A stretch of 64,000 nucleotides of DNA from Palleronia rufa (GTDB taxonomy: Bacteria; Pseudomonadota; Alphaproteobacteria; Rhodobacterales; Rhodobacteraceae), in contig NZ_JQEY01000001.1 of the NCBI RefSeq assembly GCF_000743715.1, positions 1-64,000 on the forward strand, given 5' to 3'. Each line of letters opens with the position of its first letter. Position 1 is the first letter of the stretch. Below are positions 1 through 64,000 of the stretch, piece by piece. A model generated the notes under the pieces. It saw only the letters and a program-made list of their open reading frames with translations, had not been told where the DNA came from and searched no databases. The position numbers were made by a program, and so were the translations under genes.

Positions 1-380
1 ACCTTGATGCCCGTGCTATCGATCAGGAGATGCACTGGGCCGTTGGAGCCACGATACGGGATGTTCACGGCCAGCGTTTTCTGGCGGCGCGATAGCGTGC
101 TGAAGTCGGGCACCGCCCAGTTCAAACCGATCAGACGCAACAGGCTCTCGACGAACCCGGTCGTCTGGCGCAACGCCATGCCAAACAGAACCTTCATCGT
201 CAGGCATGTCTGGATGGCGGTATCGCTGTAGGTTGGCTGTCGGCCGCGTTTGCCGGTCGGCGCAGCATCCCAGATCATCTCTGGGTCAAACCAGATCGTC
301 AGCGAGCCACGGCGCTTGAGCGCTTCATTATAGGCCGGCCAGTTCCTGGTCGTGTAGGTTGGCGGTGTGGGTCTGCTCAT
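1..380 (-). CDS. IS5-family transposase, N-terminal part (truncated by window edge)
   Basis: Reading the minus strand from the ATG at 380-378 gives a protein beginning MSRPTPPTYTTRNWPAYN, followed by a segment with RGSLTIWFDPEMIWDA. This is the usual opening of IS5-family transposases with a DUF4096/InsH-like N-terminus. The frame stays open to the window edge and ends in HLLIDSTGIK, where the first catalytic Asp of the DDE domain is expected. About 126 residues are visible. The enzyme would cut and join the ends of its own element. No stop codon or frameshift is seen in the visible part, so this copy may be intact beyond the edge. Confidence 0.8.
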   Translation of the reverse strand, partial: MSRPTPPTYTTRNWPAYNEALKRRGSLTIWFDPEMIWDAAPTGKRGRQPTYSDTAIQTCLTMKVLFGMALRQTTGFVESLLRLIGLNWAVPDFSTLSRRQKTLAVNIPYRGSNGPVHLLIDSTGIK

Positions 381-443
381 GTCGTCCAGCTACCACGCTG
401 GACTCACGACATGAATCCCTCACCGGGTTTGTGCAACAGAGCC
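1..443 (-). mobile_element. IS5-family insertion sequence, left part outside the window
   Basis: The element carries a transposase on the minus strand that runs off the left edge. Its right terminus is read at about 427-443, where the sequence GTTTGTGCAACAGAGCC matches the complement of the GGCTCTGTTGCACAAAC end typical of this IS5 subgroup. Immediately after this end the sequence continues inside an IS3 orfB reading frame, so the element inserted into an older IS3 copy. The left inverted repeat and the target duplication cannot be checked because they lie outside the window. Confidence 0.75.
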
Positions 444-1056
444 TCAGAACCCGCAAACACAAGGTGACGACCGATAGCGATCACAAGTTCAATATCGCGC
501 CGAACCTGCTGGATCGAGACTTCAACACTGATGCGCCCAACCAGAAGTGGGCCGGTGACATTAGCTATGTCTGGACCCGCGAAGGCTGGTTGTATCTGGC
601 CGTAATCCTCGATCTGCATTCACGGCGTGTGATCGGCTGGGCCGTGAGCAACCGGATGAAACGCGACTTGGCGATCCGGGCGTTGAACATGGCCATAGCT
701 TTTCGGGCGCCGCCCAAAGGCTGCATCCATCATACGGATCGCGGGTCGCAATATTGTTCACACGACTATCAGAAGCTTTTGCGCCAGCATGGCTTCAAGG
801 TGTCGATGAGCGGCAAGGGCAATTGCTATGACAACGCCGCTGTCGAAACCTTCTTCAAGACGATCAAGGCCGAGCTGATCTGGCGCAGGTCATGGGAAAC
901 GCGGCGGCAAGCTGAAGTGGCGATCTTTGAATACATCAATGGCTTCTACAATCCGCGTCGCCGCCACTCAGCACTGGGCTGGAAAAGCCCCGTCGCATTC
1001 GAAAGAAAAGTGGCTTAAACGAGCACTTGGGGCGGCACGAAATCGCGACAGGTCCA
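444..1056 (+). mobile_element. IS3-family insertion sequence, left half lost to IS5 insertion
   Basis: The right part of an IS3-family element follows the IS5 end. It holds the 3' part of orfB and finishes with a terminus near 1030-1056 containing GGCACGAAATCGCGACAGG, which resembles the right end of the common alphaproteobacterial IS3 copies ending in CGCGACAGGTCCA. The end lies about 11 bases before the start codon of the DUF932 gene, so the element now supplies the upstream region of that gene. Confidence 0.7.
446..1018 (+). pseudogene. IS3-family transposase OrfB, C-terminal two thirds
   Basis: The segment encodes the rve/DDE integrase core of an IS3 OrfB. The catalytic triad is visible as D in WAGDISYVW, D in IHHTDRGSQY and E in AAVETFFKT, and the C-terminus has the usual YNPRRRHSALGWKSP. 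The N-terminal helix-turn-helix part and OrfA are missing because the IS5 element sits at 443. An open frame continues upstream into IS5 sequence to about 359, but those residues are not transposase. The fragment is unlikely to work on its own. Confidence 0.85.
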
Positions 1057-1067
1057 GAGGTTTCCCA

Positions 1068-2258
1068 ATGAACACCGAGATTATCGATGCCGGGCGTGAC
1101 GCCAGCGGCGGCTATAAGGTGGAAGTGTCGCGCGGAACGAATGTGGACCGCGTGTCGTCCGAGTGGTTCTCGCGGCCGGATGACGAGCGGTATCTGTCGC
1201 TCGACGATCTCTTTACGTCCGTCAAAGGCCGGGCGGAGCGCAGCCGGACGCGCACGGTGGAGAGTGCGCCGATCCGGGTCGAGGCGTATCGCGACAACCC
1301 GGAGAAGCTGGGCCTTGTCCTACCGGGCGCGGCTGAACCCATCGCGCCGACGCATTGGTCCTTCGGCCAGCTCTCGAGCCTCGTCGGCGCGCCGGCCGCC
1401 TATCTGCGGCAACTGCCCGCGCCGCTGGCGGGGATCAACCTGCAGTACTGGCTGACCAACCACCGGGCAGAGCAGATCAAGACGATGGAGGTCGCGGAAG
1501 GTCGCACCGAACTGCGCGCTGTCACCGGCCCCGACTATGGGCGCATCTACGACCATGAACTGGTCTCCGCCGTCCAGCGCATCGCGGGCAACGGGACAGG
1601 CGACACCCGCTGGAAGGTGCCGGGCGTGCTCGACTGGTCGACGGGCATCTACAATCCGCGCGTGGATGTGACGAAGGAGACGACGACGCTCTACGCCTCG
1701 GACCGCGACGTGTTCCTGTTCCTCGTCGACGATCTCAACCCGATCGAGGCGGGGCTGCTGCCCGACGGCTCGCCCGACCTCTATTTCCGGGGGTTCTATT
1801 GCTGGAACTCCGAGGTAGGAGCCAAGACGCTCGGTATCGCCAGCTTCTACCTGCGCGCCGTCTGCCAGAACCGCAACCTGTGGGGCGTCGAGGACTTCCA
1901 GGAGATCACGATCCGGCACTCGAAATACGCCGCCTCCCGCTTCGCCCACGAGGCCGCGCCTGCGCTAAGCCGCTTCGCCGAGTCCTCGCCCGCACCCTTC
2001 ATCGACGGCATCCGCGCGGCGCGGAGTAAGATCGTCGCGCGGTCGGACGAGGACTGTCAGGATTTCCTGCGCAAGCGCGGGTTCTCGAAGGCGGAGACGG
2101 GGCGAATCGTCGAGACGGTCCTGGCCGAGGAAGGCCGCCCGCCTGAGAGCGTCTTTGACTTCGTGCAGGGGATCACGGCGGTCGCCCGGTCGAAACCGCA
2201 GCAGGATGCGCGGTTGGTGATGGAGGGGAAGGCGAAGGCGTTGCTGGAGAAGGTCTGA
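1068..2258 (+). CDS. DUF932 domain protein (phage/plasmid-like, TIGR03299 type)
   Basis: This is a 396-residue protein of the DUF932 family, found on plasmids, phages and integrative elements. The molecular function is not established. I chose the ATG at 1068 because the family start MNTEIIDAG follows it and an AGAGG ribosome site lies just upstream. An open frame runs back to 927 but encodes IS3 sequence. Features seen include WSFGQLSSLVGAPAAYLRQL, the motif YGRIYDHELV and a GFYCWNSEVG segment. The only upstream DNA is the IS3 right end, so the native promoter may have been lost. The gene faces the RES toxin gene tail to tail with a 68-base gap. Confidence 0.8.
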   Translation: MNTEIIDAGRDASGGYKVEVSRGTNVDRVSSEWFSRPDDERYLSLDDLFTSVKGRAERSRTRTVESAPIRVEAYRDNPEKLGLVLPGAAEPIAPTHWSFGQLSSLVGAPAAYLRQLPAPLAGINLQYWLTNHRAEQIKTMEVAEGRTELRAVTGPDYGRIYDHELVSAVQRIAGNGTGDTRWKVPGVLDWSTGIYNPRVDVTKETTTLYASDRDVFLFLVDDLNPIEAGLLPDGSPDLYFRGFYCWNSEVGAKTLGIASFYLRAVCQNRNLWGVEDFQEITIRHSKYAASRFAHEAAPALSRFAESSPAPFIDGIRAARSKIVARSDEDCQDFLRKRGFSKAETGRIVETVLAEEGRPPESVFDFVQGITAVARSKPQQDARLVMEGKAKALLEKV

Positions 2259-2326
2259 GGGAGGTGGTTTGTTCTCAGAGCTTTAATGCCAAGAGTTGAA
2301 GTGTCGCATGAGGACATCGAGGGGCG

Positions 2327-3016
2327 TTAGAACCCCTCGATCGTGAATTCGGGTGCACCTTGCCAGACCAGCTTCCAGCTCGCGCCAGGGCGGACATTCT
2401 GGATGATCCCGGGATCGAAGGCGACGAAGCACCGTCCGCCCGGGTAGCGTACGGAGGGATAGATCAGCCCGCGATGCCCCTCTGATCTCAGATCCGCGGC
2501 AAGGCGCTGCCCGGCCGGGTAGCCCCGCTCGGGGGCCGGATCGAGCGCGGGATGCGCCTCCCCGTGCAGATCCGGGAAGTCCCCGATGAAATCCGCCAGC
2601 AATTCCACGTAACGGGCCTCGTCCTCGTAGCGGCCGATGAAGCCCAGTTCGCGGGTCCGGTGAAACCCGACCTCTTGCGCGCTCGTCAGCATCTCCCAGG
2701 CGCAATACCAGGCACCGCGGTCACCAGTATTGAAGCGGTTGCCCGAGGGTCTCGTGTACGTGAAGGCCGCGTTGATATGGCTCTGTCCATAGAGGGTCAG
2801 GTCATGAGACCGCCGCGCGAAAGCGAGTTCGCGGCGGTCGAGCGCGGGGCTGCCCTGCGCCTCGGCGATCAGGCGGGCACTGGTCTCGCCCTCGATCTCG
2901 GCGAGAATCGCGGCCTCCTCGTCGCTGTCGACCAGTCCCCGCAGCACGGGCGGCTTGTGATGGGTCTCGGAGATCAGCCGGACAAGGGCGCGGTCATTGA
3001 CCGACGTGACCCTCAA
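2327..3016 (-). CDS. RES-domain toxin (NAD+-phosphorolysing family)
   Basis: This 229-residue protein matches the RES toxin family, whose characterised members destroy cellular NAD+. The conserved catalytic pattern is visible: an Arg in TYTRPSGNRFN, a Glu in SAQEVGFH and a Ser in LIYPSVRYPGG. It starts with TTG at 3016, which overlaps the TGA of the upstream antitoxin gene, so translation is probably coupled and the toxin is made at a low rate. A RES toxin downstream of an Xre/MbcA/ParS antitoxin is the standard operon order. The pair may stabilise the mobile region. No truncation is seen. Confidence 0.85.
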   Translation of the reverse strand: MRVTSVNDRALVRLISETHHKPPVLRGLVDSDEEAAILAEIEGETSARLIAEAQGSPALDRRELAFARRSHDLTLYGQSHINAAFTYTRPSGNRFNTGDRGAWYCAWEMLTSAQEVGFHRTRELGFIGRYEDEARYVELLADFIGDFPDLHGEAHPALDPAPERGYPAGQRLAADLRSEGHRGLIYPSVRYPGGRCFVAFDPGIIQNVRPGASWKLVWQGAPEFTIEGF

Positions 3017-3402
3017 ACCCCGCCCCGCAGCGCATCGACATAGCCCCGCACGCGCAGGATCTTGGGCAATCCCCCTTCGATCATCGCGTCAACAGGCCGC
3101 GCGCCGTCGAACTCCGGACCCCGGTTAGGCAGCTTCACCCAGTCCCGCGAAATCGGCTGATTGAAGTAGAGCTCAAGCGACTTATAGAGGCCGATCAGCG
3201 CGCTCAAACGCAGCATCTGATCCCGCGTCAAATCCCCAGCAAACCCCGGCTTCTTGGCCCGCTTCCAGGTCGAGTCCGACATATCCGCCAGCGCCGCCGC
3301 TTCACGCAGGGTGAGCGACCAGGCCTCCGCGATCCGCGCGAAGGCCTTGAGAGCGACACCCTGCCGATCCGGCGCAGGACGTTCCAGAACAAGGTTTTCC
3401 AT
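3013..3402 (-). CDS. Xre/MbcA/ParS-type antitoxin of the RES pair
   Basis: This is a 129-residue antitoxin. The N-terminal half contains a helix-turn-helix-like segment (LTLREAAALADMSDSTWKRA). The C-terminal half has the MbcA/ParS toxin-binding signature, with a GLYKSLELYF segment and a terminal NRGPEFDGARPVDAMIEGG. I chose the ATG at 3402 because AGGAAGGAG lies 9 bases upstream, and a good promoter with an overlapping inverted repeat sits just before it. An open frame extends to 3579, but it would run through that promoter. It would neutralise the RES toxin and probably represses its own operon. Confidence 0.85.
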   Translation of the reverse strand: MENLVLERPAPDRQGVALKAFARIAEAWSLTLREAAALADMSDSTWKRAKKPGFAGDLTRDQMLRLSALIGLYKSLELYFNQPISRDWVKLPNRGPEFDGARPVDAMIEGGLPKILRVRGYVDALRGGV

Positions 3403-3432
3403 GTGTTGGCGCTCCTTCCTAGCTTGACTGAT

Positions 3433-3474
3433 GATATAAGGCCATATGGATTGATTTGCAAGTTCATATGGCCT
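3433..3474 (-). promoter_or_regulatory. Promoter and operator of the toxin-antitoxin operon
   Basis: On the minus strand there is a -35 box TTGCAA (3461-3456), a 17-base spacer and a -10 box TATATC (3438-3433), about 30 bases before the antitoxin start. A perfect 10-base inverted repeat, AGGCCATATG at 3439-3448 and CATATGGCCT at 3465-3474, brackets the -35 box and fills much of the spacer. A repressor bound there would block RNA polymerase, which fits autoregulation by the antitoxin. The repeat and boxes are seen directly; the role is inferred. Confidence 0.7.
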
Positions 3475-3572
3475 GCCCGGTGCCTCCAGAGTGAGAGGGG
3501 TGCCGGGTTTTCCGTGACGGGTTTGGAGGTCGGGAGAGAGGCTCCCGGCTGGCCTGTCGCGGAGATATCCCG

Positions 3573-5849
3573 ATGACAAAGCAACAAAAAATCACCCTCA
3601 GCGCCTCGCGCGACGTCCCCTTCAACAAGCTGATGCTCAGCCAGTCGAACGTGCGCCACGTCAAGGCGGGCGTGTCGATCGAGGAACTGGCCGAGGACAT
3701 CGCGCGGCGGACGCTGCTCAGCTCCATCACCGTGCGGCCCGTGCTGGACGACTGCGGCGCCGAGACCGGCATGTACTCGATCCCCGCCGGCGGGCGGCGG
3801 TTCCGGGCGCTCGAACTGCTCGTTAAGCAGAAGCGCATGAACAAGACAGCACTTGTCCCCTGCATCGTCCGCACCGATGGGCTCGCAGAAGAGGACAGCC
3901 TCGCCGAGAACGTCCAGCGTGCGCCGCTTCATCCGCTCGACCAGTTCCGTGCCTTCCAAGCGATGCGCGAGAAAGGTCGCACCGAGGAGGAGATCGCCGC
4001 AGCCTTCTTCGTCTCGGCCAGCGTGGTCAAGCAGCGGCTGAAGCTCGCCGCGGTCGCACCGTCGCTGCATGATGCCTATGCCGAGGAGGAAATGACGCTC
4101 GACCAGCTCATGGCCTTCACGGTCAACCCCGATCACGCGCGGCAGGAGCAGGTCTGGGAGGCGCTGCAGCGGCATTATTCGCGGCAGCCTTACGAGATCC
4201 GCCGCATGCTGACCGAGGGTGCGGTGCGGGCCTCGGACAAGCGGGCGCAGTTCGTCGGGCTCGACAACTATGTCGAGGCCGGGGGCGAGATCCTGCGCGA
4301 TCTGTTCCAGCAGGATGACGGCGGCTGGCTGCAGGATGCCGCCCTGCTCGACGTCATGGTGCGCGAGAAGCTCGCTGAAGAGGCCGAGGGGGTGCGTGCC
4401 GAGGGCTGGAAATGGGTCGAGGTCGATACCGAGTTCCCCTATGGCCATACCTTCGGGATGCGCCGGGTCAATGGCGAAGCGGTGCCGATGAGCGACGAGG
4501 AGGAGGCCCGCTACCAGGCGTTGAAGGCCGAATACGACGCGCTCGAGGCCGAGCATGCGGAAGCCGACGAACTGCCCGACGATGTCGATGCCCGGTTGGG
4601 CGAGATCGAGGAGGCGATGGAGGCACTCGAGGCGCGTCCGATCCGGTACGAGGCCGACGACCTCGCGCTGGCAGGAGCCTTCGTCAGCATCGACAACTCC
4701 GGGCGTCTGCGCGTCGAACGGGGCTACGTGCGGCCTGAGGATGAGCCGGTCGAGGAGGTGGAGGACCTCGGCGAGGTCGCACCGCAAGCGGCGCAGGTCG
4801 AGGACACCGACGACACTGTCGCGTCTATTGCGGACGACGAGGAAGAGGATGACGGCCTCAAACCGCTCTCCGACCGCCTCGTCATGGAACTGACGGCCCA
4901 TCGCACCCTGGCGCTGCGCAATGCGCTGGCCCAGGACCCGCAGGTCGCTTTCCTCGCAGCCCTGCACGCGATGGTCCTGCGGCTCTTCTACCGATACGCC
5001 GTCGACAGCTGCATCGAGATCGAACCGCGCAATGCCGCCTTCGGATCGCAGGTGCCGGGCCTCGGCGACACGGCCTACGCGCAGGCCATCGACCAGCGCC
5101 ACGAGACCTGGGCGGGGAACCTGCCGAAGGCACCCGAGGACCTCTGGGAGGCGCTGACCGAGTTCGACAGCTGCAGCCGCGAGGCGCTCTTCGCCCATTG
5201 CGTGGCGATGAGCGTGAATGCCGTCCACGACCCCTACCAGCGTCGCCCGCGCGCCATCGCGCATGCGGATGTGCTGGCCGGAACCGTCGGGCTCGACATG
5301 GCCAAGGCGGGCTGGACGGCCACGGGTGACAGCTACCTCGGTCGCGTGACCAAGCCCACACGTCCCGACATCGCCACCAACCTCGTCGTCAACACCGACC
5401 GGCGCACCTATCACATCGAGTTGCACGCGGACGCGGAGACCTGGATGCCCAGCGTTGCTTGGGCCTACCCGGAAGTGCGATCCACGCCACGCGCCCCGAT
5501 CCTCCGGCGTCCGGTGATCTCGCTCGAGGCCGATCGGCACTACCGCTACGGCCTGCAGGGCGACGCCCCGCCCTGGCGGCCGGTCTCGGTCTTCGACGAT
5601 GGACGGCGAGTCTATGTCGTCTTCCCGCCCGGCATCGCCCAAGGCGAAATGCCCCCGCTCTTCGTGATCGCCGCGGATGGGCGTGGCCAGATCGTGAACA
5701 CCCGCGTGCTCGGGAACGTGCTGATCGTCGATCGTCTGTTCGGCGCGGCGGAGCTGCGTCTCGGCGAAAGGCAGCAACAGGTCGTACGGATCGTAAGGAC
5801 GGATGGCATCCGACGTCAGCCGGGCGACCCCCGACCGGAGGCGGAGTGA
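3573..5849 (+). CDS. Chimeric ORF: ParB-like protein fused to C-terminal half of TrbG
   Basis: This 758-residue reading frame joins two unrelated families. Residues 1 to about 593 are a plasmid-type ParB/RepB/Spo0J protein, with a ParB nuclease-like segment (SIPAGGRRFRALELL, LAENVQRAPLHPLDQ), a KorB-like helix (FFVSASVVKQRLKLA) and the family tail ending DSYLGRVTK. From about residue 595 the sequence is TrbG/VirB9-type: PTRPDIATNLVV, TDRRTYHIEL, a VFPPG segment and the terminal QVVRIVR. The switch is at about 5346-5366. The N-terminal signal peptide and first half of TrbG are absent, so it cannot be exported as normal TrbG. The frame is uninterrupted, and the stop overlaps the trbI start. I interpret it as an in-frame deletion fusion. 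Confidence 0.85.
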   Translation: MTKQQKITLSASRDVPFNKLMLSQSNVRHVKAGVSIEELAEDIARRTLLSSITVRPVLDDCGAETGMYSIPAGGRRFRALELLVKQKRMNKTALVPCIVRTDGLAEEDSLAENVQRAPLHPLDQFRAFQAMREKGRTEEEIAAAFFVSASVVKQRLKLAAVAPSLHDAYAEEEMTLDQLMAFTVNPDHARQEQVWEALQRHYSRQPYEIRRMLTEGAVRASDKRAQFVGLDNYVEAGGEILRDLFQQDDGGWLQDAALLDVMVREKLAEEAEGVRAEGWKWVEVDTEFPYGHTFGMRRVNGEAVPMSDEEEARYQALKAEYDALEAEHAEADELPDDVDARLGEIEEAMEALEARPIRYEADDLALAGAFVSIDNSGRLRVERGYVRPEDEPVEEVEDLGEVAPQAAQVEDTDDTVASIADDEEEDDGLKPLSDRLVMELTAHRTLALRNALAQDPQVAFLAALHAMVLRLFYRYAVDSCIEIEPRNAAFGSQVPGLGDTAYAQAIDQRHETWAGNLPKAPEDLWEALTEFDSCSREALFAHCVAMSVNAVHDPYQRRPRAIAHADVLAGTVGLDMAKAGWTATGDSYLGRVTKPTRPDIATNLVVNTDRRTYHIELHADAETWMPSVAWAYPEVRSTPRAPILRRPVISLEADRHYRYGLQGDAPPWRPVSVFDDGRRVYVVFPPGIAQGEMPPLFVIAADGRGQIVNTRVLGNVLIVDRLFGAAELRLGERQQQVVRIVRTDGIRRQPGDPRPEAE

Positions 5850-7048
5850 TGACACACCCACCCGAAATGCCCGAGCGCCCAAGAAGCGAAGAGGACATCG
5901 CCCGCGAACTGCGCCTCAGACCCGACCCACCCCGCGTGATGCGTTTGTCCCGCCGGGCCATCGCGCTTGCAACGGCCGTCGGCGGGCTCGGAGTTGGCGC
6001 AATCCTGATCGTGGCGCTGCAGAGCAATCGCACGGACGGAACTCAGAGCGAGCTCTACTCCACGGAACGGATCCAGGCCGCCGAAGGGCCTACGACGCTC
6101 CCACGCGACTATGCCGATATCCCGCGTCTCGGACCGCCTCTGCCCGGTGAGCTTGGCCGCGCCATTCTCGGCGCTCAGGATCGGGGTCAGCCTGTGCCTG
6201 CTCCGCCGCTTGCGGGTCCGGTCCCGACGACCGTCGATCCGGACGAACAACGCAGACTTCAGGAGATCGAGGCCGCCCGCCTGAGCGCCCTCTTTGCCGA
6301 AGCGCAGACTGTGCCGCGTGGCGGCACGCCGCCAGTCCCGTCTCTGCCTGCGACCGGCGCGCTGTTTCCCACGAACCCGAATACCGGGGCGGCCAACGAC
6401 CCCGACTCGAGCCGGGAAACACTCCTCATGCGAACCGGAGACACGGAAACTGTGAGCGCTGAACGCATCACGGCACCGCCCTGTCCCTACATTCTGCAGG
6501 CCGGAACCGTCATCCCGGCTGCCTTGATCACCGGTCTTCGTTCCGACCTTCCCGGCCAGATCTCGGCGCAGGTGACGTCGAACGTCTATGGCAGTCCTTC
6601 GGGTCGCTACCTGCTGATCCCGCAAGGCGCTCGGCTTCTGGGGGAGTATGACAGCCGCATCGCGTCCGGGCAAAGCCGCCTGCTCCTCGTCTGGACCCGG
6701 CTCATCCTTCCGGATGGTCGCTCCCTTGTGCTGGAGCGCGCGCCCGGCACGGACGGAACCGGCGCGTCCGGCCTGCAGGACCGGGTAAACTACCATTGGG
6801 GTCGCGTCTTCCTGGCCGCAGGCCTCGCCACGATCCTGAACCTCGGCCTGGAGAGCAGAGCCGACAGCGCGGATGACGTCGCCCGCGCCATCCGCGAAGC
6901 CGCGCAAGACACGATCGGGCGGACCGGGGACGAGATCGTGCAACAGCAGCTCGCCGTCCCACCGACATTGACCATCCGCCCGGGCTTCCCCGTCCGCGTC
7001 ATGGTCACCCGCGACCTGATCCTCGAGCTTTTGGGAGAAGTGAAATGA
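5849..7048 (+). CDS. trbI: TrbI (VirB10-like) conjugal transfer protein
   Basis: This 399-residue protein belongs to the TrbI/VirB10 family, the inner-to-outer membrane spanning component of type IV mating-pair machines. It has a cytoplasmic N-terminus, one membrane segment at about residues 36-55 (IALATAVGGLGVGAILIVAL), a Pro-rich periplasmic stretch, and the conserved C-terminal domain with ILQAGTVIPAALITGLRSD, YLLIPQGARLLGEYDS and FPVRVMVTRDLIL. The ATG overlaps the upstream TrbG-derived stop, as in intact trb operons. The remaining trb genes (trbB-F, J, L) are absent, so a transfer apparatus cannot be built from this locus. Confidence 0.9.
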   Translation: MTHPPEMPERPRSEEDIARELRLRPDPPRVMRLSRRAIALATAVGGLGVGAILIVALQSNRTDGTQSELYSTERIQAAEGPTTLPRDYADIPRLGPPLPGELGRAILGAQDRGQPVPAPPLAGPVPTTVDPDEQRRLQEIEAARLSALFAEAQTVPRGGTPPVPSLPATGALFPTNPNTGAANDPDSSRETLLMRTGDTETVSAERITAPPCPYILQAGTVIPAALITGLRSDLPGQISAQVTSNVYGSPSGRYLLIPQGARLLGEYDSRIASGQSRLLLVWTRLILPDGRSLVLERAPGTDGTGASGLQDRVNYHWGRVFLAAGLATILNLGLESRADSADDVARAIREAAQDTIGRTGDEIVQQQLAVPPTLTIRPGFPVRVMVTRDLILELLGEVK

Positions 7049-7107
7049 AGAAGCTGAAGCTCGGCCCGATCCATGACGACAAGCCGGTCAAGCTGACTGT
7101 GGAGCTT
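7045..7107 (+). pseudogene. DUF2274 gene, first ~21 codons only
   Basis: An ATG at 7045 overlaps the trbI stop and encodes MKKLKLGPIHDDKPVKLTVEL, the recognisable beginning of the small DUF2274 protein that normally follows trbI. After about codon 21 the similarity ends and the sequence becomes the interior of a nitrate ABC-transporter ATPase in another frame. The open frame continues to 7377 with Arg/Gly-rich shadow residues. This is the right-hand boundary of the conjugative-element remnant. Confidence 0.75.
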
Positions 7108-7720
7108 GGGCGCGGACCCGGAGCGGGCCGTGGTGTTCCAGTCGCCCTCTCTCTTCCCCTGGCTGACGGCGCGCGAGAATTGCGCCGTGGGCGTGGACAA
7201 GGTCTATCCCCGCGCCTCCCGCGCCGAGCGGCAGGACGTGGTGGAATACTACCTCGAACGGGTGGGGCTTGCCGATGCGATGGACAAGCCCGCCGCGGAT
7301 CTCTCGAACGGCATGAAACAGCGCGTGGGCATCGCGCGGGCTTTCGCCCTGTCGCCCAAACTCCTGCTGCTGGATGAGCCGTTCGGGATGCTCGACAGCC
7401 TCACCCGGTGGGAGCTTCAAGAGGTGCTGATGGAGGTGTGGGATCGCACCAAGGTCACCGCCATCTGCGTCACACACGACGTGGACGAGGCCATCCTTCT
7501 GGCCGATCGCGTGGTGATGATGACCAACGGCCCGCAGGCCACGATCGGCAAGATCGTGGATGTGGACCTGCCGCGCCCGCGCTCTCGCAAGGCGCTGCTC
7601 GAACATCCCGACTACTACCTCTACCGCGAGCAGGTGCTGAACTTCCTTGAGGAATACGAGCACGGCGCGCGGCCCAGGACCCAACCCAAACCGGCCGACA
7701 AGGCCATTGCGGCGGAGTAA
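7106..7720 (+). pseudogene. Nitrate/nitrite ABC transporter ATPase (NrtD type), N-terminal part missing
   Basis: The fragment encodes the distal part of an ABC ATPase of the NrtD/TauB-SsuB group. It begins with the Q-loop region (ERAVVFQSPSLFPWLTA) and keeps the signature LSNGMKQRVGIARA, Walker B LLLLDEPFGMLD and the switch His in CVTHDVDEA. The Walker A loop and everything before it are gone, because 7107 is a junction with the DUF2274 gene. Without Walker A it cannot bind ATP properly, so uptake through this transporter is lost unless another ATPase serves. The substrate-binding and permease genes that normally precede it are also absent. The assignment to nitrate rests on the NirB, NirD and NasA genes that follow. 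Confidence 0.8.
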
Positions 7721-7725
7721 GGCCG

Positions 7726-8658
7726 ATGGATACCGTTCTGGAAACGTCGAAGACCTTTGTCGAGGTCGCAGAAATCTGGGTGCCCGAGGGCGACCGGCTG
7801 GTCCTGTCCGGCGGAGTCTACGGCGCCCATGCGAGCTTCGCCGAGGCGTCGCATCGCAAGAGCTTCGCCAAGGGCGAGGGCTTGCCCGGCAAGGCCTGGG
7901 CCGAGGCGCGGCCGGTCGTCCTCGAGCAATTCGACGGTTCGTATTTCAAGCGCACCGATGCGGCGAAGGAGGTCGGGCTGACCAGCGCCGTCGCGGTTCC
8001 GGTTTTCGCCGGAGCGACCCTGAAGGCGGTGCTGGTCGTGCTCTGCGCCGACGACGCCACGCGCACCGGCGCCATCGAGGTGTGGCAGGAAGCCGACGGC
8101 ATCCTGACCCTCGACGACGGGTACTACGGCGCGGCGAGCCATTTCGAATGGGTCAGCCAGCACACGCAATTCCCGCGCGGCCAGGGCCTGCCGGGGGGCG
8201 TCTGGTCCTCGAACACGCCGATCCTGATGCGCGACCTGGGCTCGGGCTACCGGTTCATCCGCTCCGAAAGCGCGGGACAGGCGGGGCTGACGACCGGCCT
8301 CGGGCTGCCGGTCCCGGTACCGGGCGACAAGACCTATGTCCTGACGCTGCTCTCGGCCAAGGGCACCCCCATCGCACGGCGCTTCGAGATCTGGGACGCG
8401 CGCGCCGCCAAGACAGGCCCGCGCGACACGGCGAAGCTGATCGACGGCATCTGCGAGCGCGGGGGCCCGCTCTGGGATCCAGACAACGCCGGAAACGAGC
8501 GCGTGGCCCACGCCTGGGAGGGGCCCATCGGCCGGGTCCTCGGCGCCGGCCTTCCGGTGGCCGAAACGGGGGCCGCCGCCGGCGCCTACGCGATGATGGT
8601 CGCCCTCCCGGTCCACAGGGGCGGCGAGCTCGCCCACGTGGTCGCCTGGTATTGCTGA
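7726..8658 (+). CDS. Tandem GAF-domain protein of the nitrate-assimilation cluster
   Basis: This is a 310-residue soluble protein with two GAF-like repeats, each marked by a Gly-Leu-Pro-Gly turn and Trp: GEGLPGKAWAEARPVV at about residues 50-65 and GQGLPGGVWSSNTPIL at about 152-167. GAF domains bind small ligands or nitrogen oxides. No output domain such as a kinase, cyclase or helix-turn-helix is present. It lies five bases after the ATPase fragment and 11 bases before nirB, so it is probably co-transcribed. A sensing or regulatory role in nitrate assimilation is inferred from position only. Confidence 0.75.
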   Translation: MDTVLETSKTFVEVAEIWVPEGDRLVLSGGVYGAHASFAEASHRKSFAKGEGLPGKAWAEARPVVLEQFDGSYFKRTDAAKEVGLTSAVAVPVFAGATLKAVLVVLCADDATRTGAIEVWQEADGILTLDDGYYGAASHFEWVSQHTQFPRGQGLPGGVWSSNTPILMRDLGSGYRFIRSESAGQAGLTTGLGLPVPVPGDKTYVLTLLSAKGTPIARRFEIWDARAAKTGPRDTAKLIDGICERGGPLWDPDNAGNERVAHAWEGPIGRVLGAGLPVAETGAAAGAYAMMVALPVHRGGELAHVVAWYC

Positions 8659-8669
8659 GGAGAGTGGAC

Positions 8670-11099
8670 ATGGAAAAACTGGTCGTCATCGGCGCGGGCA
8701 TGGCCTCGGGCCGTCTGCTGGAACATCTCTTCGAGGCCGATCCCGACCGCTTCGAGGTCACGCTGTTCAACGCCGAGCCGCGCGGCAACTACAACCGCAT
8801 CATGCTCTCGCCCGTGCTGTCGGGCGAGAAGAGCTATGCCGAGATCGTCACCCACGACGACGACTGGTACGCGGCGCATAACGTCACTTGCCGCTTCGGC
8901 GAGGCGGTCGAGCGGATCGACCGCCACCGCCGCGTCGTCGTCGGCGTCAACGGCGAAGTGTCCTATGACCGGCTTGTCATTGCCACCGGCTCGGCGCCCT
9001 TCATCGTCCCCTGCCCTGGCCACGATCTCGACGGCGTCATCGCCTATCGCGACCTCGACGACACCAACCGCATGATCGACACGGCGCCTGGCAGCCGTGC
9101 CGTGGTCATCGGTGGCGGTCTGCTGGGTCTGGAAGCCGCGGCCGGGCTGCGCTTGCGGGGCATGGAGGTCACGGTGCTGCACCTTGCCGGTCACCTGATG
9201 GAGCGCCAGCTCGACCCCGCCGCCGGATACCTTCTGAGCGCCGATCTGGAGCGGCGCGGCATCGCCGTGATGACCGAGGCCAGCACGAGGTGCATCCAGG
9301 GCACCGACGCCGTCGAGGCGGTGGAGCTGGAAAACGGCACGGTCCTGCCCGCCGATCTGGTGGTCATGGCGGTCGGCATCCGCCCGGCCGTGGCGTTGGC
9401 GAGAGAGGCCGGGCTGACGGTGAACCGCGCCATCGAGGTGGACGCGCAGATGCAGACCTCCGACCCGCACATCCTCGCGGTCGGCGAATGCGTGGAATTC
9501 GCGGGCCAGCTCTTCGGCCTCGTCGCGCCGCTCTACGATCAGGCCAAGGTGCTGGCAGCGACCCTGCTCGGCGAGCCTGCCGCCTTCGCGCCGAAGCAGC
9601 TCTCGACCAAACTGAAGGTCACCGGCTGCGATCTGTTCAGCGCGGGGGACTTCGCCGAAGGGCCGGGACGCGAGGATATCGTGTTCCGCGATCCGGCGCG
9701 CGGCATCTACAAGCGGCTGGTGGTCGAAGACGACCGGCTCGTCGGTGCGGTGATGTATGGTGACACGGCGGACGGCAACTGGTTCTTCGGCCTCATCAAG
9801 GATGGCACCGACGTGGCCGAGATGCGCGAGACGCTGATCTTCGGCCCCGCCTACCAGGGGGGGGCCGCGCAGGACCCTATGGCCGCCGTTGCAGCCTTGC
9901 CGGCTGACGCAGAGATCTGCGGCTGAAACGGCGTCTGCAAGGGGCAGATCATCGCCGCCATCGAGGGTGGCGCCACCGACCTCGGGACCGTGCGCGCCAC
10001 GACCAAGGCCAGCGCCTCCTGCGGGACCTGCACGGGCCTTGTCGAACAGATGCTCGCCGTCACGCTGGGCGATGCCTTTGCCATGCCTGCCGCGCAACCG
10101 ATCTGCGGCTGCACCGACCTCACCCATGAGGACGTGCGCCGTCTGATCAAGGCGCGAGAATTGAAGTCGCAACCGGCGGTCTGGCAGGAACTCGGCTGGC
10201 GCACGCCCAACGGCTGCCATGTCTGCCGCCCGGCGGTGAATTTCTACCTGCTGGCCGACGGGCCACTGGAATATCAGGACGACCCGCAAAGCCGCTTCGT
10301 CAACGAGCGCAAGCACGCCAACATTCAGAAGGACGGCACCTTCTCGGTCGTGCCGCGCATGTGGGGCGGGATCACCAGCGCGTCGGAGTTGCGCGCCATC
10401 GCCGACGCCGCAGAGAAATACGACGTCCCGACGGTCAAGGTCACCGGCGGTCAGCGCATCGACCTTCTGGGCGTCAAGGGCGAGGATCTGCCCGCCATGT
10501 GGGCCGACCTCAACGCCGCCGGTCTGGTGTCGGGCCACGCCTATTCAAAGGGCCTGCGCACCGTGAAAACCTGCGTGGGCACCGACCATTGCCGCTTCGG
10601 AACCCAGGATTCCACCGGCCTCGGCATCCGGCTCGAAAAGCGGCTCTGGGGATCGTGGACGCCCCACAAGGTCAAGCTCGCCGTGTCGGGCTGCCCCAGG
10701 AACTGCGCCGAGGCGACCTGCAAGGACGTCGGCATCGTCTGCGTGGATTCAGGCTACGAGATCGGCGTCGGCGGGGCCGCGGGCATGGACGTCAAGGAGG
10801 TCGAGCGCCTGGTGAAGGTCGCCACCGAGGGCGAGGCTGTCGAATGGACCGTCGCCTTCGTCCAGCTTTACCGCGAGCACGCGAGGTATCTCGACCGGCC
10901 CTACAAATGGCTCGGCAAGGTGGGGCTCGATTGGGTGAAAGAGACGCTCGGCGACGCCGCCACGCGCCGCGCGCTGGTCGAGCGCTTCGACCTGAGCCAG
11001 ACGATCTACCAGACCGATCCCTGGGCCGAACTGGCGGTGCGCGAGAAAGCCCGCGCCTTCGCCCCGATTGCCGACCTGACCCTGGAGGCCGCCCAATGA
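8670..11099 (+). pseudogene. nirB: Assimilatory nitrite reductase large subunit NirB/NasB, with in-frame TGA at 9924
   Basis: The reading frame spans 809 codons, a normal NirB length, but contains TGA at 9924-9926. The first part has the FAD/NAD(P)H fold (LVVIGAGMASGRLLE, VVIGGGLLGLEAAAGL). Next come two BFD-like [2Fe-2S] regions (ICG-TGA-NGVCKG with SCGTC, then ICGCTDLTHED with CHVC). The C-terminal sulfite/nitrite reductase domain keeps its siroheme-[4Fe-4S] cysteines in TCVGTDHCRFGTQDS and SGCPRNCAEATCKD. The TGA takes the place of the second Cys of the first BFD motif (normally CGCNG). Everything downstream still looks selected. The simplest reading is a TGC-to-TGA nonsense mutation; recoding as selenocysteine is possible but weakly supported. 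The start ATG follows GAGGAGAG. Confidence 0.85.
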
Positions 11100-11428
11100 G
11101 CTGGATCGACATCGGCGCGCTGGACGACATTCCCCTGCGCGGCGCGCGCATGGTCAAGACGCGCGCGGGCTGCGTGGCACTGTTCCGCACCGCCGAGGCG
11201 GAGATCTTCGCAACCTCCAATACCTGCGCACACAAGGGCGGCCCGCTGGCCGAGGGCATTGTCCACGGCCGCCGCGTGACCTGTCCGCTGCACAACTGGG
11301 TCTATTCACTGGAAACCGGAGAGGTGCAGGGGGCCGATGAGGGCCGCATCGCCACCTATCCCGTCCGCGTCGAGGAGGGCCGCGTCCTCATCGACGGCGA
11401 CGCCATCGGCAAGCGGAGCGCCGCGTGA
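11096..11428 (+). CDS. nirD: Nitrite reductase small subunit NirD (Rieske type)
   Basis: This 110-residue protein is the small subunit of NAD(P)H-dependent assimilatory nitrite reductase. It has a Rieske [2Fe-2S] fold with the cluster motifs CAHKGGPL and CPLHNW (Cys-x-His and Cys-x2-His). The ATG overlaps the nirB TGA (ATGA) and its own stop overlaps the nasA start, so translation is coupled. The reading frame is intact. Its use depends on whether full-length NirB is still made. Confidence 0.88.
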   Translation: MSWIDIGALDDIPLRGARMVKTRAGCVALFRTAEAEIFATSNTCAHKGGPLAEGIVHGRRVTCPLHNWVYSLETGEVQGADEGRIATYPVRVEEGRVLIDGDAIGKRSAA

Positions 11429-14277
11429 CCGCCATCCGCTCCACCTGCCCCTATTGCGGCGTGGGGTGCGGGGTGCTGCTGGCGCCCGATGGCACGGGTG
11501 GCCTCCAGGTGACGGGCGATCCGGACCACCCGGCGAACAAGGGGCGTCTCTGTTCGAAGGGATCGGCGCTTGCCGACACGCTGGGCCTTGACGGGCGGTT
11601 GCTCGCCCCGCGCATCGAGGGACAGGACACGGACTGGGACACCGCGCTTGACCTCGTCGCCGCCCGCTTCAGCGAAACCATCAAGACGCACGGCCCGGAC
11701 AGCGTGGCCTTCTACGCCTCCGGCCAGATGCTGACCGAGGATTACTACGTCGCCAACAAGTTCATGAAGGGCTTTGTCGGCACCGGGAATATCGACACCA
11801 ACTCGCGGCTCTGCATGGACTCGACCGTCGCGGGGCACAAGCGCGCCTTCGGCACCGACACCGTGCCCGGCACCTACGAGGATCTCGACGAGGCGGATCT
11901 TGTGGTGCTGGTCGGCTCGAACCTTGCGTGGTGTCACCCGATCCTGTATCAGCGCGTCCTCGCCGCGAAGGCCGCGCGGGGCACGAGGATCGTGGTGATC
12001 GACCCGCGCCGCACGGCGAGCTGCGACGGCGCGGATCTGCATCTGCCGCTCGCCATCGGCTCGGACGTGGCGCTGTTCAATCGGCTGTTGGTCGCGATCG
12101 TCGAAGCGGGCGCGCTCGACCCCGCTTATCTGGACCGGGTCGAGGGGCTGGAGGAGGCGTTCGCCGCCGCCCGGGCCGACAGCACCGATCCGACGGGCCT
12201 CACCCCCGACCTGATCCGGCACTTCTGCGACCTCTGGATCGGGACCGCACGCGTCGTGACCGTGTTCAGCCAAGGCGTGAACCAGTCGAGCAGCGGCACC
12301 GACAAAGTCAACGCCATCCTCAACTGCCACCTTGCCACGGGCCGGATCGGTCGGCCGGGAATGGGTCCGTTCAGCGTCACCGGTCAGCCGAATGCCATGG
12401 GCGGCCGCGAGGTCGGCGGGCTTGCCAACACGCTTGCCTGCCATCTCGACATCGAGAACCCGGCCCACCGCGCCGCCGTCGCCCATTTCTGGGACGCGCC
12501 GCGCCTCGCCACGCGGCCCGGCCTGAAGGCGGTGGAGATGTTCCGCGCCGTGGCCGGGGGACGGATCAAGGCGCTCTGGATCATGCACACGAACCCGGCG
12601 GCGACCCTTCCCGAGGCGGATGGGGTGCGCGCCGCCATCGCCGCCTGCGACTTCACCGTCGTCTCCGATGTGACGGCGGCGACCGACACCGCGCGGCTTG
12701 CGGACGTGCTGCTGCCCGCGGCCGCCTGGGCCGAAAAGAACGGCACGGTCACCAATTCCGACCGCACGATTTCGCGCCAGCGCGCCGCCCTGACCCCACC
12801 CGGATTGGCCCGGCCCGACTGGTGGCACATCGCAGAGGTCGCCCGCCGCTTGGGCTACGGACGCGCCTTCGACTACCACGGACCGCCAGAGATCTTCCGC
12901 GAACACGCCGCCCTGTCCGGCATCGCAGGCGGCTTCGGTCGCGATTTCGACATCTCGGGCCTCGCCGATCTTTCCGACAGCGCCTACGCCACGCTGCCCC
13001 CCACGCGCTGGCCGGTGGCCGCGAAACGCGGTGGACGGTTCTTCGCCGATGGCGGCTCGTTTCACGCGGACGCAAAGATGCGGATGGTGCCCGTGACCTG
13101 GCGCGCCCCTGCGGCGAAACATACGCCGCGCTTCCCGTTTCGCCTGAACACAGGCCGGGTGCGCGACCACTGGCACACGATGACGCGCACGGGGCGGTCG
13201 GCCCGCCTCTCGGCCCATCTGGCCGAACCCTTCGTCGAGATCCATCCGCAAGACGCCGCCGCGCTCCACGTCGCGCCCGACACGCTGGTCGAGCTGACAG
13301 CCCCCACGGGCCGCGCGATCCTGCGCGCCACCGTGACCGACGCGGTCCAGCCCGGCACATTCTTCGCGCCGATCCACTGGACCGCCGAGATGGCGCCCTC
13401 GGGCCGGATCGACGCGCTGGTCGCCGGGGCGACGGACCCGATCTCGGGCCAACCGGAATGCAAGGCCGCCGTCTGCGCCGCGCGCCCCTATCCCGCCGCC
13501 TGGTACGGCTTTGCCGTCTCCGCCGCGCCCCTGGCTCCGACATGCGGCTACTGGGCCGTCGCGCGCAGCGCGGGCGGCTGGCGCGCAGAACTCGCCGGCA
13601 CCGACAGCCCCGTAGATTGGGAGCAGGCCGCCCGCACCCTCTTCGACCTGCCCGAGGCCGAGGCGCAGGTGCTGAGCGACCCGGCGCGCGGCGTCACCCG
13701 GCTGGCGTTCCGCGAGGGCGGTCGCCTTGCCGCCGCCCTCTTCGTTGGACCGCGGCCTCTGGGCCTGATGCGCGACTACCTCACGACCTTGCCAGATACC
13801 GACACGCTGACGGGCCGAGCGCCCGCCGACCGGCCCGATCCCGGCCCGACACTGTGCTCCTGTTTCGGAATTGGCGTGAACACGATCCTCGCGGCTTGCG
13901 CGGCGGCGGCGGCCCTCGGGCGCGGGCTCACCTCCCGCGGCATGACGGATACCCTGGTGCTGACCACCGCGCGCCGTCAGAAGGACGGAGCGCTGGCCGA
14001 TGTGCCACGTCTCGCCAAGCGCGGCACCGAGCTTGCGATCTATATGGGGGTGTCGACCGCCGCCGATCTGGCTGCCGATCTCGTCGCAAGCGGCATGTCG
14101 CCTGACACGCGCGTGGAGGTCGTCGCGGACGCGTCGAAACGAGGCGAGACGGTGCTGCGCACGACGCTCGGAACGATGGCGCTTGCCATCCGAGAGGCCG
14201 AAATCAGCGGATGCGCTCTGATCCTGGTGACGAATCCGACGGCCGCCGACGTATCGGCACTTCGCGTCGCCTCGTAG
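11425..14277 (+). CDS. nasA: Assimilatory nitrate reductase NasA fused to C-terminal half of CobA/SUMT
   Basis: This 950-residue frame begins as NasA, the molybdopterin catalytic subunit that reduces nitrate to nitrite. It shows the [4Fe-4S] motif CPYCGVGCGV with a later RLCSKGSAL, and the Mo-ligand region NSRLCMDSTVAG, GTDKVNAI and the molydopterin-binding C-terminal part. At residues 811-820 the terminal BFD domain starts (CSCFGIGVNTI), but the second Cys pair never appears. From about residue 832 the sequence is the distal half of uroporphyrinogen-III C-methyltransferase: GLTSRGMTDTLVLTT, KDGALADVPRLA and ELAIYMGVST. The SUMT N-terminus with its SAM loop is missing. CobA/CysG commonly follows nasA, so a deletion that fused the two genes in frame is likely. 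The Mo domain appears intact. Confidence 0.85.
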   Translation: MTAIRSTCPYCGVGCGVLLAPDGTGGLQVTGDPDHPANKGRLCSKGSALADTLGLDGRLLAPRIEGQDTDWDTALDLVAARFSETIKTHGPDSVAFYASGQMLTEDYYVANKFMKGFVGTGNIDTNSRLCMDSTVAGHKRAFGTDTVPGTYEDLDEADLVVLVGSNLAWCHPILYQRVLAAKAARGTRIVVIDPRRTASCDGADLHLPLAIGSDVALFNRLLVAIVEAGALDPAYLDRVEGLEEAFAAARADSTDPTGLTPDLIRHFCDLWIGTARVVTVFSQGVNQSSSGTDKVNAILNCHLATGRIGRPGMGPFSVTGQPNAMGGREVGGLANTLACHLDIENPAHRAAVAHFWDAPRLATRPGLKAVEMFRAVAGGRIKALWIMHTNPAATLPEADGVRAAIAACDFTVVSDVTAATDTARLADVLLPAAAWAEKNGTVTNSDRTISRQRAALTPPGLARPDWWHIAEVARRLGYGRAFDYHGPPEIFREHAALSGIAGGFGRDFDISGLADLSDSAYATLPPTRWPVAAKRGGRFFADGGSFHADAKMRMVPVTWRAPAAKHTPRFPFRLNTGRVRDHWHTMTRTGRSARLSAHLAEPFVEIHPQDAAALHVAPDTLVELTAPTGRAILRATVTDAVQPGTFFAPIHWTAEMAPSGRIDALVAGATDPISGQPECKAAVCAARPYPAAWYGFAVSAAPLAPTCGYWAVARSAGGWRAELAGTDSPVDWEQAARTLFDLPEAEAQVLSDPARGVTRLAFREGGRLAAALFVGPRPLGLMRDYLTTLPDTDTLTGRAPADRPDPGPTLCSCFGIGVNTILAACAAAAALGRGLTSRGMTDTLVLTTARRQKDGALADVPRLAKRGTELAIYMGVSTAADLAADLVASGMSPDTRVEVVADASKRGETVLRTTLGTMALAIREAEISGCALILVTNPTAADVSALRVAS

Positions 14278-14675
14278 CAAGACCGGTTCGCCCCTTCGGA
14301 GACCGCTTGGGTGCTTGATCGGTTCGCCGTGGACTTGCAGCCCTGGTGATATTGAGGGGTCTTCGAACTACCATTCGTGTCTTTCGCTGCGTATGGCGGA
14401 TCTCGGCCCAACCTCCGAAAGCGTTCGCAATTGCGGCAGGAACCGAGTCCGCGCACAGGAAGGTCCGCATCCTTGGGGCTGGTGCAAGGCGCAGCGGTCC
14501 GGCACGAGGGGCGCTACGCGAGAGAGACGTTCGTGCGCCGGGACGACGCCCGTCGCTGGGGCCGGCAGACGGAGACCCGGGTGGATCAGGGGCTGGCACC
14601 CAACAGGTCATCGGTCGCGCGTCTGACGACGTACGCCGACCTTGTCGACCCTCACGTCGCGGACATGTGCTCCGT
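14278..14675. other. Gap after nasA with no recognisable gene
   Basis: Nothing in this stretch resembles a known family in any frame. Open frames are short and Arg-rich, as expected from high-GC noise. No clear terminator follows nasA. The right half may be the decayed N-terminal part of the IS481-family transposase whose core is readable from about 14680. Confidence 0.5.
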
Positions 14676-14679
14676 CGGC

Positions 14680-15127
14680 AAGGCGCCTTGCCAAGGTGCA
14701 GACAGCGGAGGGCAAGCTCCACCTTTTCGCCGGCATTAACCGGACGGCCCAGTTCGCGGTCGCCCAACGCGTTGCGACGGCGGCCCGAAAGACCGCACGC
14801 TCGGGGTTGTGTCCTGTCGGGTCCCTCACCGAAAACGGCAGTCCGTTCGCGGAGCGGCACCGAGCACCGGCCGACCAGGTCGGAATCCATGGACGAACGG
14901 CCGGGTCGGGCGAACGAACCGCACGATCGCGGAGGCCACGGTCGAGCGCCTCCGCCGACAGCCCCGATCGGCTGCGCCAGCACCTCGCGGACGTCCCGGC
15001 GCCCGACAACCTCGCCCGCCGAGGCAGGCCCCCGAACGGTCTCACGCCCAGCGGATACATCCGGACACCAGAGCCGGATCGATCTACCCCCGACCCGATC
15101 CACCGGATGTTGGGGCTAAACACCTAG
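14680..15127 (+). pseudogene. Decayed IS481-family transposase
   Basis: Pieces of an IS481 transposase core can be read in more than one frame. They are KVQTAEGKLHLFAGINRT (first catalytic Asp replaced, normally IDRT), LTENGSPFAE (normally LTDNG), PWTNGRVGRTNRTI (the catalytic Glu of the usual NGQVERMNRT is replaced by Gly), and the C-terminal LRQHLAD followed by PDPIHRMLGLNT before a stop at 15125-15127. Frame changes and substituted catalytic residues show it is dead. It marks an old insertion downstream of the nitrate genes. Confidence 0.75.
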
Positions 15128-15157
15128 AGGCGCGCCGGTCGAGGCACCGGAGGGAGG

Positions 15158-15462
15158 GCTTACCCGCGGCCGAGATCCGCCTAGCGATCCGACAGCGCTG
15201 CAAGATCGCGCTGAGATACAGCGATGGCGGCGGCGACCGGACCGATCGCGTCGTCTGGCCACTGCTCACCGGCTACCGCGATAAAGGCCGGATCGTCGCC
15301 GCCCTGTGCGAGCTGCGCGCGGGCTTTCTGTTACTTCCCGACCAAGCGGATCGCCGGCGGCACGGTCATCGACGCGCCGGATTGCCGGCGCATGGACCTG
15401 CTGCAACGGGAGTGGCAGGAGGCGATGGACGCCGAGCGCGACCGATATGAAGAGCGCGCCTG
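15158..15462 (+). pseudogene. WYL-domain regulator fragment with a frameshift
   Basis: The first part encodes IRLAIRQRCKIALRYSDGGG and RVVWPLLTGYRDKGRIV, typical of the WYL ligand-binding domain of YafY-like helix-turn-helix regulators. At about 15325-15345 the reading switches to the next frame (FCYFPTKRIAGGTV, then LLQREWQEAMDAERDRYEE), which is the expected continuation. The N-terminal DNA-binding half is missing and an IS481 remnant abuts it. It is a broken gene of unknown original target. Confidence 0.65.
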
Positions 15463-15469
15463 CTGTTCG

Positions 15470-16021
15470 TGTTCCAAACGTCTACCCAGTTTTAACCGAC
15501 CTTCGGGCGCGATGCAGCGAAAGTCCGGAAAATCCGCAGTCTTCAAGTCCGTTCGTGTACGCTTTTCGATGTGGATCGTCGGATCGCGGATAACCGCTTC
15601 CGGCCCGTCGCGACGTGCGTCGAGCGAGCGCCCACTTGAATTGCTGCGCCGGGTCCGAGGTCTGTTCAAAGCCCGTTGCCGACAAAGCAAATTCTCGCTG
15701 CGTGCGCTCGCAGCGGCATTTTTGTTGCGGCGCGACAAATCTTCATGCCGCATCGCAGTTGCGGATCCGCTCGTTCGAACGGTGCGCCGCGAAATTCTCG
15801 GGAGCAGCGGACCGCGGGCCAATCCGGGCTTTAGCAGCGCGATCGACGAACGGCCCGGCTGATCGTCACCTTATCGATGTCGCCATGTCTGTCGGGCAGT
15901 CCGTGTGTCTTCATCGGGTCTCTCCCATCCACTTGGATGTTGGACGGAGTATAGGGCGCCGCAATGCAAGAGGGGCGGCGCGGTTTTCCGCCCGCCCCCG
16001 CGTCGCCCCGTCCTGCCGCGC
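15470..16021. other. Non-coding or unrecognised stretch before the thiolase 3' end
   Basis: I recognise no protein family here. The DNA is slightly less GC-rich around 15540-15760. A minus-strand mini-frame of 27 codons starts at 15920 after GGGAGAGACCCG, but it has no family resemblance. GGGCGG at 15973-15978 can pair with CCGCCC at 15988-15993 and might act as a weak terminator hairpin for the thiolase gene, though no T-run follows. Confidence 0.4.
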
Positions 16022-17236
16022 TCAGCCCATCGCTTCGATCGCCACCGCCGTCGCTTCACCCCCGCCGATGCAGATCGAGGCGACGCCACGCCGTGCGCCC
16101 TGCGCACGCATCGCGCCCAGCAGCGTCACCATGATCCGCGCGCCAGAGGCCCCGATGGGATGGCCCAGCGCGACCGCGCCGCCATGGACGTTCAGCCGGT
16201 CGCGGTCGATGCCGATGTCGCGCATGGAAGCCATCGCCACGACCGCGAAGGCCTCGTTGATCTCGAACAGGTCCACGTCGTCGGCGGTCCATCCGATGCG
16301 CTCGAAGAGCGCGCGCTTGGCAAAGATCGGCGCGGTGGTGAACCAGCCCGGCGCTCCGGCGTGGGCGGCATGGCCGACGATCCGGGCAAGCGGCGCCAGG
16401 CCCAAGGCCTCTGCCCGAGAGGCCCGCGTGAGGACCAGCGCCGCGGCGCCGTCGTTGATGGACGAGGACGAGGCCGCCGTGATCGTGCCGTCCGGGGCGA
16501 ACGCCGGCCGCAGGCCGGGGATCTTTTCGGGGTCGATCCGCTGCGGGCCTTCGTCGGCGGCAATCTCCGTATCGCCCTTGCGGCCCCGCACCGTGACCGG
16601 CGCCATCTCCCAGTCGAAGGCGCCGCTCTCGGCGGCCCGCTTGGCGCGGGCGACGCTCTCGATGGCATAGGCGTCCTGGGCATCGCGGGTGAACTGGTAG
16701 TGCCGGGCGCAGTCCTCACCGAAGGTGCCCATGGAGCGGCGGGTACCGTCGGGGGCGATGTCGTAGGCGTCCTCCAACCCGTCCAGCATCATGTGGTCGA
16801 GCATCCGCCCGTGGCCGATCCGCGCGCCGGAGCGTCCCTCCGGCAGCAGGTAGGGTGCGTTGGTCATGCTCTCCATACCGCCCGCGACGACCACGCTGGC
16901 GGACCCGGCCGTGATCGCGTCATGGGCCTGGATGACCGCCTTCATGCCCGATCCGCAGACCTTGGACACGGTCGTGCACGGCACCGATTGCGGCAGACCC
17001 GCGCCCAGTGCGGCCTGCCGCGCGGGCGCCTGGCCCAGCCCGGCGGGCAGGACGTTGCCCATCAGCACCTCATCGACATGCTCCGGCGATAGCGCCGCCT
17101 GCTCCAGCGCGGCACCGATGGCCCGCGCGCCCAGTGCGGTCGCCGCAACGCCGCGGAACGCGCCCTGGAATGCGCCCAGCGGCGTGCGCCGCGCGGCGAC
17201 GATCACGATCGGATCGGAGGGGGTACTGGCGGCCAT
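16022..17236 (-). CDS. Acetyl-CoA acetyltransferase (thiolase)
   Basis: This 404-residue thiolase catalyses acetyl transfer between acyl-CoA molecules, either in beta-oxidation or in making acetoacetyl-CoA. The acyl-enzyme Cys lies in TTVSKVCGSGMKAV, the active-site His in NVHGGAVALGHPIGASGARI, and the second Cys in SICIGGGEATAV near the C-terminus. The length is normal. It is on the minus strand downstream of the TRAP transporter genes with a 52-base gap, so it could be co-transcribed with them. Whether it is biosynthetic or degradative cannot be decided from the sequence. Confidence 0.9.
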   Translation of the reverse strand: MAASTPSDPIVIVAARRTPLGAFQGAFRGVAATALGARAIGAALEQAALSPEHVDEVLMGNVLPAGLGQAPARQAALGAGLPQSVPCTTVSKVCGSGMKAVIQAHDAITAGSASVVVAGGMESMTNAPYLLPEGRSGARIGHGRMLDHMMLDGLEDAYDIAPDGTRRSMGTFGEDCARHYQFTRDAQDAYAIESVARAKRAAESGAFDWEMAPVTVRGRKGDTEIAADEGPQRIDPEKIPGLRPAFAPDGTITAASSSSINDGAAALVLTRASRAEALGLAPLARIVGHAAHAGAPGWFTTAPIFAKRALFERIGWTADDVDLFEINEAFAVVAMASMRDIGIDRDRLNVHGGAVALGHPIGASGARIMVTLLGAMRAQGARRGVASICIGGGEATAVAIEAMG

Positions 17237-17288
17237 GCATTGTCTCCCGGTCTGGCGGTCCCCCGCAGACTAGCCTGCGGGGGACACC

Positions 17289-18644
17289 TCATCCATAGAC
17301 CAGCCGCGGCAGCCAGATGATGACCTGTGGAAACATCATGGCGATCCCCAGCCCCAGGACCTGCAAGCCCAGGAACGGCAAGGCGGACTTGAAGATGTCG
17401 CTCATCGGGATTTCCGGAGGCGCCACGCCGCGCAGGTAGAACAGCGCATATCCGAAAGGCGGCGACAGAAAGCTCATCTGCATGTTCACAAGGTAGAGCA
17501 CCCCGAACCACAGCACCAGGTCATCGGGCGAGTCGAGGCCGAAGCTCTGCGCGCCCAACGCCTTTATGATGGGCACGAAGATCGGCACGCAGAGCAGCAG
17601 GATCCCGACCCAATCGAGGAACATGCCCAGGATCACCAGCAGGATCTGCATCAGGATCAGGATGCCCCACGGCCCCAGCCCGGTCGCCGCGAGCGACTCC
17701 TGCACGAACTGCTGGCCGCCTTCGAGCACGTAGAGACCGACGAAGATCGTCGCGCCGAACATGATCCAGATCACCATGGCGCTGGCCTTGAGCGTGGTCA
17801 GGCACGCCTCTCTTACCGTGGGCCAGTCGAGCTTGCGGTGGATCGCCGCCACGATGAACGCGCCGAAGGTGCCGATGCCCGCGGCCTCGACCGGGGTCGC
17901 CACGCCCGAAAAGATCACCCCCAGCACCACGACGATCAGCGCGATGGGGGCGGCCATGTTGCCCAGCAGGCGCAGCTTGTCGCGGTTGGACACGCGCTCT
18001 TCCAGCGGGATCGGCGGCCCAAGGGTCGGATCGATCGTGCAGCGCAGGACGCAGTAGCCGATGTAGAACGTCGACAGCATCAGGCCGGGGATCACCGCGC
18101 CGATGAACAGCTCTCCCACCGATTGCTCGGCCACGACCGCGTAGATGATCGCCAGGATCGACGGCGGGATCAGGATGCCCAGCGTGCCCCCCGCCATGAT
18201 CGAGCCCATGGCGATCTTGGGATCGTAGCCGCGCGCCAGCATCGCCGGCAGCGCGATGATGCCCATGGTCACCACCGCCGCGCCGATGACCCCGACCATC
18301 GCCGCGAGGATCGTCGAGGCCAGCACCGTCGCCGCCGCGAGTCCCCCCTTCACCCCGCCGAGGATCTTGTAGATCACGTCGAACATGTCGTTGATGATGC
18401 CCGCGCGTTCCAGCATCGCCGCCATGAAGATGAACAACGGAATGGCCGAAAGCTGGTAGTTCGTCATCAGCGGGAAGATGCGCGAGGGCACGATGTTGAG
18501 CGCCTGCGCATCGCCCAGAACCCACAGGAACACCGTGGCCAGCCCGCCGGTCACGAAGGCGAGCGGCAGCCCCGCCATCAGCAGCGCCAGCAGAGAGCCG
18601 AACATGATGAGGGTGAGCCACCCGATGCCGATCTCGATGCCCAT
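17289..18644 (-). CDS. dctM: TRAP transporter large permease (DctM type)
   Basis: This 451-residue protein is the large membrane subunit of a tripartite ATP-independent periplasmic transporter and should use the sodium or proton gradient. About twelve hydrophobic segments are visible, along with family landmarks such as AMGSIMAGGTLGILIPPSI and a C-terminal LSPPFGYALFYLRG. Its ATG overlaps the small-permease stop by one base, and the substrate-binding gene lies upstream, giving a dctPQM operon on the minus strand. Confidence 0.9.
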   Translation of the reverse strand: MGIEIGIGWLTLIMFGSLLALLMAGLPLAFVTGGLATVFLWVLGDAQALNIVPSRIFPLMTNYQLSAIPLFIFMAAMLERAGIINDMFDVIYKILGGVKGGLAAATVLASTILAAMVGVIGAAVVTMGIIALPAMLARGYDPKIAMGSIMAGGTLGILIPPSILAIIYAVVAEQSVGELFIGAVIPGLMLSTFYIGYCVLRCTIDPTLGPPIPLEERVSNRDKLRLLGNMAAPIALIVVVLGVIFSGVATPVEAAGIGTFGAFIVAAIHRKLDWPTVREACLTTLKASAMVIWIMFGATIFVGLYVLEGGQQFVQESLAATGLGPWGILILMQILLVILGMFLDWVGILLLCVPIFVPIIKALGAQSFGLDSPDDLVLWFGVLYLVNMQMSFLSPPFGYALFYLRGVAPPEIPMSDIFKSALPFLGLQVLGLGIAMMFPQVIIWLPRLVYG

Positions 18645-20005
18645 CAGGCGGTCTCCCTCATCTCTGCGGCGGCGCCCCTCGGGCCGCGGTCAGGCGGATC
18701 GCCGGCCATGATCGCGCGGATGTCCTTGGCGAATTTCGATATGCCCTGAAGGACCAGCAGAAGCCCGCCCAGCACCATCACCCACTTCATCGGCCAGAGC
18801 GGGACCTCCCACTCGTTGAAGCTGATCTCGCCCCATCTGATGTTGGGATCGCTCCATTGGTTCAGCCCCCAGCCGGACCAGACCTCGGCCAGTCCGATCT
18901 GGCCCCGCGCCCATTCGCTGACCAGCGCGTTGCCGGTGGGCACGGCAAGCGCGTCCATGGCGAAGGTCCAGCTGGTCACCAGCAGGGTTCCGGCGAAGAT
19001 GAAGAAGAACACCGATGTCAGCAGATCGACCCACGCCTTTCGGCGGCGGCTGAGCGGCGCGTAGAAGATGTCCACCCGCACGTGGGTTTCGGTCAGCATC
19101 GCATAGGCGCCCGCGATCAGGTACTGCATCCCGAACATCAGATACATCGATTCATGTACCCAGTTCGTGGGGCTGTTGAACACATAGCGGGCGATGACCT
19201 CATAGTAGTACGCGAACACCGCGATCACGGCCCAGTAGGCCGCGAATTCCCCGCAGAACAGCGACAGGCGGTCGATCCAGTTCTCGGCGTATTCGTGGTC
19301 GGCCTTGCGGGACTCGGCGGCCTCTGCGTCCCGCAGGCGACGCTCGGCCTCGCTCACGGGATCGTCGGTCAGGGCCGCATTGGCGCGACGCACGAGGATC
19401 GGCAGCAGCAGCGCGTCCAGCGCGACGCCGGCCAGCAGCAGCCAGAACGCCACTTTTGACACGTCCGCCCAGAACAGCCGGTCGCCGCGTGCCGCACTCA
19501 GCGCCTCGGCCTGCGCCTCGGTGACGGCGCGGGCCTCGGCCAGCCGTTCCTCTCCGCCGTCGATGGTCCGCTGGGCGCGCTCCAACCGGCGCTCTGCCAG
19601 CCGCGCCGCGACTGAGCCCTGCTCGGCCTCGGCGACAGACGCGCGGAGCGCTTCGAGGTCGGCGCGCGCTTCCTCGATCCGCGGCTCCTCACGGGCGACG
19701 GTCCGTTCGGCGATGCGCACCTTGTTGGCCAGTTCCGACACCGTGGTGCGCGCGTCCTGGCCCTGGCCGTTGGCAATCAGGATCGCGAAGAACACCGGCA
19801 GGAACAGCAGGCCCCAGACATTCTTGAGATAGAAGCGGTGCAGACCCAGGATGCCGCCCGTCACCAGGATCATGTAGGCCAGGGGCAGGCTGTAGCGGCG
19901 CGTCTGCCTCCGCGCCCGGCGCGACATGACCATGGCGACGGCCGGAAACACGATCAGCCCCACCCAGTAGAGCCAGTGCGGCAGGGAAAAATTCAACGAC
20001 GGCAT
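18644..20005 (-). CDS. TRAP small permease (DctQ) with TM2-like and coiled-coil N-terminal extension
   Basis: This protein has 453 residues, more than twice the usual DctQ length. I chose the ATG at 20005; a TTG at 20023 would add six residues. Residues 1-85 hold hydrophobic segments with a TM2-like signature (GGILGLHRFYLKNVWG). Residues about 85-165 are Glu/Arg/Ala-rich and predicted coiled coil (RIEEARADLEALRASVAEAE). A further membrane segment follows at about 175-195. The DctQ domain begins near 245 with YENVIARYVF-like text (YYEVIARYVFNSPTNW) and a WVHESMYLMFG helix. It is co-transcribed with dctP and dctM. The extension's function is unknown; it may tether or scaffold the complex. Confidence 0.8.
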   Translation of the reverse strand: MPSLNFSLPHWLYWVGLIVFPAVAMVMSRRARRQTRRYSLPLAYMILVTGGILGLHRFYLKNVWGLLFLPVFFAILIANGQGQDARTTVSELANKVRIAERTVAREEPRIEEARADLEALRASVAEAEQGSVAARLAERRLERAQRTIDGGEERLAEARAVTEAQAEALSAARGDRLFWADVSKVAFWLLLAGVALDALLLPILVRRANAALTDDPVSEAERRLRDAEAAESRKADHEYAENWIDRLSLFCGEFAAYWAVIAVFAYYYEVIARYVFNSPTNWVHESMYLMFGMQYLIAGAYAMLTETHVRVDIFYAPLSRRRKAWVDLLTSVFFFIFAGTLLVTSWTFAMDALAVPTGNALVSEWARGQIGLAEVWSGWGLNQWSDPNIRWGEISFNEWEVPLWPMKWVMVLGGLLLVLQGISKFAKDIRAIMAGDPPDRGPRGAAAEMRETA

Positions 20006-20087
20006 GGCGCGACTCCGGCGCAAGGGTTCGTATCGGACGAACGCCGCCCGGAACCTGCGGGCGGCGTCAATGCTCAGTCGGCGGGAC

Positions 20088-21182
20088 TCACTCCAGCGAC
20101 ATGCCTTCGGTCAGGGCCGGGTCGACGTAGCCCAGCGACCCGGACTGCATGTAGTCGAGCTGGATCTTGAACACCCGCGCCGCATCGGGGTCGCGCCGTG
20201 CGTAGTCGAACCAGATCGGCACGGCAATCTCCGTCATGATGTCCACGTCGTCCTGGCTCAGGCGCGTGACTTCCACGCCGTCGGCCTCGAACTTCGGCCA
20301 GGCCTCCTGGTCGGCGGCCTGGATCGCGGCGTAGTGCATGTCGGAATAGACGTGGGTCTCCATCTCGACGAACTGCTTCATCTGCGGGCTCAGCGCGTCC
20401 CACGCGGCCTGTCCCACGGTGATGTCCATGATGTCCACGGGCTGGTAGAGAGACATGAAGCCCGGCGGCCCCATCACGATGTAATCGGTCACCTGGCTGA
20501 ACCCCAGCGCGTAATTCACCGCCGGGCCCACGTAATCGGCGACGTCGATGGTGCCTTTCTCCAGCGCGGGAAAGATCTCCGACCCCGGCAGGACGGTGGT
20601 CTCTGCCCCGATCTCGGAGAACACGTCCGCCACCATGCCGCCGGGCAGGCGCATCTTGCGGCCCGCGAAATCGTCGATCGACCGGATCGGCACCTTGGAA
20701 TGGATGATGTTGGCATCGTGGTGGACCGGCCCGACGAAGAACATGCCCTGTTTGGCGTAGAGTTCCCGCGCGATGTCGAGCCCGCCAAGGCCGTAGTAGA
20801 ACGCGTCGAATTCGGACGGCTGACGCAGGCCCAGCGGGATCGAGGTCAGGAACGTCGCCGCGGGGATGATCCCCTGGGCGTAGATGGTGAACGGGTTGAT
20901 GGCCTCCAGAACGCCGTTCTTGACCGCGTCGTAGAGCTGGAAGTCGCCCACGACGTCATTGGCGCCGAACGGCGTGAACGACAGCTCTCCACCGGTCTTT
21001 TCCTGGATGCTGGCGCACCAGTCCTTGAAGATCTGCAATCCCGCGCCCCCGGGCCAGGATGTCTGGATCCGCCAGGTCGTGCCGTTGGCCTGGGCGCCGG
21101 CGATATGCGGCGCGGCCAGGCCCGCCGCTCCGGCCATCCCGATCGTGCGAAGCGCCGCCCGGCGGCTGGTGAGTTTGGTCAT
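20088..21182 (-). CDS. dctP: TRAP transporter solute-binding protein (DctP/TakP-like)
   Basis: This 364-residue periplasmic binding protein has a twin-arginine-type signal (TSRRAALRTIGMAGAAGLAA, cut near AGA). The mature part shows the DctP fold: TWRIQTSWPGG, a GGMVADVFSEIG segment and the substrate-pocket helix region VGPAVNYALGFSQVTDY. It resembles the TakP group that binds 2-oxo or hydroxy monocarboxylates, so the solute may be a small carboxylic acid, but that is inference. It is the first gene of the operon, 82 bases before the small permease. Confidence 0.88.
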   Translation of the reverse strand: MTKLTSRRAALRTIGMAGAAGLAAPHIAGAQANGTTWRIQTSWPGGAGLQIFKDWCASIQEKTGGELSFTPFGANDVVGDFQLYDAVKNGVLEAINPFTIYAQGIIPAATFLTSIPLGLRQPSEFDAFYYGLGGLDIARELYAKQGMFFVGPVHHDANIIHSKVPIRSIDDFAGRKMRLPGGMVADVFSEIGAETTVLPGSEIFPALEKGTIDVADYVGPAVNYALGFSQVTDYIVMGPPGFMSLYQPVDIMDITVGQAAWDALSPQMKQFVEMETHVYSDMHYAAIQAADQEAWPKFEADGVEVTRLSQDDVDIMTEIAVPIWFDYARRDPDAARVFKIQLDYMQSGSLGYVDPALTEGMSLE

Positions 21183-21382
21183 CGTCGTCCTCCCGTTTTT
21201 TTTGCAGAAGACCGTCCGTCGCCTGCGGCTGGGCGCAGGTCCGCTCAGGCCGGCACCGGAGCGCCCGACACCGATCGTGATCTTCCTGTCGGAAATCTAC
21301 GCACCAATCGCGCCGCTTGACCAGCGGCAGGGCGGCGGTCCGGCACCAAGGTCTTAGACCCGCGATTGCGCAAACCGCGCTG

Positions 21383-23029
21383 TCAGCGCGCGACGGCGAT
21401 GGCCTCCCATGGCTCCAGCACGAGCCGCCCGTCGATCCTGTCGCGCGGCCGGACGCTCCAGGACAGCGGCTCTCCGGCGATGGCCAGGGCGTCCGGTACA
21501 TCGAATTCCGTCACCTCGCCGCTCAGGTTCGCGACGACCGACAGGCGCTCTTGATCCAGTTCCCGGATGTAGGCGACGACGCGCGGGTGGTCCCGTGCCA
21601 GGCCGCGGAACCGTCCGTGGGACACCAGCCGCCGCCCGGACCGCGCCGCGATGAGCCGTTGGTAATGCGCGAACACGCCATCGGGGTCGGCGCGGTCGCG
21701 CGCGACGTTGATCCGGGGGTAGTCCGGGTTCACCCCGATCCAGGGCGTACCGGTGCTGAAACCCGCGTTGGGTGCGTCGCTCCAATGCACCGGGGTGCGC
21801 GACGTGTCGCGCCCGTTCTCGTTCGCGCCCGCCAGAAACGCGTCCCAGGACGTGCCGCGGGCGCGCTCTTCGTCCCAGTGGCCCAGCGTCTCAAGATCGC
21901 GGAGCTGCTCCAGCGCGGCGACGCGGGTGTTCGGCATCCCGATCTCTTCGCCCTGATAGACGAAGGGCGTGCCCTTCATCAGGTGGATCGCGGTCGCCAG
22001 GCAGCGCGCCGAACGCAACCGCCAGATCCCGTCGTCGCCGTATTTCGACACCTGCCGCGGCAGGTCGTGGTTGGACAGGAAAAGCGCGTTCCACCCGTCA
22101 TCGGCCAGCGCCTCCTGCCAGCCGAAAAGCTCGTCTTTCAGCGCTGCCAGGTCGCGCGGGCGGGGCTTCCATTTGCCGTGGGTGTCGTCCCAGCCCGCCT
22201 TGATGTGGTTGAACTGGAAAACCATGTCCAACTCTTCCCGGTCCGCCCCGCAGTAAAGACGCGCGGTGTCGCGGCTGACGGACCAGCTTTCGCCGATGGT
22301 CACCACGTCGCGGCCCCGCAGGGTCTGCCTGTGCATCTCCCGCAGAAATCGGTGCAGGTCCGGCCCTTCCTCGAACGTCCCGGCATCGACGTCCTTGCCG
22401 ATGAGAGAGATAACATCCATCCGGAATCCAGCGATCCCGCGGGCGAACCACCAGTTCATCATCTCCCATATCTGCTGGCGCAGGGCGGGGGACTGCCAGT
22501 TGAGATCCGGCTGAAACGGGGAAAAATAGCCCAGATAGTATTGACCGGCCTCCTCCGACCAGGTCCAGGCCGGACCGCCGAAACAGGCCCTGAGGTCGGT
22601 GGGGGGGCCGCCGTCTGGTCCTGCGTCGCGCCAGACATACCAGTCGCGCTCCGGGGCCCCGCGGGACGCCCTTGCGGCGCGGAACCACGCATGGCGGTCG
22701 GATGTGTGGTTCACCACCAAGTCCATGACGATGCCGATGCCCCGGGCGCGCGCCTCGGCGATCAGCCGGTCCATGTCGTCGAGCGTCCCATATTCCGGCG
22801 CGATCGCCCGGTAGTCGGAGATGTCATAGCCCATGTCGCGCTGCGGCGAGGCGTAGACCGGAGACAGCCACACGAAGCCCACGCCCAGGTCGGCCAAGTG
22901 GTCGAGCCGCGCCACGATCCCGGCAAGATCGCCGATCCCGTCGCCGTCCGTGTCCTGAAAACTGCGCGGCCAGATCTGATAGCCGGTGGCGGTCTGCCAC
23001 CACGGAACGTTCGTTTCGGTTTCGGTCAT
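21383..23029 (-). CDS. Alpha-glucosidase / oligo-1,6-glucosidase (GH13)
   Basis: This 548-residue cytoplasmic glycoside hydrolase family 13 enzyme shows the conserved regions in order: MDLVVNHTSDRHAW, GFRMDVISLIGKD with the nucleophile Asp, TIGESWSV with the acid/base Glu, and FLSNHDLPRQVSKYGDDG with the transition-state Asp. The QPDLNWQSP motif and the Val after the nucleophile region are typical of enzymes cutting alpha-1,6 or short alpha-glucosides. I chose the ATG at 23029 because the family start (WWQTATGYQIWPRSFQDTDG) follows closely; an open frame to 23158 lacks similarity. It stands alone, with no sugar transporter beside it. Confidence 0.88.
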   Translation of the reverse strand: MTETETNVPWWQTATGYQIWPRSFQDTDGDGIGDLAGIVARLDHLADLGVGFVWLSPVYASPQRDMGYDISDYRAIAPEYGTLDDMDRLIAEARARGIGIVMDLVVNHTSDRHAWFRAARASRGAPERDWYVWRDAGPDGGPPTDLRACFGGPAWTWSEEAGQYYLGYFSPFQPDLNWQSPALRQQIWEMMNWWFARGIAGFRMDVISLIGKDVDAGTFEEGPDLHRFLREMHRQTLRGRDVVTIGESWSVSRDTARLYCGADREELDMVFQFNHIKAGWDDTHGKWKPRPRDLAALKDELFGWQEALADDGWNALFLSNHDLPRQVSKYGDDGIWRLRSARCLATAIHLMKGTPFVYQGEEIGMPNTRVAALEQLRDLETLGHWDEERARGTSWDAFLAGANENGRDTSRTPVHWSDAPNAGFSTGTPWIGVNPDYPRINVARDRADPDGVFAHYQRLIAARSGRRLVSHGRFRGLARDHPRVVAYIRELDQERLSVVANLSGEVTEFDVPDALAIAGEPLSWSVRPRDRIDGRLVLEPWEAIAVAR

Positions 23030-23264
23030 GGACGGCCTTCCGCCTTCGGGATCTGTTTCGCGGCACGCCAAGGTGTCCCCGGCTCCGGCAGGTGCCCCGC
23101 GCTGTCTGTTGCAAAACCTGTCCCGAACGCGGCGCGGATCAAGACGGCTCATCGCCAATGCCGCGCCATCCGCACCGCCCGCCTTTCGTCATGGAGTGCG
23201 CCCCTCGGCGTGGACCAATTGAGCGGGTTGAATTGACCGGGAGGGGGCTTTCAGAGGACAGTTC

Positions 23265-23560
23265 ATGCCGAAACGCCATCGCAATTATCGCACCGGGATC
23301 AAGCGCCAGGTTGCCGAATATCATGCCGGCGACACCCTGCATGCTCTCGGCCATCGCCACGAGCTGTCGAGAAACCCGATCCGGATCCGAATCGGGAAGG
23401 CAGAGGCCGGTGTATCGAATGAAGACGCGGCTGCGGCCCGGTTGCTCGCGGATCGTGAGGCGCGCATCGCGGCCGTCCTGCGCCGCGTCGGACGGCAGGC
23501 GCTTGGGATCGGGTTTCCAAAGCGGCGGCACGCTCCGGACCCTTGCAGAAAACGCGCCTG
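23265..23560 (+). pseudogene. IS3-family OrfA, degenerate
   Basis: The frame from the ATG at 23265 reads MPKRHRNYRTGIKRQVAEYH and continues through HELSRNPIRIRIGKAEAG and IAAVLRRVGRQALGIGF. These match the helix-turn-helix and leucine-zipper parts of an IS3 OrfA (normally SRNLIRIWVAKFEAG and RQALEIEFLKGAL). Several conserved hydrophobic positions have changed, so it is probably inactive. Confidence 0.7.
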
Positions 23561-23609
23561 CATCCATGACAACCGGCCCGTCGGCCTTTCCACTAATACC
23601 AAACCTTCG

Positions 23610-23727
23610 ACGATATGGCTGAGGGGGTGCCCTGCTTCATCGCGGCATACGACACCCGTCGCCCGCATTCAGCCCCGCCCAGTTCGAGGACCGCAACACC
23701 TCCGCACCAGTCAAAACCGCCGCGTGA
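23610..23727 (+). pseudogene. IS3-family OrfB, last ~40 codons
   Basis: FIAAYDTRRPHSA in one frame, followed after a shift by SPAQFEDRNTSAPVKTAA and TGA at 23725, is the C-terminal tail of an IS3 OrfB. The whole catalytic DDE region is absent between the OrfA remnant and this tail, which shows a large internal deletion of the element. Confidence 0.75.
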
Positions 23728-24045
23728 TCCCGTCCACCCCGAGGGGCGCAGTCCATCACGCTCTCCGACATTCACATCTACTGGCACCCCACCCCTTGCG
23801 GGCCGGGAATGCGGCCGACGGTCGGCGCTGCATGCGACAGGCAGGCCTCCGCGGCGTCTGACGGGGGCGGATCGGCACAGTGCCGGGCCGGGCGCGGCGC
23901 GCCGGGTTCCGGCCGGGCCGCGTCGCCGTCGGCACGGCACGTCCGCGGATCCCGGAAGCGACGCTCCCGACTCCGTTGTGGCGACCGACCCCAGTCCGGC
24001 GGCTTGCGCTCCTGCCGGATGCCGGTACGCCCCGAACCGGCCCGG

Positions 24046-26379
24046 TCACGCCCCGTAGGGCACCCAGACGGTCTTGATCTGCGTGGCACGGTCGAGGAAC
24101 CCGCGCCCCTGCCCGTCCGGTCCTGCCCAGTCCCGCGCGCCGTCCGCCTCGCACCACACCTGCTTGAGGTTGCCGGCGCTCTCGGTCTGGATCATCCGCG
24201 CCTCCGCGCCTACGTAGAACATCCCGTCGACCCCGTCGTGCTGGGCCAGGATCCGGGCCAGCTCGTCCCGCGGGCCGGTGACGATATTGACGACGCCTGC
24301 GGGCAGATCGCTGGTCTCCATCACCTGGTAGAGATCGGTCGCGGCCAGCGGCGCGGACTGGGACGGCACCGCCACCACCCGGTTTCCCATGGCGATGGCC
24401 GGAAGCACCAGGGACAGGAGCCCGGCAAGGGGCGCCGCCTGCGGACAGACGACGCCCATGACGCCCAGCGGCTCCACCATGCCCAGCGTGACATGGCCCG
24501 ACACGGTCGCGTGGACAGCGCCGTCCACCTTGTCGGCCTGGGCGCCATACCAGAAGCAGCGGCGGATCGCGGTCTCGACCTCGGCATGTGCCGCCTCTGC
24601 CGCCGCGCCCATGGTTTCCAGACGCCCCGCGAACTCCGCCGCGCGAGCCGACAGGTTTTCACCCAGGTAATACAGGATCTGCGCGCGGTTGTGACCGGTG
24701 GTCCGACCCCAGGGCGCGGCCTTCGACGCCGCCTCGACGGCGTTGCGGATGTCCTTGCGGTTGCCAAGGCCCGCCAGACCCGCGCCATCGCCCACGCTGT
24801 AGACATGGCCTCCGTCGGGCCGCGTCTGCTTGCCGCCGATGAACAGCTTCGCCGTCCGGTCGATGCCCCCCGGCCCGCGCGCCGCCGGCGTCGCGTCCGG
24901 TGCGGGCGGTGCCGCACCCGATCCCTCTCGCGCGTCGTCCCGCAGGTAGGCGCGCATGCCCACGCGACCGCCTTCGCGGCCGAAGCCGCTCTCGCGGTAG
25001 CCGCCAAAGGGCGCACCCGCGTCGAAGAGATTGGTGCCGTTCACCCAGACAACGCCCGCCTTCACCTGGCCGGCCACGTCCATCGCCTGGGTCACGGTTT
25101 CCGACCAGATCGAGGCGGCGAGCCCGTAGGCGGTGTTGTTGGCCAGCGCCACCGCGTCCTGTGGGCTGCGGAACGATGTGACGGTGACGACGGGGCCGAA
25201 GATCTCCTCGGTCGCCAGGACCGACGCGGGCTGCACGTCCAACGCGATGGTGGGCGGGTAAAAGCATCCCTCGGGCGCGGTGCCCTGCACGATGCCCGCG
25301 CCCTCTGACCGGCCCTGCTCGACCAGGGCGCGGATCCGCGCCAGCTGGTCGGGATGCACGATGGCGCCAAGGTCGGTGTTCTTGTCCAGCGGATCGCCGG
25401 TCACAAGCTTGCCCATCCGCGCGGTCAGGCGGTCGACGAAGCGCGCCTCCACCGACTCGGCCACCAGCACCCGCGAGCCGGCGCAGCAGACCTGTCCCTG
25501 GTTGAACCAGATCGCGTCGACGACGCCCTCGACAGCCGCATCCAGGTCGGCGTCCTCGAACACGATGAACGGCGACTTGCCGCCCAGTTCCAGCGTCAGC
25601 CCCTTGCCGGTCCCGGCGGTCGCGCGCCGGATCTGGCGGCCCACATCGGTGGAGCCTGTGAACGCCACCTTGTCCACGTCCTCATGCCGGACCAGCGCCG
25701 CACCCGTGGTGCCGTCGCCGGTGACGATGTTCAGAACCCCGTCCGGCAGGCCGCATTCCCGCGCGATCTCGGCAAAGGCCAGCGCGGTCAGGGGGGTGTA
25801 TTCGGCCGGCTTCAGCACGACGGTGTTGCCGGCGGCCAGCGCCGGCGCGACCTTCCACGACAGCATCAGGAGCGGGAAGTTCCACGGAATCACCTGACCG
25901 CAGACGCCCCAGGGCCGCGCGCCCGAAAACGTGTCCTCTAGGATCTCGGCCCAGCCCGCGTGGTGGTAGAAGTGCCGGGCGACCAGCGGCACGTCGATGT
26001 CCCGGCTTTCCCGGATCGGCTTGCCGCTGTCCAGCGTCTCCAGCACCGCCAGGAACCGCGCGCGCTGCTGGACATGCCGGGCCAGCGCATAGAGATGCCG
26101 CGCCCGGCCGTGGCAGCCCAGCGCCCACCAGCCCGGCTGTGCCGCCCGCGCCGCGGCGACGGCCCGGTCCACGTCCGCCCCGGACCCCTGCGCCACCCGC
26201 GCGATCTCCGCGCCCGTGGCCGGGTTCGTCACCGCGAAACCGTCGCCGGGATCGCCGAACGCGCCGCCGATGAAATGCCCGAAGCCCGCGTCGTGCCCCG
26301 CCAGCCAGTCGGTTGCCACCGAGCGGTCCTCCGGGGCGGGGCCGTACTCCATCGTGCTCAGTATCTCGGTGATCTGCAT
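24046..26379 (-). CDS. Tandem-domain aldehyde dehydrogenase (ALDH16 family)
   Basis: This 777-residue protein contains two aldehyde-dehydrogenase domains, as in the ALDH16 family. The first domain (residues about 30-490) is complete: it has the NAD-binding PWNFPLLML, the general-base Glu in LELGGKSPF and the catalytic Cys in NQGQVCCAGSR. The second domain (about 520-777) keeps the NAD-binding-like fold and a VVNIVTGPRDEL segment but lacks a normal GQxC catalytic motif, so it is probably structural. I chose the ATG at 26379, preceded by GAGGGA. It follows deoC by 7 bases and may oxidise the acetaldehyde or another aldehyde released by DeoC. Confidence 0.88.
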   Translation of the reverse strand: MQITEILSTMEYGPAPEDRSVATDWLAGHDAGFGHFIGGAFGDPGDGFAVTNPATGAEIARVAQGSGADVDRAVAAARAAQPGWWALGCHGRARHLYALARHVQQRARFLAVLETLDSGKPIRESRDIDVPLVARHFYHHAGWAEILEDTFSGARPWGVCGQVIPWNFPLLMLSWKVAPALAAGNTVVLKPAEYTPLTALAFAEIARECGLPDGVLNIVTGDGTTGAALVRHEDVDKVAFTGSTDVGRQIRRATAGTGKGLTLELGGKSPFIVFEDADLDAAVEGVVDAIWFNQGQVCCAGSRVLVAESVEARFVDRLTARMGKLVTGDPLDKNTDLGAIVHPDQLARIRALVEQGRSEGAGIVQGTAPEGCFYPPTIALDVQPASVLATEEIFGPVVTVTSFRSPQDAVALANNTAYGLAASIWSETVTQAMDVAGQVKAGVVWVNGTNLFDAGAPFGGYRESGFGREGGRVGMRAYLRDDAREGSGAAPPAPDATPAARGPGGIDRTAKLFIGGKQTRPDGGHVYSVGDGAGLAGLGNRKDIRNAVEAASKAAPWGRTTGHNRAQILYYLGENLSARAAEFAGRLETMGAAAEAAHAEVETAIRRCFWYGAQADKVDGAVHATVSGHVTLGMVEPLGVMGVVCPQAAPLAGLLSLVLPAIAMGNRVVAVPSQSAPLAATDLYQVMETSDLPAGVVNIVTGPRDELARILAQHDGVDGMFYVGAEARMIQTESAGNLKQVWCEADGARDWAGPDGQGRGFLDRATQIKTVWVPYGA

Positions 26380-26386
26380 CTGTCCC

Positions 26387-27382
26387 TCACGACGTCGCAT
26401 GGCGATGGGAGGCGGCGTAGCGCCCGGTGACATGGTGCTCCAGCTGACGCTCTATGTCGGCCAGCATGGAGGACGCGCCGAAGCGGAACAGGTCCGGCTC
26501 CAGCCAGTCGCGGCCCAGCTCCTCCTTCATCAGCACCTGCCACTGGATCGCCTCCTTGGCCGACTTGATCCCGCCGGCGGGCTTGAACCCGATCCGGTGG
26601 CCGGTCGCGGCCCCGTAGTCGCGCAAGGCGCGCACCATGGTCAGCGACACCGGAAGCGTGGCGTTCACGCCCTCCTTGCCGGTGGAGGTCTTGATGAAAT
26701 CCGCCCCCGCCTGCATCGCCACCATGGAGGCGGCATAGACGCGGGTGAGCGTTCCCAGCTCTCCGGTGGCGAGGATCGCCTTGAGATGGGCCGGACCGCA
26801 GGCAGCGCGCATCGCCGCGATCTCGTCATGGAGCGCGGGCCAGTCGCCCGACAGCACATGGGCGCGGGTGATCACGATGTCGATCTCTGCGGCCCCTTGC
26901 GCCACCGCCCACTCGATCTCCTGCAGGCGCAGGTGCAGCGGCATGAGGCCGGCGGGAAAGCCGGTGGCGACGCTGGCCACCGGGATGCCGGAACCGTCCA
27001 GAGCCGCCGCGGCGTGGTGCACCATGGTGGGATAGACGCAGACCGCGCCGACCCGCAGGCCCATGTCGGCGATGCCCAGCCCGTCCGCGATCCTGGGCGC
27101 GATCGGGACACGGGCCTTGGCGCAGAGCCGCCGGACCCGACCGGCCGTGTCGTCTCCGGCCAGGGTGGTGAGGTCGATGAGCCGCACCGCGTTGACGAGC
27201 CAGGCCGCCTGATGGAGCTTCTTCACCGACCGCCGTGCGCCGAACGCCGCGGCGCGCTTTTCCGCGGCGGGCCGGTTGACGCGGATCCCTTCGAACATGG
27301 CGGTATCGAGCGACTGGCCGGGGTTGCGGGCAGGCGTGGCTGTCGTGGCGGGCAACGCACCGGCGGTTATCGCGGGATCCAT
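26387..27382 (-). CDS. deoC: Deoxyribose-phosphate aldolase
   Basis: This 331-residue class I aldolase splits 2-deoxyribose 5-phosphate into glyceraldehyde 3-phosphate and acetaldehyde. The Schiff-base Lys is in GADFIKTSTGKEG, a second conserved Lys in RIGFKPAGGIKS, and the proton-relay Asp region in IDLTTLAGDD. The ATG at 27382 has a strong AAGGAGG site. It heads a two-gene minus-strand operon with the ALDH16 gene. The N-terminal 30 residues are Ala/Thr-rich and not part of the barrel. Confidence 0.92.
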   Translation of the reverse strand: MDPAITAGALPATTATPARNPGQSLDTAMFEGIRVNRPAAEKRAAAFGARRSVKKLHQAAWLVNAVRLIDLTTLAGDDTAGRVRRLCAKARVPIAPRIADGLGIADMGLRVGAVCVYPTMVHHAAAALDGSGIPVASVATGFPAGLMPLHLRLQEIEWAVAQGAAEIDIVITRAHVLSGDWPALHDEIAAMRAACGPAHLKAILATGELGTLTRVYAASMVAMQAGADFIKTSTGKEGVNATLPVSLTMVRALRDYGAATGHRIGFKPAGGIKSAKEAIQWQVLMKEELGRDWLEPDLFRFGASSMLADIERQLEHHVTGRYAASHRHATS

Positions 27383-27468
27383 GGAACCTCCTTGCGGTCG
27401 TCCGCAGGCTGCTCCAAACCGCGCCGGCTGTCCACGCCCGCCGATGCGTCACGCACGGCACCGGCGCC

Positions 27469-27487
27469 GAATTTTCGACGAAAATTC
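27469..27487. repeat. AT-rich perfect palindrome after ureG
   Basis: GAATTTTCG and CGAAAATTC form 9-base inverted arms around a single central base, just after the ureG stop and 86 bases upstream of deoC. The AT-rich arms stand out in the GC-rich surroundings and resemble the palindrome at 49126-49146. It may help end urease transcription or be a dispersed repeat; I cannot tell which. Confidence 0.5.
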
Positions 27488-27490
27488 GCC

Positions 27491-28099
27491 TCAGAGACCG
27501 CCGAGGGTCTCCAGAAGGGCCGCGATCTCGGTCACGCCCGCACCGTCCCTCAGCTTCGCGAAGACCACCGGCAGGTCGCCCCGCATCCGGGCCGCGTCCC
27601 GGGCCATGACCTCCAGCGAGGCACCCACATGAGGGGCAAGATCGGTCTTGTTGATCACCAGAATGTCCGAGCGGGTGATGGCCGGCCCGCCCTTGCGCGG
27701 GATCTCCTCTCCCGCGGCCACGTCGATCACGTAGACCGTCACATCCGCCAGTTCCGGGCTGAACGTGGCCGACAGGTTGTCGCCGCCGGATTCGATCAGG
27801 ATCGCCTGCAGATCACCATGCCGGGCGCGCATGTCGGCCACGGCGGCCAGATTGATCGACGCATCCTCCCGGATCGCCGTATGCGGGCAGCCGCCGGTCT
27901 GGACGCCGATGATCCGGTCGCCGGGCAGGATCTGCATCCGCATCAGCGCCTCTGCATCCTCCTGCGTGTAGATGTCGTTGGTGATGACGCCGATGGAGCG
28001 GCCCGGATGCCAGTGGCGTGCCAGGCCTGCGGTCAGCGTGGTCTTGCCCGCGCCGACCGGACCGCCGATGCCGATGCGCAGGGGACCGTTCGCGCTCAT
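27491..28099 (-). CDS. ureG: Urease accessory GTPase UreG
   Basis: This 202-residue SIMIBI-class GTPase powers nickel insertion into urease. The P-loop is [13 protein letters not shown]. The nickel-binding Cys-Pro-His motif is in [15 protein letters not shown], and the guanine-specificity NKTD is in [11 protein letters not shown]. The start overlaps the ureF stop by four bases. It is the last gene of the urease operon, followed by an AT-rich palindrome. Confidence 0.95.
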
Positions 28100-28746
28100 G
28101 TCCGGAACACCTTCACATGCTTCACCTCATGCCGCTGGGACGCGATATCCGACAGGAACGCCGCGCCGGAAAGCGCCGTCAGCCCGGCATGGGACGCCTC
28201 CGCCCCGACCGCGCGGCAGAGCGGACGGAGACGGGCGAGAATGCCCTGCGCCTCGGTCTGTCCGACCGGCGCAAGGCGTTGCGCGGCAGAGACCAGCGCC
28301 CCGGCCATGGCCTGCAGGTACATCGCCGCGGCGAGTGTCCGCGGCAGGCCGGACGCCCGTGCCGCACGGCCCACGGCAACCGGGTAGGCCACCGGATCCG
28401 CCGCGCCGCCTTCCGCGGCCGCGATCGTGGCGGCAAAGGCCCGGCCCTGGTCCAGCGTTTCCGTGAGACGGCCGGCGCCGGCAGCGAAGGCCCGCGCGGC
28501 GGTGTCGGCTTGGGCCCAGTCGTCGAATGCGGCGCCCAGCAGCACCGCGTCGCCCCGGCCGCCGCCCAGTTCGATGACGTCCCGCACCCAGAGCTCCAGC
28601 GAGGCCGCGCCGCCAACCCGCCCCTCTGCCACCGCCAGTTCCAGCCCGTGGGAATAGGCGAAGGCGCCCACCGGATAGCCTGGAGAGAGCCAGCTTTGCA
28701 GAGTCAGGACCGCCTCAACCGTGGGAATGGGCATGGTTGTGCTCAT
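28096..28746 (-). CDS. ureF: Urease accessory protein UreF
   Basis: This 216-residue all-helical protein couples UreG to the UreD-urease complex. Its family motif [19 protein letters not shown] is seen near the N-terminus. The start at 28746 overlaps the His-rich 3' end of ureE by 32 bases; a second ATG at 28734 would also fit. The C-terminus [13 protein letters not shown] is typical. Confidence 0.92.
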
Positions 28747-29185
28747 GGGAATGATCGTGGCCGTGGGTGCGGCCGTGGCCGTAGGCGCCGCGCTCCGGCA
28801 CGAAGGGCGCGGTTATGCGTGTGACCTCCAGGCCCAGGCGGGCCAGCATGTCGGCCATGATCGGGTCGTCCTGGATCAGCAGTCGGTCCGGACCGATCTG
28901 GCAGGGCGCGTGGCGGTTGCCGATATGCCATGCCGCGCGGGTGAGGTCGCCGCGGACGGCCAGCAGCGGCTCTTCCGCCGCCACGACGGCCACACGGCTG
29001 CCGTCGTCCAGGTCGAAACGATCGCCTTGATTCAGAGACACCGTCTGCGGCAGATCGACCAGGAACGCCCGGCCCCGATCCGTCTCCAGCCGCTTGCGGC
29101 GCAGGAACCGCCCGGCGTAGTCGAGCGTCACCCGCTCCTCTGCCGCGCCCTGCCCCACGCGGCCCGCGACGGGCAGCGCGCTCAC
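28715..29185 (-). CDS. ureE: Urease accessory nickel chaperone UreE
   Basis: This 156-residue protein has the UreE peptide-binding and metal-binding domains (IGNRHAPCQI, FVPERGAYGHG) and a C-terminal His-rich tail ([16 protein letters not shown]) that stores or delivers Ni2+. I chose the GTG at 29185: TGAGGG, which contains the stop of the DUF1127 gene, lies just upstream, and the family start SALPVAGRV follows. An open frame to 29314 translates DUF1127 DNA in the wrong frame. Confidence 0.9.
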   Translation of the reverse strand: MSALPVAGRVGQGAAEERVTLDYAGRFLRRKRLETDRGRAFLVDLPQTVSLNQGDRFDLDDGSRVAVVAAEEPLLAVRGDLTRAAWHIGNRHAPCQIGPDRLLIQDDPIMADMLARLGLEVTRITAPFVPERGAYGHGRTHGHDHSHEHNHAHSHG

Positions 29186-29195
29186 GAGCCGGCCC

Positions 29196-29417
29196 TCAGA
29201 AGAAGAAGCGGTCGCGGTAGACGTGGCGGATGATCTGGTCGCGCGCGATCCCGCGACGGGCCAGTTCCGCGTCGGACATGTCCCGAAGCGCGTTGATCTC
29301 GCCGGTGCGCGCATGGGCTTCCATGAACGATTCCATCCAGGCGCCGAACTTGGCGCCCAGGTCGCGCAGCGGGCGGCGGGTCCGCGCGCGATCGTCGGAA
29401 TAGGTAAGCGATGCCAT
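29196..29417 (-). CDS. DUF1127 small protein inside the urease operon
   Basis: This is a 73-residue basic protein with the C-terminal DUF1127 motif: INALRDMSDAELARRGIARD followed by QIIRHVYRDRFFF. Proteins of this type are short and Arg-rich; some modulate RNA turnover or nutrient responses in related bacteria, but no role in urease maturation is known to me. It lies between ureC and ureE on the same strand, and its stop overlaps the ureE ribosome site, so it is translated with the operon. Confidence 0.85.
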   Translation of the reverse strand: MASLTYSDDRARTRRPLRDLGAKFGAWMESFMEAHARTGEINALRDMSDAELARRGIARDQIIRHVYRDRFFF

Positions 29418-29528
29418 GAGAGGCTCCTTCAACTCGCGTCTTCCTCCCTTGGCAGGACAGGTAAGGAACGCCGCGACGCAGCACCATGGCCGGATCCGCA
29501 TTGCCGGGTTGCATCGTGCTCATCCCTC

Positions 29529-31238
29529 TCAGAACAGGAAATATCGCTGCGCCATGGGCAGGACCTCTGCCGGCGCGCAGGTCAGAAGTTCCCCGTCGGC
29601 GCGGACCTCGTAGGTTTCGGGATCGACCTCGACCATGGGCAGCGCGTCGTTCAGGATCAGGTCCCGCTTGCCGATGCCGCGCGTACCGCGCACCGCCGCT
29701 ACGTCACGCGCAAGGCCCAGCGTGGCGCCGATCCCCGCGGCCTCGGCCGCCTGGCTCACGAAGGCCACCGCGGAACGTTCGACCGCCCGCCCCATGGCGC
29801 CGAACATCGGCCGCGAATAGACCGGCTGCGGCGTCGGGATCGAGGCATTGGGGTCGCCCATCTGCGCCACCGCGATGGACCCGCCCAGCAGCACCATCAT
29901 CGGCTTGACCCCGAAGAACGCTGGATCCCACAGCACCAGGTCGGCCCGCTTGCCCACCTCGACCGAGCCGATCTCATGGCTCATCCCGTGGGCGATCGCG
30001 GGGTTGATGGTGTATTTGGCAATGTAGCGGCGGACGCGCAGGTTGTCGTTGTCGCCGGTCTCGCCCGCCAGGCGGCCGCGCTGCTTTCGCATCTTGTCGG
30101 CGGTCTGCCAGGTGCGGATCAGCACCTCCCCCACCCGCCCCATCGCCTGGCTGTCGCTCGCGATGATCGAGAACGCGCCCATGTCGTGCAGGATGTCCTC
30201 GGCGGCGATGGTCTCGCGCCGGATCCGGCTCTCGGCGAAGGCGATATCCTCGGGGATGGATTTCGACAGATGATGGCAGACCATCAGCATGTCGAGATGC
30301 TCCTCGATCGTGTTCGCCGTGAAGGGCCGCGTCGGGTTGGTCGAGGACGGCAGCATATTGGCGTCGCCGCAGATCTTGATGATGTCGGGGGCATGGCCGC
30401 CGCCCGCCCCCTCGGTATGGAAGGCATGGATGGTGCGGCCCGCGATGGCGTCCACGGTGGACTCCACGAAGCCGCTCTCGTTCAGCGTGTCGGTGTGGAT
30501 CATCACCTGCACGTCCCAATCGTCCGCCACCGACAGGCAGCAGTCGATGGCGGCGGGCGTCGTTCCCCAATCCTCGTGCAATTTCAGCGCGCAGGCGCCG
30601 CCCTCGACCATCTCCACCAGCGCGTCGGGACGCGAGGCGTTGCCCTTGCCCGCCAGCCCGACGTTCATCGGCACGCCGTCCAGCGCCTGCAACATCCGCC
30701 CGATATGCCAAGGTCCCGGCGTGCAGGTGGTGGCGAGCGTTCCATGGGCCGGGCCGGTGCCGCCCCCCAGCATGGTGGTCACGCCGGAATGAAGCGCGTC
30801 CTCGATCTGCTGCGGGCAGATGAAATGAATGTGGCTGTCGAACGCGCCGGCGGTCAGGATCCGCCCTTCTCCGGCGATGATCTCCGTCCCCGGTCCGATG
30901 ACGATGTCAACGCCGGACTGGGTGTCGGGATTGCCGGCCTTGCCGATGCCGGCGATCCGCCCCTCTCGCAGGCCCACGTCCGCCTTGTAGATGCCGGAAT
31001 GATCCAGAATCAGCGCGTTGGTGATGACGGTGTCCATGGCGCCCTCAGCGCGCGAGGCTTGGGACTGTCCCATCCCGTCCCGGATCACCTTGCCGCCGCC
31101 GAACTTCACCTCTTCGCCGTAGCTGGTCAGGTCGCGCTCCACCTCCACGATCAAGTCGGTGTCGGCCAGCCGCAATCTGTCGCCGGTGGTGGGCCCGAAC
31201 ATCCCGGCGTAGTCTTGGCGTGATATGGTTGCGGGCAT
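29529..31238 (-). CDS. ureC: Urease alpha (catalytic) subunit UreC
   Basis: This 569-residue subunit, normal in length, hydrolyses urea at a dinickel centre. Metal ligands are seen in [12 protein letters not shown], the bridging carbamylated Lys in [11 protein letters not shown], and further His ligands in [13 protein letters not shown] and [16 protein letters not shown]. The mobile flap is [14 protein letters not shown] chose the ATG at 31238, which has a GGAGGGAC site; the frame upstream to 31289 has no similarity. It makes ammonia and carbamate for nitrogen supply. Confidence 0.95.
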
Positions 31239-31352
31239 GGTCCCTCCGTCGTTTGGGACCATCCAAGACAGCCGGACCGCGGAGGGCAAGCCCGCTGGCG
31301 AACGCGGCCCTGCCCCGACCGGGCGCTGCCCGAATTTAAGGCAAGGCCTGTG

Positions 31353-31643
31353 TCAGCGACGCTTGGACAGGCGGCGCTGGTTGGACCGGGTCTTGCCGCC
31401 GATCGGCTTCAACCAGGCAGCAGCGACCAGGTCCGGCGTCTTGCCAGCGATCATCGCAGCCATTGCGCCTTGCTGCGCCGCAGCGAAGGCGGGCCCCTTC
31501 TCCATCGTCATGCGCCAGTTTTCGGACGGTGCGACAGGCCAGAATCCCATCATTCCGAGGACGCGGTAAGTCACAACCGCCTGAGCTTCCATCATCATCC
31601 GCATCGCCCCAATCGTGGTATCCATGTAGCCTTGGCCGTACAT
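31353..31643 (-). CDS. Small Met-rich conserved protein in the urease operon
   Basis: This is a 96-residue protein starting MYGQGYMDTTIGAMRMMMEA, with AAGGAAC before the ATG at 31643. It has an amphipathic, Met-rich N-terminal half and a basic tail (KTRSNQRRLSKRR). It resembles small Rhodobacterales proteins sometimes called 'antifreeze' or phasin-like, but no function is established. It lies between lprI-like and ureC on the urease strand. Confidence 0.6.
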   Translation of the reverse strand: MYGQGYMDTTIGAMRMMMEAQAVVTYRVLGMMGFWPVAPSENWRMTMEKGPAFAAAQQGAMAAMIAGKTPDLVAAAWLKPIGGKTRSNQRRLSKRR

Positions 31644-31730
31644 TTTCTGTTCCTTCACTGCGTTGCGCATCAATATAATGCTGCAACCGCGAAAAGCGAG
31701 GGAGGGGCGAAACCGTCTACCACCCGAAGG

Positions 31731-32081
31731 TCACTGCGCCACGATTCGCAGTTCCTGATTCCGGGCGCGCGTCATCTCTTCCATACAGGACCAGTAGTAC
31801 ATCGCCGCGGCACTGCCGCCGCTGTCCAGTTCCGGCTCGCACCGTGCGTCGCGCAGGCGCAGCCACTCCCGCTGGCTGTCGAGCAACGCCTGGCCGTGAC
31901 CGCGCGCATCCGCCGCAGGCTTCGCCGCGCTCCAGAGCCGATTCAACTCCGCATCCGCGGTCTCCCACCGGTCCTTGGCGCAGACGTTGATCTCTATCTG
32001 GGTGTTTCCGCTGCACTCCGGCTGCGCGGATGCGGCGATGGGCAGAAGCCAAAGGGTTGCTGCAAGGACGGGTCGGATCAT
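31731..32081 (-). CDS. LprI-like (DUF1311) secreted protein
   Basis: This 116-residue protein has a signal peptide (MIRPVLAATLWLLPIAASAQ) and a mature region with the DUF1311/LprI pattern: conserved Cys in QPECSGNTQIEINVCAKD and a terminal YYWSCMEEMTRARNQEL. Some members inhibit lysozyme; here the role is unknown. It sits between ureB and the Met-rich protein gene on the same strand, with gaps of 158 and 87 bases, so it may have its own promoter. Confidence 0.75.
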   Translation of the reverse strand: MIRPVLAATLWLLPIAASAQPECSGNTQIEINVCAKDRWETADAELNRLWSAAKPAADARGHGQALLDSQREWLRLRDARCEPELDSGGSAAAMYYWSCMEEMTRARNQELRIVAQ

Positions 32082-32239
32082 CGGGGGGCCTCCGGTGCGA
32101 ACGGTCGGCCCAACCTAGCCTGCCGCACCGTGCTGCGATATGCGAAAGGCGGCGCGTTCACAGCGTCTTCATCGCTGTGAAACAGGGCCGGGACACGCGG
32201 CGGCGCTCCTTTACACGCCCCGATGGAATTTTCTCCGCG

Positions 32240-32554
32240 TCAAAGCGGACCCATCACCTCCTGGCGGAATCCCGTAACCCGGCGGCCGCCGCCGTAGGGG
32301 ATGACCCGGACCTGACGCCTCTGTCCGGGCTCGAAACGGACGGCCGTCCCGGCCGCGATGTCGAGCCGGCAGCCCCTGGCCGCGGCGCGGTCGAACTCCA
32401 GCGCCGGATTGGCCTCGGCGAAATGATAGTGGCTGCCCACCTGCACCGGGCGATCGCCGGTATTGGCCACCATCAGCGTCACCGACGCCCTTCCTTCGTT
32501 CAGGGTGATGTCGCCCTCGGCCGGGAACAGCTCTCCGGGGATCACCGGCGCCAT
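32240..32554 (-). CDS. ureB: Urease beta subunit UreB
   Basis: This 104-residue structural subunit of urease has the typical [19 protein letters not shown] opening, then [20 protein letters not shown] and [15 protein letters not shown]. The ATG at 32554 overlaps the end of the small membrane-protein gene by 13 bases; a GTG three codons later would give the more usual IPGE start. Co-translated with ureA. Confidence 0.92.
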
Positions 32555-32727
32555 CCCCGCAGCCCGCCGGCGCGTGCCAGCACCGCGGTCAGGATCACCG
32601 CGACGCCCAGCGCGACCGGCAGCCATGACGCATCGGCAGCCGGGTCGGCATGGGCGCCGAACTGAACGCCGGGATGGGCCAGAACGGGTCCGGCGGACAG
32701 GACGAAAACGGGGATGTAACGCAGCAT
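32542..32727 (-). CDS. Small membrane or secreted peptide between ureA and ureB
   Basis: This is a 61-residue peptide. Residues 1-18 look like a signal or membrane anchor ([20 protein letters not shown]), and a second hydrophobic helix lies at about 36-52 ([20 protein letters not shown]) before a basic end. Its 3' end overlaps the ureB start and it lies 10 bases after ureA, so it is expressed with urease. It might be a shortened relative of nickel-permease-type urease accessory proteins (the LAHPG motif after the signal is like HupE/UreJ), but this is a guess. Confidence 0.65.
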
Positions 32728-32737
32728 GGGGATCTCC

Positions 32738-33040
32738 TCAGCGGATCGGGTTGTGCACGGTCACCAGCTTGGTGCCGTCGGGGAACGTGGCTTCGACCTG
32801 GACGTCGGGGATCATTTCCGGCACGCCGTCCATGCACTGCTCGCGCGTGATGACCTGGGCGCCCGCCTCCATCATGTCGGCGACCGAGCGTCCGTCCCGC
32901 GCCCCTTCCACCACCGCATCGGTGATGAGCGCGATAGCCTCCGGATGGTTCAGCTTCACGCCGCGGCCGAGCCGCTTGCGCGCCACCTCCGCGGCCATGG
33001 CGACCAGCAGCTTGTCCTTTTCGCGGGGGGTCAACTGCAT
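32738..33040 (-). CDS. ureA: Urease gamma subunit UreA
   Basis: This 100-residue subunit has the normal start [20 protein letters not shown] and contains the family motifs [20 protein letters not shown] and [20 protein letters not shown]. It assembles with UreB and UreC. It begins two bases after the ureD stop. Confidence 0.95.
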
Positions 33041-33042
33041 CT

Positions 33043-33855
33043 CTAGCTCCTCCAGACAGCCGGCAGGTCGCGGCCCGAAAGCCGCCTCAGGATCGCGGCC
33101 AGGGCCACGCGCAGGTCGTACCCGTCTGCGGCCACGATCCGGGCCACCAGCACGTCGGCGCCCAGCATCGATGCGCCGCCCGTGGCGGGCAAGAGCGCGC
33201 GCACCGCAGCGAGATGCTCCGCCGCGTCCGGACCGGCCAGCACCAGGCTCGCCATCGCACGCCCGCCCGCGGCCACCGCGGGCCGGTCGAGCGTGGCGAA
33301 GACATCGCCTGTCAGGTCAAGACCGTCGAGATAGACCGCCCGCCCGCCGCGGCGGATCTCTACCCGGTCGCGGAAGCGCACATCGCGCAATGTCTCGCCC
33401 CGCGCCAGGCGGCCGAAGCAGATCTGCTCGCACCAGAGCACGCGCGCACCCGCGTCCATGTCTACCCGCATCTGGCGGGATAGGCGCGAGCGGTCGAAGA
33501 TAATCGTCTCCTGCGGCAGCCAGCAGAGCTCGCCGGACACCCGCGCGTCGATCTCGATTTGCCCGGTCTCATCGGGCTGGGCGGCATAGGCCCGCTCGGC
33601 GGCCTGGGTGGTGACGGTCAGGCGGGCGCCCGGCGCCACCTCCAGCACCACGCCGAAGCGGTCGCCGCCGGTGATGCCGCCGGCGGTGTTCACCAAAACG
33701 ACCTGATCGCTGCCGCGGTGGGGGAACAGCGCCTTGAGCGCGCCGGACTGGCGCAGCGCCGTCAGACCGCGTGGGCCGACGCCGATGCGCAGCGCGCCCC
33801 GCGCGCGGGGCTGGGTGGCGCCATCAATGACCGCGATATCCTTCATCGCGGCCAT
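33043..33855 (-). CDS. ureD: Urease accessory protein UreD
   Basis: This protein of about 270 residues is the scaffold for nickel delivery. The motifs [29 protein letters not shown] and [17 protein letters not shown] are characteristic. Start choice is uncertain between ATG 33855 and ATG 33846; neither has a clear ribosome site. It is the first gene of the urease operon, and the 116-base gap to the plus-strand gene at 33972 should hold divergent promoters. Confidence 0.9.
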
Positions 33856-33971
33856 CAAGGCAGGTCTGCGCGGCGTGGGCAAGCCGGCTCGCCGTTCCGG
33901 GCCGGGCGGGCTAGGTATCGCGACACCCGCCGACGCACGGCGATGAATTTCCGTGCAGAAAGGAAACGCCA

Positions 33972-34127
33972 ATGTCCCATCCACCCGACCCGCGCCCCGA
34001 GGGGTCCGCGCCGGCCGTCACGTTCGGCGCAACCCGCAAGGGCCGTCCGGCGCATTCCGCCGGTGCCGTCACGCGCAGCCGTCCCGGCAGGCCGCGACGG
34101 CCCGCCGCGTGGGAGCACTGCCGATGA
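33972..34127 (+). CDS. Possible 51-residue ORF translationally coupled to the aldolase gene
   Basis: An ATG at 33972, preceded by AAAGGAAACGCCA, opens a 51-codon frame starting MSHPPDPRPEGSAPAV and rich in Arg and Pro. Its TGA overlaps the aldolase ATG (ATGA), the pattern of coupled translation. No family is recognised. It could be a real small protein or a leader that sets aldolase translation; composition alone would allow chance. Confidence 0.4.
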   Translation: MSHPPDPRPEGSAPAVTFGATRKGRPAHSAGAVTRSRPGRPRRPAAWEHCR

Positions 34128-34786
34128 CCCCGCCCTACAGCGACGCGGAGACGACCCGCCGGGCGGTCGTAGACGCCTGCCTCTGGATGGGGGCGCGGGG
34201 CCTGAACCAGGGCACCTCCGGCAATGTGTCGGTCCGGGCGGGGACGGCGATGCTGATCACGCCCTCCGCGATCCCCTATGACGCGATGGACCCCGAAATG
34301 GTCGCGCGCGTGCCCTTGGCGGGCGGGGCGGCCGAGGGTCCGTGCAAGCCATCCTCCGAGTGGCATTTCCACCGCGCGCTCTACCGCGCCCGGCCCGGCA
34401 TCCATGCGGTCGTCCATGCCCATCCGGCCCATGCGACGGCGCTGTCGATGCTGCGCGCGCCGATCCCCGCCTGCCACTACATGGTCGCGGCATTCGGCGG
34501 GCATGACGTACCGGTGGCCGGCTACGCGCTGTTCGGCTCAGAGTCGCTGTCCTCGCATGTGGTCGCCGCCCTACAGGACCGGCAGGGCTGCCTGATGGCC
34601 AACCACGGCGCGACCACCACCGGAGAGACCCTGGAACGGGCCCTGTGGCGCATGGAAGAGCTTGAGGTGCTGGCCCGCGGGTTCATCCTGGCGCGCCAGG
34701 CCGGCACGCCGCACCTGCTGAGCCGGGAAGAGATCGACGCGACCCTGGCGAAGTTCGAGGACTACGGCCCGAGGCGGGACCGATGA
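34124..34786 (+). CDS. Class II aldolase/adducin-family protein (fuculose-phosphate aldolase-like)
   Basis: This 220-residue enzyme is of the FucA/AraD family, which needs Zn2+. Phosphate-binding residues are in GTSGNVSVRAG, the catalytic Glu in KPSSEWHFHRALY, zinc ligands in AVVHAHPAHATALS and a third His in MANHGATTTG. It could split a sugar phosphate such as L-fuculose 1-phosphate, but the substrate is not set by sequence. Its stop overlaps the lrgA start by four bases. Confidence 0.85.
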   Translation: MTPPYSDAETTRRAVVDACLWMGARGLNQGTSGNVSVRAGTAMLITPSAIPYDAMDPEMVARVPLAGGAAEGPCKPSSEWHFHRALYRARPGIHAVVHAHPAHATALSMLRAPIPACHYMVAAFGGHDVPVAGYALFGSESLSSHVVAALQDRQGCLMANHGATTTGETLERALWRMEELEVLARGFILARQAGTPHLLSREEIDATLAKFEDYGPRRDR

Positions 34787-35139
34787 TTCGCGCGCTCGCC
34801 ATTCTGCTTCTGTTCCAACTGGCCGGAGAGACCGTGGCCCGCGGCACGGGACTCCCGCTCCCCGGCCCGGTGCTGGGGCTGGCCGCGCTCTTCGGACTGT
34901 TGTTCCTGCGCCCCTCCTTGCGCGATCGGCTGGAGGCCACCGCGACGACACTTCTGGGGCATCTGTCGCTTTTGTTCGTGCCGGCGGGCGTGGGCGTGAT
35001 CGCGCATCTGGACACGTTCGGACGCGACGGGCCGGCACTTGCGGCGGCACTGGTGGTGTCGACCGCGCTGGCGATCGTGGCGGCGGTGGCGGCCTTCGCG
35101 GCCGTCGCCCGTCTGACCGGAGCGCAGGCCGATGAGTGA
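34783..35139 (+). CDS. lrgA: LrgA/CidA-family holin-like membrane protein
   Basis: This 118-residue protein has four hydrophobic segments and the family text LPLPGPVLGLAALFGLLFL followed by LLFVPAGVGVIAHLD. LrgA/CidA proteins work with LrgB/CidB in the membrane; roles reported for the family include control of murein hydrolases and export of small acids such as pyruvate or glycolate. It overlaps both neighbours, so the aldolase-lrgAB set is one operon. Confidence 0.85.
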   Translation: MIRALAILLLFQLAGETVARGTGLPLPGPVLGLAALFGLLFLRPSLRDRLEATATTLLGHLSLLFVPAGVGVIAHLDTFGRDGPALAAALVVSTALAIVAAVAAFAAVARLTGAQADE

Positions 35140-35845
35140 CGCGACCGACCTGTGGTCCTATCTTGCGCAGGAGCCTCTGTTGTGGCTGACCCTGACCCTT
35201 GTGACCTATGTCGGCGCCGATGCGCTGGCCACGACGGTCAGGCATCCGCTGGCGAACCCCGTTCTGGTGTCGGTGATCGCCATCGGCGCCGTCCTGCTGG
35301 CGACCGGGGTGCCCTATGCGCGCTATTTCGAAGGCGCGCAGTTCGTGCATTTCATGCTGGGTCCGGCAACGGTCGCGCTGGCGCTGCCGCTCTATGCGAA
35401 CGTGGCAAGGCTGAGGAAGGCTTTGCTGCCGATGCTGGCCGCCCTTGTCGCAGGCTCGCTGACCGCGATCCTGTCGGCGCTGGGGATCGCCCGGGCGCTG
35501 GGGGTACGGGGCGAGACGCTGCTCTCCCTCGCGCCGAAATCCGCCACGGCGCCGGTGGCGCTGGGGGTCTCCGAACAGATCGGCGGACTGCCGTCTTTGA
35601 CGGCCGTCCTGGTGATCCTGACGGGCATCATCGGCGCGGTGATCTCGACCCCGATGCTGAACGCCCTGCGCTTCACCGACTGGCGCGCACGGGGGTTCGC
35701 GGTGGGCATCGCCGCCCACGGCATCGGAACCGCCCATGCGTTCCGCGTCCACTCCACCGCCGGCGCCTTCGCGGGTATCGGCATGGGGCTGAACGCCATG
35801 CTCACGGCCGTGCTGGCGCCGCTGATCGTGACTCTCTTCTTCTAG
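35132..35845 (+). CDS. lrgB: LrgB/CidB-family membrane protein
   Basis: This 237-residue membrane partner of LrgA has the conserved core HFMLGPATVALALPLY, LSLAPKSATAPVALGVSEQIGG-type text and a C-terminal AAHGIGTAHAF segment. The start lies eight bases inside lrgA. It ends one base before the convergent formate dehydrogenase gene (35847), leaving no room for a conventional terminator between them. Confidence 0.87.
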   Translation: MSDATDLWSYLAQEPLLWLTLTLVTYVGADALATTVRHPLANPVLVSVIAIGAVLLATGVPYARYFEGAQFVHFMLGPATVALALPLYANVARLRKALLPMLAALVAGSLTAILSALGIARALGVRGETLLSLAPKSATAPVALGVSEQIGGLPSLTAVLVILTGIIGAVISTPMLNALRFTDWRARGFAVGIAAHGIGTAHAFRVHSTAGAFAGIGMGLNAMLTAVLAPLIVTLFF

Positions 35846-35846
35846 G

Positions 35847-38633
35847 CTACTCCGCCGCGACCTGGACACCGGACACCCGGGCGGCGCAGAACTTGAACTC
35901 CGGGATCTTGCCGTAGGGGTCGAGTTGCGGGTTGGTAAGCATGTTGGCGGCCGACTCCACGAAGCAGAACGGCATGAAAACCATGTTGTCGGCCACCTCT
36001 CGGTCCGCGCGCAGCACCGCCGCGACCCGGCCCCTCCGGGTTTCCACCGTCACGGCCTGGCCCGCGGACAGACCCATCCGGGCGATCTGGCCGGGGTTCA
36101 TCGAGGCGATCCCCTCTGGCTCCAGCGCGTCGAGGACATCGGAGGTCCGCGTCATCGCCCCGGTGTGCCAGTGCTCCAGCAGGCGGCCCGTGGTCAGCAC
36201 CATGGGGTATTCGGCATCGGGAGTCTCGTCGGGGGGGAGCAGATCCACGGGCACCAGCCTGCCCCGGCCGTCCTTGGTGGGGAAGCCGTCGGTGAAGATC
36301 ACCCATTCCTGCGCCGCGCCCTTCAGCGGATAGGTGACCGAGCCCTCCGCCTCGATCATGTCCCAGGTGATGCCCTTCAGCGACGGCATGAGCGACGCCA
36401 TCTCGGCATAGACATCCGACACGTCGCCGTAGGACCAGTCCAGGCCGCAACGGGCGCCGAGGTCCACGATGATCTCCAGGTCCTGGCGCGCCTGTCCCGG
36501 CGGGGCCATGGCGGGCCGGCCCATCTGCACCTGTCGGTTGGTGTTGGTATAGGTGCCGCGCTTTTCGGCATGGGCGCTGGCGGGCAGGATCACATCCGCG
36601 AAATGGCAGGTCTCGGTGAAGAAGATGTCCTGCACCACCAGATGCTCCAGCTTCGACAGCGCACCCCTCGCATGGGTCTGGTCGGGGTCGGACATGGCCG
36701 GGTTCTCGCCCATGACATACATCGCCTTGACGTCGCCGGCATGGATCGCGTGCACGATCTCGACGACGGTGAGGCCCGCCTTGGCGTCCAGCGACCGGCC
36801 CCAGGCGTCCTCGAACCGGGCGCGCACGTCCGGGTTGTCGACGCGCACGTAGTCGGGAAAGCTCATCGGGATCAGGCCCGCGTCCGACGCGCCCTGAACG
36901 TTGTTCTGGCCCCTCAGCGGGTGCAGCCCGGTGCCCGGTCGCCCGATCTGCCCGGTGATCAGCGCCAGCGCGATCAGGCAGCGCGAATTGTCGGTGCCGT
37001 GGACATGCTGGCTGATGCCCATCCCCCAGAAGATCATCGACCGCTGTGAGGTGGCGTAGAGGCGCGCGACCTCGCGGATGGTTTCGGCGTCGATGCCGCA
37101 GGTGGGCGCCATGGCCTCGGGAGAGAAGTCGCGCACCTTGTCCTTGAGCGCCTCGAACTCCGAGACATGGGCCTGGATATACTGCGCGTCGTAGAGCTTT
37201 TCGGCAACGATCACATGCAGCATCGCGTTCAGCAGCGCCACATCCGTGCCGGGCGTGAACTTCAGGGCGTACTCCGCGTGGCGCGACATCTCCTGCCCGC
37301 GGGGGTCGATGACGACGATCTTCGTTCCCTCCTTGGCCGCGCGCTTGAAGTAGGTGGCGGCCACGGGGTGATTGGTGGCGGGGCGCGCGCCGATGATGAT
37401 GACGCAATCGGCCTTGTGCGCGTCCATGAACGGGGCCGACACGGCGCCCGAGCCGACCCCCTCCAGCAGCGCCGAGACCGAGGACGCGTGGCACAGCCGC
37501 GTGCAGTGATCGACGTTGTTGGTGCCGAACCCCGCACGGATCAGCTTCTGGAACAGGTAGGCTTCCTCGTTCGAGCCCTTGGCAGAGCCGAATCCGGCGA
37601 TGGCCCCGCCGCCGTCGCGGTCGCGAACGGTCGTCAACCCGCGGGCGGCGGCCTCCATCGCCTCCTCCCATGTCGCCTCACGGAACATTTCCATCGGGTC
37701 CCGGGAAAAGTCGGGCGCCGCCTCCTTGGGCGCGTCGTCCCGCCGGACCAGCGGGACGGACAGCCGGTCCGGGCTCATCGCATAGTCGTAGCCGAAGCGC
37801 CCCTTGACGCAGAGACGATTCTCGTTCGACGGGCCGTCGCGCCCGTCCACGCGCACGATCCGCCCATCGGCGACCGAGACCTCCGTCTGGCAGCCGACGC
37901 CGCAGAACGGACAGACGCTGGCCACGGTTTCGATGGCTTTTTCCGGCACCTCGCGGGTCCGGTTCGCGCCGTCCAGCAGGCTCTTTTCCATCAGCGCGCC
38001 GGTGGGGCAGGCCTGCACGCATTCGCCGCAGGTCACGCAGGTGGACAGGCCCATGGGGTCGTGCTGGTCGAAGACCGGGATGGTGTGGTGGCCGCGGTCC
38101 GCCATGCCCATGACGTCGTTGACCTGAACCTCGCGGCAGGCGCGGACGCACAGGTTGCAGGCGATGCAGGCGTCGAGATTGACCGCGATGGCGGGGTTGG
38201 TGGCGTCGTGCTCCGGCACCGCGCCATGGCCGAACTTCGAGGGCAGCCGCCCCCCCGTCACCCGGTCCGAAATGCCCATGTCCCGCGCCCAGAGCCAGAA
38301 GGGCGCCTCTCCGTCGGCGCTGTCCTGGGGCGCGCCCATGTCCGCGCCCAGCATCTCGAACACCATCTCGCGCGATTTCCGCGCCCGGTCGGTGTCGGTG
38401 CGCACGACCATGCCGTCCTCGACCCGGCGGTGACAGGAGGCGGCGAGCACGCGGTCGCCTTCGACCTCCACCATGCAGGAGCGGCAGTTGCCGTCGGCCC
38501 GGTAGCCCGGCGCGTCGCGCCAGCACAGATGCGGGATGGTGGTGCCGTGCCGCTGTGCCACCTGCCAGATCGTCTGACCGGTTTCCGCTTCGATTTCAAC
38601 GCCGTCTAGCGTGAGTTTCACACGGTCTGACAT
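35847..38633 (-). CDS. NAD-dependent formate dehydrogenase alpha subunit (FdsA type)
   Basis: This 928-residue cytoplasmic subunit oxidises formate to CO2 at a molybdenum-pterin site. The N-terminus has a [2Fe-2S] ferredoxin-like region (CWRDAPGYRADGNCRSC), then two [4Fe-4S] motifs (CIACNLCVRAC and CVTCGECVQACPTG), then CPFCGVGCQ with NRLCVKGRFGYDY. The Mo ligand is cysteine, in DHCTRLCHASSV, not selenocysteine. I chose the ATG at 38633, which overlaps the stop of the beta-subunit gene. Beside FolD and Fhs it would finish oxidation of one-carbon units. Confidence 0.93.
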   Translation of the reverse strand: MSDRVKLTLDGVEIEAETGQTIWQVAQRHGTTIPHLCWRDAPGYRADGNCRSCMVEVEGDRVLAASCHRRVEDGMVVRTDTDRARKSREMVFEMLGADMGAPQDSADGEAPFWLWARDMGISDRVTGGRLPSKFGHGAVPEHDATNPAIAVNLDACIACNLCVRACREVQVNDVMGMADRGHHTIPVFDQHDPMGLSTCVTCGECVQACPTGALMEKSLLDGANRTREVPEKAIETVASVCPFCGVGCQTEVSVADGRIVRVDGRDGPSNENRLCVKGRFGYDYAMSPDRLSVPLVRRDDAPKEAAPDFSRDPMEMFREATWEEAMEAAARGLTTVRDRDGGGAIAGFGSAKGSNEEAYLFQKLIRAGFGTNNVDHCTRLCHASSVSALLEGVGSGAVSAPFMDAHKADCVIIIGARPATNHPVAATYFKRAAKEGTKIVVIDPRGQEMSRHAEYALKFTPGTDVALLNAMLHVIVAEKLYDAQYIQAHVSEFEALKDKVRDFSPEAMAPTCGIDAETIREVARLYATSQRSMIFWGMGISQHVHGTDNSRCLIALALITGQIGRPGTGLHPLRGQNNVQGASDAGLIPMSFPDYVRVDNPDVRARFEDAWGRSLDAKAGLTVVEIVHAIHAGDVKAMYVMGENPAMSDPDQTHARGALSKLEHLVVQDIFFTETCHFADVILPASAHAEKRGTYTNTNRQVQMGRPAMAPPGQARQDLEIIVDLGARCGLDWSYGDVSDVYAEMASLMPSLKGITWDMIEAEGSVTYPLKGAAQEWVIFTDGFPTKDGRGRLVPVDLLPPDETPDAEYPMVLTTGRLLEHWHTGAMTRTSDVLDALEPEGIASMNPGQIARMGLSAGQAVTVETRRGRVAAVLRADREVADNMVFMPFCFVESAANMLTNPQLDPYGKIPEFKFCAARVSGVQVAAE

Positions 38634-40312
38634 CACAGATCCTCGCGGAAATACTGGAGAAGATGGGCCACGGGGTTCGGCGCCGCCTGGCCCAGACCGC
38701 AGATCGAGGCATCGCGCATGACCTGTTGCAGATCGGCGACCGCATCCTCGTCCAGCCGGTCCCGGCGCAGGAGCTGGGCCAGCTTCTCGGTGCCGCCGCG
38801 GCATGGTGTGCACTGGCCGCAGGACTCATGGGCGAAAAAGTCGATCAGGTTCAGCACGACGTCCTTGATGTTGTCCTGCTGGCTGAAGATCACGACGGCA
38901 TGGCTGCCGACGAAGGCGTCCAGCGCGGCCAGGTCGCCGCCGAAATCGAGCGGCACGTCGCCCCTGGAGGCCGGCAGCACCCCGCCGGAGGCACCGCCCG
39001 GCAGATAGGCCTTGAAGTCGTGGCCCTCCTGCATCCCGCCGCAGGCCGCGATCAGTTCCCGCGCGGTCGATCCCGCGGCGGCCTGGACCACGCCCGCGTT
39101 CCGCACCCGGCCCGACACGGACCAGGAGCGCAGGCCGGGGTGCCCCTCTTTTCCCAGGTCGCGGAACCAGTCGATCCCGTTGGCCAGGATCTGCGGCACC
39201 CAGTAGAGCGTTTCCACGTTGTTGTTGAGCGTGGGCCGGCCGAAGAGACCGACCTGCCCGATAAAGGGCGGACGCAGACGCGGCAGGCCGCGCTTGCCCT
39301 CGATGGATTCGACCATCGCCGATTCCTCGCCGCAGATATAGGCGCCGGCGCCGCGGCGCATCTCTATGAAGTCGGGCGGGGCCAGGCCGGCCTCTTCCAG
39401 GGCGCGGATCTCGCGGCGCATGATCTCGATCGCGGCAGGATATTCGGCGCGCATGTAGAGGTAGATGCGCGTGGCCTCGACGCAATGCGCGGCGATCAGG
39501 GCGCCTTCGAGCATGGCATGGGGGTTCCGCTCCATGTGGTAGCGGTCCTTGAAGGTACCGGGCTCGCCCTCGTCGGCGTTGATCGTCATGAGCCGCGGGC
39601 CGGGGTTCTTGCGGACCAGCTCCCATTTCTTGCCCGTCGAAAAGCCCGCGCCGCCCAGGCCGCGCAGGCAGGAGTCCTGAAGTTCGGCAATGACTTGCGC
39701 GATGGTGATGCCGCCCTCGCGCAGTCGCCGGATCTGCGCGTAGCCGCCTTCGGCGCGGTACGCCGCAAGGTCTCTGTAGCCGGGCAGCGCCACGCCGGTC
39801 GCACCGGTCCGGGCCATGGTCGTCAGCCCGGCCGCGTCGGCCCGGCCGACCTCCCGGTCGCCGACCCGCGCGGCGGGGGCCACGTCGCACCCCCCCATGC
39901 AGGGGGCGCGCTGGATGCGGATCCGGGCGGGGTCGGTGCCGGCGCGCATCTCCTCGATCAGACGCTCGGCCCCGGCCATCATGCAGGCGATGCCGTCACA
40001 GATGCGGATGGTCAGCGGCGGCGGCGGGGTGTCGCCCTCCTTCACCAGATCGAAATGGTCGTAGAAGGACGCGACCTCATAGACCTCTGCCTGGCCAAGG
40101 CGCATGGCTTCGGCCAGCGCCCGGATATGGCGGGCGGAGAGATGGCCGTACCTGTCCTGAATCGCATGGAGGTATTCGATCAGCCGATCACGGGCCGGTG
40201 CCGCATCGATCAGCGCGCGGACCTCGGCCAGCGCGGTGTCGTCCAGCATCCGGCCCTTGGTCTTGGCGACCGAGCGGCCGCCCTGCGGAAGCGTGCGCGT
40301 CAACTCGTTCAT
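38633..40312 (-). CDS. Formate dehydrogenase beta subunit, NuoE-NuoF fusion
   Basis: In this 559-residue flavoprotein, residues about 30-170 are NuoE-like, with [2Fe-2S] cysteines in ICDGIACMMAG and QRAPCMGGCDVAP. Residues about 200-559 are NuoF-like, with GLGGAGFSTGKKW and NADEGEPGTFKDR (FMN and NADH sites), GAYICGEESAMVES, and the [4Fe-4S] motif ESCGQCTPCRGG with a later SICGLGQ. It passes electrons from the alpha subunit to NAD+. Fusion of the two modules in one chain is seen in some formate dehydrogenases, which differ from the three-gene fdsGBA layout. Confidence 0.92.
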   Translation of the reverse strand: MNELTRTLPQGGRSVAKTKGRMLDDTALAEVRALIDAAPARDRLIEYLHAIQDRYGHLSARHIRALAEAMRLGQAEVYEVASFYDHFDLVKEGDTPPPPLTIRICDGIACMMAGAERLIEEMRAGTDPARIRIQRAPCMGGCDVAPAARVGDREVGRADAAGLTTMARTGATGVALPGYRDLAAYRAEGGYAQIRRLREGGITIAQVIAELQDSCLRGLGGAGFSTGKKWELVRKNPGPRLMTINADEGEPGTFKDRYHMERNPHAMLEGALIAAHCVEATRIYLYMRAEYPAAIEIMRREIRALEEAGLAPPDFIEMRRGAGAYICGEESAMVESIEGKRGLPRLRPPFIGQVGLFGRPTLNNNVETLYWVPQILANGIDWFRDLGKEGHPGLRSWSVSGRVRNAGVVQAAAGSTARELIAACGGMQEGHDFKAYLPGGASGGVLPASRGDVPLDFGGDLAALDAFVGSHAVVIFSQQDNIKDVVLNLIDFFAHESCGQCTPCRGGTEKLAQLLRRDRLDEDAVADLQQVMRDASICGLGQAAPNPVAHLLQYFREDL

Positions 40313-40352
40313 CGTTCATCCTTGTGTGCGGACGCAGTGTCGGGTCGCGGTT

Positions 40353-41243
40353 TCAGGCTGTCAGCCCCTCCGGTGGTCGTAGGCCGTTGGCGCGGCAGCA
40401 GGCGGTCAGCGTATTGGCCAGAAGGCAGGCGATGGTCATGGGTCCGACGCCGCCGGGAACCGGGGTGATGGCGCCGGCGACCTTTTCGGCGCTGTCGAAG
40501 TCCACATCGCCCACAAGCCGGTCCCTGTCGCCATCGGGAACGCGGTTGATGCCCACGTCGATGACGGTCGCGCCCGGCTTGATCCAGGCGCCGGGAATCA
40601 TCCGCGGGCGTCCCACGGCGGCGACAAGAATATCTGCCCGGCCAACGACATCCGGCAGGTTCTTCGTGCGGGAATGGGCGATGGTGACGGTGCAGCTTTC
40701 GCCCAGCAGCAGCTGCGCCATGGGCTTGCCGACGATGTTGGAGCGGCCCAGTACCACGGCATCGAGCCCGGCAAGCGATCCGTGATGCTCGCGCAGCATC
40801 ATCAGGCAGCCCAGCGGCGTGCAGGGCACCATCGCGTCCTGGCCGGCGGCAAGGCGTCCGACGTTGGAGACATGGAACCCGTCCACGTCTTTGTCGGGGG
40901 AGATCGCGTCGAGCACCAGGGACGTGTCGATATGCTCCGGGAGCGGAAGTTGCACAAGGATTCCGTGCACTTCTGGCGCGTCGTTGAGAGATTTCACCAG
41001 CGCCAGCAGGGTCCCTTGCGGCGTGTCCGCGGCCAGGCGGTGGGTGAAAGATTCCATGCCGCAGTCGACCGTTTGCCGGCCCTTGGACCGGACGTAGACC
41101 TGGCTGGCGGGGTCCTCTCCGACCACGACCACGGCGAGTCCGGGGGTCAGGCCGTGGGCGTCCTTCAGCCGGTCCACATGGGCGGCGACGCGTGACCGGA
41201 TGGTGGCGGCGAAGGCCTTGCCGTCGAGGATCTGGGCGCTCAT
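40353..41243 (-). CDS. folD: Methylenetetrahydrofolate dehydrogenase/cyclohydrolase FolD
   Basis: This 296-residue bifunctional enzyme interconverts 5,10-methylene- and 10-formyl-tetrahydrofolate. The catalytic Lys is in YVRSKGRQ, the folate-site text is [13 protein letters not shown] and PDKDVDGFH, and the NADP-binding loop is [32 protein letters not shown] closes the protein. The ATG at 41243 has GGAGCG nearby. It lies between the formate dehydrogenase and formate-THF ligase genes on the same strand. Confidence 0.95.
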
Positions 41244-41433
41244 CCCGCGCTCCCTTGCTGGTTCGGGGCTGGTTCGGGCGCCATCTAGGCCGAACCCCGA
41301 GGCGCCGTCCACCGGGCCGGGCCGTGGGGTGCGACCCGTGTCGGACCCGTGTCGGAATCCTGTAGGAGGTTTGTAAGAGGGTGCGCGCGCCGCGTAAGGG
41401 GATGCGCATTCTCCGCGAAAATCCGGCGGCGCA

Positions 41434-43110
41434 TCAGAACAGGCCCTCGACCTCTCCATCCGCGTTCAGGCGGATGGACTGGGCGGCGGGGGTGCGGGGC
41501 AGGCCCGGCATGGTCATGATCTGGCCGCAGATCGCCACCACGAAGCCCGCGCCGGCGGACAGGCGCACCTCTCTGAGCGGGATCGTGTGGCCGGTGGGCG
41601 CGCCGCGGATGGAAGGATCGGTGGTGAACGAGTACTGCGTCTTGGCCATGCAGACCGGCAGCGACCCGTGGCCGGCCCGTTCCCAATCGGCAAGCTGGGC
41701 GCGGATCCGCGGATCGGCCGACACGCCGTCGGCGCGGTAGATGCGGCGCGCGACGGTCTCTATCTTTTCCATCAGCCCCATGTCGTCGGGGTAGAGCGGG
41801 GCGAAATCCGCCGTGCCGGCATCGGCGAGTTCGGCCACGCGGGTGGCCAGCGCCTCTGCCCCCTCGCCGCCCCGGGCCCAGTGGTGGCACAGGATCGCCT
41901 CTGCCCCCTGCCCGGCCACGTAATCGGTGACGGCGGCGATCTCTGCCGGCGTGTCGCCGTCGAAATGGTTGATCGCCACCACCACCGGCACGCCGAAGCC
42001 GCGGACGTTCTCCAGGTGCCGTCCGAGGTTGGCGCAGCCCTCTTTGACGGCGGCCACGTTCTCTGCCCCCAGGTCCGCCTTGGCCACGCCGCCGTTCATC
42101 TTGAGCGCGCGGATGGTGGCCACCAGAACCGCGGCCGCGGGCCTCAGCCCGGCCTTGCGGCACTTGATGTCGAAGAACTTCTCTGCCCCCAGGTCGGCGC
42201 CGAACCCGGCTTCGGTCACCACGTAGTCGCAGAGCTTGAGCGCCGCGCGCGTCGCGGCGACGGAGTTGCAGCCGTGGGCGATGTTGGCGAAGGGCCCGCC
42301 GTGGACGAAGGCCGGCGTGTGTTCCAGCGTCTGCACCAGGTTCGGCTGCATCGCGTCGCGCAGCAGGACGGTCATGGCGCCGTGGGCCTGAAGGTCGCGG
42401 GCGGTGACGGGGGACCTGTCGCGGCGGGCGGCGACGATCATGTCGCCCAGCCGCCGCTCCAGGTCGTCCAGATCGGCGGCGAGGCAGAGGATCGCCATGA
42501 CTTCCGACGCCACGGTGATGTCGAACCCGGTCTCCCGCGGGAAGCCGTTGGAGACGCCGCCCAGCGACGTGGTGACCTGGCGCAGCGCGCGGTCGTTCAT
42601 GTCCAGCACCCGCCCCCAGGTCACGCGGCGGGTGTCGATCTGCAACTCGTTGCCCCAGTAGATGTGGTTGTCGATCATCGCCGCCAGAAGGTTGTGGGCG
42701 GCGGTGATGGCGTGCAGATCGCCGGTGAAGTGCAGGTTCATGTCCTCCATCGGCACGACCTGCGCGTAGCCGCCCCCCGCGGCACCGCCCTTCATGCCGA
42801 AATTCGGACCCAGCGACGCCTCTCTGATGCAGATCATCGCCGACTTGCCGATGCGCGACAGCCCGTCGCCCAGGCCCACGGTGGTGGTGGTCTTGCCCTC
42901 ACCGGCGGGGGTCGGGTTGACCGCGGTGACCAGGATCAGCCTGCCGTCCGGGCGGTCGGACAGGCTGCCCAGGAACCGGCGCGAGACCTTCGCCTTGTCG
43001 TGGCCGTAGGGGATCAGATCCGCCTCCGGTATCCCCAGCGCCGCGCCGATCTCCCGGATCGGCCTCACTGGCGCGGCGCGCGCGATCTCTATGTCCGAGC
43101 CCTGGCCCAT
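41434..43110 (-). CDS. fhs: Formate-tetrahydrofolate ligase
   Basis: This 558-residue enzyme joins formate to tetrahydrofolate using ATP, or runs in reverse to release formate and make ATP. The P-loop is [14 protein letters not shown]. Other family text includes [36 protein letters not shown] and [21 protein letters not shown] chose the ATG at 43110 because the frame beyond it lacks similarity. With FolD and formate dehydrogenase it forms a folate-linked route to CO2. Confidence 0.95.
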
Positions 43111-43217
43111 CGACGCTCTCCCCCTGTCTCCGCCCGCCTTGGAGCCTGCCATGGGACGGCGGGTCGTCCCGGACTATTTGCGACGCTATAGATGTCCCCA
43201 ACGGCGAGCGAGTCCCG

Positions 43218-44177
43218 ATGCCCAGACCCAGATCCAGACCCAGGATCCTGCTGACCCGGAAATGGCCCTCTGCCTGCGAGGCGCGGCTGGCCGGCGATTT
43301 CGACGTGACGCTGCGCCAGGACGACACCCAGATGACCGCGGCCGAGATCCGCGCCGCGATGCAGAGCCACGATGCGGTCTGCGCCACGGTGACCGACCCG
43401 ATGGGGGCGGAGGCCTTCGCCGGCGGGACGCGGGCGCGGATCGTGGGCAACTACGGCGTCGGCGTGAACCATATCGACCTGGGGGCCGCCAGGGCCGCGG
43501 GGGTCGCGGTGACCAACACCCCCGACTGCCTGACCGAAGCCACCGCGGATCTGGCCGTCACGCTGATGCTGATGGTCGCGCGCCGCGCGGGAGAGGGCGA
43601 GCGCGAGCTGCGCGCCGGCGGCTGGACCGGCTGGCGGCCCACGCATCTGGTCGGGCGGGGTCTGCGCGGCAAGGTGCTGGGCGTCGTCGGCATGGGCCGG
43701 ATCGGCCGGGAGGTGGCGCGGATCGCGCGCGACGGTTTCGGGATGCGGGTGGTGTGGTGGAACCGGTCCGATGTCGGGATGGCGGGGCGAATGGACAGTC
43801 TGGCCGCGCTGATGGCGGCGGCGGACGTGGTGTCGCTGCATGTTCCGGGGGGCGCGGAGACCGACGCGATGATCGGCATGGCGGAGCTGGAGGCGCTGGG
43901 ACCGGCGGGGATCCTGATCAACACCGCGCGGGGCACGGTGGTGGACGAAAGCGCGCTGGTCGCGGCGCTCCGGCAGGGCCGGATCGGCGGCGCCGGGCTG
44001 GACGTCTACGCGCGCGAGCCGCAAGTGCCCGAGGCGCTCCGCACGCGTGAGGACGTGGTGCTGCTGCCGCATCTGGGCAGCGCCGTGGCGGAGGCGCGCG
44101 TGGCGATGGGCATGATGGTGGCGGATGCGCTGGACGCGTTCTTCGCCGGGCGCGAGGTCGCAACGCGCGTGGCCTGA
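43218..44177 (+). CDS. D-isomer 2-hydroxyacid dehydrogenase (glyoxylate/hydroxypyruvate reductase-like)
   Basis: This is a 319-residue NAD(P)-dependent reductase. The nucleotide loop is VVGMGRIGREVARIA. Catalytic residues are expected at Arg in NTARGTVVDESAL, Glu in DVYAREPQVP and His in LLPHLGSAVAEAR. It probably reduces glyoxylate or hydroxypyruvate, which would fit one-carbon or amine metabolism nearby, but 2-hydroxyacid dehydrogenases vary in substrate. It diverges from fhs across 107 bases that should contain both promoters. Confidence 0.85.
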   Translation: MPRPRSRPRILLTRKWPSACEARLAGDFDVTLRQDDTQMTAAEIRAAMQSHDAVCATVTDPMGAEAFAGGTRARIVGNYGVGVNHIDLGAARAAGVAVTNTPDCLTEATADLAVTLMLMVARRAGEGERELRAGGWTGWRPTHLVGRGLRGKVLGVVGMGRIGREVARIARDGFGMRVVWWNRSDVGMAGRMDSLAALMAAADVVSLHVPGGAETDAMIGMAELEALGPAGILINTARGTVVDESALVAALRQGRIGGAGLDVYAREPQVPEALRTREDVVLLPHLGSAVAEARVAMGMMVADALDAFFAGREVATRVA

Positions 44178-44290
44178 GCCGCCGGCCGGCCTTTGGGCGG
44201 ACGGGTCAGGGGCGCATCGGCAACCGGGGGGCCGGACCGGCGCGCGTCCGGGTGGCGGGCCTCGACCGAGGTGGGAACGGAGGGGCGGAA

Positions 44291-45637
44291 TTGGAGCGGT
44301 CGATCGAGATTGCCGGCGCCGGGATCGGCGGGCTGGCGGCGGCGCTGGCGCTGGCGCGGCGGGGGCACGCGGTGCGCGTCCTCGAACGGGCCGGCGCCCT
44401 GGGCGAGATCGGAGCCGGCGTGCAGCTGTCGCCCAACGCGATGCGGGTGCTCGACGCGCTGGGTCTGGGCGCCGCCATGAGGCGGATCGGCTCGGCGCCC
44501 GCCTTCGCCGCGATCCGCGACGGGCGGAGCGGTGCGACGCTCTTCGCACCGGCGCTGGGGGCCGCCTGCACGGCGCGCTACGGGGCGCCCTATCTGCATG
44601 TCCACCGCGCCGACCTCCACGGGGTGCTGCTACACGCGGCGCTGGCCGCCGGCGTCCGGGTCGAGACCGGGACGGCCGTGACGGGCTACGGCCAGCGGGA
44701 CGGGGCGGCCTGGTTGGTGACGGCCGGGGACGGGCGCGGCGCGCCGGGGGCGGCGGGTGCCGGCCCGGCGGCATCGCAGGGCGCGCCGGGACCGCGGCCC
44801 GCCCTGCCGGGGCGCAGCGGGGACGCCGCATCGGGGCCGGGGGCGCGGCGGGCGGATATGGTGATCGGGGCCGACGGGCTGCGCTCTGCCCTGCGGCGGC
44901 AGATGCTGGGCGGCGACGCGCCCCGGTTCACCGGCCAGGTGGCCTATCGCGCGGTGCTGGACGCAGAAGGCGCGCCGCCGGTGGCGCCGGGGGCCACGGT
45001 CTGGATCGGGCCGGGGCGGCACCTGGTGAGCTATCCGCTGCGCAGCGGCCGGGCGGTGAACGTGGTGGCGGTGGAGGCCCGGGAGGATTGGCGCTGCGAA
45101 AGCTGGGTCGAACCGGGCGATCCCTGCGCGTTGCGCCGCGGCTTCGCCGGATGGTGCCCCGAGGTCGCGGCGCTGCTGGCGCGGGTCGAGACCTGCCATC
45201 TGTGGGCGCTCTTCGACCGCGCACCGCTGCCGCGCTGGTCGGAGGGGCGCGTGGGGCTTCTGGGCGACGCCTGCCACCCCACCCTGCCCTTCATGGCCCA
45301 GGGCGCGGCCATGGCGATCGAGGACGCCTGGGTGCTGGCCGATGCGCTGGAGGGCCGCACGCCGCAAGACGCGCTGAAGGCCTACGAATGCGCGCGCAAG
45401 CCCAGAACCAGCCGGTTGCAGAAGATCGCGCGGCAGAACGGCGCGCTCTATCACCTGTCCGGGCCGCTGGGGGCGGCGGGCGTGCGCGCCCGGCTCGGTC
45501 TGGCGCGGCGGCTGCCTGTCGGGCTGCAGCTCGCGCCGCTCGACCGCGTCTACGGATACGACGCGACGCGGGCGGTCCCCCCGGGGGACGGAGGTCCGGG
45601 GGCGCTTGCCCGCCGGCATGTCTCGCCCGGCGGGTGA
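44291..45637 (+). CDS. FAD-dependent aromatic-type monooxygenase
   Basis: This is a 448-residue flavoprotein hydroxylase of the salicylate/3-hydroxybenzoate hydroxylase group. Motifs are the FAD loop EIAGAGIGGLAAALALARRG, the DG motif VIGADGLRSALR and GDACHPTLPFMAQGAAMAIE. I chose the TTG at 44291 because GGAGGGG precedes it and the FAD loop follows at once; a GTG at 44252 is the alternative. A Gly/Ala/Pro-rich insertion of about 35 residues precedes the DG motif (roughly residues 150-185). The substrate is unknown; no ring-cleavage gene is nearby. Confidence 0.8.
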   Translation: MERSIEIAGAGIGGLAAALALARRGHAVRVLERAGALGEIGAGVQLSPNAMRVLDALGLGAAMRRIGSAPAFAAIRDGRSGATLFAPALGAACTARYGAPYLHVHRADLHGVLLHAALAAGVRVETGTAVTGYGQRDGAAWLVTAGDGRGAPGAAGAGPAASQGAPGPRPALPGRSGDAASGPGARRADMVIGADGLRSALRRQMLGGDAPRFTGQVAYRAVLDAEGAPPVAPGATVWIGPGRHLVSYPLRSGRAVNVVAVEAREDWRCESWVEPGDPCALRRGFAGWCPEVAALLARVETCHLWALFDRAPLPRWSEGRVGLLGDACHPTLPFMAQGAAMAIEDAWVLADALEGRTPQDALKAYECARKPRTSRLQKIARQNGALYHLSGPLGAAGVRARLGLARRLPVGLQLAPLDRVYGYDATRAVPPGDGGPGALARRHVSPGG

Positions 45638-45853
45638 CCGGCCCGGACCGGCGGAACGGGCGGCCGGGCGGGAGTGCCGGCACCGATCGGCCGCGCGCAG
45701 GTGGCGGCGGCCGGAGCCGCCTCCGGCAGGGGACGCGGGAACGGCGCGCGGACAAGGTCGCAAACCCGAAGCCGAATGTCGCAGTGCGGCAAATGCCGGG
45801 CGGCGATCGGAGGCAAAAGCGCGCCATGCCCTTCGGCGCATCAAGGCAGCCCC

Positions 45854-47887
45854 ATGTCCCGCGACCCGCTTCTGCAACCGTTCGACCTGAAGCACCTGCG
45901 GCTGAAAAACCGCCTGATGACCACCAGCCATGAGCCCGCCTATACCGAGGACGGGATGCCCAAGGCGCGCTATCGCGCCTATCACGCGGCCCGCGCGAAG
46001 GGCGGCGTGGCACTGACCATGACCGCCGGATCGGCCAGCGTCAGCCGCGACAGCCCGCCGGCCTTCGGCAACGTGCTGGCCTGGAAGGACGAGGTCGTGC
46101 CCTGGCTGGCCGACCTGGCCGACGCCTGTCACGAACACGGCGCGGCGGTGATGATCCAGCTGACCCATCTGGGCCGGCGCACGCGCTGGGACCGGGGCGA
46201 CTGGCTGCCCTCGGTGTCGCCCGGCCACGCGCGCGAGCCCGCGCACCGGGCCAGCCCGAAGCTGATCGAGGACTGGGACATCGACCGGATCGTGCGCGAC
46301 TGGGCCGACGCGGCGGCGCGGATGCAGGCCGCCGGGCTCGACGGGATCGAGATCGAGAGCTACGGGCATCTGATGGACTCGTTCTGGTCGCCGCGGCTGA
46401 ACGGGCTGGAGGACGGCTATAACGGCGATCTGGACGCGCGGATGCGGTTTACCCGAGAGGTGCTGGCCGCGGTGCGCGACCGGGTCGGCAAGGATTTCGT
46501 GGTCGGCATCCGCTACACGGCGGACGAAACCGCGCCCGGCGGCATCACCGAGGACGAGGGGCTGGAGATCTCACGCCGTCTGGCGGCCTCCGGGCAGGTG
46601 GATTTCCTCAACGTCATCCGCGGCCGGATCGACACCGACCCGGACCTTGTGGACGTGATCCCGGTGCAGGGGATGCCAAGCGCGCCGCATCTGGATTTCG
46701 CCGGACGGGTGCGCGCGGCCACGGGCCTGCCGGTGTTCCACGCCGCGCGCATCCCGGACGTGGCCACCGCCCGCCACGCGGTGGCGACCGGACAGCTCGA
46801 CATGGTGGGGATGACGCGGGCGCATCTGGCCGAGCCGGAGATCGTCGCGCGCATCATGGAGGGGCGCGAGGACCAGATCCGGCCCTGCGTCGGCGCGACC
46901 TACTGTCTCGACCGGATCTACCAGGGCGGAGAGGCGCTGTGCATCCACAACGCCGCCACGGGGCGGGAACTGACCATGCCCCACACGATCCCGGCGGCGG
47001 TTGCGGCGCGGCGGGTGGTGGTGGTGGGTGCCGGCCCCGGCGGGCTGGAGGCCGCGCGGGTGGCCGCGGCGCGCGGCCACGAGGTGACGCTGTTCGAGGC
47101 GGCGGCCCGGCCGGGCGGGCAGATCCGGCTGACCGCGCGCTCTGCCCGCCGGCGCGAGATGCTGGGGATCGTGGACTGGCGGATGGCCCGGCTGGAGGCG
47201 GCCGGCGTGGCCTTCCGCTTCGGGACCTGGGCCGAGGCCGGGGACGTGACCGCCCTGGAGCCGGATGTGGTGATCGTGGCCACCGGCGGCTATCCCGATA
47301 CCTCCGTGGTCGCGGGTGCCGAGCTGGCGGTATCGGCCTGGGACATCCTGTCGGGCGACGTGGCACCGGGCAGCGAGGTGCTGATCTACGACGAGGCGGG
47401 CGATCACGCGGGCCTGCAGGCCGCCGAGGCGATCGCCGCGGCGGGCGGCGCGGTCGAGATCATGACGCCGGACCGCACCATCGCGCCCGAAGTCATCGGC
47501 ATGAACCTGACCCCCTACATGCGCAGCCTGCAAAAGGCCGGTGCGGTGTTCACCGTGGCCCAGCGCCCGCGCGCGGTGCGGCGCGACGGCAACCGCCTGG
47601 CGGTCGCCATCGACAGCGACTACGGACCGCTGGGGCTGGAACGGGTTTTCGACCAGGTGGTGGTGAACGCGGGCACCCTGCCCATTGCCGAGCTCTATTT
47701 CGACCTCAAACCCGACAGCCGCAACCTGGGCCGGGTCGATCACGCGGCGCTCATCGCCGGGCGCGCGCAGGCGCTTGCCCCGAACCCCGCCGGGCGGTTC
47801 GACCTCTACCGGATCGGCGATGCCGTCGCCGCCCGCAACACCCATGCCGCAATCTACGACGCGCTGCGTCTGTTGAAGGATATCTGA
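45854..47887 (+). CDS. DgcA-like dimethylglycine/N-methylproline demethylase (FMN + FAD flavoprotein)
   Basis: This 677-residue protein has the trimethylamine-dehydrogenase architecture. The N-terminal old-yellow-enzyme barrel (residues about 1-370) carries HEPAYTEDGMPK, LTHLGRRTRW and DGIEIESYGHLMDSF. The FeS loop is RPCVGATYCLDRIYQ with GEALCIHN. The C-terminal FAD/NAD-type domain (about 380-677) begins VVVVGAGPGGLEAARVAAAR. It resembles DgcA and N-methylproline demethylases, which oxidise an N-methyl group of a tertiary amine. The next gene, two bases on, is a Rieske demethylase that would supply such a tertiary amine. The natural substrate (dimethylglycine, N-methylproline or similar) is not settled. 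Confidence 0.85.
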   Translation: MSRDPLLQPFDLKHLRLKNRLMTTSHEPAYTEDGMPKARYRAYHAARAKGGVALTMTAGSASVSRDSPPAFGNVLAWKDEVVPWLADLADACHEHGAAVMIQLTHLGRRTRWDRGDWLPSVSPGHAREPAHRASPKLIEDWDIDRIVRDWADAAARMQAAGLDGIEIESYGHLMDSFWSPRLNGLEDGYNGDLDARMRFTREVLAAVRDRVGKDFVVGIRYTADETAPGGITEDEGLEISRRLAASGQVDFLNVIRGRIDTDPDLVDVIPVQGMPSAPHLDFAGRVRAATGLPVFHAARIPDVATARHAVATGQLDMVGMTRAHLAEPEIVARIMEGREDQIRPCVGATYCLDRIYQGGEALCIHNAATGRELTMPHTIPAAVAARRVVVVGAGPGGLEAARVAAARGHEVTLFEAAARPGGQIRLTARSARRREMLGIVDWRMARLEAAGVAFRFGTWAEAGDVTALEPDVVIVATGGYPDTSVVAGAELAVSAWDILSGDVAPGSEVLIYDEAGDHAGLQAAEAIAAAGGAVEIMTPDRTIAPEVIGMNLTPYMRSLQKAGAVFTVAQRPRAVRRDGNRLAVAIDSDYGPLGLERVFDQVVVNAGTLPIAELYFDLKPDSRNLGRVDHAALIAGRAQALAPNPAGRFDLYRIGDAVAARNTHAAIYDALRLLKDI

Positions 47888-47888
47888 C

Positions 47889-49124
47889 ATGAGCCTCCAG
47901 TCCGAGATGCTCTCGCACCTCATGCGCCGCAAGCCGGGCCATTCGCTGCCCCGCGCGCTCTATACCGATGCGGACATGTTCCGGGTGGACATGGAGACGA
48001 TCTGGTACCGCGACTGGCTGCTGGTCGGCGCGGAATGCGAGCTGCCCCGGCCGGGCGCGACCATGACGCTGGACGTGGGCGAGTATTCGGTGATCGTGGT
48101 GCGCGGCGGCGACGGCGCGGTGCGCGCGTTCCACAACGTCTGCCGGCATCGCGGCTCGCGGCTGTGCAAGGCCGGCAAGGGGATGAGCCCCAAGCTGGTC
48201 TGCCCCTACCACCAGTGGACCTACGAGCTCGACGGCCGGCTTCTGTGGGCCCGCGACATGGGCGCGGAGTTCGACGCGGGCGCCCACGGTCTGAAGCCGG
48301 TGCACTGCCGGGTGGCCGGCGGGGTGGTGTTCATCTGCCTGGCCGATGTGCCCCCCGCCATCGACGCCATGGCCGAGGCGGCGGAGACCTACGCCCGCCC
48401 GCACGGTCTGGCGGACCTGAAGCTGGCCCATGAGACCACCATCGTCGAGGACGGCAACTGGAAGCTGGTGATGGAGAACAACCGCGAGTGCTATCATTGT
48501 TCGGGAAGCCATCCCGCGCTCTGCGTGTCCTTCGACGACAACCCCAACATCGCCGGGGACGGATCGGGTGTGGGGGATCCGGCGATCGAGAGCCATCTGC
48601 GGAAATGCGAGGCCGCGGGCCTGCCGGGGCGGTTCCGCATCGCCCCCGACGAGCAGTGGCGCTTCGTGCGGGTGCCGCTTCTGGGACGTGCGGTCAGCTA
48701 CACCATGGACGGCGGCCCGTCCTGCGAGAAGCTGGTCGGAGAGGTGCCGATCCGCGATGCCGGCAGCCTGCTGTTCTTTCACTACCCCAACAGCTGGAAC
48801 CATTTCCTGTCGGATGTGGTGATGCTGTTCTCGATGATGCCCATCGGGCCGACCGAGACCGCCGTGACGACGAAGTGGTTCGTCCACAAGGACGCGCGGG
48901 AGGGCGTGGATTACGATCTCGACCGGCTGACGACGGTCTGGATCCAGACCAACGCCGAGGACCGCTCGGTCGTGGAGGGCAACCAGCGCGGCATCGCCTC
49001 GCCCGCTTATGAGCCCGGCCCCTACAGCACGGTTCAGGAGTCTGGCGTGCGCCAGTTCGTGGACTGGTACGCGCGCACCATGACGGCGCGCCTGACGGGC
49101 CGCGCGATGGTGGCGGCGGAGTAG
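47889..49124 (+). CDS. Rieske-type N-demethylase oxygenase (GbcA / stachydrine demethylase-like)
   Basis: This is a 411-residue ring-hydroxylating-type oxygenase subunit. The Rieske motif is NVCRHRGSRLCKAGKG with CPYHQW. The mononuclear iron site is in NWKLVMENNRECYHC followed by SGSHPAL. Family members remove a methyl group from quaternary amines such as glycine betaine, stachydrine or carnitine-type compounds, releasing formaldehyde. It lies between the DgcA-like gene and its reductase. Confidence 0.87.
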   Translation: MSLQSEMLSHLMRRKPGHSLPRALYTDADMFRVDMETIWYRDWLLVGAECELPRPGATMTLDVGEYSVIVVRGGDGAVRAFHNVCRHRGSRLCKAGKGMSPKLVCPYHQWTYELDGRLLWARDMGAEFDAGAHGLKPVHCRVAGGVVFICLADVPPAIDAMAEAAETYARPHGLADLKLAHETTIVEDGNWKLVMENNRECYHCSGSHPALCVSFDDNPNIAGDGSGVGDPAIESHLRKCEAAGLPGRFRIAPDEQWRFVRVPLLGRAVSYTMDGGPSCEKLVGEVPIRDAGSLLFFHYPNSWNHFLSDVVMLFSMMPIGPTETAVTTKWFVHKDAREGVDYDLDRLTTVWIQTNAEDRSVVEGNQRGIASPAYEPGPYSTVQESGVRQFVDWYARTMTARLTGRAMVAAE

Positions 49125-49125
49125 A

Positions 49126-49182
49126 CGATTTTTCTTCGAAAAATCGGGCCTCCGGCGGGGATATTTCTGGAAAGATGAAGAT
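49126..49182. repeat. Palindrome plus GCCTCCGGCGGGG motif of Rhodobacterales type
   Basis: CGATTTTTC and GAAAAATCG (49126-49134 and 49138-49146) form a hairpin with a three-base loop. They are followed by GGCCTCCGGCGGGGATATTT and then AAAGATGAAG, which includes the next gene's start codon. I recall this composite motif as a recurring intergenic sequence in Rhodobacterales genomes; its role is unclear. Here it separates the oxygenase and reductase genes and may reduce read-through or alter translation. Confidence 0.6.
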
Positions 49183-50230
49183 GGACGGGATCTGGACCGA
49201 CGACGAGCCCCTGGAATGCACGATGGTGATCCCGGAGGCGCCGGGGGTGCGGACCTTCGCCTTCCGCCCGCCGTCGGGGCGGCTGTTCGACTACCGCCCC
49301 GGGCAGTTCCTGACCTTCGAGCTGCCGGTGCCGGGGGGGCCGGTCTTTCGCACCTATTCGATCTCGTCCAGCCCGTCGCGGCCGCAGGCGCTGTCGGTCA
49401 CCGTCAAGGCGCAGGAGGGCAGCGTCGGCACGCGCTGGATGTTCGACCATGTCGCGCCGGGCGTGCGGCTCCGCGCGAGCGGTCCGGCGGGCACCTTCGT
49501 GCTGGGCGATCCGGAGGCCAGGTATCTGTTCATCTGCGCCGGGTCGGGCGTCACGCCGATGATGTCCATGGTCAGCTATCTCTACGACCACGGCCGCCAG
49601 CCGGACGCGCATCTGATCGTCTGCGGGCGGCGGCCCACGGACCTGATCTTTCCCACCACCCTGACCCATATGGCCGGGCGGGTTCCGGGGCTGCGGCTGT
49701 CCTTTGCCGTGACGGAGGAAGAGAGATACAAGGTCTGGACCGGCTACAAGGGGCGTCTGAACCAGATCATGCTGGGCCTCATGGCGCCCGACTACCTGGA
49801 GCGCGACGTCTACTGCTGCGGCCCGGAGAGCTTCATGACCATGGTGCGGGAGGCACTGACCTCCATGGGATACGACATGGCGCGCTATCGCCAGGAGAGT
49901 TTCGCCGCCCCTGCCCTGCTGGCCGAGGACGTGCCCCAGTTCGACGACGTCGCCCCCGAGGAGGCCGCCACGGCGGAGGTGGCGTTCATGCGGACGGACA
50001 TGCGCATCGCGTGCCACCAGACCGACACGGTGCTGTCGGTGAGCCGGGCGCACGGCATGCGGATCCCGTTCGGCTGCACCTTCGGGGTCTGCGGCACCTG
50101 CAAGGTGCGCAAGCTCTCCGGCGAGGTGCACATGGTCCACAACGGCGGGATCACCCAGGACGATATCGACGCGGGCTATATCCTGGCCTGCTGCTCGCAC
50201 CCCATGGGCGCGGTCGAGATCGACGCCTGA
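49175..50230 (+). CDS. Oxygenase reductase (GbcB-like, FAD/NADH + [2Fe-2S] ferredoxin)
   Basis: This is a 351-residue electron-transfer protein. The ferredoxin-reductase domain has RTYSISSSPS for FAD and LFICAGSGVTPMMSMVS for NADH. The C-terminal plant-type ferredoxin has CTFGVCGTCKV and a distal CCSHP. It should pass electrons from NADH to the Rieske oxygenase upstream. The start is ATG 49175 with GGAAAG before it; ATG 49181 is two codons further and also possible. Confidence 0.87.
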   Translation: MKMDGIWTDDEPLECTMVIPEAPGVRTFAFRPPSGRLFDYRPGQFLTFELPVPGGPVFRTYSISSSPSRPQALSVTVKAQEGSVGTRWMFDHVAPGVRLRASGPAGTFVLGDPEARYLFICAGSGVTPMMSMVSYLYDHGRQPDAHLIVCGRRPTDLIFPTTLTHMAGRVPGLRLSFAVTEEERYKVWTGYKGRLNQIMLGLMAPDYLERDVYCCGPESFMTMVREALTSMGYDMARYRQESFAAPALLAEDVPQFDDVAPEEAATAEVAFMRTDMRIACHQTDTVLSVSRAHGMRIPFGCTFGVCGTCKVRKLSGEVHMVHNGGITQDDIDAGYILACCSHPMGAVEIDA

Positions 50231-50370
50231 GCGCGGTTCCCCTGCGCGCGCGCCGGGGTCTGCGCGCAGGCGGGCCGGTCTTGTGCGCTGGCGCAGGGCA
50301 ACTTCGGGCGCCGCGGGCCGTATATGTCCGCAAGCGCCCCGTCGGCGCCGCAGACAGCCAGGAGGTCGCC

Positions 50371-50535
50371 ATGACCCGCATCACCGTTCTCATCCCCGCC
50401 GCGCTTGCGGCGCTGATCCTCGCCGGCACAGGCGCCGGCATCGCCCAGTTCGCCCAGGACGTCGCCTATCCCTCTGCCAATACCCACGCGACGCCACAGA
50501 TGCAGGCCGCCTATCCGGACCTTTTCGCGGACTGA
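50371..50535 (+). CDS. Small secreted or membrane-anchored protein, 54 residues
   Basis: The ATG at 50371 is preceded by a strong AGGAGG site seven bases away. Residues 1-25 form a signal or anchor helix (TRITVLIPAALAALILAGTG), followed by a short mature part ending MQAAYPDLFAD. No family is recognised. The strong ribosome site argues that it is real. It lies 140 bases after the reductase gene and converges with the deacetylase-family gene. Confidence 0.6.
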   Translation: MTRITVLIPAALAALILAGTGAGIAQFAQDVAYPSANTHATPQMQAAYPDLFAD

Positions 50536-50591
50536 CCGACGGACTGACGCGGCGCGGCGGCGGCCGGTATCGCCGAGCGCCGGACCCCGGT

Positions 50592-51710
50592 TCAGACCCA
50601 GGCCGCGGCGCGGGCGGTGAGGACGGCCACGCGCGCGCGGGTCTCGGGCGCGGGGGGGCCGTCGCGGGGCGGGTCGGCCAGGGTGGTCATCCAGCCTTCG
50701 GGCGGGGCCTTGCCCAGGCGGTGGCCGTCGAACCGCAACTCCCGGAGCACGGCCTGCGCCGCCGGCGGCAGCCGGTCCGGGATCTCCTGGCCGGAAAGCG
50801 TGGCCCAGATCCCGGTCCAGAGCCGTCCCACGGACCACGGGTTGTACCCCCCGCCGCCCAGCACCAGCAGGCGCGGGCTGAGCGGCATCAGCGCGCGCAG
50901 CACCGCCCGATGGGCGCCGTTGGACATGGCGAGTCGCGACAGCGGATCCTCCAGCACCGCGTCGGCGCCGCATTGCAGCACGATCGCGTCGGGGCGGTGC
51001 GCGGCCACCGCCGGCAGGATCACCGCGTCGCGGGCCAGGGCCATGTCGCCGTCATGGGCGCCCCGCGGCAGCGGCAGGTTCCAGACATTGCCCGCGCCGC
51101 GGTCGTCCAGCGCGCCGGTGAAGGGCCAGCGGCGCTCTTCGTGGGTGGACAGGACCAGCACCTCGGGCATGTCCGCGAAGGCGTGCACCACGCCGTCGCA
51201 ATGGTGGGCGTCGATGTCGACATAGGCGACGCGGCGGGCGCCCGCGTGGCGCAGGCTGAGGATGCCCAGCACCGGGTCGTTGAGATAGCAGAAGCCGTTG
51301 GCGCGGTCGGGCAGCCCGTGGTGGGTGCCGCCGCCGGGGTTGTAGATCCGCCCGCCGTCGCGCAGCAGCGATCCGGCCATGATCGACCCGCCGGCGGCCG
51401 TCGCGGGGCGGCGGAAGACCTCCGGATAGACCGGGTTCGACGCGGTGCCCAGCCCGTGCCTGCGGCGGACCGCGTCGGTGACGGTGCCCTCGGCCTCGGC
51501 GCGCTGCAGCGCCGCGACATAGTCCGGGTCGTGCCAGGCGGTGAGCGCCGCGGGCCGTGCGCGGGGAGAGGTCAGGTAGCGGTCCGCGGTAAGCCAGCCC
51601 AGCGCGCGGGACAGGTCCATGACCGTCGGCACGCGGGGTATGCGCAGGGGGTGGGCGGGTCCGTAGCTGGAGCCGCGGTAGATCTCTGACCCGATGAAGC
51701 GCGCGGTCAC
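50592..51710 (-). CDS. Histone-deacetylase-family amidohydrolase (AcuC-like)
   Basis: This 372-residue zinc hydrolase is of the arginase/deacetylase fold. The active-site pattern is GGGTHHGLPDRANGFCYLND, then VAYVDIDAHHCDGVV with metal-binding Asp and His, and a later LGGGGYNP loop. Bacterial members remove acetyl groups from protein lysines (AcuC) or from polyamines. The substrate here is unknown. The GTG start at 51710 is the only one that includes the conserved N-terminus (SEIYRGSSYGPAHPLRIPR). Confidence 0.82.
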   Translation of the reverse strand: MTARFIGSEIYRGSSYGPAHPLRIPRVPTVMDLSRALGWLTADRYLTSPRARPAALTAWHDPDYVAALQRAEAEGTVTDAVRRRHGLGTASNPVYPEVFRRPATAAGGSIMAGSLLRDGGRIYNPGGGTHHGLPDRANGFCYLNDPVLGILSLRHAGARRVAYVDIDAHHCDGVVHAFADMPEVLVLSTHEERRWPFTGALDDRGAGNVWNLPLPRGAHDGDMALARDAVILPAVAAHRPDAIVLQCGADAVLEDPLSRLAMSNGAHRAVLRALMPLSPRLLVLGGGGYNPWSVGRLWTGIWATLSGQEIPDRLPPAAQAVLRELRFDGHRLGKAPPEGWMTTLADPPRDGPPAPETRARVAVLTARAAAWV

Positions 51711-51878
51711 GCCGCCGCCGGCGGGGCGGTCCCGGCAGGGCCGATCCGTCTGCCGGCGGGATGCGTCATCGGGCGGGTTTGCGCATTAACCGAAAATTTC
51801 CAATATTGAGCCACTTGCATTATGTATGTTGTGTGGATGAACGCGACGCAGCTGACAAGTCGCGGCAGGAGGTCGAGA

Positions 51879-52352
51879 ATGGGGCAGATTGTCTCTCACG
51901 GCGGGGGAACCCGCCTTTCGGACCTGGGCAAGCGCGACATGCGGGCCCAGTTCGCGGCGCTGTGCTGGCGGCAGCGCGACGACAAGATCGAGGTGCTTTT
52001 GATCACCTCCCGCGACAGCGGGCGCTGGGTGATCCCGAAGGGCTGGCCGATGCAGGGCAAGGCGCCCCAGCAGGCCGCCGGGATCGAGGCGCTGGAAGAG
52101 GCCGGCGTGCGGGGCATCGTGTCGGAACGCGCGGTCGGCGTGTTCACCTATCTCAAGGAGATGGCGGACGGCGTGCTTCCGGTGCTGGTGGCGGTGTTTC
52201 CGCTGGCGGTCTCCAAGGTGCTGGGCGACTGGCCGGAGAAGGGAGAGCGGACGCGGCAGTGGATGACGCTGAAAAAGGCCGCGCGCACCGTGTCGGACCC
52301 GGAGCTGGCGCGGATCCTGTCCGATCCGACCCTGCCCAAGCTGCTGAGGTGA
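51879..52352 (+). CDS. Nudix-family hydrolase with a degenerate Nudix box
   Basis: This 157-residue protein resembles DIPP-type Nudix hydrolases that cut diphosphate-containing metabolites. The fold text is RAQFAALCWRQRDDKIEVLL and RWVIPKGWPMQGK. The Nudix box reads GKAPQQAAGIEALEEAGV: the final EExGV is kept, but the first Glu and the Arg of the usual REx2EE are replaced by other residues. Activity is therefore uncertain. I chose the ATG at 51879 because AGGAGG lies upstream; an ATG at 51822 in frame is less well placed. Confidence 0.8.
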   Translation: MGQIVSHGGGTRLSDLGKRDMRAQFAALCWRQRDDKIEVLLITSRDSGRWVIPKGWPMQGKAPQQAAGIEALEEAGVRGIVSERAVGVFTYLKEMADGVLPVLVAVFPLAVSKVLGDWPEKGERTRQWMTLKKAARTVSDPELARILSDPTLPKLLR

Positions 52353-52380
52353 CCCGGGGCGCGGCGGCAGGGGGGTTGCC

Positions 52381-52767
52381 GTGATCCGCTACACCCTGCG
52401 CTGCGCCGCGCGCCACGATTTCGACGGCTGGTTCCGCTCGGCCGAGGCTTTCGAGGGGCTGCGCGCGCGGGGCGACGTGGTCTGCCCGGAGTGCGGGTCC
52501 GCGCGGGTGGAAAAGTCGGTGATGGCCCCGCGTGTGGCCAGGGGCGACGACGCCGAGCATCCCATCGCGCGACTGCGCCGCCGGATCGAGTCGGAGGCCG
52601 ACTACGTGGGCGACCGCTTCGCGTCGGAGGCGCGCGCGATCCAGGGCGGGGACGCGGCCGATCGCCCGATCTGGGGACAGGCCACGGGCGCCGACATCCA
52701 GGCCCTGGCCCGCGACGGCATCGCGGTGGCCCCCCTGCCCTTCGGTCCGAAAACCAAAATGCACTGA
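52381..52767 (+). CDS. DUF1178 family protein
   Basis: This 128-residue protein has the DUF1178 pattern: MIRYTLRCAARHDFDGWFRS, a Cys pair in CPECGSARVEKSVMAPRV, and a basic middle RLRRRIESEADYVGDRFASEA. The early Cys with CPEC could bind zinc. The function of the family is unknown. It starts with GTG after a G-rich ribosome site and lies 28 bases after the Nudix gene. Confidence 0.85.
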   Translation: MIRYTLRCAARHDFDGWFRSAEAFEGLRARGDVVCPECGSARVEKSVMAPRVARGDDAEHPIARLRRRIESEADYVGDRFASEARAIQGGDAADRPIWGQATGADIQALARDGIAVAPLPFGPKTKMH

Positions 52768-52837
52768 AGGGGGGGCCGCGCGCGACCCTTTGGCCGCCCC
52801 CCTGTCCGCCAAGGGCCGCGTGACATAAGTCCGTCCC

Positions 52838-53503
52838 ATGTCCGAACCGCTCCTCTCCCTCGACGGCGTCGAGAAATCCTATCCCGGCGCCGAAGCCCCC
52901 GTGCCGGTCCTGCGCGGCGTGTCCTTCGACCTTGCCGGGGGCGAGACCCTGGCGCTGACCGGCGAGAGCGGGTCGGGCAAGTCCACGCTGCTGCATCTGG
53001 TCGGCGGGCTCGACACGGTGGACGGCGGCCGCATCCGCCTTGAGGGCCGCGACATCGCCGGCCTGGACGAGGCGGGCCGCGCCCGGCTGCGGCGCGAACG
53101 GGTGTCGGTGGTGTTCCAGCAGTTCAACCTGATCCCGTCGCTGGACGTGGCCGCCAACATCGCCTTCCAGGCGCGGCTTTCGGGCCGGCACGATCCGGAC
53201 TGGACGGCGCGGCTGGCCGCCCGGCTGGGGCTGGAGGACCAGTTGCGGAAATACCCGGAGGATCTGTCCGGCGGGCAGCAGCAGCGGGTGGCCATCGGGC
53301 GGACGCTGGCGGCACGGCCGCGCCTGGTGCTGGCCGACGAGCCGACCGGCAACCTGGACGAAGAGACCGGCGGCCGGGTGCTGGATCTGATGCTGGAGCT
53401 GGTGGCCGAGACCGGCGCGGCGCTGCTCTGCGTCACCCACAGCCCGGCGCTGGCCGCGCGGATGGACCGGCGGCTGACCCTGACCGGGGGGCGGGTGGCG
53501 TGA
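52838..53503 (+). CDS. ABC transporter ATPase (LolD/MacB type)
   Basis: This 221-residue ATPase has Walker A GESGSGKSTLLHL, Q-loop FQQFNLIPSLD, signature LSGGQQQRVAIGRTL and Walker B LVLADEPTGNLDE. The four-base overlap with the following FtsX-type permease gene shows it is the motor of that system. The lipocalin-like gene downstream suggests export or handling of a lipid-like or hydrophobic substrate. Confidence 0.9.
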   Translation: MSEPLLSLDGVEKSYPGAEAPVPVLRGVSFDLAGGETLALTGESGSGKSTLLHLVGGLDTVDGGRIRLEGRDIAGLDEAGRARLRRERVSVVFQQFNLIPSLDVAANIAFQARLSGRHDPDWTARLAARLGLEDQLRKYPEDLSGGQQQRVAIGRTLAARPRLVLADEPTGNLDEETGGRVLDLMLELVAETGAALLCVTHSPALAARMDRRLTLTGGRVA

Positions 53504-55872
53504 TCCGCGCGGGGCTGATGGCGCTTCTGTCGCACTGGCGGCGGCGTCCGTTCCAGCTGCTGACGCTGGTGGTCGGGCTGGCCACGGCGACGGCGCTGTG
53601 GTCCGGCGTGCAGGCGATCAACGCCGAGGCGCGCGCCAGCTACGACCGCGCGGCCGGCGATCTGGCGGGGGCCGCGCGGGAGACGCTGGAAAGCGACGCG
53701 CCGATCCCGCCCGCGCAGGTTCTGGCGCTGCGCCGCGCGGGCTGGCCGGTCAGCCCGGTGCTGGAGGGGCGGGTCGGCGCGCTCAGGGTCGTGGGGATCG
53801 ATCCGTTCACCCTGCCGCCCGGCGACGTTCCGGGCGACGGCGGCAGTTTCGATCCGGCCTTCCTGGGCCCCGAGGGGCGGCTCATCGTGGCGCCGGGCGC
53901 AGAGGTGCCGGACGGCCTGCCGCCCGCCGTCCGCGCCGAAAGCGTGCCGCCCGGCACCGCCTACACGGACATCGCGACCGCGGCGCGGCTTCTGGAAGAT
54001 GGCGGCTACACCCGGCTGATCCTGACGGGGCCGCCGTCGCTGACCGCGCCGCCCCTGACGGAGGTCGCCCCGGACCTGACCCGCCGCGCGCCGGACACCG
54101 GCGGCGCGGATGTGGCGCGGCTGACCGACAGCTTCCATCTGAACCTGACCGCCTTCGGGTTCCTGTCCTTTGCCGTCGGGCTGTTCATCGTGCGCGGCGC
54201 CGTGGGGCTGGCCTTCGAGCAGCGCCGCCCGATGATCCGCACGCTCCGCGCGCTGGGCATGCCGCGGGCCACGCTGACCGCCCTTCTGGGCATGGAATTG
54301 CTGATCCTGGCGCTGGTGGCGGGCGCCATCGGGGTGGCCCTCGGCTGGGTGATCGCCTCACTGCTGATCGGCGACGTCGCGGCGACTCTGCGCGGGCTCT
54401 ACGGCGCGGAGGTGGCGGGCACGCTGACGCTGCGGCCCGCGTGGTGGCTGTCGGGTCTGGGGATCGCGGTGCTGGGCACCGGCGTGGCGGCGGCCGCGTC
54501 GCTGTGGCAGACGGCGCGGATGCCGCTTCTGGCGCCGGCGCGGCCCCGGGCCTGGGCGCGCGCCTCTGGCCGGGCGATGCGCTGGCAGGCGGGCGCGGCG
54601 CTGGTCTGCGGGGCCGTCGCACTTGCCGCGGGGATCGTCGGCGGCGGTCTGGTGGCGGGGTTCGTCCTGCTGGGCGGGCTGCTTCTGGGCGCGGCGCTGG
54701 CGCTGCCGCTGGTGCTGACGGCGGCCCTGTCGGCCCTGTCGCGCACGGCGCGCGGGCCGCGGGGAGAATGGTTCTGGGCCGACGCGCGCCAGCAGCTTCC
54801 GAGCCTGTCGCTGGCGCTGATGGCGCTGCTGCTGGCGCTGGCCACGAACATCGGCGTCGGCACGATGGTGTCGTCGTTCCGGCTGAGCTTTACCGGCTGG
54901 CTGGACCAGCGGCTGGCGGCAGAGCTCTACCTGCACGCCGAGACCGAGGACCAGGCCCGCGAGATCGAGGCCTATCTGGCCCCCCGCGTCGACGCGATCC
55001 TGCCGATCCGCTCTGCCGAAACCCGGCTGGCCGGCGCACCGGGAGAGGTCTTCGGCGTGGCCGATCACGCGACCTACCGCGACAACTGGCCGCTGATCGC
55101 CGACAGCCCGCGGGTCTGGGACCGGGTGGCGGCGGGAGAGGCCGCGCTGGTCAACGAGCAACTAGCCCGGCGCGAGGGCATCTGGCCCGGCGACCGCATC
55201 GCCATCGCCGGCCGCGACCTGCCCGTGGCCGGGGTCTATTCCGACTACGGCAACCCGCGCGGACAGGCGATGGTGGGGCTGGCGCTTTTCGACGCGCTGT
55301 TTCCGGACGCCCCCCGCACCCGGTTCGGCCTGCGCGTGCCAGAGGCCGAGGTGGCGGGCCTGGCCGGGGATCTGCGCGACCGGTTCGGGCTGGCCGACGA
55401 CCGGCTGACCGACCAGGCGGCGATCAAGCGCGCCTCGCTTGCGGTGTTCGAGCGCACGTTCACGGTGACCGCCGCACTCAACGTGCTGACGCTGGGGGTC
55501 GCGGGGCTGGCGATCCTGACGTCGCTTCTGACGCTGTCGGGGATGCGCCAGCCGCAGCTGGCCCCGGTCTGGGCGCTGGGCATGACGCGACGCGCGCTGG
55601 CGCGGCTTGACCTCGCCCGGGCGGCGCTGCTGGCGGGGCTGACCTTTCTGGCGGCGCTGCCGGTGGGCATCGCGCTGGCCTGGGTGCTGCTGGCGGTGGT
55701 GAACGTGGAGGCGTTCGGCTGGCGGCTGCCGCTCTTCGTGTTCCCGCGCGACTGGCTGGTGCTGCTGGCGCTGTCGCTGGCGGCCGCGCTGGCCGCCGCG
55801 CTGATCCCCGCGCGGCGGCTGGCCCGGATGCCGCCCGCGCAATTGCTCAAGGTCTTTGCCCATGAACGCTAG
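53500..55872 (+). CDS. FtsX/MacB-type ABC permease, duplicated form
   Basis: This 790-residue membrane protein has an N-terminal membrane anchor, a large periplasmic region, three helices around residues 215-330 (FGFLSFAVGLFIVRGAVGLAF), and a second set further on ending near 780. This is the two-FtsX-domain layout of the DUF214/AttF-G-like permeases. It acts with the ATPase before it and overlaps the lipocalin gene after it by 11 bases. Confidence 0.87.
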   Translation: MIRAGLMALLSHWRRRPFQLLTLVVGLATATALWSGVQAINAEARASYDRAAGDLAGAARETLESDAPIPPAQVLALRRAGWPVSPVLEGRVGALRVVGIDPFTLPPGDVPGDGGSFDPAFLGPEGRLIVAPGAEVPDGLPPAVRAESVPPGTAYTDIATAARLLEDGGYTRLILTGPPSLTAPPLTEVAPDLTRRAPDTGGADVARLTDSFHLNLTAFGFLSFAVGLFIVRGAVGLAFEQRRPMIRTLRALGMPRATLTALLGMELLILALVAGAIGVALGWVIASLLIGDVAATLRGLYGAEVAGTLTLRPAWWLSGLGIAVLGTGVAAAASLWQTARMPLLAPARPRAWARASGRAMRWQAGAALVCGAVALAAGIVGGGLVAGFVLLGGLLLGAALALPLVLTAALSALSRTARGPRGEWFWADARQQLPSLSLALMALLLALATNIGVGTMVSSFRLSFTGWLDQRLAAELYLHAETEDQAREIEAYLAPRVDAILPIRSAETRLAGAPGEVFGVADHATYRDNWPLIADSPRVWDRVAAGEAALVNEQLARREGIWPGDRIAIAGRDLPVAGVYSDYGNPRGQAMVGLALFDALFPDAPRTRFGLRVPEAEVAGLAGDLRDRFGLADDRLTDQAAIKRASLAVFERTFTVTAALNVLTLGVAGLAILTSLLTLSGMRQPQLAPVWALGMTRRALARLDLARAALLAGLTFLAALPVGIALAWVLLAVVNVEAFGWRLPLFVFPRDWLVLLALSLAAALAAALIPARRLARMPPAQLLKVFAHER

Positions 55873-56917
55873 ACATCCCACCCGCCGGTCGCTGATCCTG
55901 TCGGCCCTGCCGTCGCTGGCATTCCCGGCGCTGGTCCGGGCGCAGACCTTCGCGCCGCTGGGACCCGCGGCGGGGGGCTTCGCGCAGCCGTCCCGCGACA
56001 CGCGGCTGCGCTTTCCGGCCGATCACGGGCCCCATCCGGCCTTTCGCATCGAATGGTGGTACGTCACCGCCAACCTGACCGGACCGGACGGCACGGCCTA
56101 CGGGGTGCAGTGGACGCTGTTCCGCTCGGCGCTGTCCACGGACGATGCGATTCCGCAGGCCTGGCTGGGCCACGCCGCGCTGACCACGCCGGACCGGCAC
56201 CTGTCGGCGGAGCGGATGGCGCGCGGCGGCACCGGGCAGGCCGGGGTGACGGCAGAGCCGTTCTCGGCCCGGATCGACGACTGGGCGCTGGACGGGCCGT
56301 CGCTGTCGGACGTGACGATGACGGCCGCCGGGGCCGATTTCGCCTATGACCTGGCGCTGGCCACCGACAGGCCCTTCGTCCTTCAGGGAGATCGGGGCTA
56401 TTCGCTGAAATCCGCCACCGGCGTCGCCAGCCACTACTATTCGCAGCCGTTCTACCGCGCCGAGGGGCGGTTGATCCTGCCGGACCGGGAGGTGCCGGTG
56501 ACCGGGCTGGCCTGGCTCGACCGGGAATGGTCCTCTGCGCCGCTGGAGCCGGGGCAGCTGGGCTGGGACTGGGCGTCGCTGCACCTGGCGACGGGCGAGA
56601 AGGTCATGGCGGCGCAGCTTCGCCAGCAGGGGCGCGCGCCCTTCACCGCCGCCACCTGGATCGCCGCCGACGGCTCGCCCACGCCGATCCCCGACGGCGG
56701 CGTGACGCTGACGCCGCTGGAGACGGCCGAGGTGGCGGGCCGGTCGGTGCCGGTGCGCTGGCGGATCGCGCTGCCGGACCGCGGCCTGGACGTGGAGATC
56801 GCGGCGGTGAACCGCGAGGCGTGGATGGACCTGCTCTATGCCTACTGGGAGGGTCCGGTGACGATCGAGGGCAGCCACGCCGGAGTCGGATACCTGGAGA
56901 TGACGGGCTATGAGTGA
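55862..56917 (+). CDS. Lipocalin-like / carotenoid 1,2-hydratase-fold protein (AttH type)
   Basis: This 351-residue secreted protein has a twin-arginine-like signal (TRRSLILSALPSLAFPALVR). The conserved core includes FRIEWWYVTANLTG and GVQWTLFRSAL, then GYSLKSATGVASHYYSQPF and LAWLDREWSSAPLEPGQLGWDWASL-type text typical of the AttH/CrtC lipocalin group. Always being paired with an FtsX-type ABC system suggests a periplasmic carrier for a hydrophobic compound; the ligand is unknown. Confidence 0.85.
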   Translation: MNARHPTRRSLILSALPSLAFPALVRAQTFAPLGPAAGGFAQPSRDTRLRFPADHGPHPAFRIEWWYVTANLTGPDGTAYGVQWTLFRSALSTDDAIPQAWLGHAALTTPDRHLSAERMARGGTGQAGVTAEPFSARIDDWALDGPSLSDVTMTAAGADFAYDLALATDRPFVLQGDRGYSLKSATGVASHYYSQPFYRAEGRLILPDREVPVTGLAWLDREWSSAPLEPGQLGWDWASLHLATGEKVMAAQLRQQGRAPFTAATWIAADGSPTPIPDGGVTLTPLETAEVAGRSVPVRWRIALPDRGLDVEIAAVNREAWMDLLYAYWEGPVTIEGSHAGVGYLEMTGYE

Positions 56918-57467
56918 CTGGACCAAGACGCTGGAGGGGCTGCGGTCCCGCGCCTGGGAGGGGCTGAGTGCGGGCGCCGGGGACGCCGGCCATCCGCTGC
57001 ACACCTGCGCGCTGGCGACCACCGGGCCGGGCGGCGCGGCGGAGGCGCGGATGGTGGTGCTCCGCCGCACCGTCCGGGACAAGGCGCTGCTGGAGATCCA
57101 CACCGACCGCGCGTCGCGCAAGGTGGCGGACCTGTCGGCGCGTCCGCTCGCCACCCTGCTCTTCTGGTGGCCGGACATGGCCCTGCAGATCCGCGCCCGG
57201 GTGCGGGTCAGGATCGTGACCGGCGCCGAGATCGATCCGGTATGGGAGGCGCTGTCCGCATCCGCGCGGCGGAACTACGGCGGCCGGCCGCCGCCCTCGA
57301 CCCCCATGGCCGGGTCCGGGGACTACAGGGAGACGGCGGAGCGCGACCGGTTCGCGCTGCTGCGCGGCCATGTGGAAACGCTCGACCTGCTGCATCTGGG
57401 AACCGCGCACCGGCGCGCGGTCTACGACCGGCGGGACGGTTTCACGGGCGGGTGGCTGGCGCCCTGA
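56910..57467 (+). CDS. Pyridoxamine 5'-phosphate oxidase-family flavoprotein
   Basis: This is a 185-residue FMN-binding split-barrel protein. Residues typical of the PNPOx family are ARMVVLRRTVRDKALLEI, then THTDRASRKV-like text (IHTDRASRKVADL) and FWWPDMALQIRARVRV. It lacks the C-terminal dimerisation region of true PdxH, so it may bind FMN, heme or another cofactor rather than make pyridoxal phosphate. It overlaps the lipocalin gene by eight bases, so it is in the same operon. Confidence 0.8.
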   Translation: MSDWTKTLEGLRSRAWEGLSAGAGDAGHPLHTCALATTGPGGAAEARMVVLRRTVRDKALLEIHTDRASRKVADLSARPLATLLFWWPDMALQIRARVRVRIVTGAEIDPVWEALSASARRNYGGRPPPSTPMAGSGDYRETAERDRFALLRGHVETLDLLHLGTAHRRAVYDRRDGFTGGWLAP

Positions 57468-57508
57468 GCGGCGCCGCGCTACAGCCGGTGGCCTGACACG
57501 GAGCGCCC

Positions 57509-59692
57509 ATGCTGACCCCCTCCCTGCCCCTGACCCGAGACATCGTGCTGATCGGCGGCGGTCACGCCCATGCGCTGGTGCTGCGGCGCTGGGGGATGGA
57601 TCCGCTGCCGGGCGCGCGGCTGACGGTCATCAATCCCGGCCCGACGGCGCCCTACACCGGGATGCTGCCGGGCTTCGTCGCCGGCCATTACGACCGCGAC
57701 ACGCTGGAGATCGACCTGGTGCGGCTGGCGCGCTTCGCCGGCGCGCGGCTGATCCTGGGACGGGCCACGGGGCTGGACCCGGCGGCGCGGGAAATCGCCA
57801 TCGACGACAGGCTGATCGGGGCGCGGCGGATCGGCTATGACGTGGCCTCGCTCGACATCGGGATCCATTCGCAGATGCCGGACCTGCCGGGCTTTTCCGA
57901 ACATGGCGTCGCCGCCAAGCCGCTGGGCCGGTTCGCGGCACGCTGGGCGGCGGTCCGGGATGGGGGTGACCCCATCGCGGTGATCGGCGGCGGGGTCGCC
58001 GGGGTGGAACTGGCGATGGCCATGCGCCACGGGACCTGCGGGCGGCCGGTGACGGTGATCGAGCGCGACCGGGCGCTGTCGGGACTGGGCCGCCGCGCCG
58101 CGGACCGGCTGCGGCGGGCGATGGCCGAAACGGGCGTGACGCTGATCGAGGGCGAGGAGGTGGCGCGACTGACGGCCCGCGCGGTGGTGCTGGCCGATGG
58201 GCGCGAGATCCCGGCCGGGTTCGTCACCGGCGCGGCCGGCGCGCGGCCCCACGGCTGGCTGGCCGAGACCGGGCTGCCGCTGCACCGGGGCTATGTGGCC
58301 GTGGACGAGACCCTTCGGACCGGCGATCCGGCGGTCTTCGCCGTGGGCGACTGCGCGCATCTGACCCACGCGCCGCGCCCCAAGGCCGGGGTCTTCGCCG
58401 TGCGCCAGGCGCCGGTCCTGCACGACAATCTGCGCGCGGCGGTCTCCGGCGGGCGGCTACGGCCCTACCGGCCCCAGAAGGATTACCTCAAGCTGATCTC
58501 CACGGGCGGCAGATCCGCCGTGGCCGACAAGTTCGGCCTGGCCTGGTCGGGGCCGTGGCTGTGGCGCTGGAAGGACCGGATCGACCGCCGGTTCATGGCG
58601 CGGCTGTCGGACCTTCCCGCGCCGCCCGCGCCCCGCCTGCCCGTCCCCCGGGCCGACGGGCTGGATGCCGCCGCGTTGCAGGCGCCCTGCGCGGGGTGCG
58701 GCGCCAAGGTCGGGCGCGGGGCGCTGGGGGCGGCCCTGTCGGGGCTGGCGCCGGCGGTCCGGAGGGACGTGGAGCGCGGCGCGGGCGACGATGCGGCGAT
58801 CCTGCGCATCGGCGGCGTCGGCCAAGTCCTGACCGTGGACACGCTGCGTGCCTTCACCCACGACCCCGGCCTGCTGGCCCATGTCGCCATACTGCACGCG
58901 TTGGGCGATTGTCTGGCCATGGGCGCCCGTCCGCAGGCCGTGCTCTCCTCGCTCACCCTGCCGCGCCTGTCGCCCCGTCTGGAGGCGCGCACCCTTGCCG
59001 AGATCCTGCGCGCGGCAGAGGCGGCGCTGGCGGACACGGGTGCGGCCATCGTCGGCGGGCACAGCGCCACGGGACCGGAGATGCAGCTGGGCTTCGCCGT
59101 CACCGGCCTTCTGGACGGCGCCCCGATCCAGCTGTCGGGGGCGCGGCCCGGCGACGCGCTGATCCTGACCAAGCCGCTGGGCACCGGCGTCGTCCTGGCC
59201 GCGGAGATGGCGCTGACCGCCACCGGGCCGGAGGTCGCGGCCGCGCTGGCCGCCATGGCGGCACCCCAGCGGGCGGCGGCGCGGGTCCTGGGCGACGCGC
59301 GCGCCATGACCGACGTGACCGGCTTCGGTCTGGCCGGGCATCTGATGGGGATCTGCGAGTCCTCCGGCGTCGCGGCGGAGATCGCGCTGGATCGCCTGCC
59401 GCTTCTGCCCGGTGCGGCGCGGCTGCTGCGCGCGGGCGTGCGCTCGACGCTCCACGCCGCCAACCGCGATGCGGTGCGGGTGGAGGGGGCGCAGGGGCCG
59501 CTGGCCGAGATCCTCTACGACCCGCAGACCGCGGGAGGCCTGCTTGCCGCGGTGGCGCCCGACGCGGCGGCGGCGATGCTGGCGGACCTGCCCGGCGCGG
59601 CCCGGATCGGGCGGATCGCCGACGGCCCCCCTGCCCTGCGGCTGACCGGCGGCGCGCCGCGTGAAGGCCCGCCAGAACGCGGACCGGAGTGA
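57509..59692 (+). CDS. selD: SelD selenophosphate synthase fused to N-terminal FAD oxidoreductase
   Basis: This 727-residue protein has two parts. Residues 1 to about 375 are a pyridine-nucleotide-disulfide-type FAD domain (DIVLIGGGHAHALVLRRWG, PIAVIGGGVAGVELAMAM, FAVGDCAHL). Residues about 385-727 are SelD, which makes selenophosphate from selenide and ATP. The catalytic Cys/Lys are in APCAGCGAKVG, then GDDAAILRI, ILHALGDCLAMGARPQ, GGHSATGPEMQLGF and TDVTGFGLAGHLMG. The Cys is an ordinary codon, not TGA. The usual partner (selU/mnmH or selAB) is not next to it; an IS630 lies 98 bases downstream. It shows the cell handles selenium, either for selenouridine in tRNA or for selenoproteins. Confidence 0.9.
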   Translation: MLTPSLPLTRDIVLIGGGHAHALVLRRWGMDPLPGARLTVINPGPTAPYTGMLPGFVAGHYDRDTLEIDLVRLARFAGARLILGRATGLDPAAREIAIDDRLIGARRIGYDVASLDIGIHSQMPDLPGFSEHGVAAKPLGRFAARWAAVRDGGDPIAVIGGGVAGVELAMAMRHGTCGRPVTVIERDRALSGLGRRAADRLRRAMAETGVTLIEGEEVARLTARAVVLADGREIPAGFVTGAAGARPHGWLAETGLPLHRGYVAVDETLRTGDPAVFAVGDCAHLTHAPRPKAGVFAVRQAPVLHDNLRAAVSGGRLRPYRPQKDYLKLISTGGRSAVADKFGLAWSGPWLWRWKDRIDRRFMARLSDLPAPPAPRLPVPRADGLDAAALQAPCAGCGAKVGRGALGAALSGLAPAVRRDVERGAGDDAAILRIGGVGQVLTVDTLRAFTHDPGLLAHVAILHALGDCLAMGARPQAVLSSLTLPRLSPRLEARTLAEILRAAEAALADTGAAIVGGHSATGPEMQLGFAVTGLLDGAPIQLSGARPGDALILTKPLGTGVVLAAEMALTATGPEVAAALAAMAAPQRAAARVLGDARAMTDVTGFGLAGHLMGICESSGVAAEIALDRLPLLPGAARLLRAGVRSTLHAANRDAVRVEGAQGPLAEILYDPQTAGGLLAAVAPDAAAAMLADLPGAARIGRIADGPPALRLTGGAPREGPPERGPE

Positions 59693-59792
59693 TCGCAACC
59701 CTATCCGCGCGGAAGCGGGGCGACAGCGGCAAGGAAACCGTTTGTATGCGTTTCGCGGCGGGTGGCGATACGCCGGAAAAGGCGTTCGTCTA

Positions 59793-60838
59793 GAGCATGA
59801 TGAGATTAGCTTGAAGCGTATCCAGTATTGGCGAGGTAGTTCGCGCACTCCTGTGGGCTGAAGCGGTCGAGCAGTGTCCCGATCCTGCGCCACGTTGCCT
59901 CCATTGTGCGCTCGGCTGCGTTGCGGAGCATGTGTTTGAGCTTCGAGAAGACCTGTTCAATCGGGTTCAGGTCGGGGCTGTAGGGCGGCAGAAAAAGTAG
60001 ATGCGCTTTCGCGTTACGGATCGCCTGCCGCACGGCTTGCCCTTTGTGGCTGCCCAGATTGTCCATAACCACCACATCGCCCGGGCGCAGGGTTGGGACG
60101 AGCACGTGCGCGACATAAGCCCGGAACGCTTCGCCGTTGACGGGACCGTCCAAAACAAAGGGCGCGTCGATCCGATCATGACGCAGCGCTGCGATAAAGG
60201 TCATGGTGCGCCAGTGACCATGCGGGGCCCGCCCGATCAGGCGTTCACCTCTGGGAGCCCAGCCGCGCAGCGGGGCCATGTTGGTCTTGGCCCAGGTTTC
60301 ATCAATGAACACGAGACGACGGGGGTCGATCCGGCCCTGGTGCCGCTTCCAGCGCACACGGCGGCGGCTCACGTCGGGGCGGTTCTGCTCCTCGGCGAGT
60401 TGGGTCTTTTTTTGAACGAGTAGCCCGTGCGGCGCACGAAGGCCCAGACGGTGCGGTAGTCGACCTTGAGCCCGCGCTCGGCCAGTTCCACCACCAGTCC
60501 GCGCAGTGTGAACGGCTCCGTTATCCGCTCCAGAAGCCACGCCTCATGCCCGCCTGCAATCTTGCGTGGCGGGTGGCCGCCTGTCCCTGCCGGAGCGCAA
60601 CTCCCGGTCGCACGCAAACGCTGCGACCACTTCACAACACTGGACGGAGCCACATCCAGGGCCGCTGCGACCTGACGCACGCTCTCGCCCCCCAACAGCC
60701 GCGCCATTGCCCTCTCTCGAAGGTCCATTGAAAGTGCTCTACCCACTACTCGCCCTCCATCTTGTGGTCGGCAACAGTGAATCACCAAAATGCAGGCCTG
60801 TGAATCCTCTATCGATTCAGGCTGATTTCATCCCGCTC
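59793..60838 (-). mobile_element. Complete IS630-family insertion sequence
   Basis: The element of 1,046 bp is bounded by imperfect inverted repeats of about 27 bp starting GAGC at each end (21 of 27 matching by eye). A TA dinucleotide flanks it on both sides (59791-59792 and 60839-60840), the standard target duplication of IS630 elements. The transposase is encoded on the minus strand in two overlapping frames. The insertion lies 98 bases after selD and may have separated it from a former partner gene. Confidence 0.88.
59806..60728 (-). CDS. IS630-family transposase, two frames joined by a -1 frameshift
   Basis: The first frame (ATG at 60728) encodes the helix-turn-helix region [19 protein letters not shown] and [13 protein letters not shown]. 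The second frame, ending at 59806, encodes the DDE domain with [30 protein letters not shown] and [16 protein letters not shown]. The overlap contains seven A residues followed by G (minus strand 60413-60406). A -1 slip there joins FKK of the first frame to KTQLAEEQ of the second. IS630 members use this kind of slip, so one fusion transposase is expected. The element may be active. Confidence 0.85.
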
Positions 60839-60869
60839 TAGCATCCCGCCCGTGGACCTTCACGTCGTG

Positions 60870-61195
60870 GTCGCGCCGTAGGCGTCTGACGGCGCGAGCT
60901 GGGGCGGCGCTCAAGCCCGATCCCTCTGCCGGGCATCTGTTCGCCTTCCGCGGCCGGCGGGGCGACCTGATCGCGGTGATTCCGCGCGGCGGTCAGGGGT
61001 CGTGCGTCGCCATTGCCGCTCGGATCGGCGGCGCTCCAATGGCAACGCCCGAAGCGACTGGAGAAGGACCGCTTCGTGTGCCACCGGCCAAGGAGGGCCG
61101 CATAGCGCCAAGCCCCGCGCAATGCGCCTTGCATCTGGAGGGGACTGGCTGGCGCACGCAGCAGCGAACATGGCGGCCGTCGCACGCAGTCTGAT
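60870..61195 (+). pseudogene. IS66-family TnpB (Orf2) remnant
   Basis: DPSAGHLFAFRGRRGDLIAV followed by GGQGSCVAI resembles the IS66 accessory protein TnpB (normally DPFSGHVFVFRGRRGDRIKIL and DGQGLCLF). The continuing RVPPAKEGRIAPSPAQCALH and QQRTWRPSHA lie in another frame and match its C-terminus. Frame changes and missing start show that it is dead. It begins just right of the IS630 element. Confidence 0.65.
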
Positions 61196-61747
61196 CGTCG
61201 CCGGTGGGATCATCCGATCAGGGGAGTCCCTCGTGGATCCGGACCCGGTAGGGTCCTCGCACGCTCGCCGCGGGTCATGGCCCGCAGCTTCCGTTCCCGG
61301 TCTGGACCGAAGCCGGATCGTTCGTCGGGCCGGTCGATCCAGGCCGGCCCGATCGGTGCCGGCGGTGCTTTCAGCACGCCTGCTAGATGCGATCGGGCGG
61401 GGAGCCGACGCCACGGCCACCGTGCTTCGCCGCGCCATCGCCATGCTCGCGGCGGGCCGCGTGACCGCCGAACCCCGCGAGCGTCCGGCTCATCGCGCAA
61501 CTCCGTTTCCGCACCCCGGCGACAGTGCCGCCAGCCGGAACCGCCGTGGGCGCAATCAGCCAGAGGGTGACCCCGACCGCGGCCCTGCCAGAGCTTCAAG
61601 CGTTCCGGAAAAAGACTTGCAATGCAGACGCCTACGTCACGCAAGGTGACCGCCCCGGCGGTTCCGCGCACCCCCTGCGGATGCGCGATCGGATCCGGGC
61701 ATCTCAAGCAACATCGGCCTGTTCGGTATCCGCCAGGGCGCTTATGG
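61196..61747. other. Unrecognised degenerate stretch between IS remnants
   Basis: I see no recognisable protein in any frame. It could be the decayed rest of an IS66 element whose TnpB remnant lies to the left, but the TnpC motifs cannot be found. Confidence 0.4.
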
Positions 61748-61813
61748 TGACGTGGCCCCCGAAAACCGGTCGTCCGGCCAAGTTTGCCGCCAACGGTGGC
61801 AAGGACGGATAGC

Positions 61814-62098
61814 GTGGCTGGCAAACGAAGGAATTGCGGTGCCGAGTGCGAGGCGAAGGTGGCGCTCGAGCCGATCCGTGGTGAGATGACGGTGGCCGGG
61901 CCGGTGGCGAAGCGCGGCGTGCATCGGGCTCCGATCGACACCTCGAAGCGGCAGGCGCTCGCGGGCATGTCGGGGATTTTTCCGGGCAAGGCCGAGGCGA
62001 AGGCCGTCGGGAAGGAGGGCGAGATCGAGAAGCTGCACGCCAGGATCGGCCAGCTTGGGGGAGACCGCGATTTTCCGGCCAAAGCCTCCGGTCGGTGA
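61814..62098 (+). pseudogene. IS3-family OrfA, degenerate
   Basis: From the GTG at 61814 the frame reads VAGKRRNCGAECEAKVALEP, then IRGEMTVAGPVAKRGVHR and IEKLHARIGQLGGDRDFPAK before a stop at 62098. This is the complete length of this OrfA type (normally FSAEFKAKVALEAIRGEMTV), but conserved positions such as the Phe residues and the WKRQA region are altered. Confidence 0.75.
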
Positions 62099-62129
62099 GC
62101 GCGGCCCGGGAGGCCTGAGACGATCGCCG

Positions 62130-62870
62130 CCCCCCACCCGGCATTGTCGATCCCCCGACAATGCGCCCTGATCGGCATCAGCCGGTCGCCCGGGCAAGGG
62201 CGAGAGCCCGCTGAACCTGGCGCTGACGAAGCCGATCGACGCGCGGTTCATGGAGACGCCGTTCCACGGCAGCCGCCGGATGGCGAGGCACCTGCGCAAC
62301 CAGGGCCACTGCGGTCCGGCGGCCGATGGCCCGGATGGATCCGCGGGCCGTCCACCGGCGGCCGCGCACGACTGTGCCTCACCCGGAGCACCGCAAGTAT
62401 CCGTCTCTGCTCCGGGGTCTGCCGATCGACCGGCCAAACCAAGCCTGGTGCGCGGATATCGCCTGCATTCCGATGCGGCGGTCGCGATCGTGGACCGGGC
62501 GACACGCCGGGTGCCGGCATGGCGGCTGTCGAACGCCATGGACGCCGAGTTTCGCATCGAGGCACCGGACGATGCTCTTCCGGGGCTCTTCGGCTCCGGG
62601 CGACCGGATTCGACACGGACCAGGGCAGCCAATTCACCAGCCCGCGGTTCACGCAAGCCCTGCCGGATGCGGCGGTGAAGGTCTGGGTGGACGGCCGCGC
62701 TCCGGATGGACAACGTCACGATCGAGCGGCCATGGCGGTCCCCGAAACACGACTGCGTCTGCCTGCGCGCCTTCGAAACAGGGTCCGCGGCACGGGCGGA
62801 CATCGGCAGGTGGATCGACGTTCACAACACCGAGCGCCCACACTCCGCGCTCGGCGGACCGATAAAGGCC
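62130..62870 (+). pseudogene. IS3-family OrfB, multiply frameshifted
   Basis: Pieces of OrfB are spread over all three frames. They include LSIPRQCALIGISRSPG, FMETPFHGSRRMARHLRNQG, VPHPEHRKYPSLLRGLPIDR with PNQAWCADIACIPMRR (first catalytic Asp), a DTDQGSQFTSPRFTQAL-type segment (second Asp) and MDNVTIERPWRSPKHD with GRWIDVHNTERPHSALGG. At least three frame changes make it non-functional. Confidence 0.75.
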
Positions 62871-62929
62871 CACCAGGGCCCCGGTCTGAAGGCGGCACGA
62901 TCAACCGGCAAGCCTGGCAGCGCCGCCAA

Positions 62930-63100
62930 CCTGTCCGGGAACCGGGCGCCACCTCAGTCGGATCCTCCACCGTCGCCAGCTTCCGCCACTTGGCGGCGGT
63001 CGCTGGATCGATCCCCAACTCCACGCTCAGCTGCGAAAGCGAAGCTTGCGATCGCTGTCTTGCAGCTCTGACGGCCAACGTCGTCGTGGCACAGCCGTGA
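62930..63100 (-). pseudogene. IS481-family transposase, N-terminal fragment
   Basis: On the minus strand, RAARQRSQASLSQLSVELGI followed by DPATAAKWRKLATVED matches the helix-turn-helix start of IS481 transposases (normally GINPKTVAKWRKRATVED). The fragment ends where the IS3 right end begins. The remaining IS481 sequence is not seen on the other side of the IS3 copy. Confidence 0.65.
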
Positions 63101-63597
63101 CATTGTCCAATAGCGCTTCCTTCCGTTCCAAAGAAGGGATCACACCGTCAAACAGCTGGGGCGCTGCTGTCGCAACGGGTCCCGCCGCTGCGTCCATGCC
63201 GCGACTGGCTGCGCCTGCCCTGCCAGGGTGCTGCGATTTTCGGGCGCGCTGCGTCTTCGCCCGCCTGACTGCGACGACCGGTTTCCGGGCGCCAACGGGA
63301 CCGCCAAGCCCAATGGCGGCCGCCCGGGGCCCATCCTTTCCTGAGTAGATCCCGCGACCGCGTCATAGCTCTTTTCGAATGGTCACACCCGCCTCTTCGG
63401 TCGGGCGGCCCCGCGCGCGGACGCGTATCGAAGTCTCATTTTCACCGCCGGTGTTCGGACCAGCTGCTGTCCGCAGGCGTACGTTCCGCATATTTTGGCA
63501 AGCGGTCCGACCCATCCCGCGATCCTCTGTCCACTGTGCTGTTCCGGACGTACTGCCCCCTTGAAACTTCCTACGACCACAGGCTAGACCCGCCAGC
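63101..63597. other. Intergenic stretch upstream of tRNA-Ser
   Basis: No gene is recognised here. The left part may include the outer end of the IS481 remnant. The right part should contain the promoter of the tRNA-Ser gene; TTGGCA at about 63496 could be a -35 box, but no convincing -10 box is seen. Confidence 0.4.
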
Positions 63598-64000
63598 GGA
63601 GAGGTGGCCGAGTGGTCGAAGGCGCACGCCTGGAAAGTGTGTAGGCGGGGAACCGTCTCGAGGGTTCGAATCCCTTCCTCTCCGCCACCCTGGAATATAA
63701 ATGCGAACGCTGTTCGCCGCCGATTGTACGCCATTCGAAGTCGCCAGGGCCCGAAGCAGCTCGTTTTTCGAGCCCACGATACGCACTTCCCGATCGGCGA
63801 CCTCGACCCGCTGTGCCAAAGCCCGCAGATGGTCGCGCCGAAATCCGCCGTCTTTTCCACGCATCCGGCGGCGGGCGACAGTCGCGAACTTGCCTATCTG
63901 CTCTGGCGTGATGGACTGCCCGGCGCTCTCGATCGCGGTCCTTGCCCGTTCGGCGTCGATGCGCGCCTGATCGCGGGTCGCCTTCAGTTCCTCGATGCGT
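63571..64000 (-). CDS. Serine recombinase C-terminal part, reading through tRNA-Ser (runs off right edge)
   Basis: The minus-strand frame open from the window edge encodes [20 protein letters not shown], then [19 protein letters not shown] and [23 protein letters not shown]. These match the coiled-coil and tail of resolvase-type large serine recombinases found in Rhodobacterales. After [18 protein letters not shown] the residues are simply antisense tRNA-Ser, and the stop is at 63571, beyond the tRNA. The real functional end is therefore near 63700. An integrase gene abutting a tRNA 3' end is the usual arrangement at the edge of an integrated island, which would extend rightwards. Confidence 0.65.
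63598..63687 (+). tRNA. tRNA-Ser (anticodon GGA)
   Basis: A 90-base class II tRNA with encoded CCA. The acceptor arms GGAGAGG (63598-63604) and CCTCTCC (63677-63683) pair fully, followed by discriminator G and CCA. The anticodon stem CACGC/GTGTG holds the loop CTGGAAA with anticodon GGA. A long variable arm and GGTTCGAATCC T-arm complete the serine type. A serine-recombinase-like gene ends through it on the opposite strand. Confidence 0.95.

Follow-up and report, generated by a model that had tools for sequence, protein, structure and literature searches.

The nirB frame and its neighbours

The 64,000-nucleotide stretch of Palleronia rufa DNA analysed here (the window; contig NZ_JQEY01000001.1) carries, in the midst of genes for nitrate assimilation, a gene for the large subunit of assimilatory nitrite reductase which is interrupted by a single internal stop codon. 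The locus contains the following features:

7107..7720, + strand: remnant of an ABC transporter ATPase gene that lacks its 5' end, putatively nrtC
7726..8658, + strand: open gene for the GAF-domain protein of the cluster (Pfam GAF_2)
8670..11099, + strand: probable pseudogene of nirB, for the large subunit of assimilatory nitrite reductase, an 809-codon frame with one internal stop, both halves matching TIGR02374
9924..9926, + strand: in-frame TGA, codon 419, in place of an invariant Cys in the [2Fe-2S] domain Fer2_BFD
11096..11428, + strand: nirD, small subunit, open (TIGR02378 above cut-off)
11425..14277, + strand: in-frame nasA'-cysG' fusion of 950 aa, joined at about 13889/13890 (from Pfam domains and homology to the congener locus L131)

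The first-pass annotation of this DNA had described the NirB frame as intact except for a TGA at the second Cys of the BFD motif, with the sequence remaining NirB downstream, and both the frame and the profile matches confirm this. The ATG at 8670 is in frame with the TGA, which stands in the context ICG-(TGA)-NGVCKG, and after codon 419 the frame still reads as NirB up to the terminal TGA at 11097-11099. The part before the stop matches positions 1-421 of the 794 in the TIGR02374 profile with 420 bits and the part after it positions 423-790 with 394 bits, either half alone falling below the whole-protein cut-off of 578, and Pfam Fer2_BFD is matched above its cut-off across the stop, with one TGA inside the match. 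Fourteen of the 20 Cys positions of NirB, codon 419 included, are invariant across the 86 relatives described below, and 13 of these 14 are Cys in the window gene, codon 419 being the exception. Among the six matches to NirB in the genome there was no second full-length copy.

Both flanks of nirB in the nitrate-assimilation operon are damaged, as had been claimed for the nitrate genes there. On the 5' side, homology to four of the six congener loci starts at 7107-7108, inside the ABC ATPase gene, and against the remaining two loci it starts further in, at 7774 and 8676. The ORF of the conjugation gene trbI ends at 7048 and is followed by the start of another short ORF, after which comes the junction at 7107. 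The ABC ATPase fragment is putatively nrtC, a name taken from its translation and not from a family search, and the genes upstream in L131 (response-regulator-like, nitrate-binding-like, nrtA and nrtB) were likewise named by reading their translations, with no family search. A protein search with the L131 nrtA gave no match in this genome, while among the 13 congeners five have close copies (88-100%), one of them being the genome from which the query came. One congener, G013, has an nrtA match of only 34% and yet an open nirB, which indicates that a missing nrtA is not enough by itself to make nirB useless. The GAF gene is 84-90% identical in four congener loci and 73% identical in a fifth.

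On the 3' side, nasA homology ends at 13889-13895, and at window positions 13890-13895 the aligned part of L131 changes from 14935 to 17048, the window being without about 2.1 kb that stands between the nasA and cysG homology in L131. In the fusion protein the nitrate reductase NasA has lost the latter half of its Cys-rich tail and continues into CysG, of whose 470 residues about the last 129 are present; this piece, roughly the last quarter of the siroheme synthase CysG, was aligned by blastn to L131 only among the six congener loci. A tblastx search of the flanks gave mostly short weak matches, and only the ORF list was used.

Two further observations concern other parts of the window. In a 758-aa ORF (3573-5849, + strand) the N-terminus is weakly ParB-like (Pfam ParB_N at residues 16-115, under the cut-off, as were the NCBIfam ParB models) and the C-terminus resembles TrbG/VirB9 (Pfam CagX above the cut-off, residues 593-743), which looks as if a partition gene were fused to a conjugation gene. 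The Rfam family 5_ureB_sRNA (RF02514) is matched with 120.8 bits at 30798-31085 on the + strand, within a 666-aa ORF (29223-31223).

Codon 419 in relatives and constraint on nirB

Among the 13 congeners searched, six carry nirB (77-93% protein identity over the whole length), in every case without any stop, and the other seven gave no full-length match. These six together with the 80 best named loci of 585 (genome contigs) make up the set of 86 relatives; by their titles the 80 loci are mostly Rhodobacteraceae, Roseivivax, Salipiger, Leisingera and Paracoccus among them. All 86 relatives have a Cys codon at the position of codon 419 and none has TGA, in a set for which one of the six selecting peptide patterns spans this codon and would favour Cys there, with no such overlap for the remaining five. 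A separate family search with an 82-residue query in 295 genomes gave 127 matches in 123 genomes, and the only stop-bearing one was this genome's own. The check for TGA at this position in NirB homologues, which had been proposed with the first-pass annotation, is therefore negative for all 86 relatives and for the 126 other family matches, two sets which may have species in common.

Values of dN/dS were obtained against four of the six nirB-bearing congeners, which are distant (dS 0.5-0.7). Over the whole gene they were 0.089-0.129 for the window against the four and 0.086-0.132 among the congeners themselves. Before the stop the pairs with the window are slightly higher (0.100-0.170 versus 0.068-0.129 among congeners), and after it they are not (0.073-0.112 versus 0.077-0.136). 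The other 86 sequences have 277 invariant columns, from which the window gene departs only at codon 419; when each of the 86 relatives was left out in turn, it showed 0-3 private changes (median 0). Neither whole-gene dN/dS nor the invariant columns (1/277 changed) thus give any sign of relaxed constraint in the rest of nirB, as is to be expected if the inactivation is very recent, and nirD, the GAF gene and the retained part of nasA are all open. Little was gained from dating the loss of nirB by dN/dS, given the distance of the congeners.

Because codon 419 is the sole departure at the 277 invariant columns, the stop is either very recent or a base-call error. The main rival to a real mutation is a base-call or consensus error, by which the nirB of the strain would have no stop and the TGA would exist only in the draft assembly. 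In its favour are the single base concerned in an otherwise perfect NirB, the draft state of the assembly (33 contigs) and the fact that no second assembly of the species was found, the nearest plasmid record being 84% identical (very near records may be missing). Against this, the two junctions at which the operon was cut independently make a real inactivating mutation plausible, and we consider such an error unlikely. The dN/dS and invariant-column tests fit a recent stop and a base-call error alike and cannot tell them apart.

It might seem that a TGA falling on a Cys calls for a special cause. With column 419 excluded, there are 39 single-base changes in nirB that lead to TGA, 19 of them at Cys codons, so that, if all changes are equally likely, a TGA lands on a Cys with about even chance. 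A special cause for the site was therefore rejected, as none is needed.

Selenocysteine machinery, tRNAs and the hairpin

Two features of the window bear on a possible recoding of the stop:

9930..9956, + strand: weak hairpin 3' of the TGA, with no evidence of function
57509..59692, + strand: oxidoreductase-SelD fusion (TIGR03169 and TIGR00476 above cut-off)

According to one explanation the UGA is recoded as selenocysteine (Sec) at the [2Fe-2S] ligand through SelABC. The TGA is placed exactly on a functional Cys, a hairpin lies 3' of it and SelD is present. In addition, other (2Fe-2S)-binding proteins and ferredoxin-like proteins with Sec are tabulated in a 2026 review of prokaryotic selenoproteins, and the idea of Sec in an Fe-S protein is therefore not far-fetched as such; in the accessible part of its main text, however, neither NirB nor nitrite reductase appears (PMC13188914). 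NirB is likewise absent from the accessible part of PMC9312934, and the non-specific, selC-independent incorporation of Sec described in the portion of PMC3636253 that was available takes place at Cys codons, not at UGA. In a literature search on Sec with NirB or UGA the NirB phrase occurred in none of the matches listed, and a search on Roseivivax with nitrate assimilation found no papers.

The genome is a draft of 33 contigs with a completeness of 99.94, and within the limits of this draft selA, selB and selC, for which the first-pass annotation had advised looking, were not found. The selA model TIGR00474 had no match in it (controls: matches in 4 of 14, E. coli included, one above the cut-off). 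The SelB model TIGR00475 had nine matches, none above the cut-off (controls: matches in all 14, two above the cut-off), and the two best of them, an equal pair, are taken to be EF-Tu. For the SelB wing domain PF09107 there was no match in the genome, E. coli being the sole match among the 14 controls. The tRNA-Sec model RF01852 gave 11 matches, with 150 of 722 first-look candidates scored, and ARAGORN classes every one of the 11 as an ordinary tRNA; the one above the gathering score is a tRNA-Ser by ARAGORN and is assigned to RF00005 by Rfam (controls: matches in 14 of 14, above the cut-off in five). A second stop-bearing match in the SelB search, L008, was located at the end of an open 235-aa ORF, and we read it as a GTPase gene followed beyond its own stop and not as a second case of recoding.

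It was correctly noticed before that selD is within the window. The SelD domain scores 266.7 bits with TIGR00476 against a cut-off of 125, and it sits behind a pyridine nucleotide-disulfide oxidoreductase domain; the fusion also matches TIGR04369 (fusion_not_SelD), under the cut-off. Elsewhere in the genome selU was found above its cut-off (G000:C1:662316-663212). This gene can account for the SelD of the window, and for that reason SelD was rejected as a sign of Sec. This is in accordance with the description of SelD plus YbbB, in the part of PMC1794560 seen, as a selenouridine trait separate from Sec decoding.

As to the hairpin TCTGC/GCAGA previously reported after the TGA, the stem is present but its stability is not beyond chance. 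The 45-base stretch 9921-9965 folds with -14.7 kcal/mol (z -0.83), and 38 of 200 shuffles were equally or more stable. At the same place in the relatives, where the codon is Cys, a fold of at least this stability was obtained in 13 of 86, and only one has all five pairs of the stem; Rfam showed no family at gathering score over the hairpin region. The hairpin was thus rejected as a SECIS. With the machinery not found and no TGA in any of the relatives examined, selenocysteine at codon 419 was rejected as well, and we regard it as scarcely credible.

The pristine frame downstream of the stop could also be put down to a useful readthrough of UGA, by a suppressor or near-cognate tRNA, which would yield some full-length NirB. 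The anticodon TCA, however, is present in none of the 40 tRNAs listed (an incomplete list, with no Tyr tRNA and none typed Ile), on which ground a suppressor tRNA was rejected. Other genes of the pathway are cut and the terminator of nirB is itself a TGA, which makes useful readthrough very improbable. If UGA 419 were decoded as Cys (or Sec) independently of selA and selB, for example by near-cognate reading, full-length NirB with its [2Fe-2S] cluster would still be made, and this too is hardly to be believed. Taken together, any recoding of UGA 419 has at most a very small probability.

The stop in a damaged operon

From these results we conclude that nirB has very probably suffered a recent nonsense mutation within a decaying nitrate-assimilation operon. 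The first-pass annotation had favoured a nonsense mutation over recoding, and that preference is supported by the search of the 33-contig draft, in which the decoding machinery was not found, and by the absence of TGA from the relatives examined. Translation would stop after 418 residues and leave an FAD/NAD(P)H half that lacks both an entire [2Fe-2S] domain and the siroheme/4Fe-4S half, and from the stop and the domains beyond it we infer that NirBD is probably inactive. The operon is also cut by the 5' truncation in the putative nrtC and by the deletion that joins nasA to the end of cysG; with the pathway crippled in this way, a stop in nirB may have been close to neutral. What counts against a nonsense mutation is that the rest of NirB is pristine and the gene shows hardly any decay, a picture that would equally result from a base-call error; the open state of nirD, the GAF gene and the retained part of nasA, and the open nirB of G013, count against it as well.

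It is suggested, and only suggested, that the strain has lost nitrate and nitrite assimilation, which would be an ordinary kind of gene loss. Where a TGA falls on a metal-ligand Cys, three cheap checks should come before recoding is proposed: whether the genome has the Sec machinery, what relatives carry at the site, and in what state the operon is.

In comparison with bacterial genes for UGA-encoded selenoproteins, the window nirB is similar in having an in-frame UGA where homologues have Cys, and it differs in that the decoding machinery was not found, the relatives examined are without the UGA and no SECIS is supported; of what characterizes such genes SelD was found here, and SelA, SelB, tRNA-Sec, a SECIS above chance and a UGA common to relatives were not. 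As is characteristic of a NirB pseudogene, the frame is interrupted with loss of essential domains, and the pathway is otherwise damaged, at the locus and in that nrtA was not found. Compared with NirB as modelled by TIGR02374, the two halves of the frame together span nearly the whole model, with 13 of the 14 invariant cysteines kept, and the difference lies in the internal stop, which removes the siroheme half.
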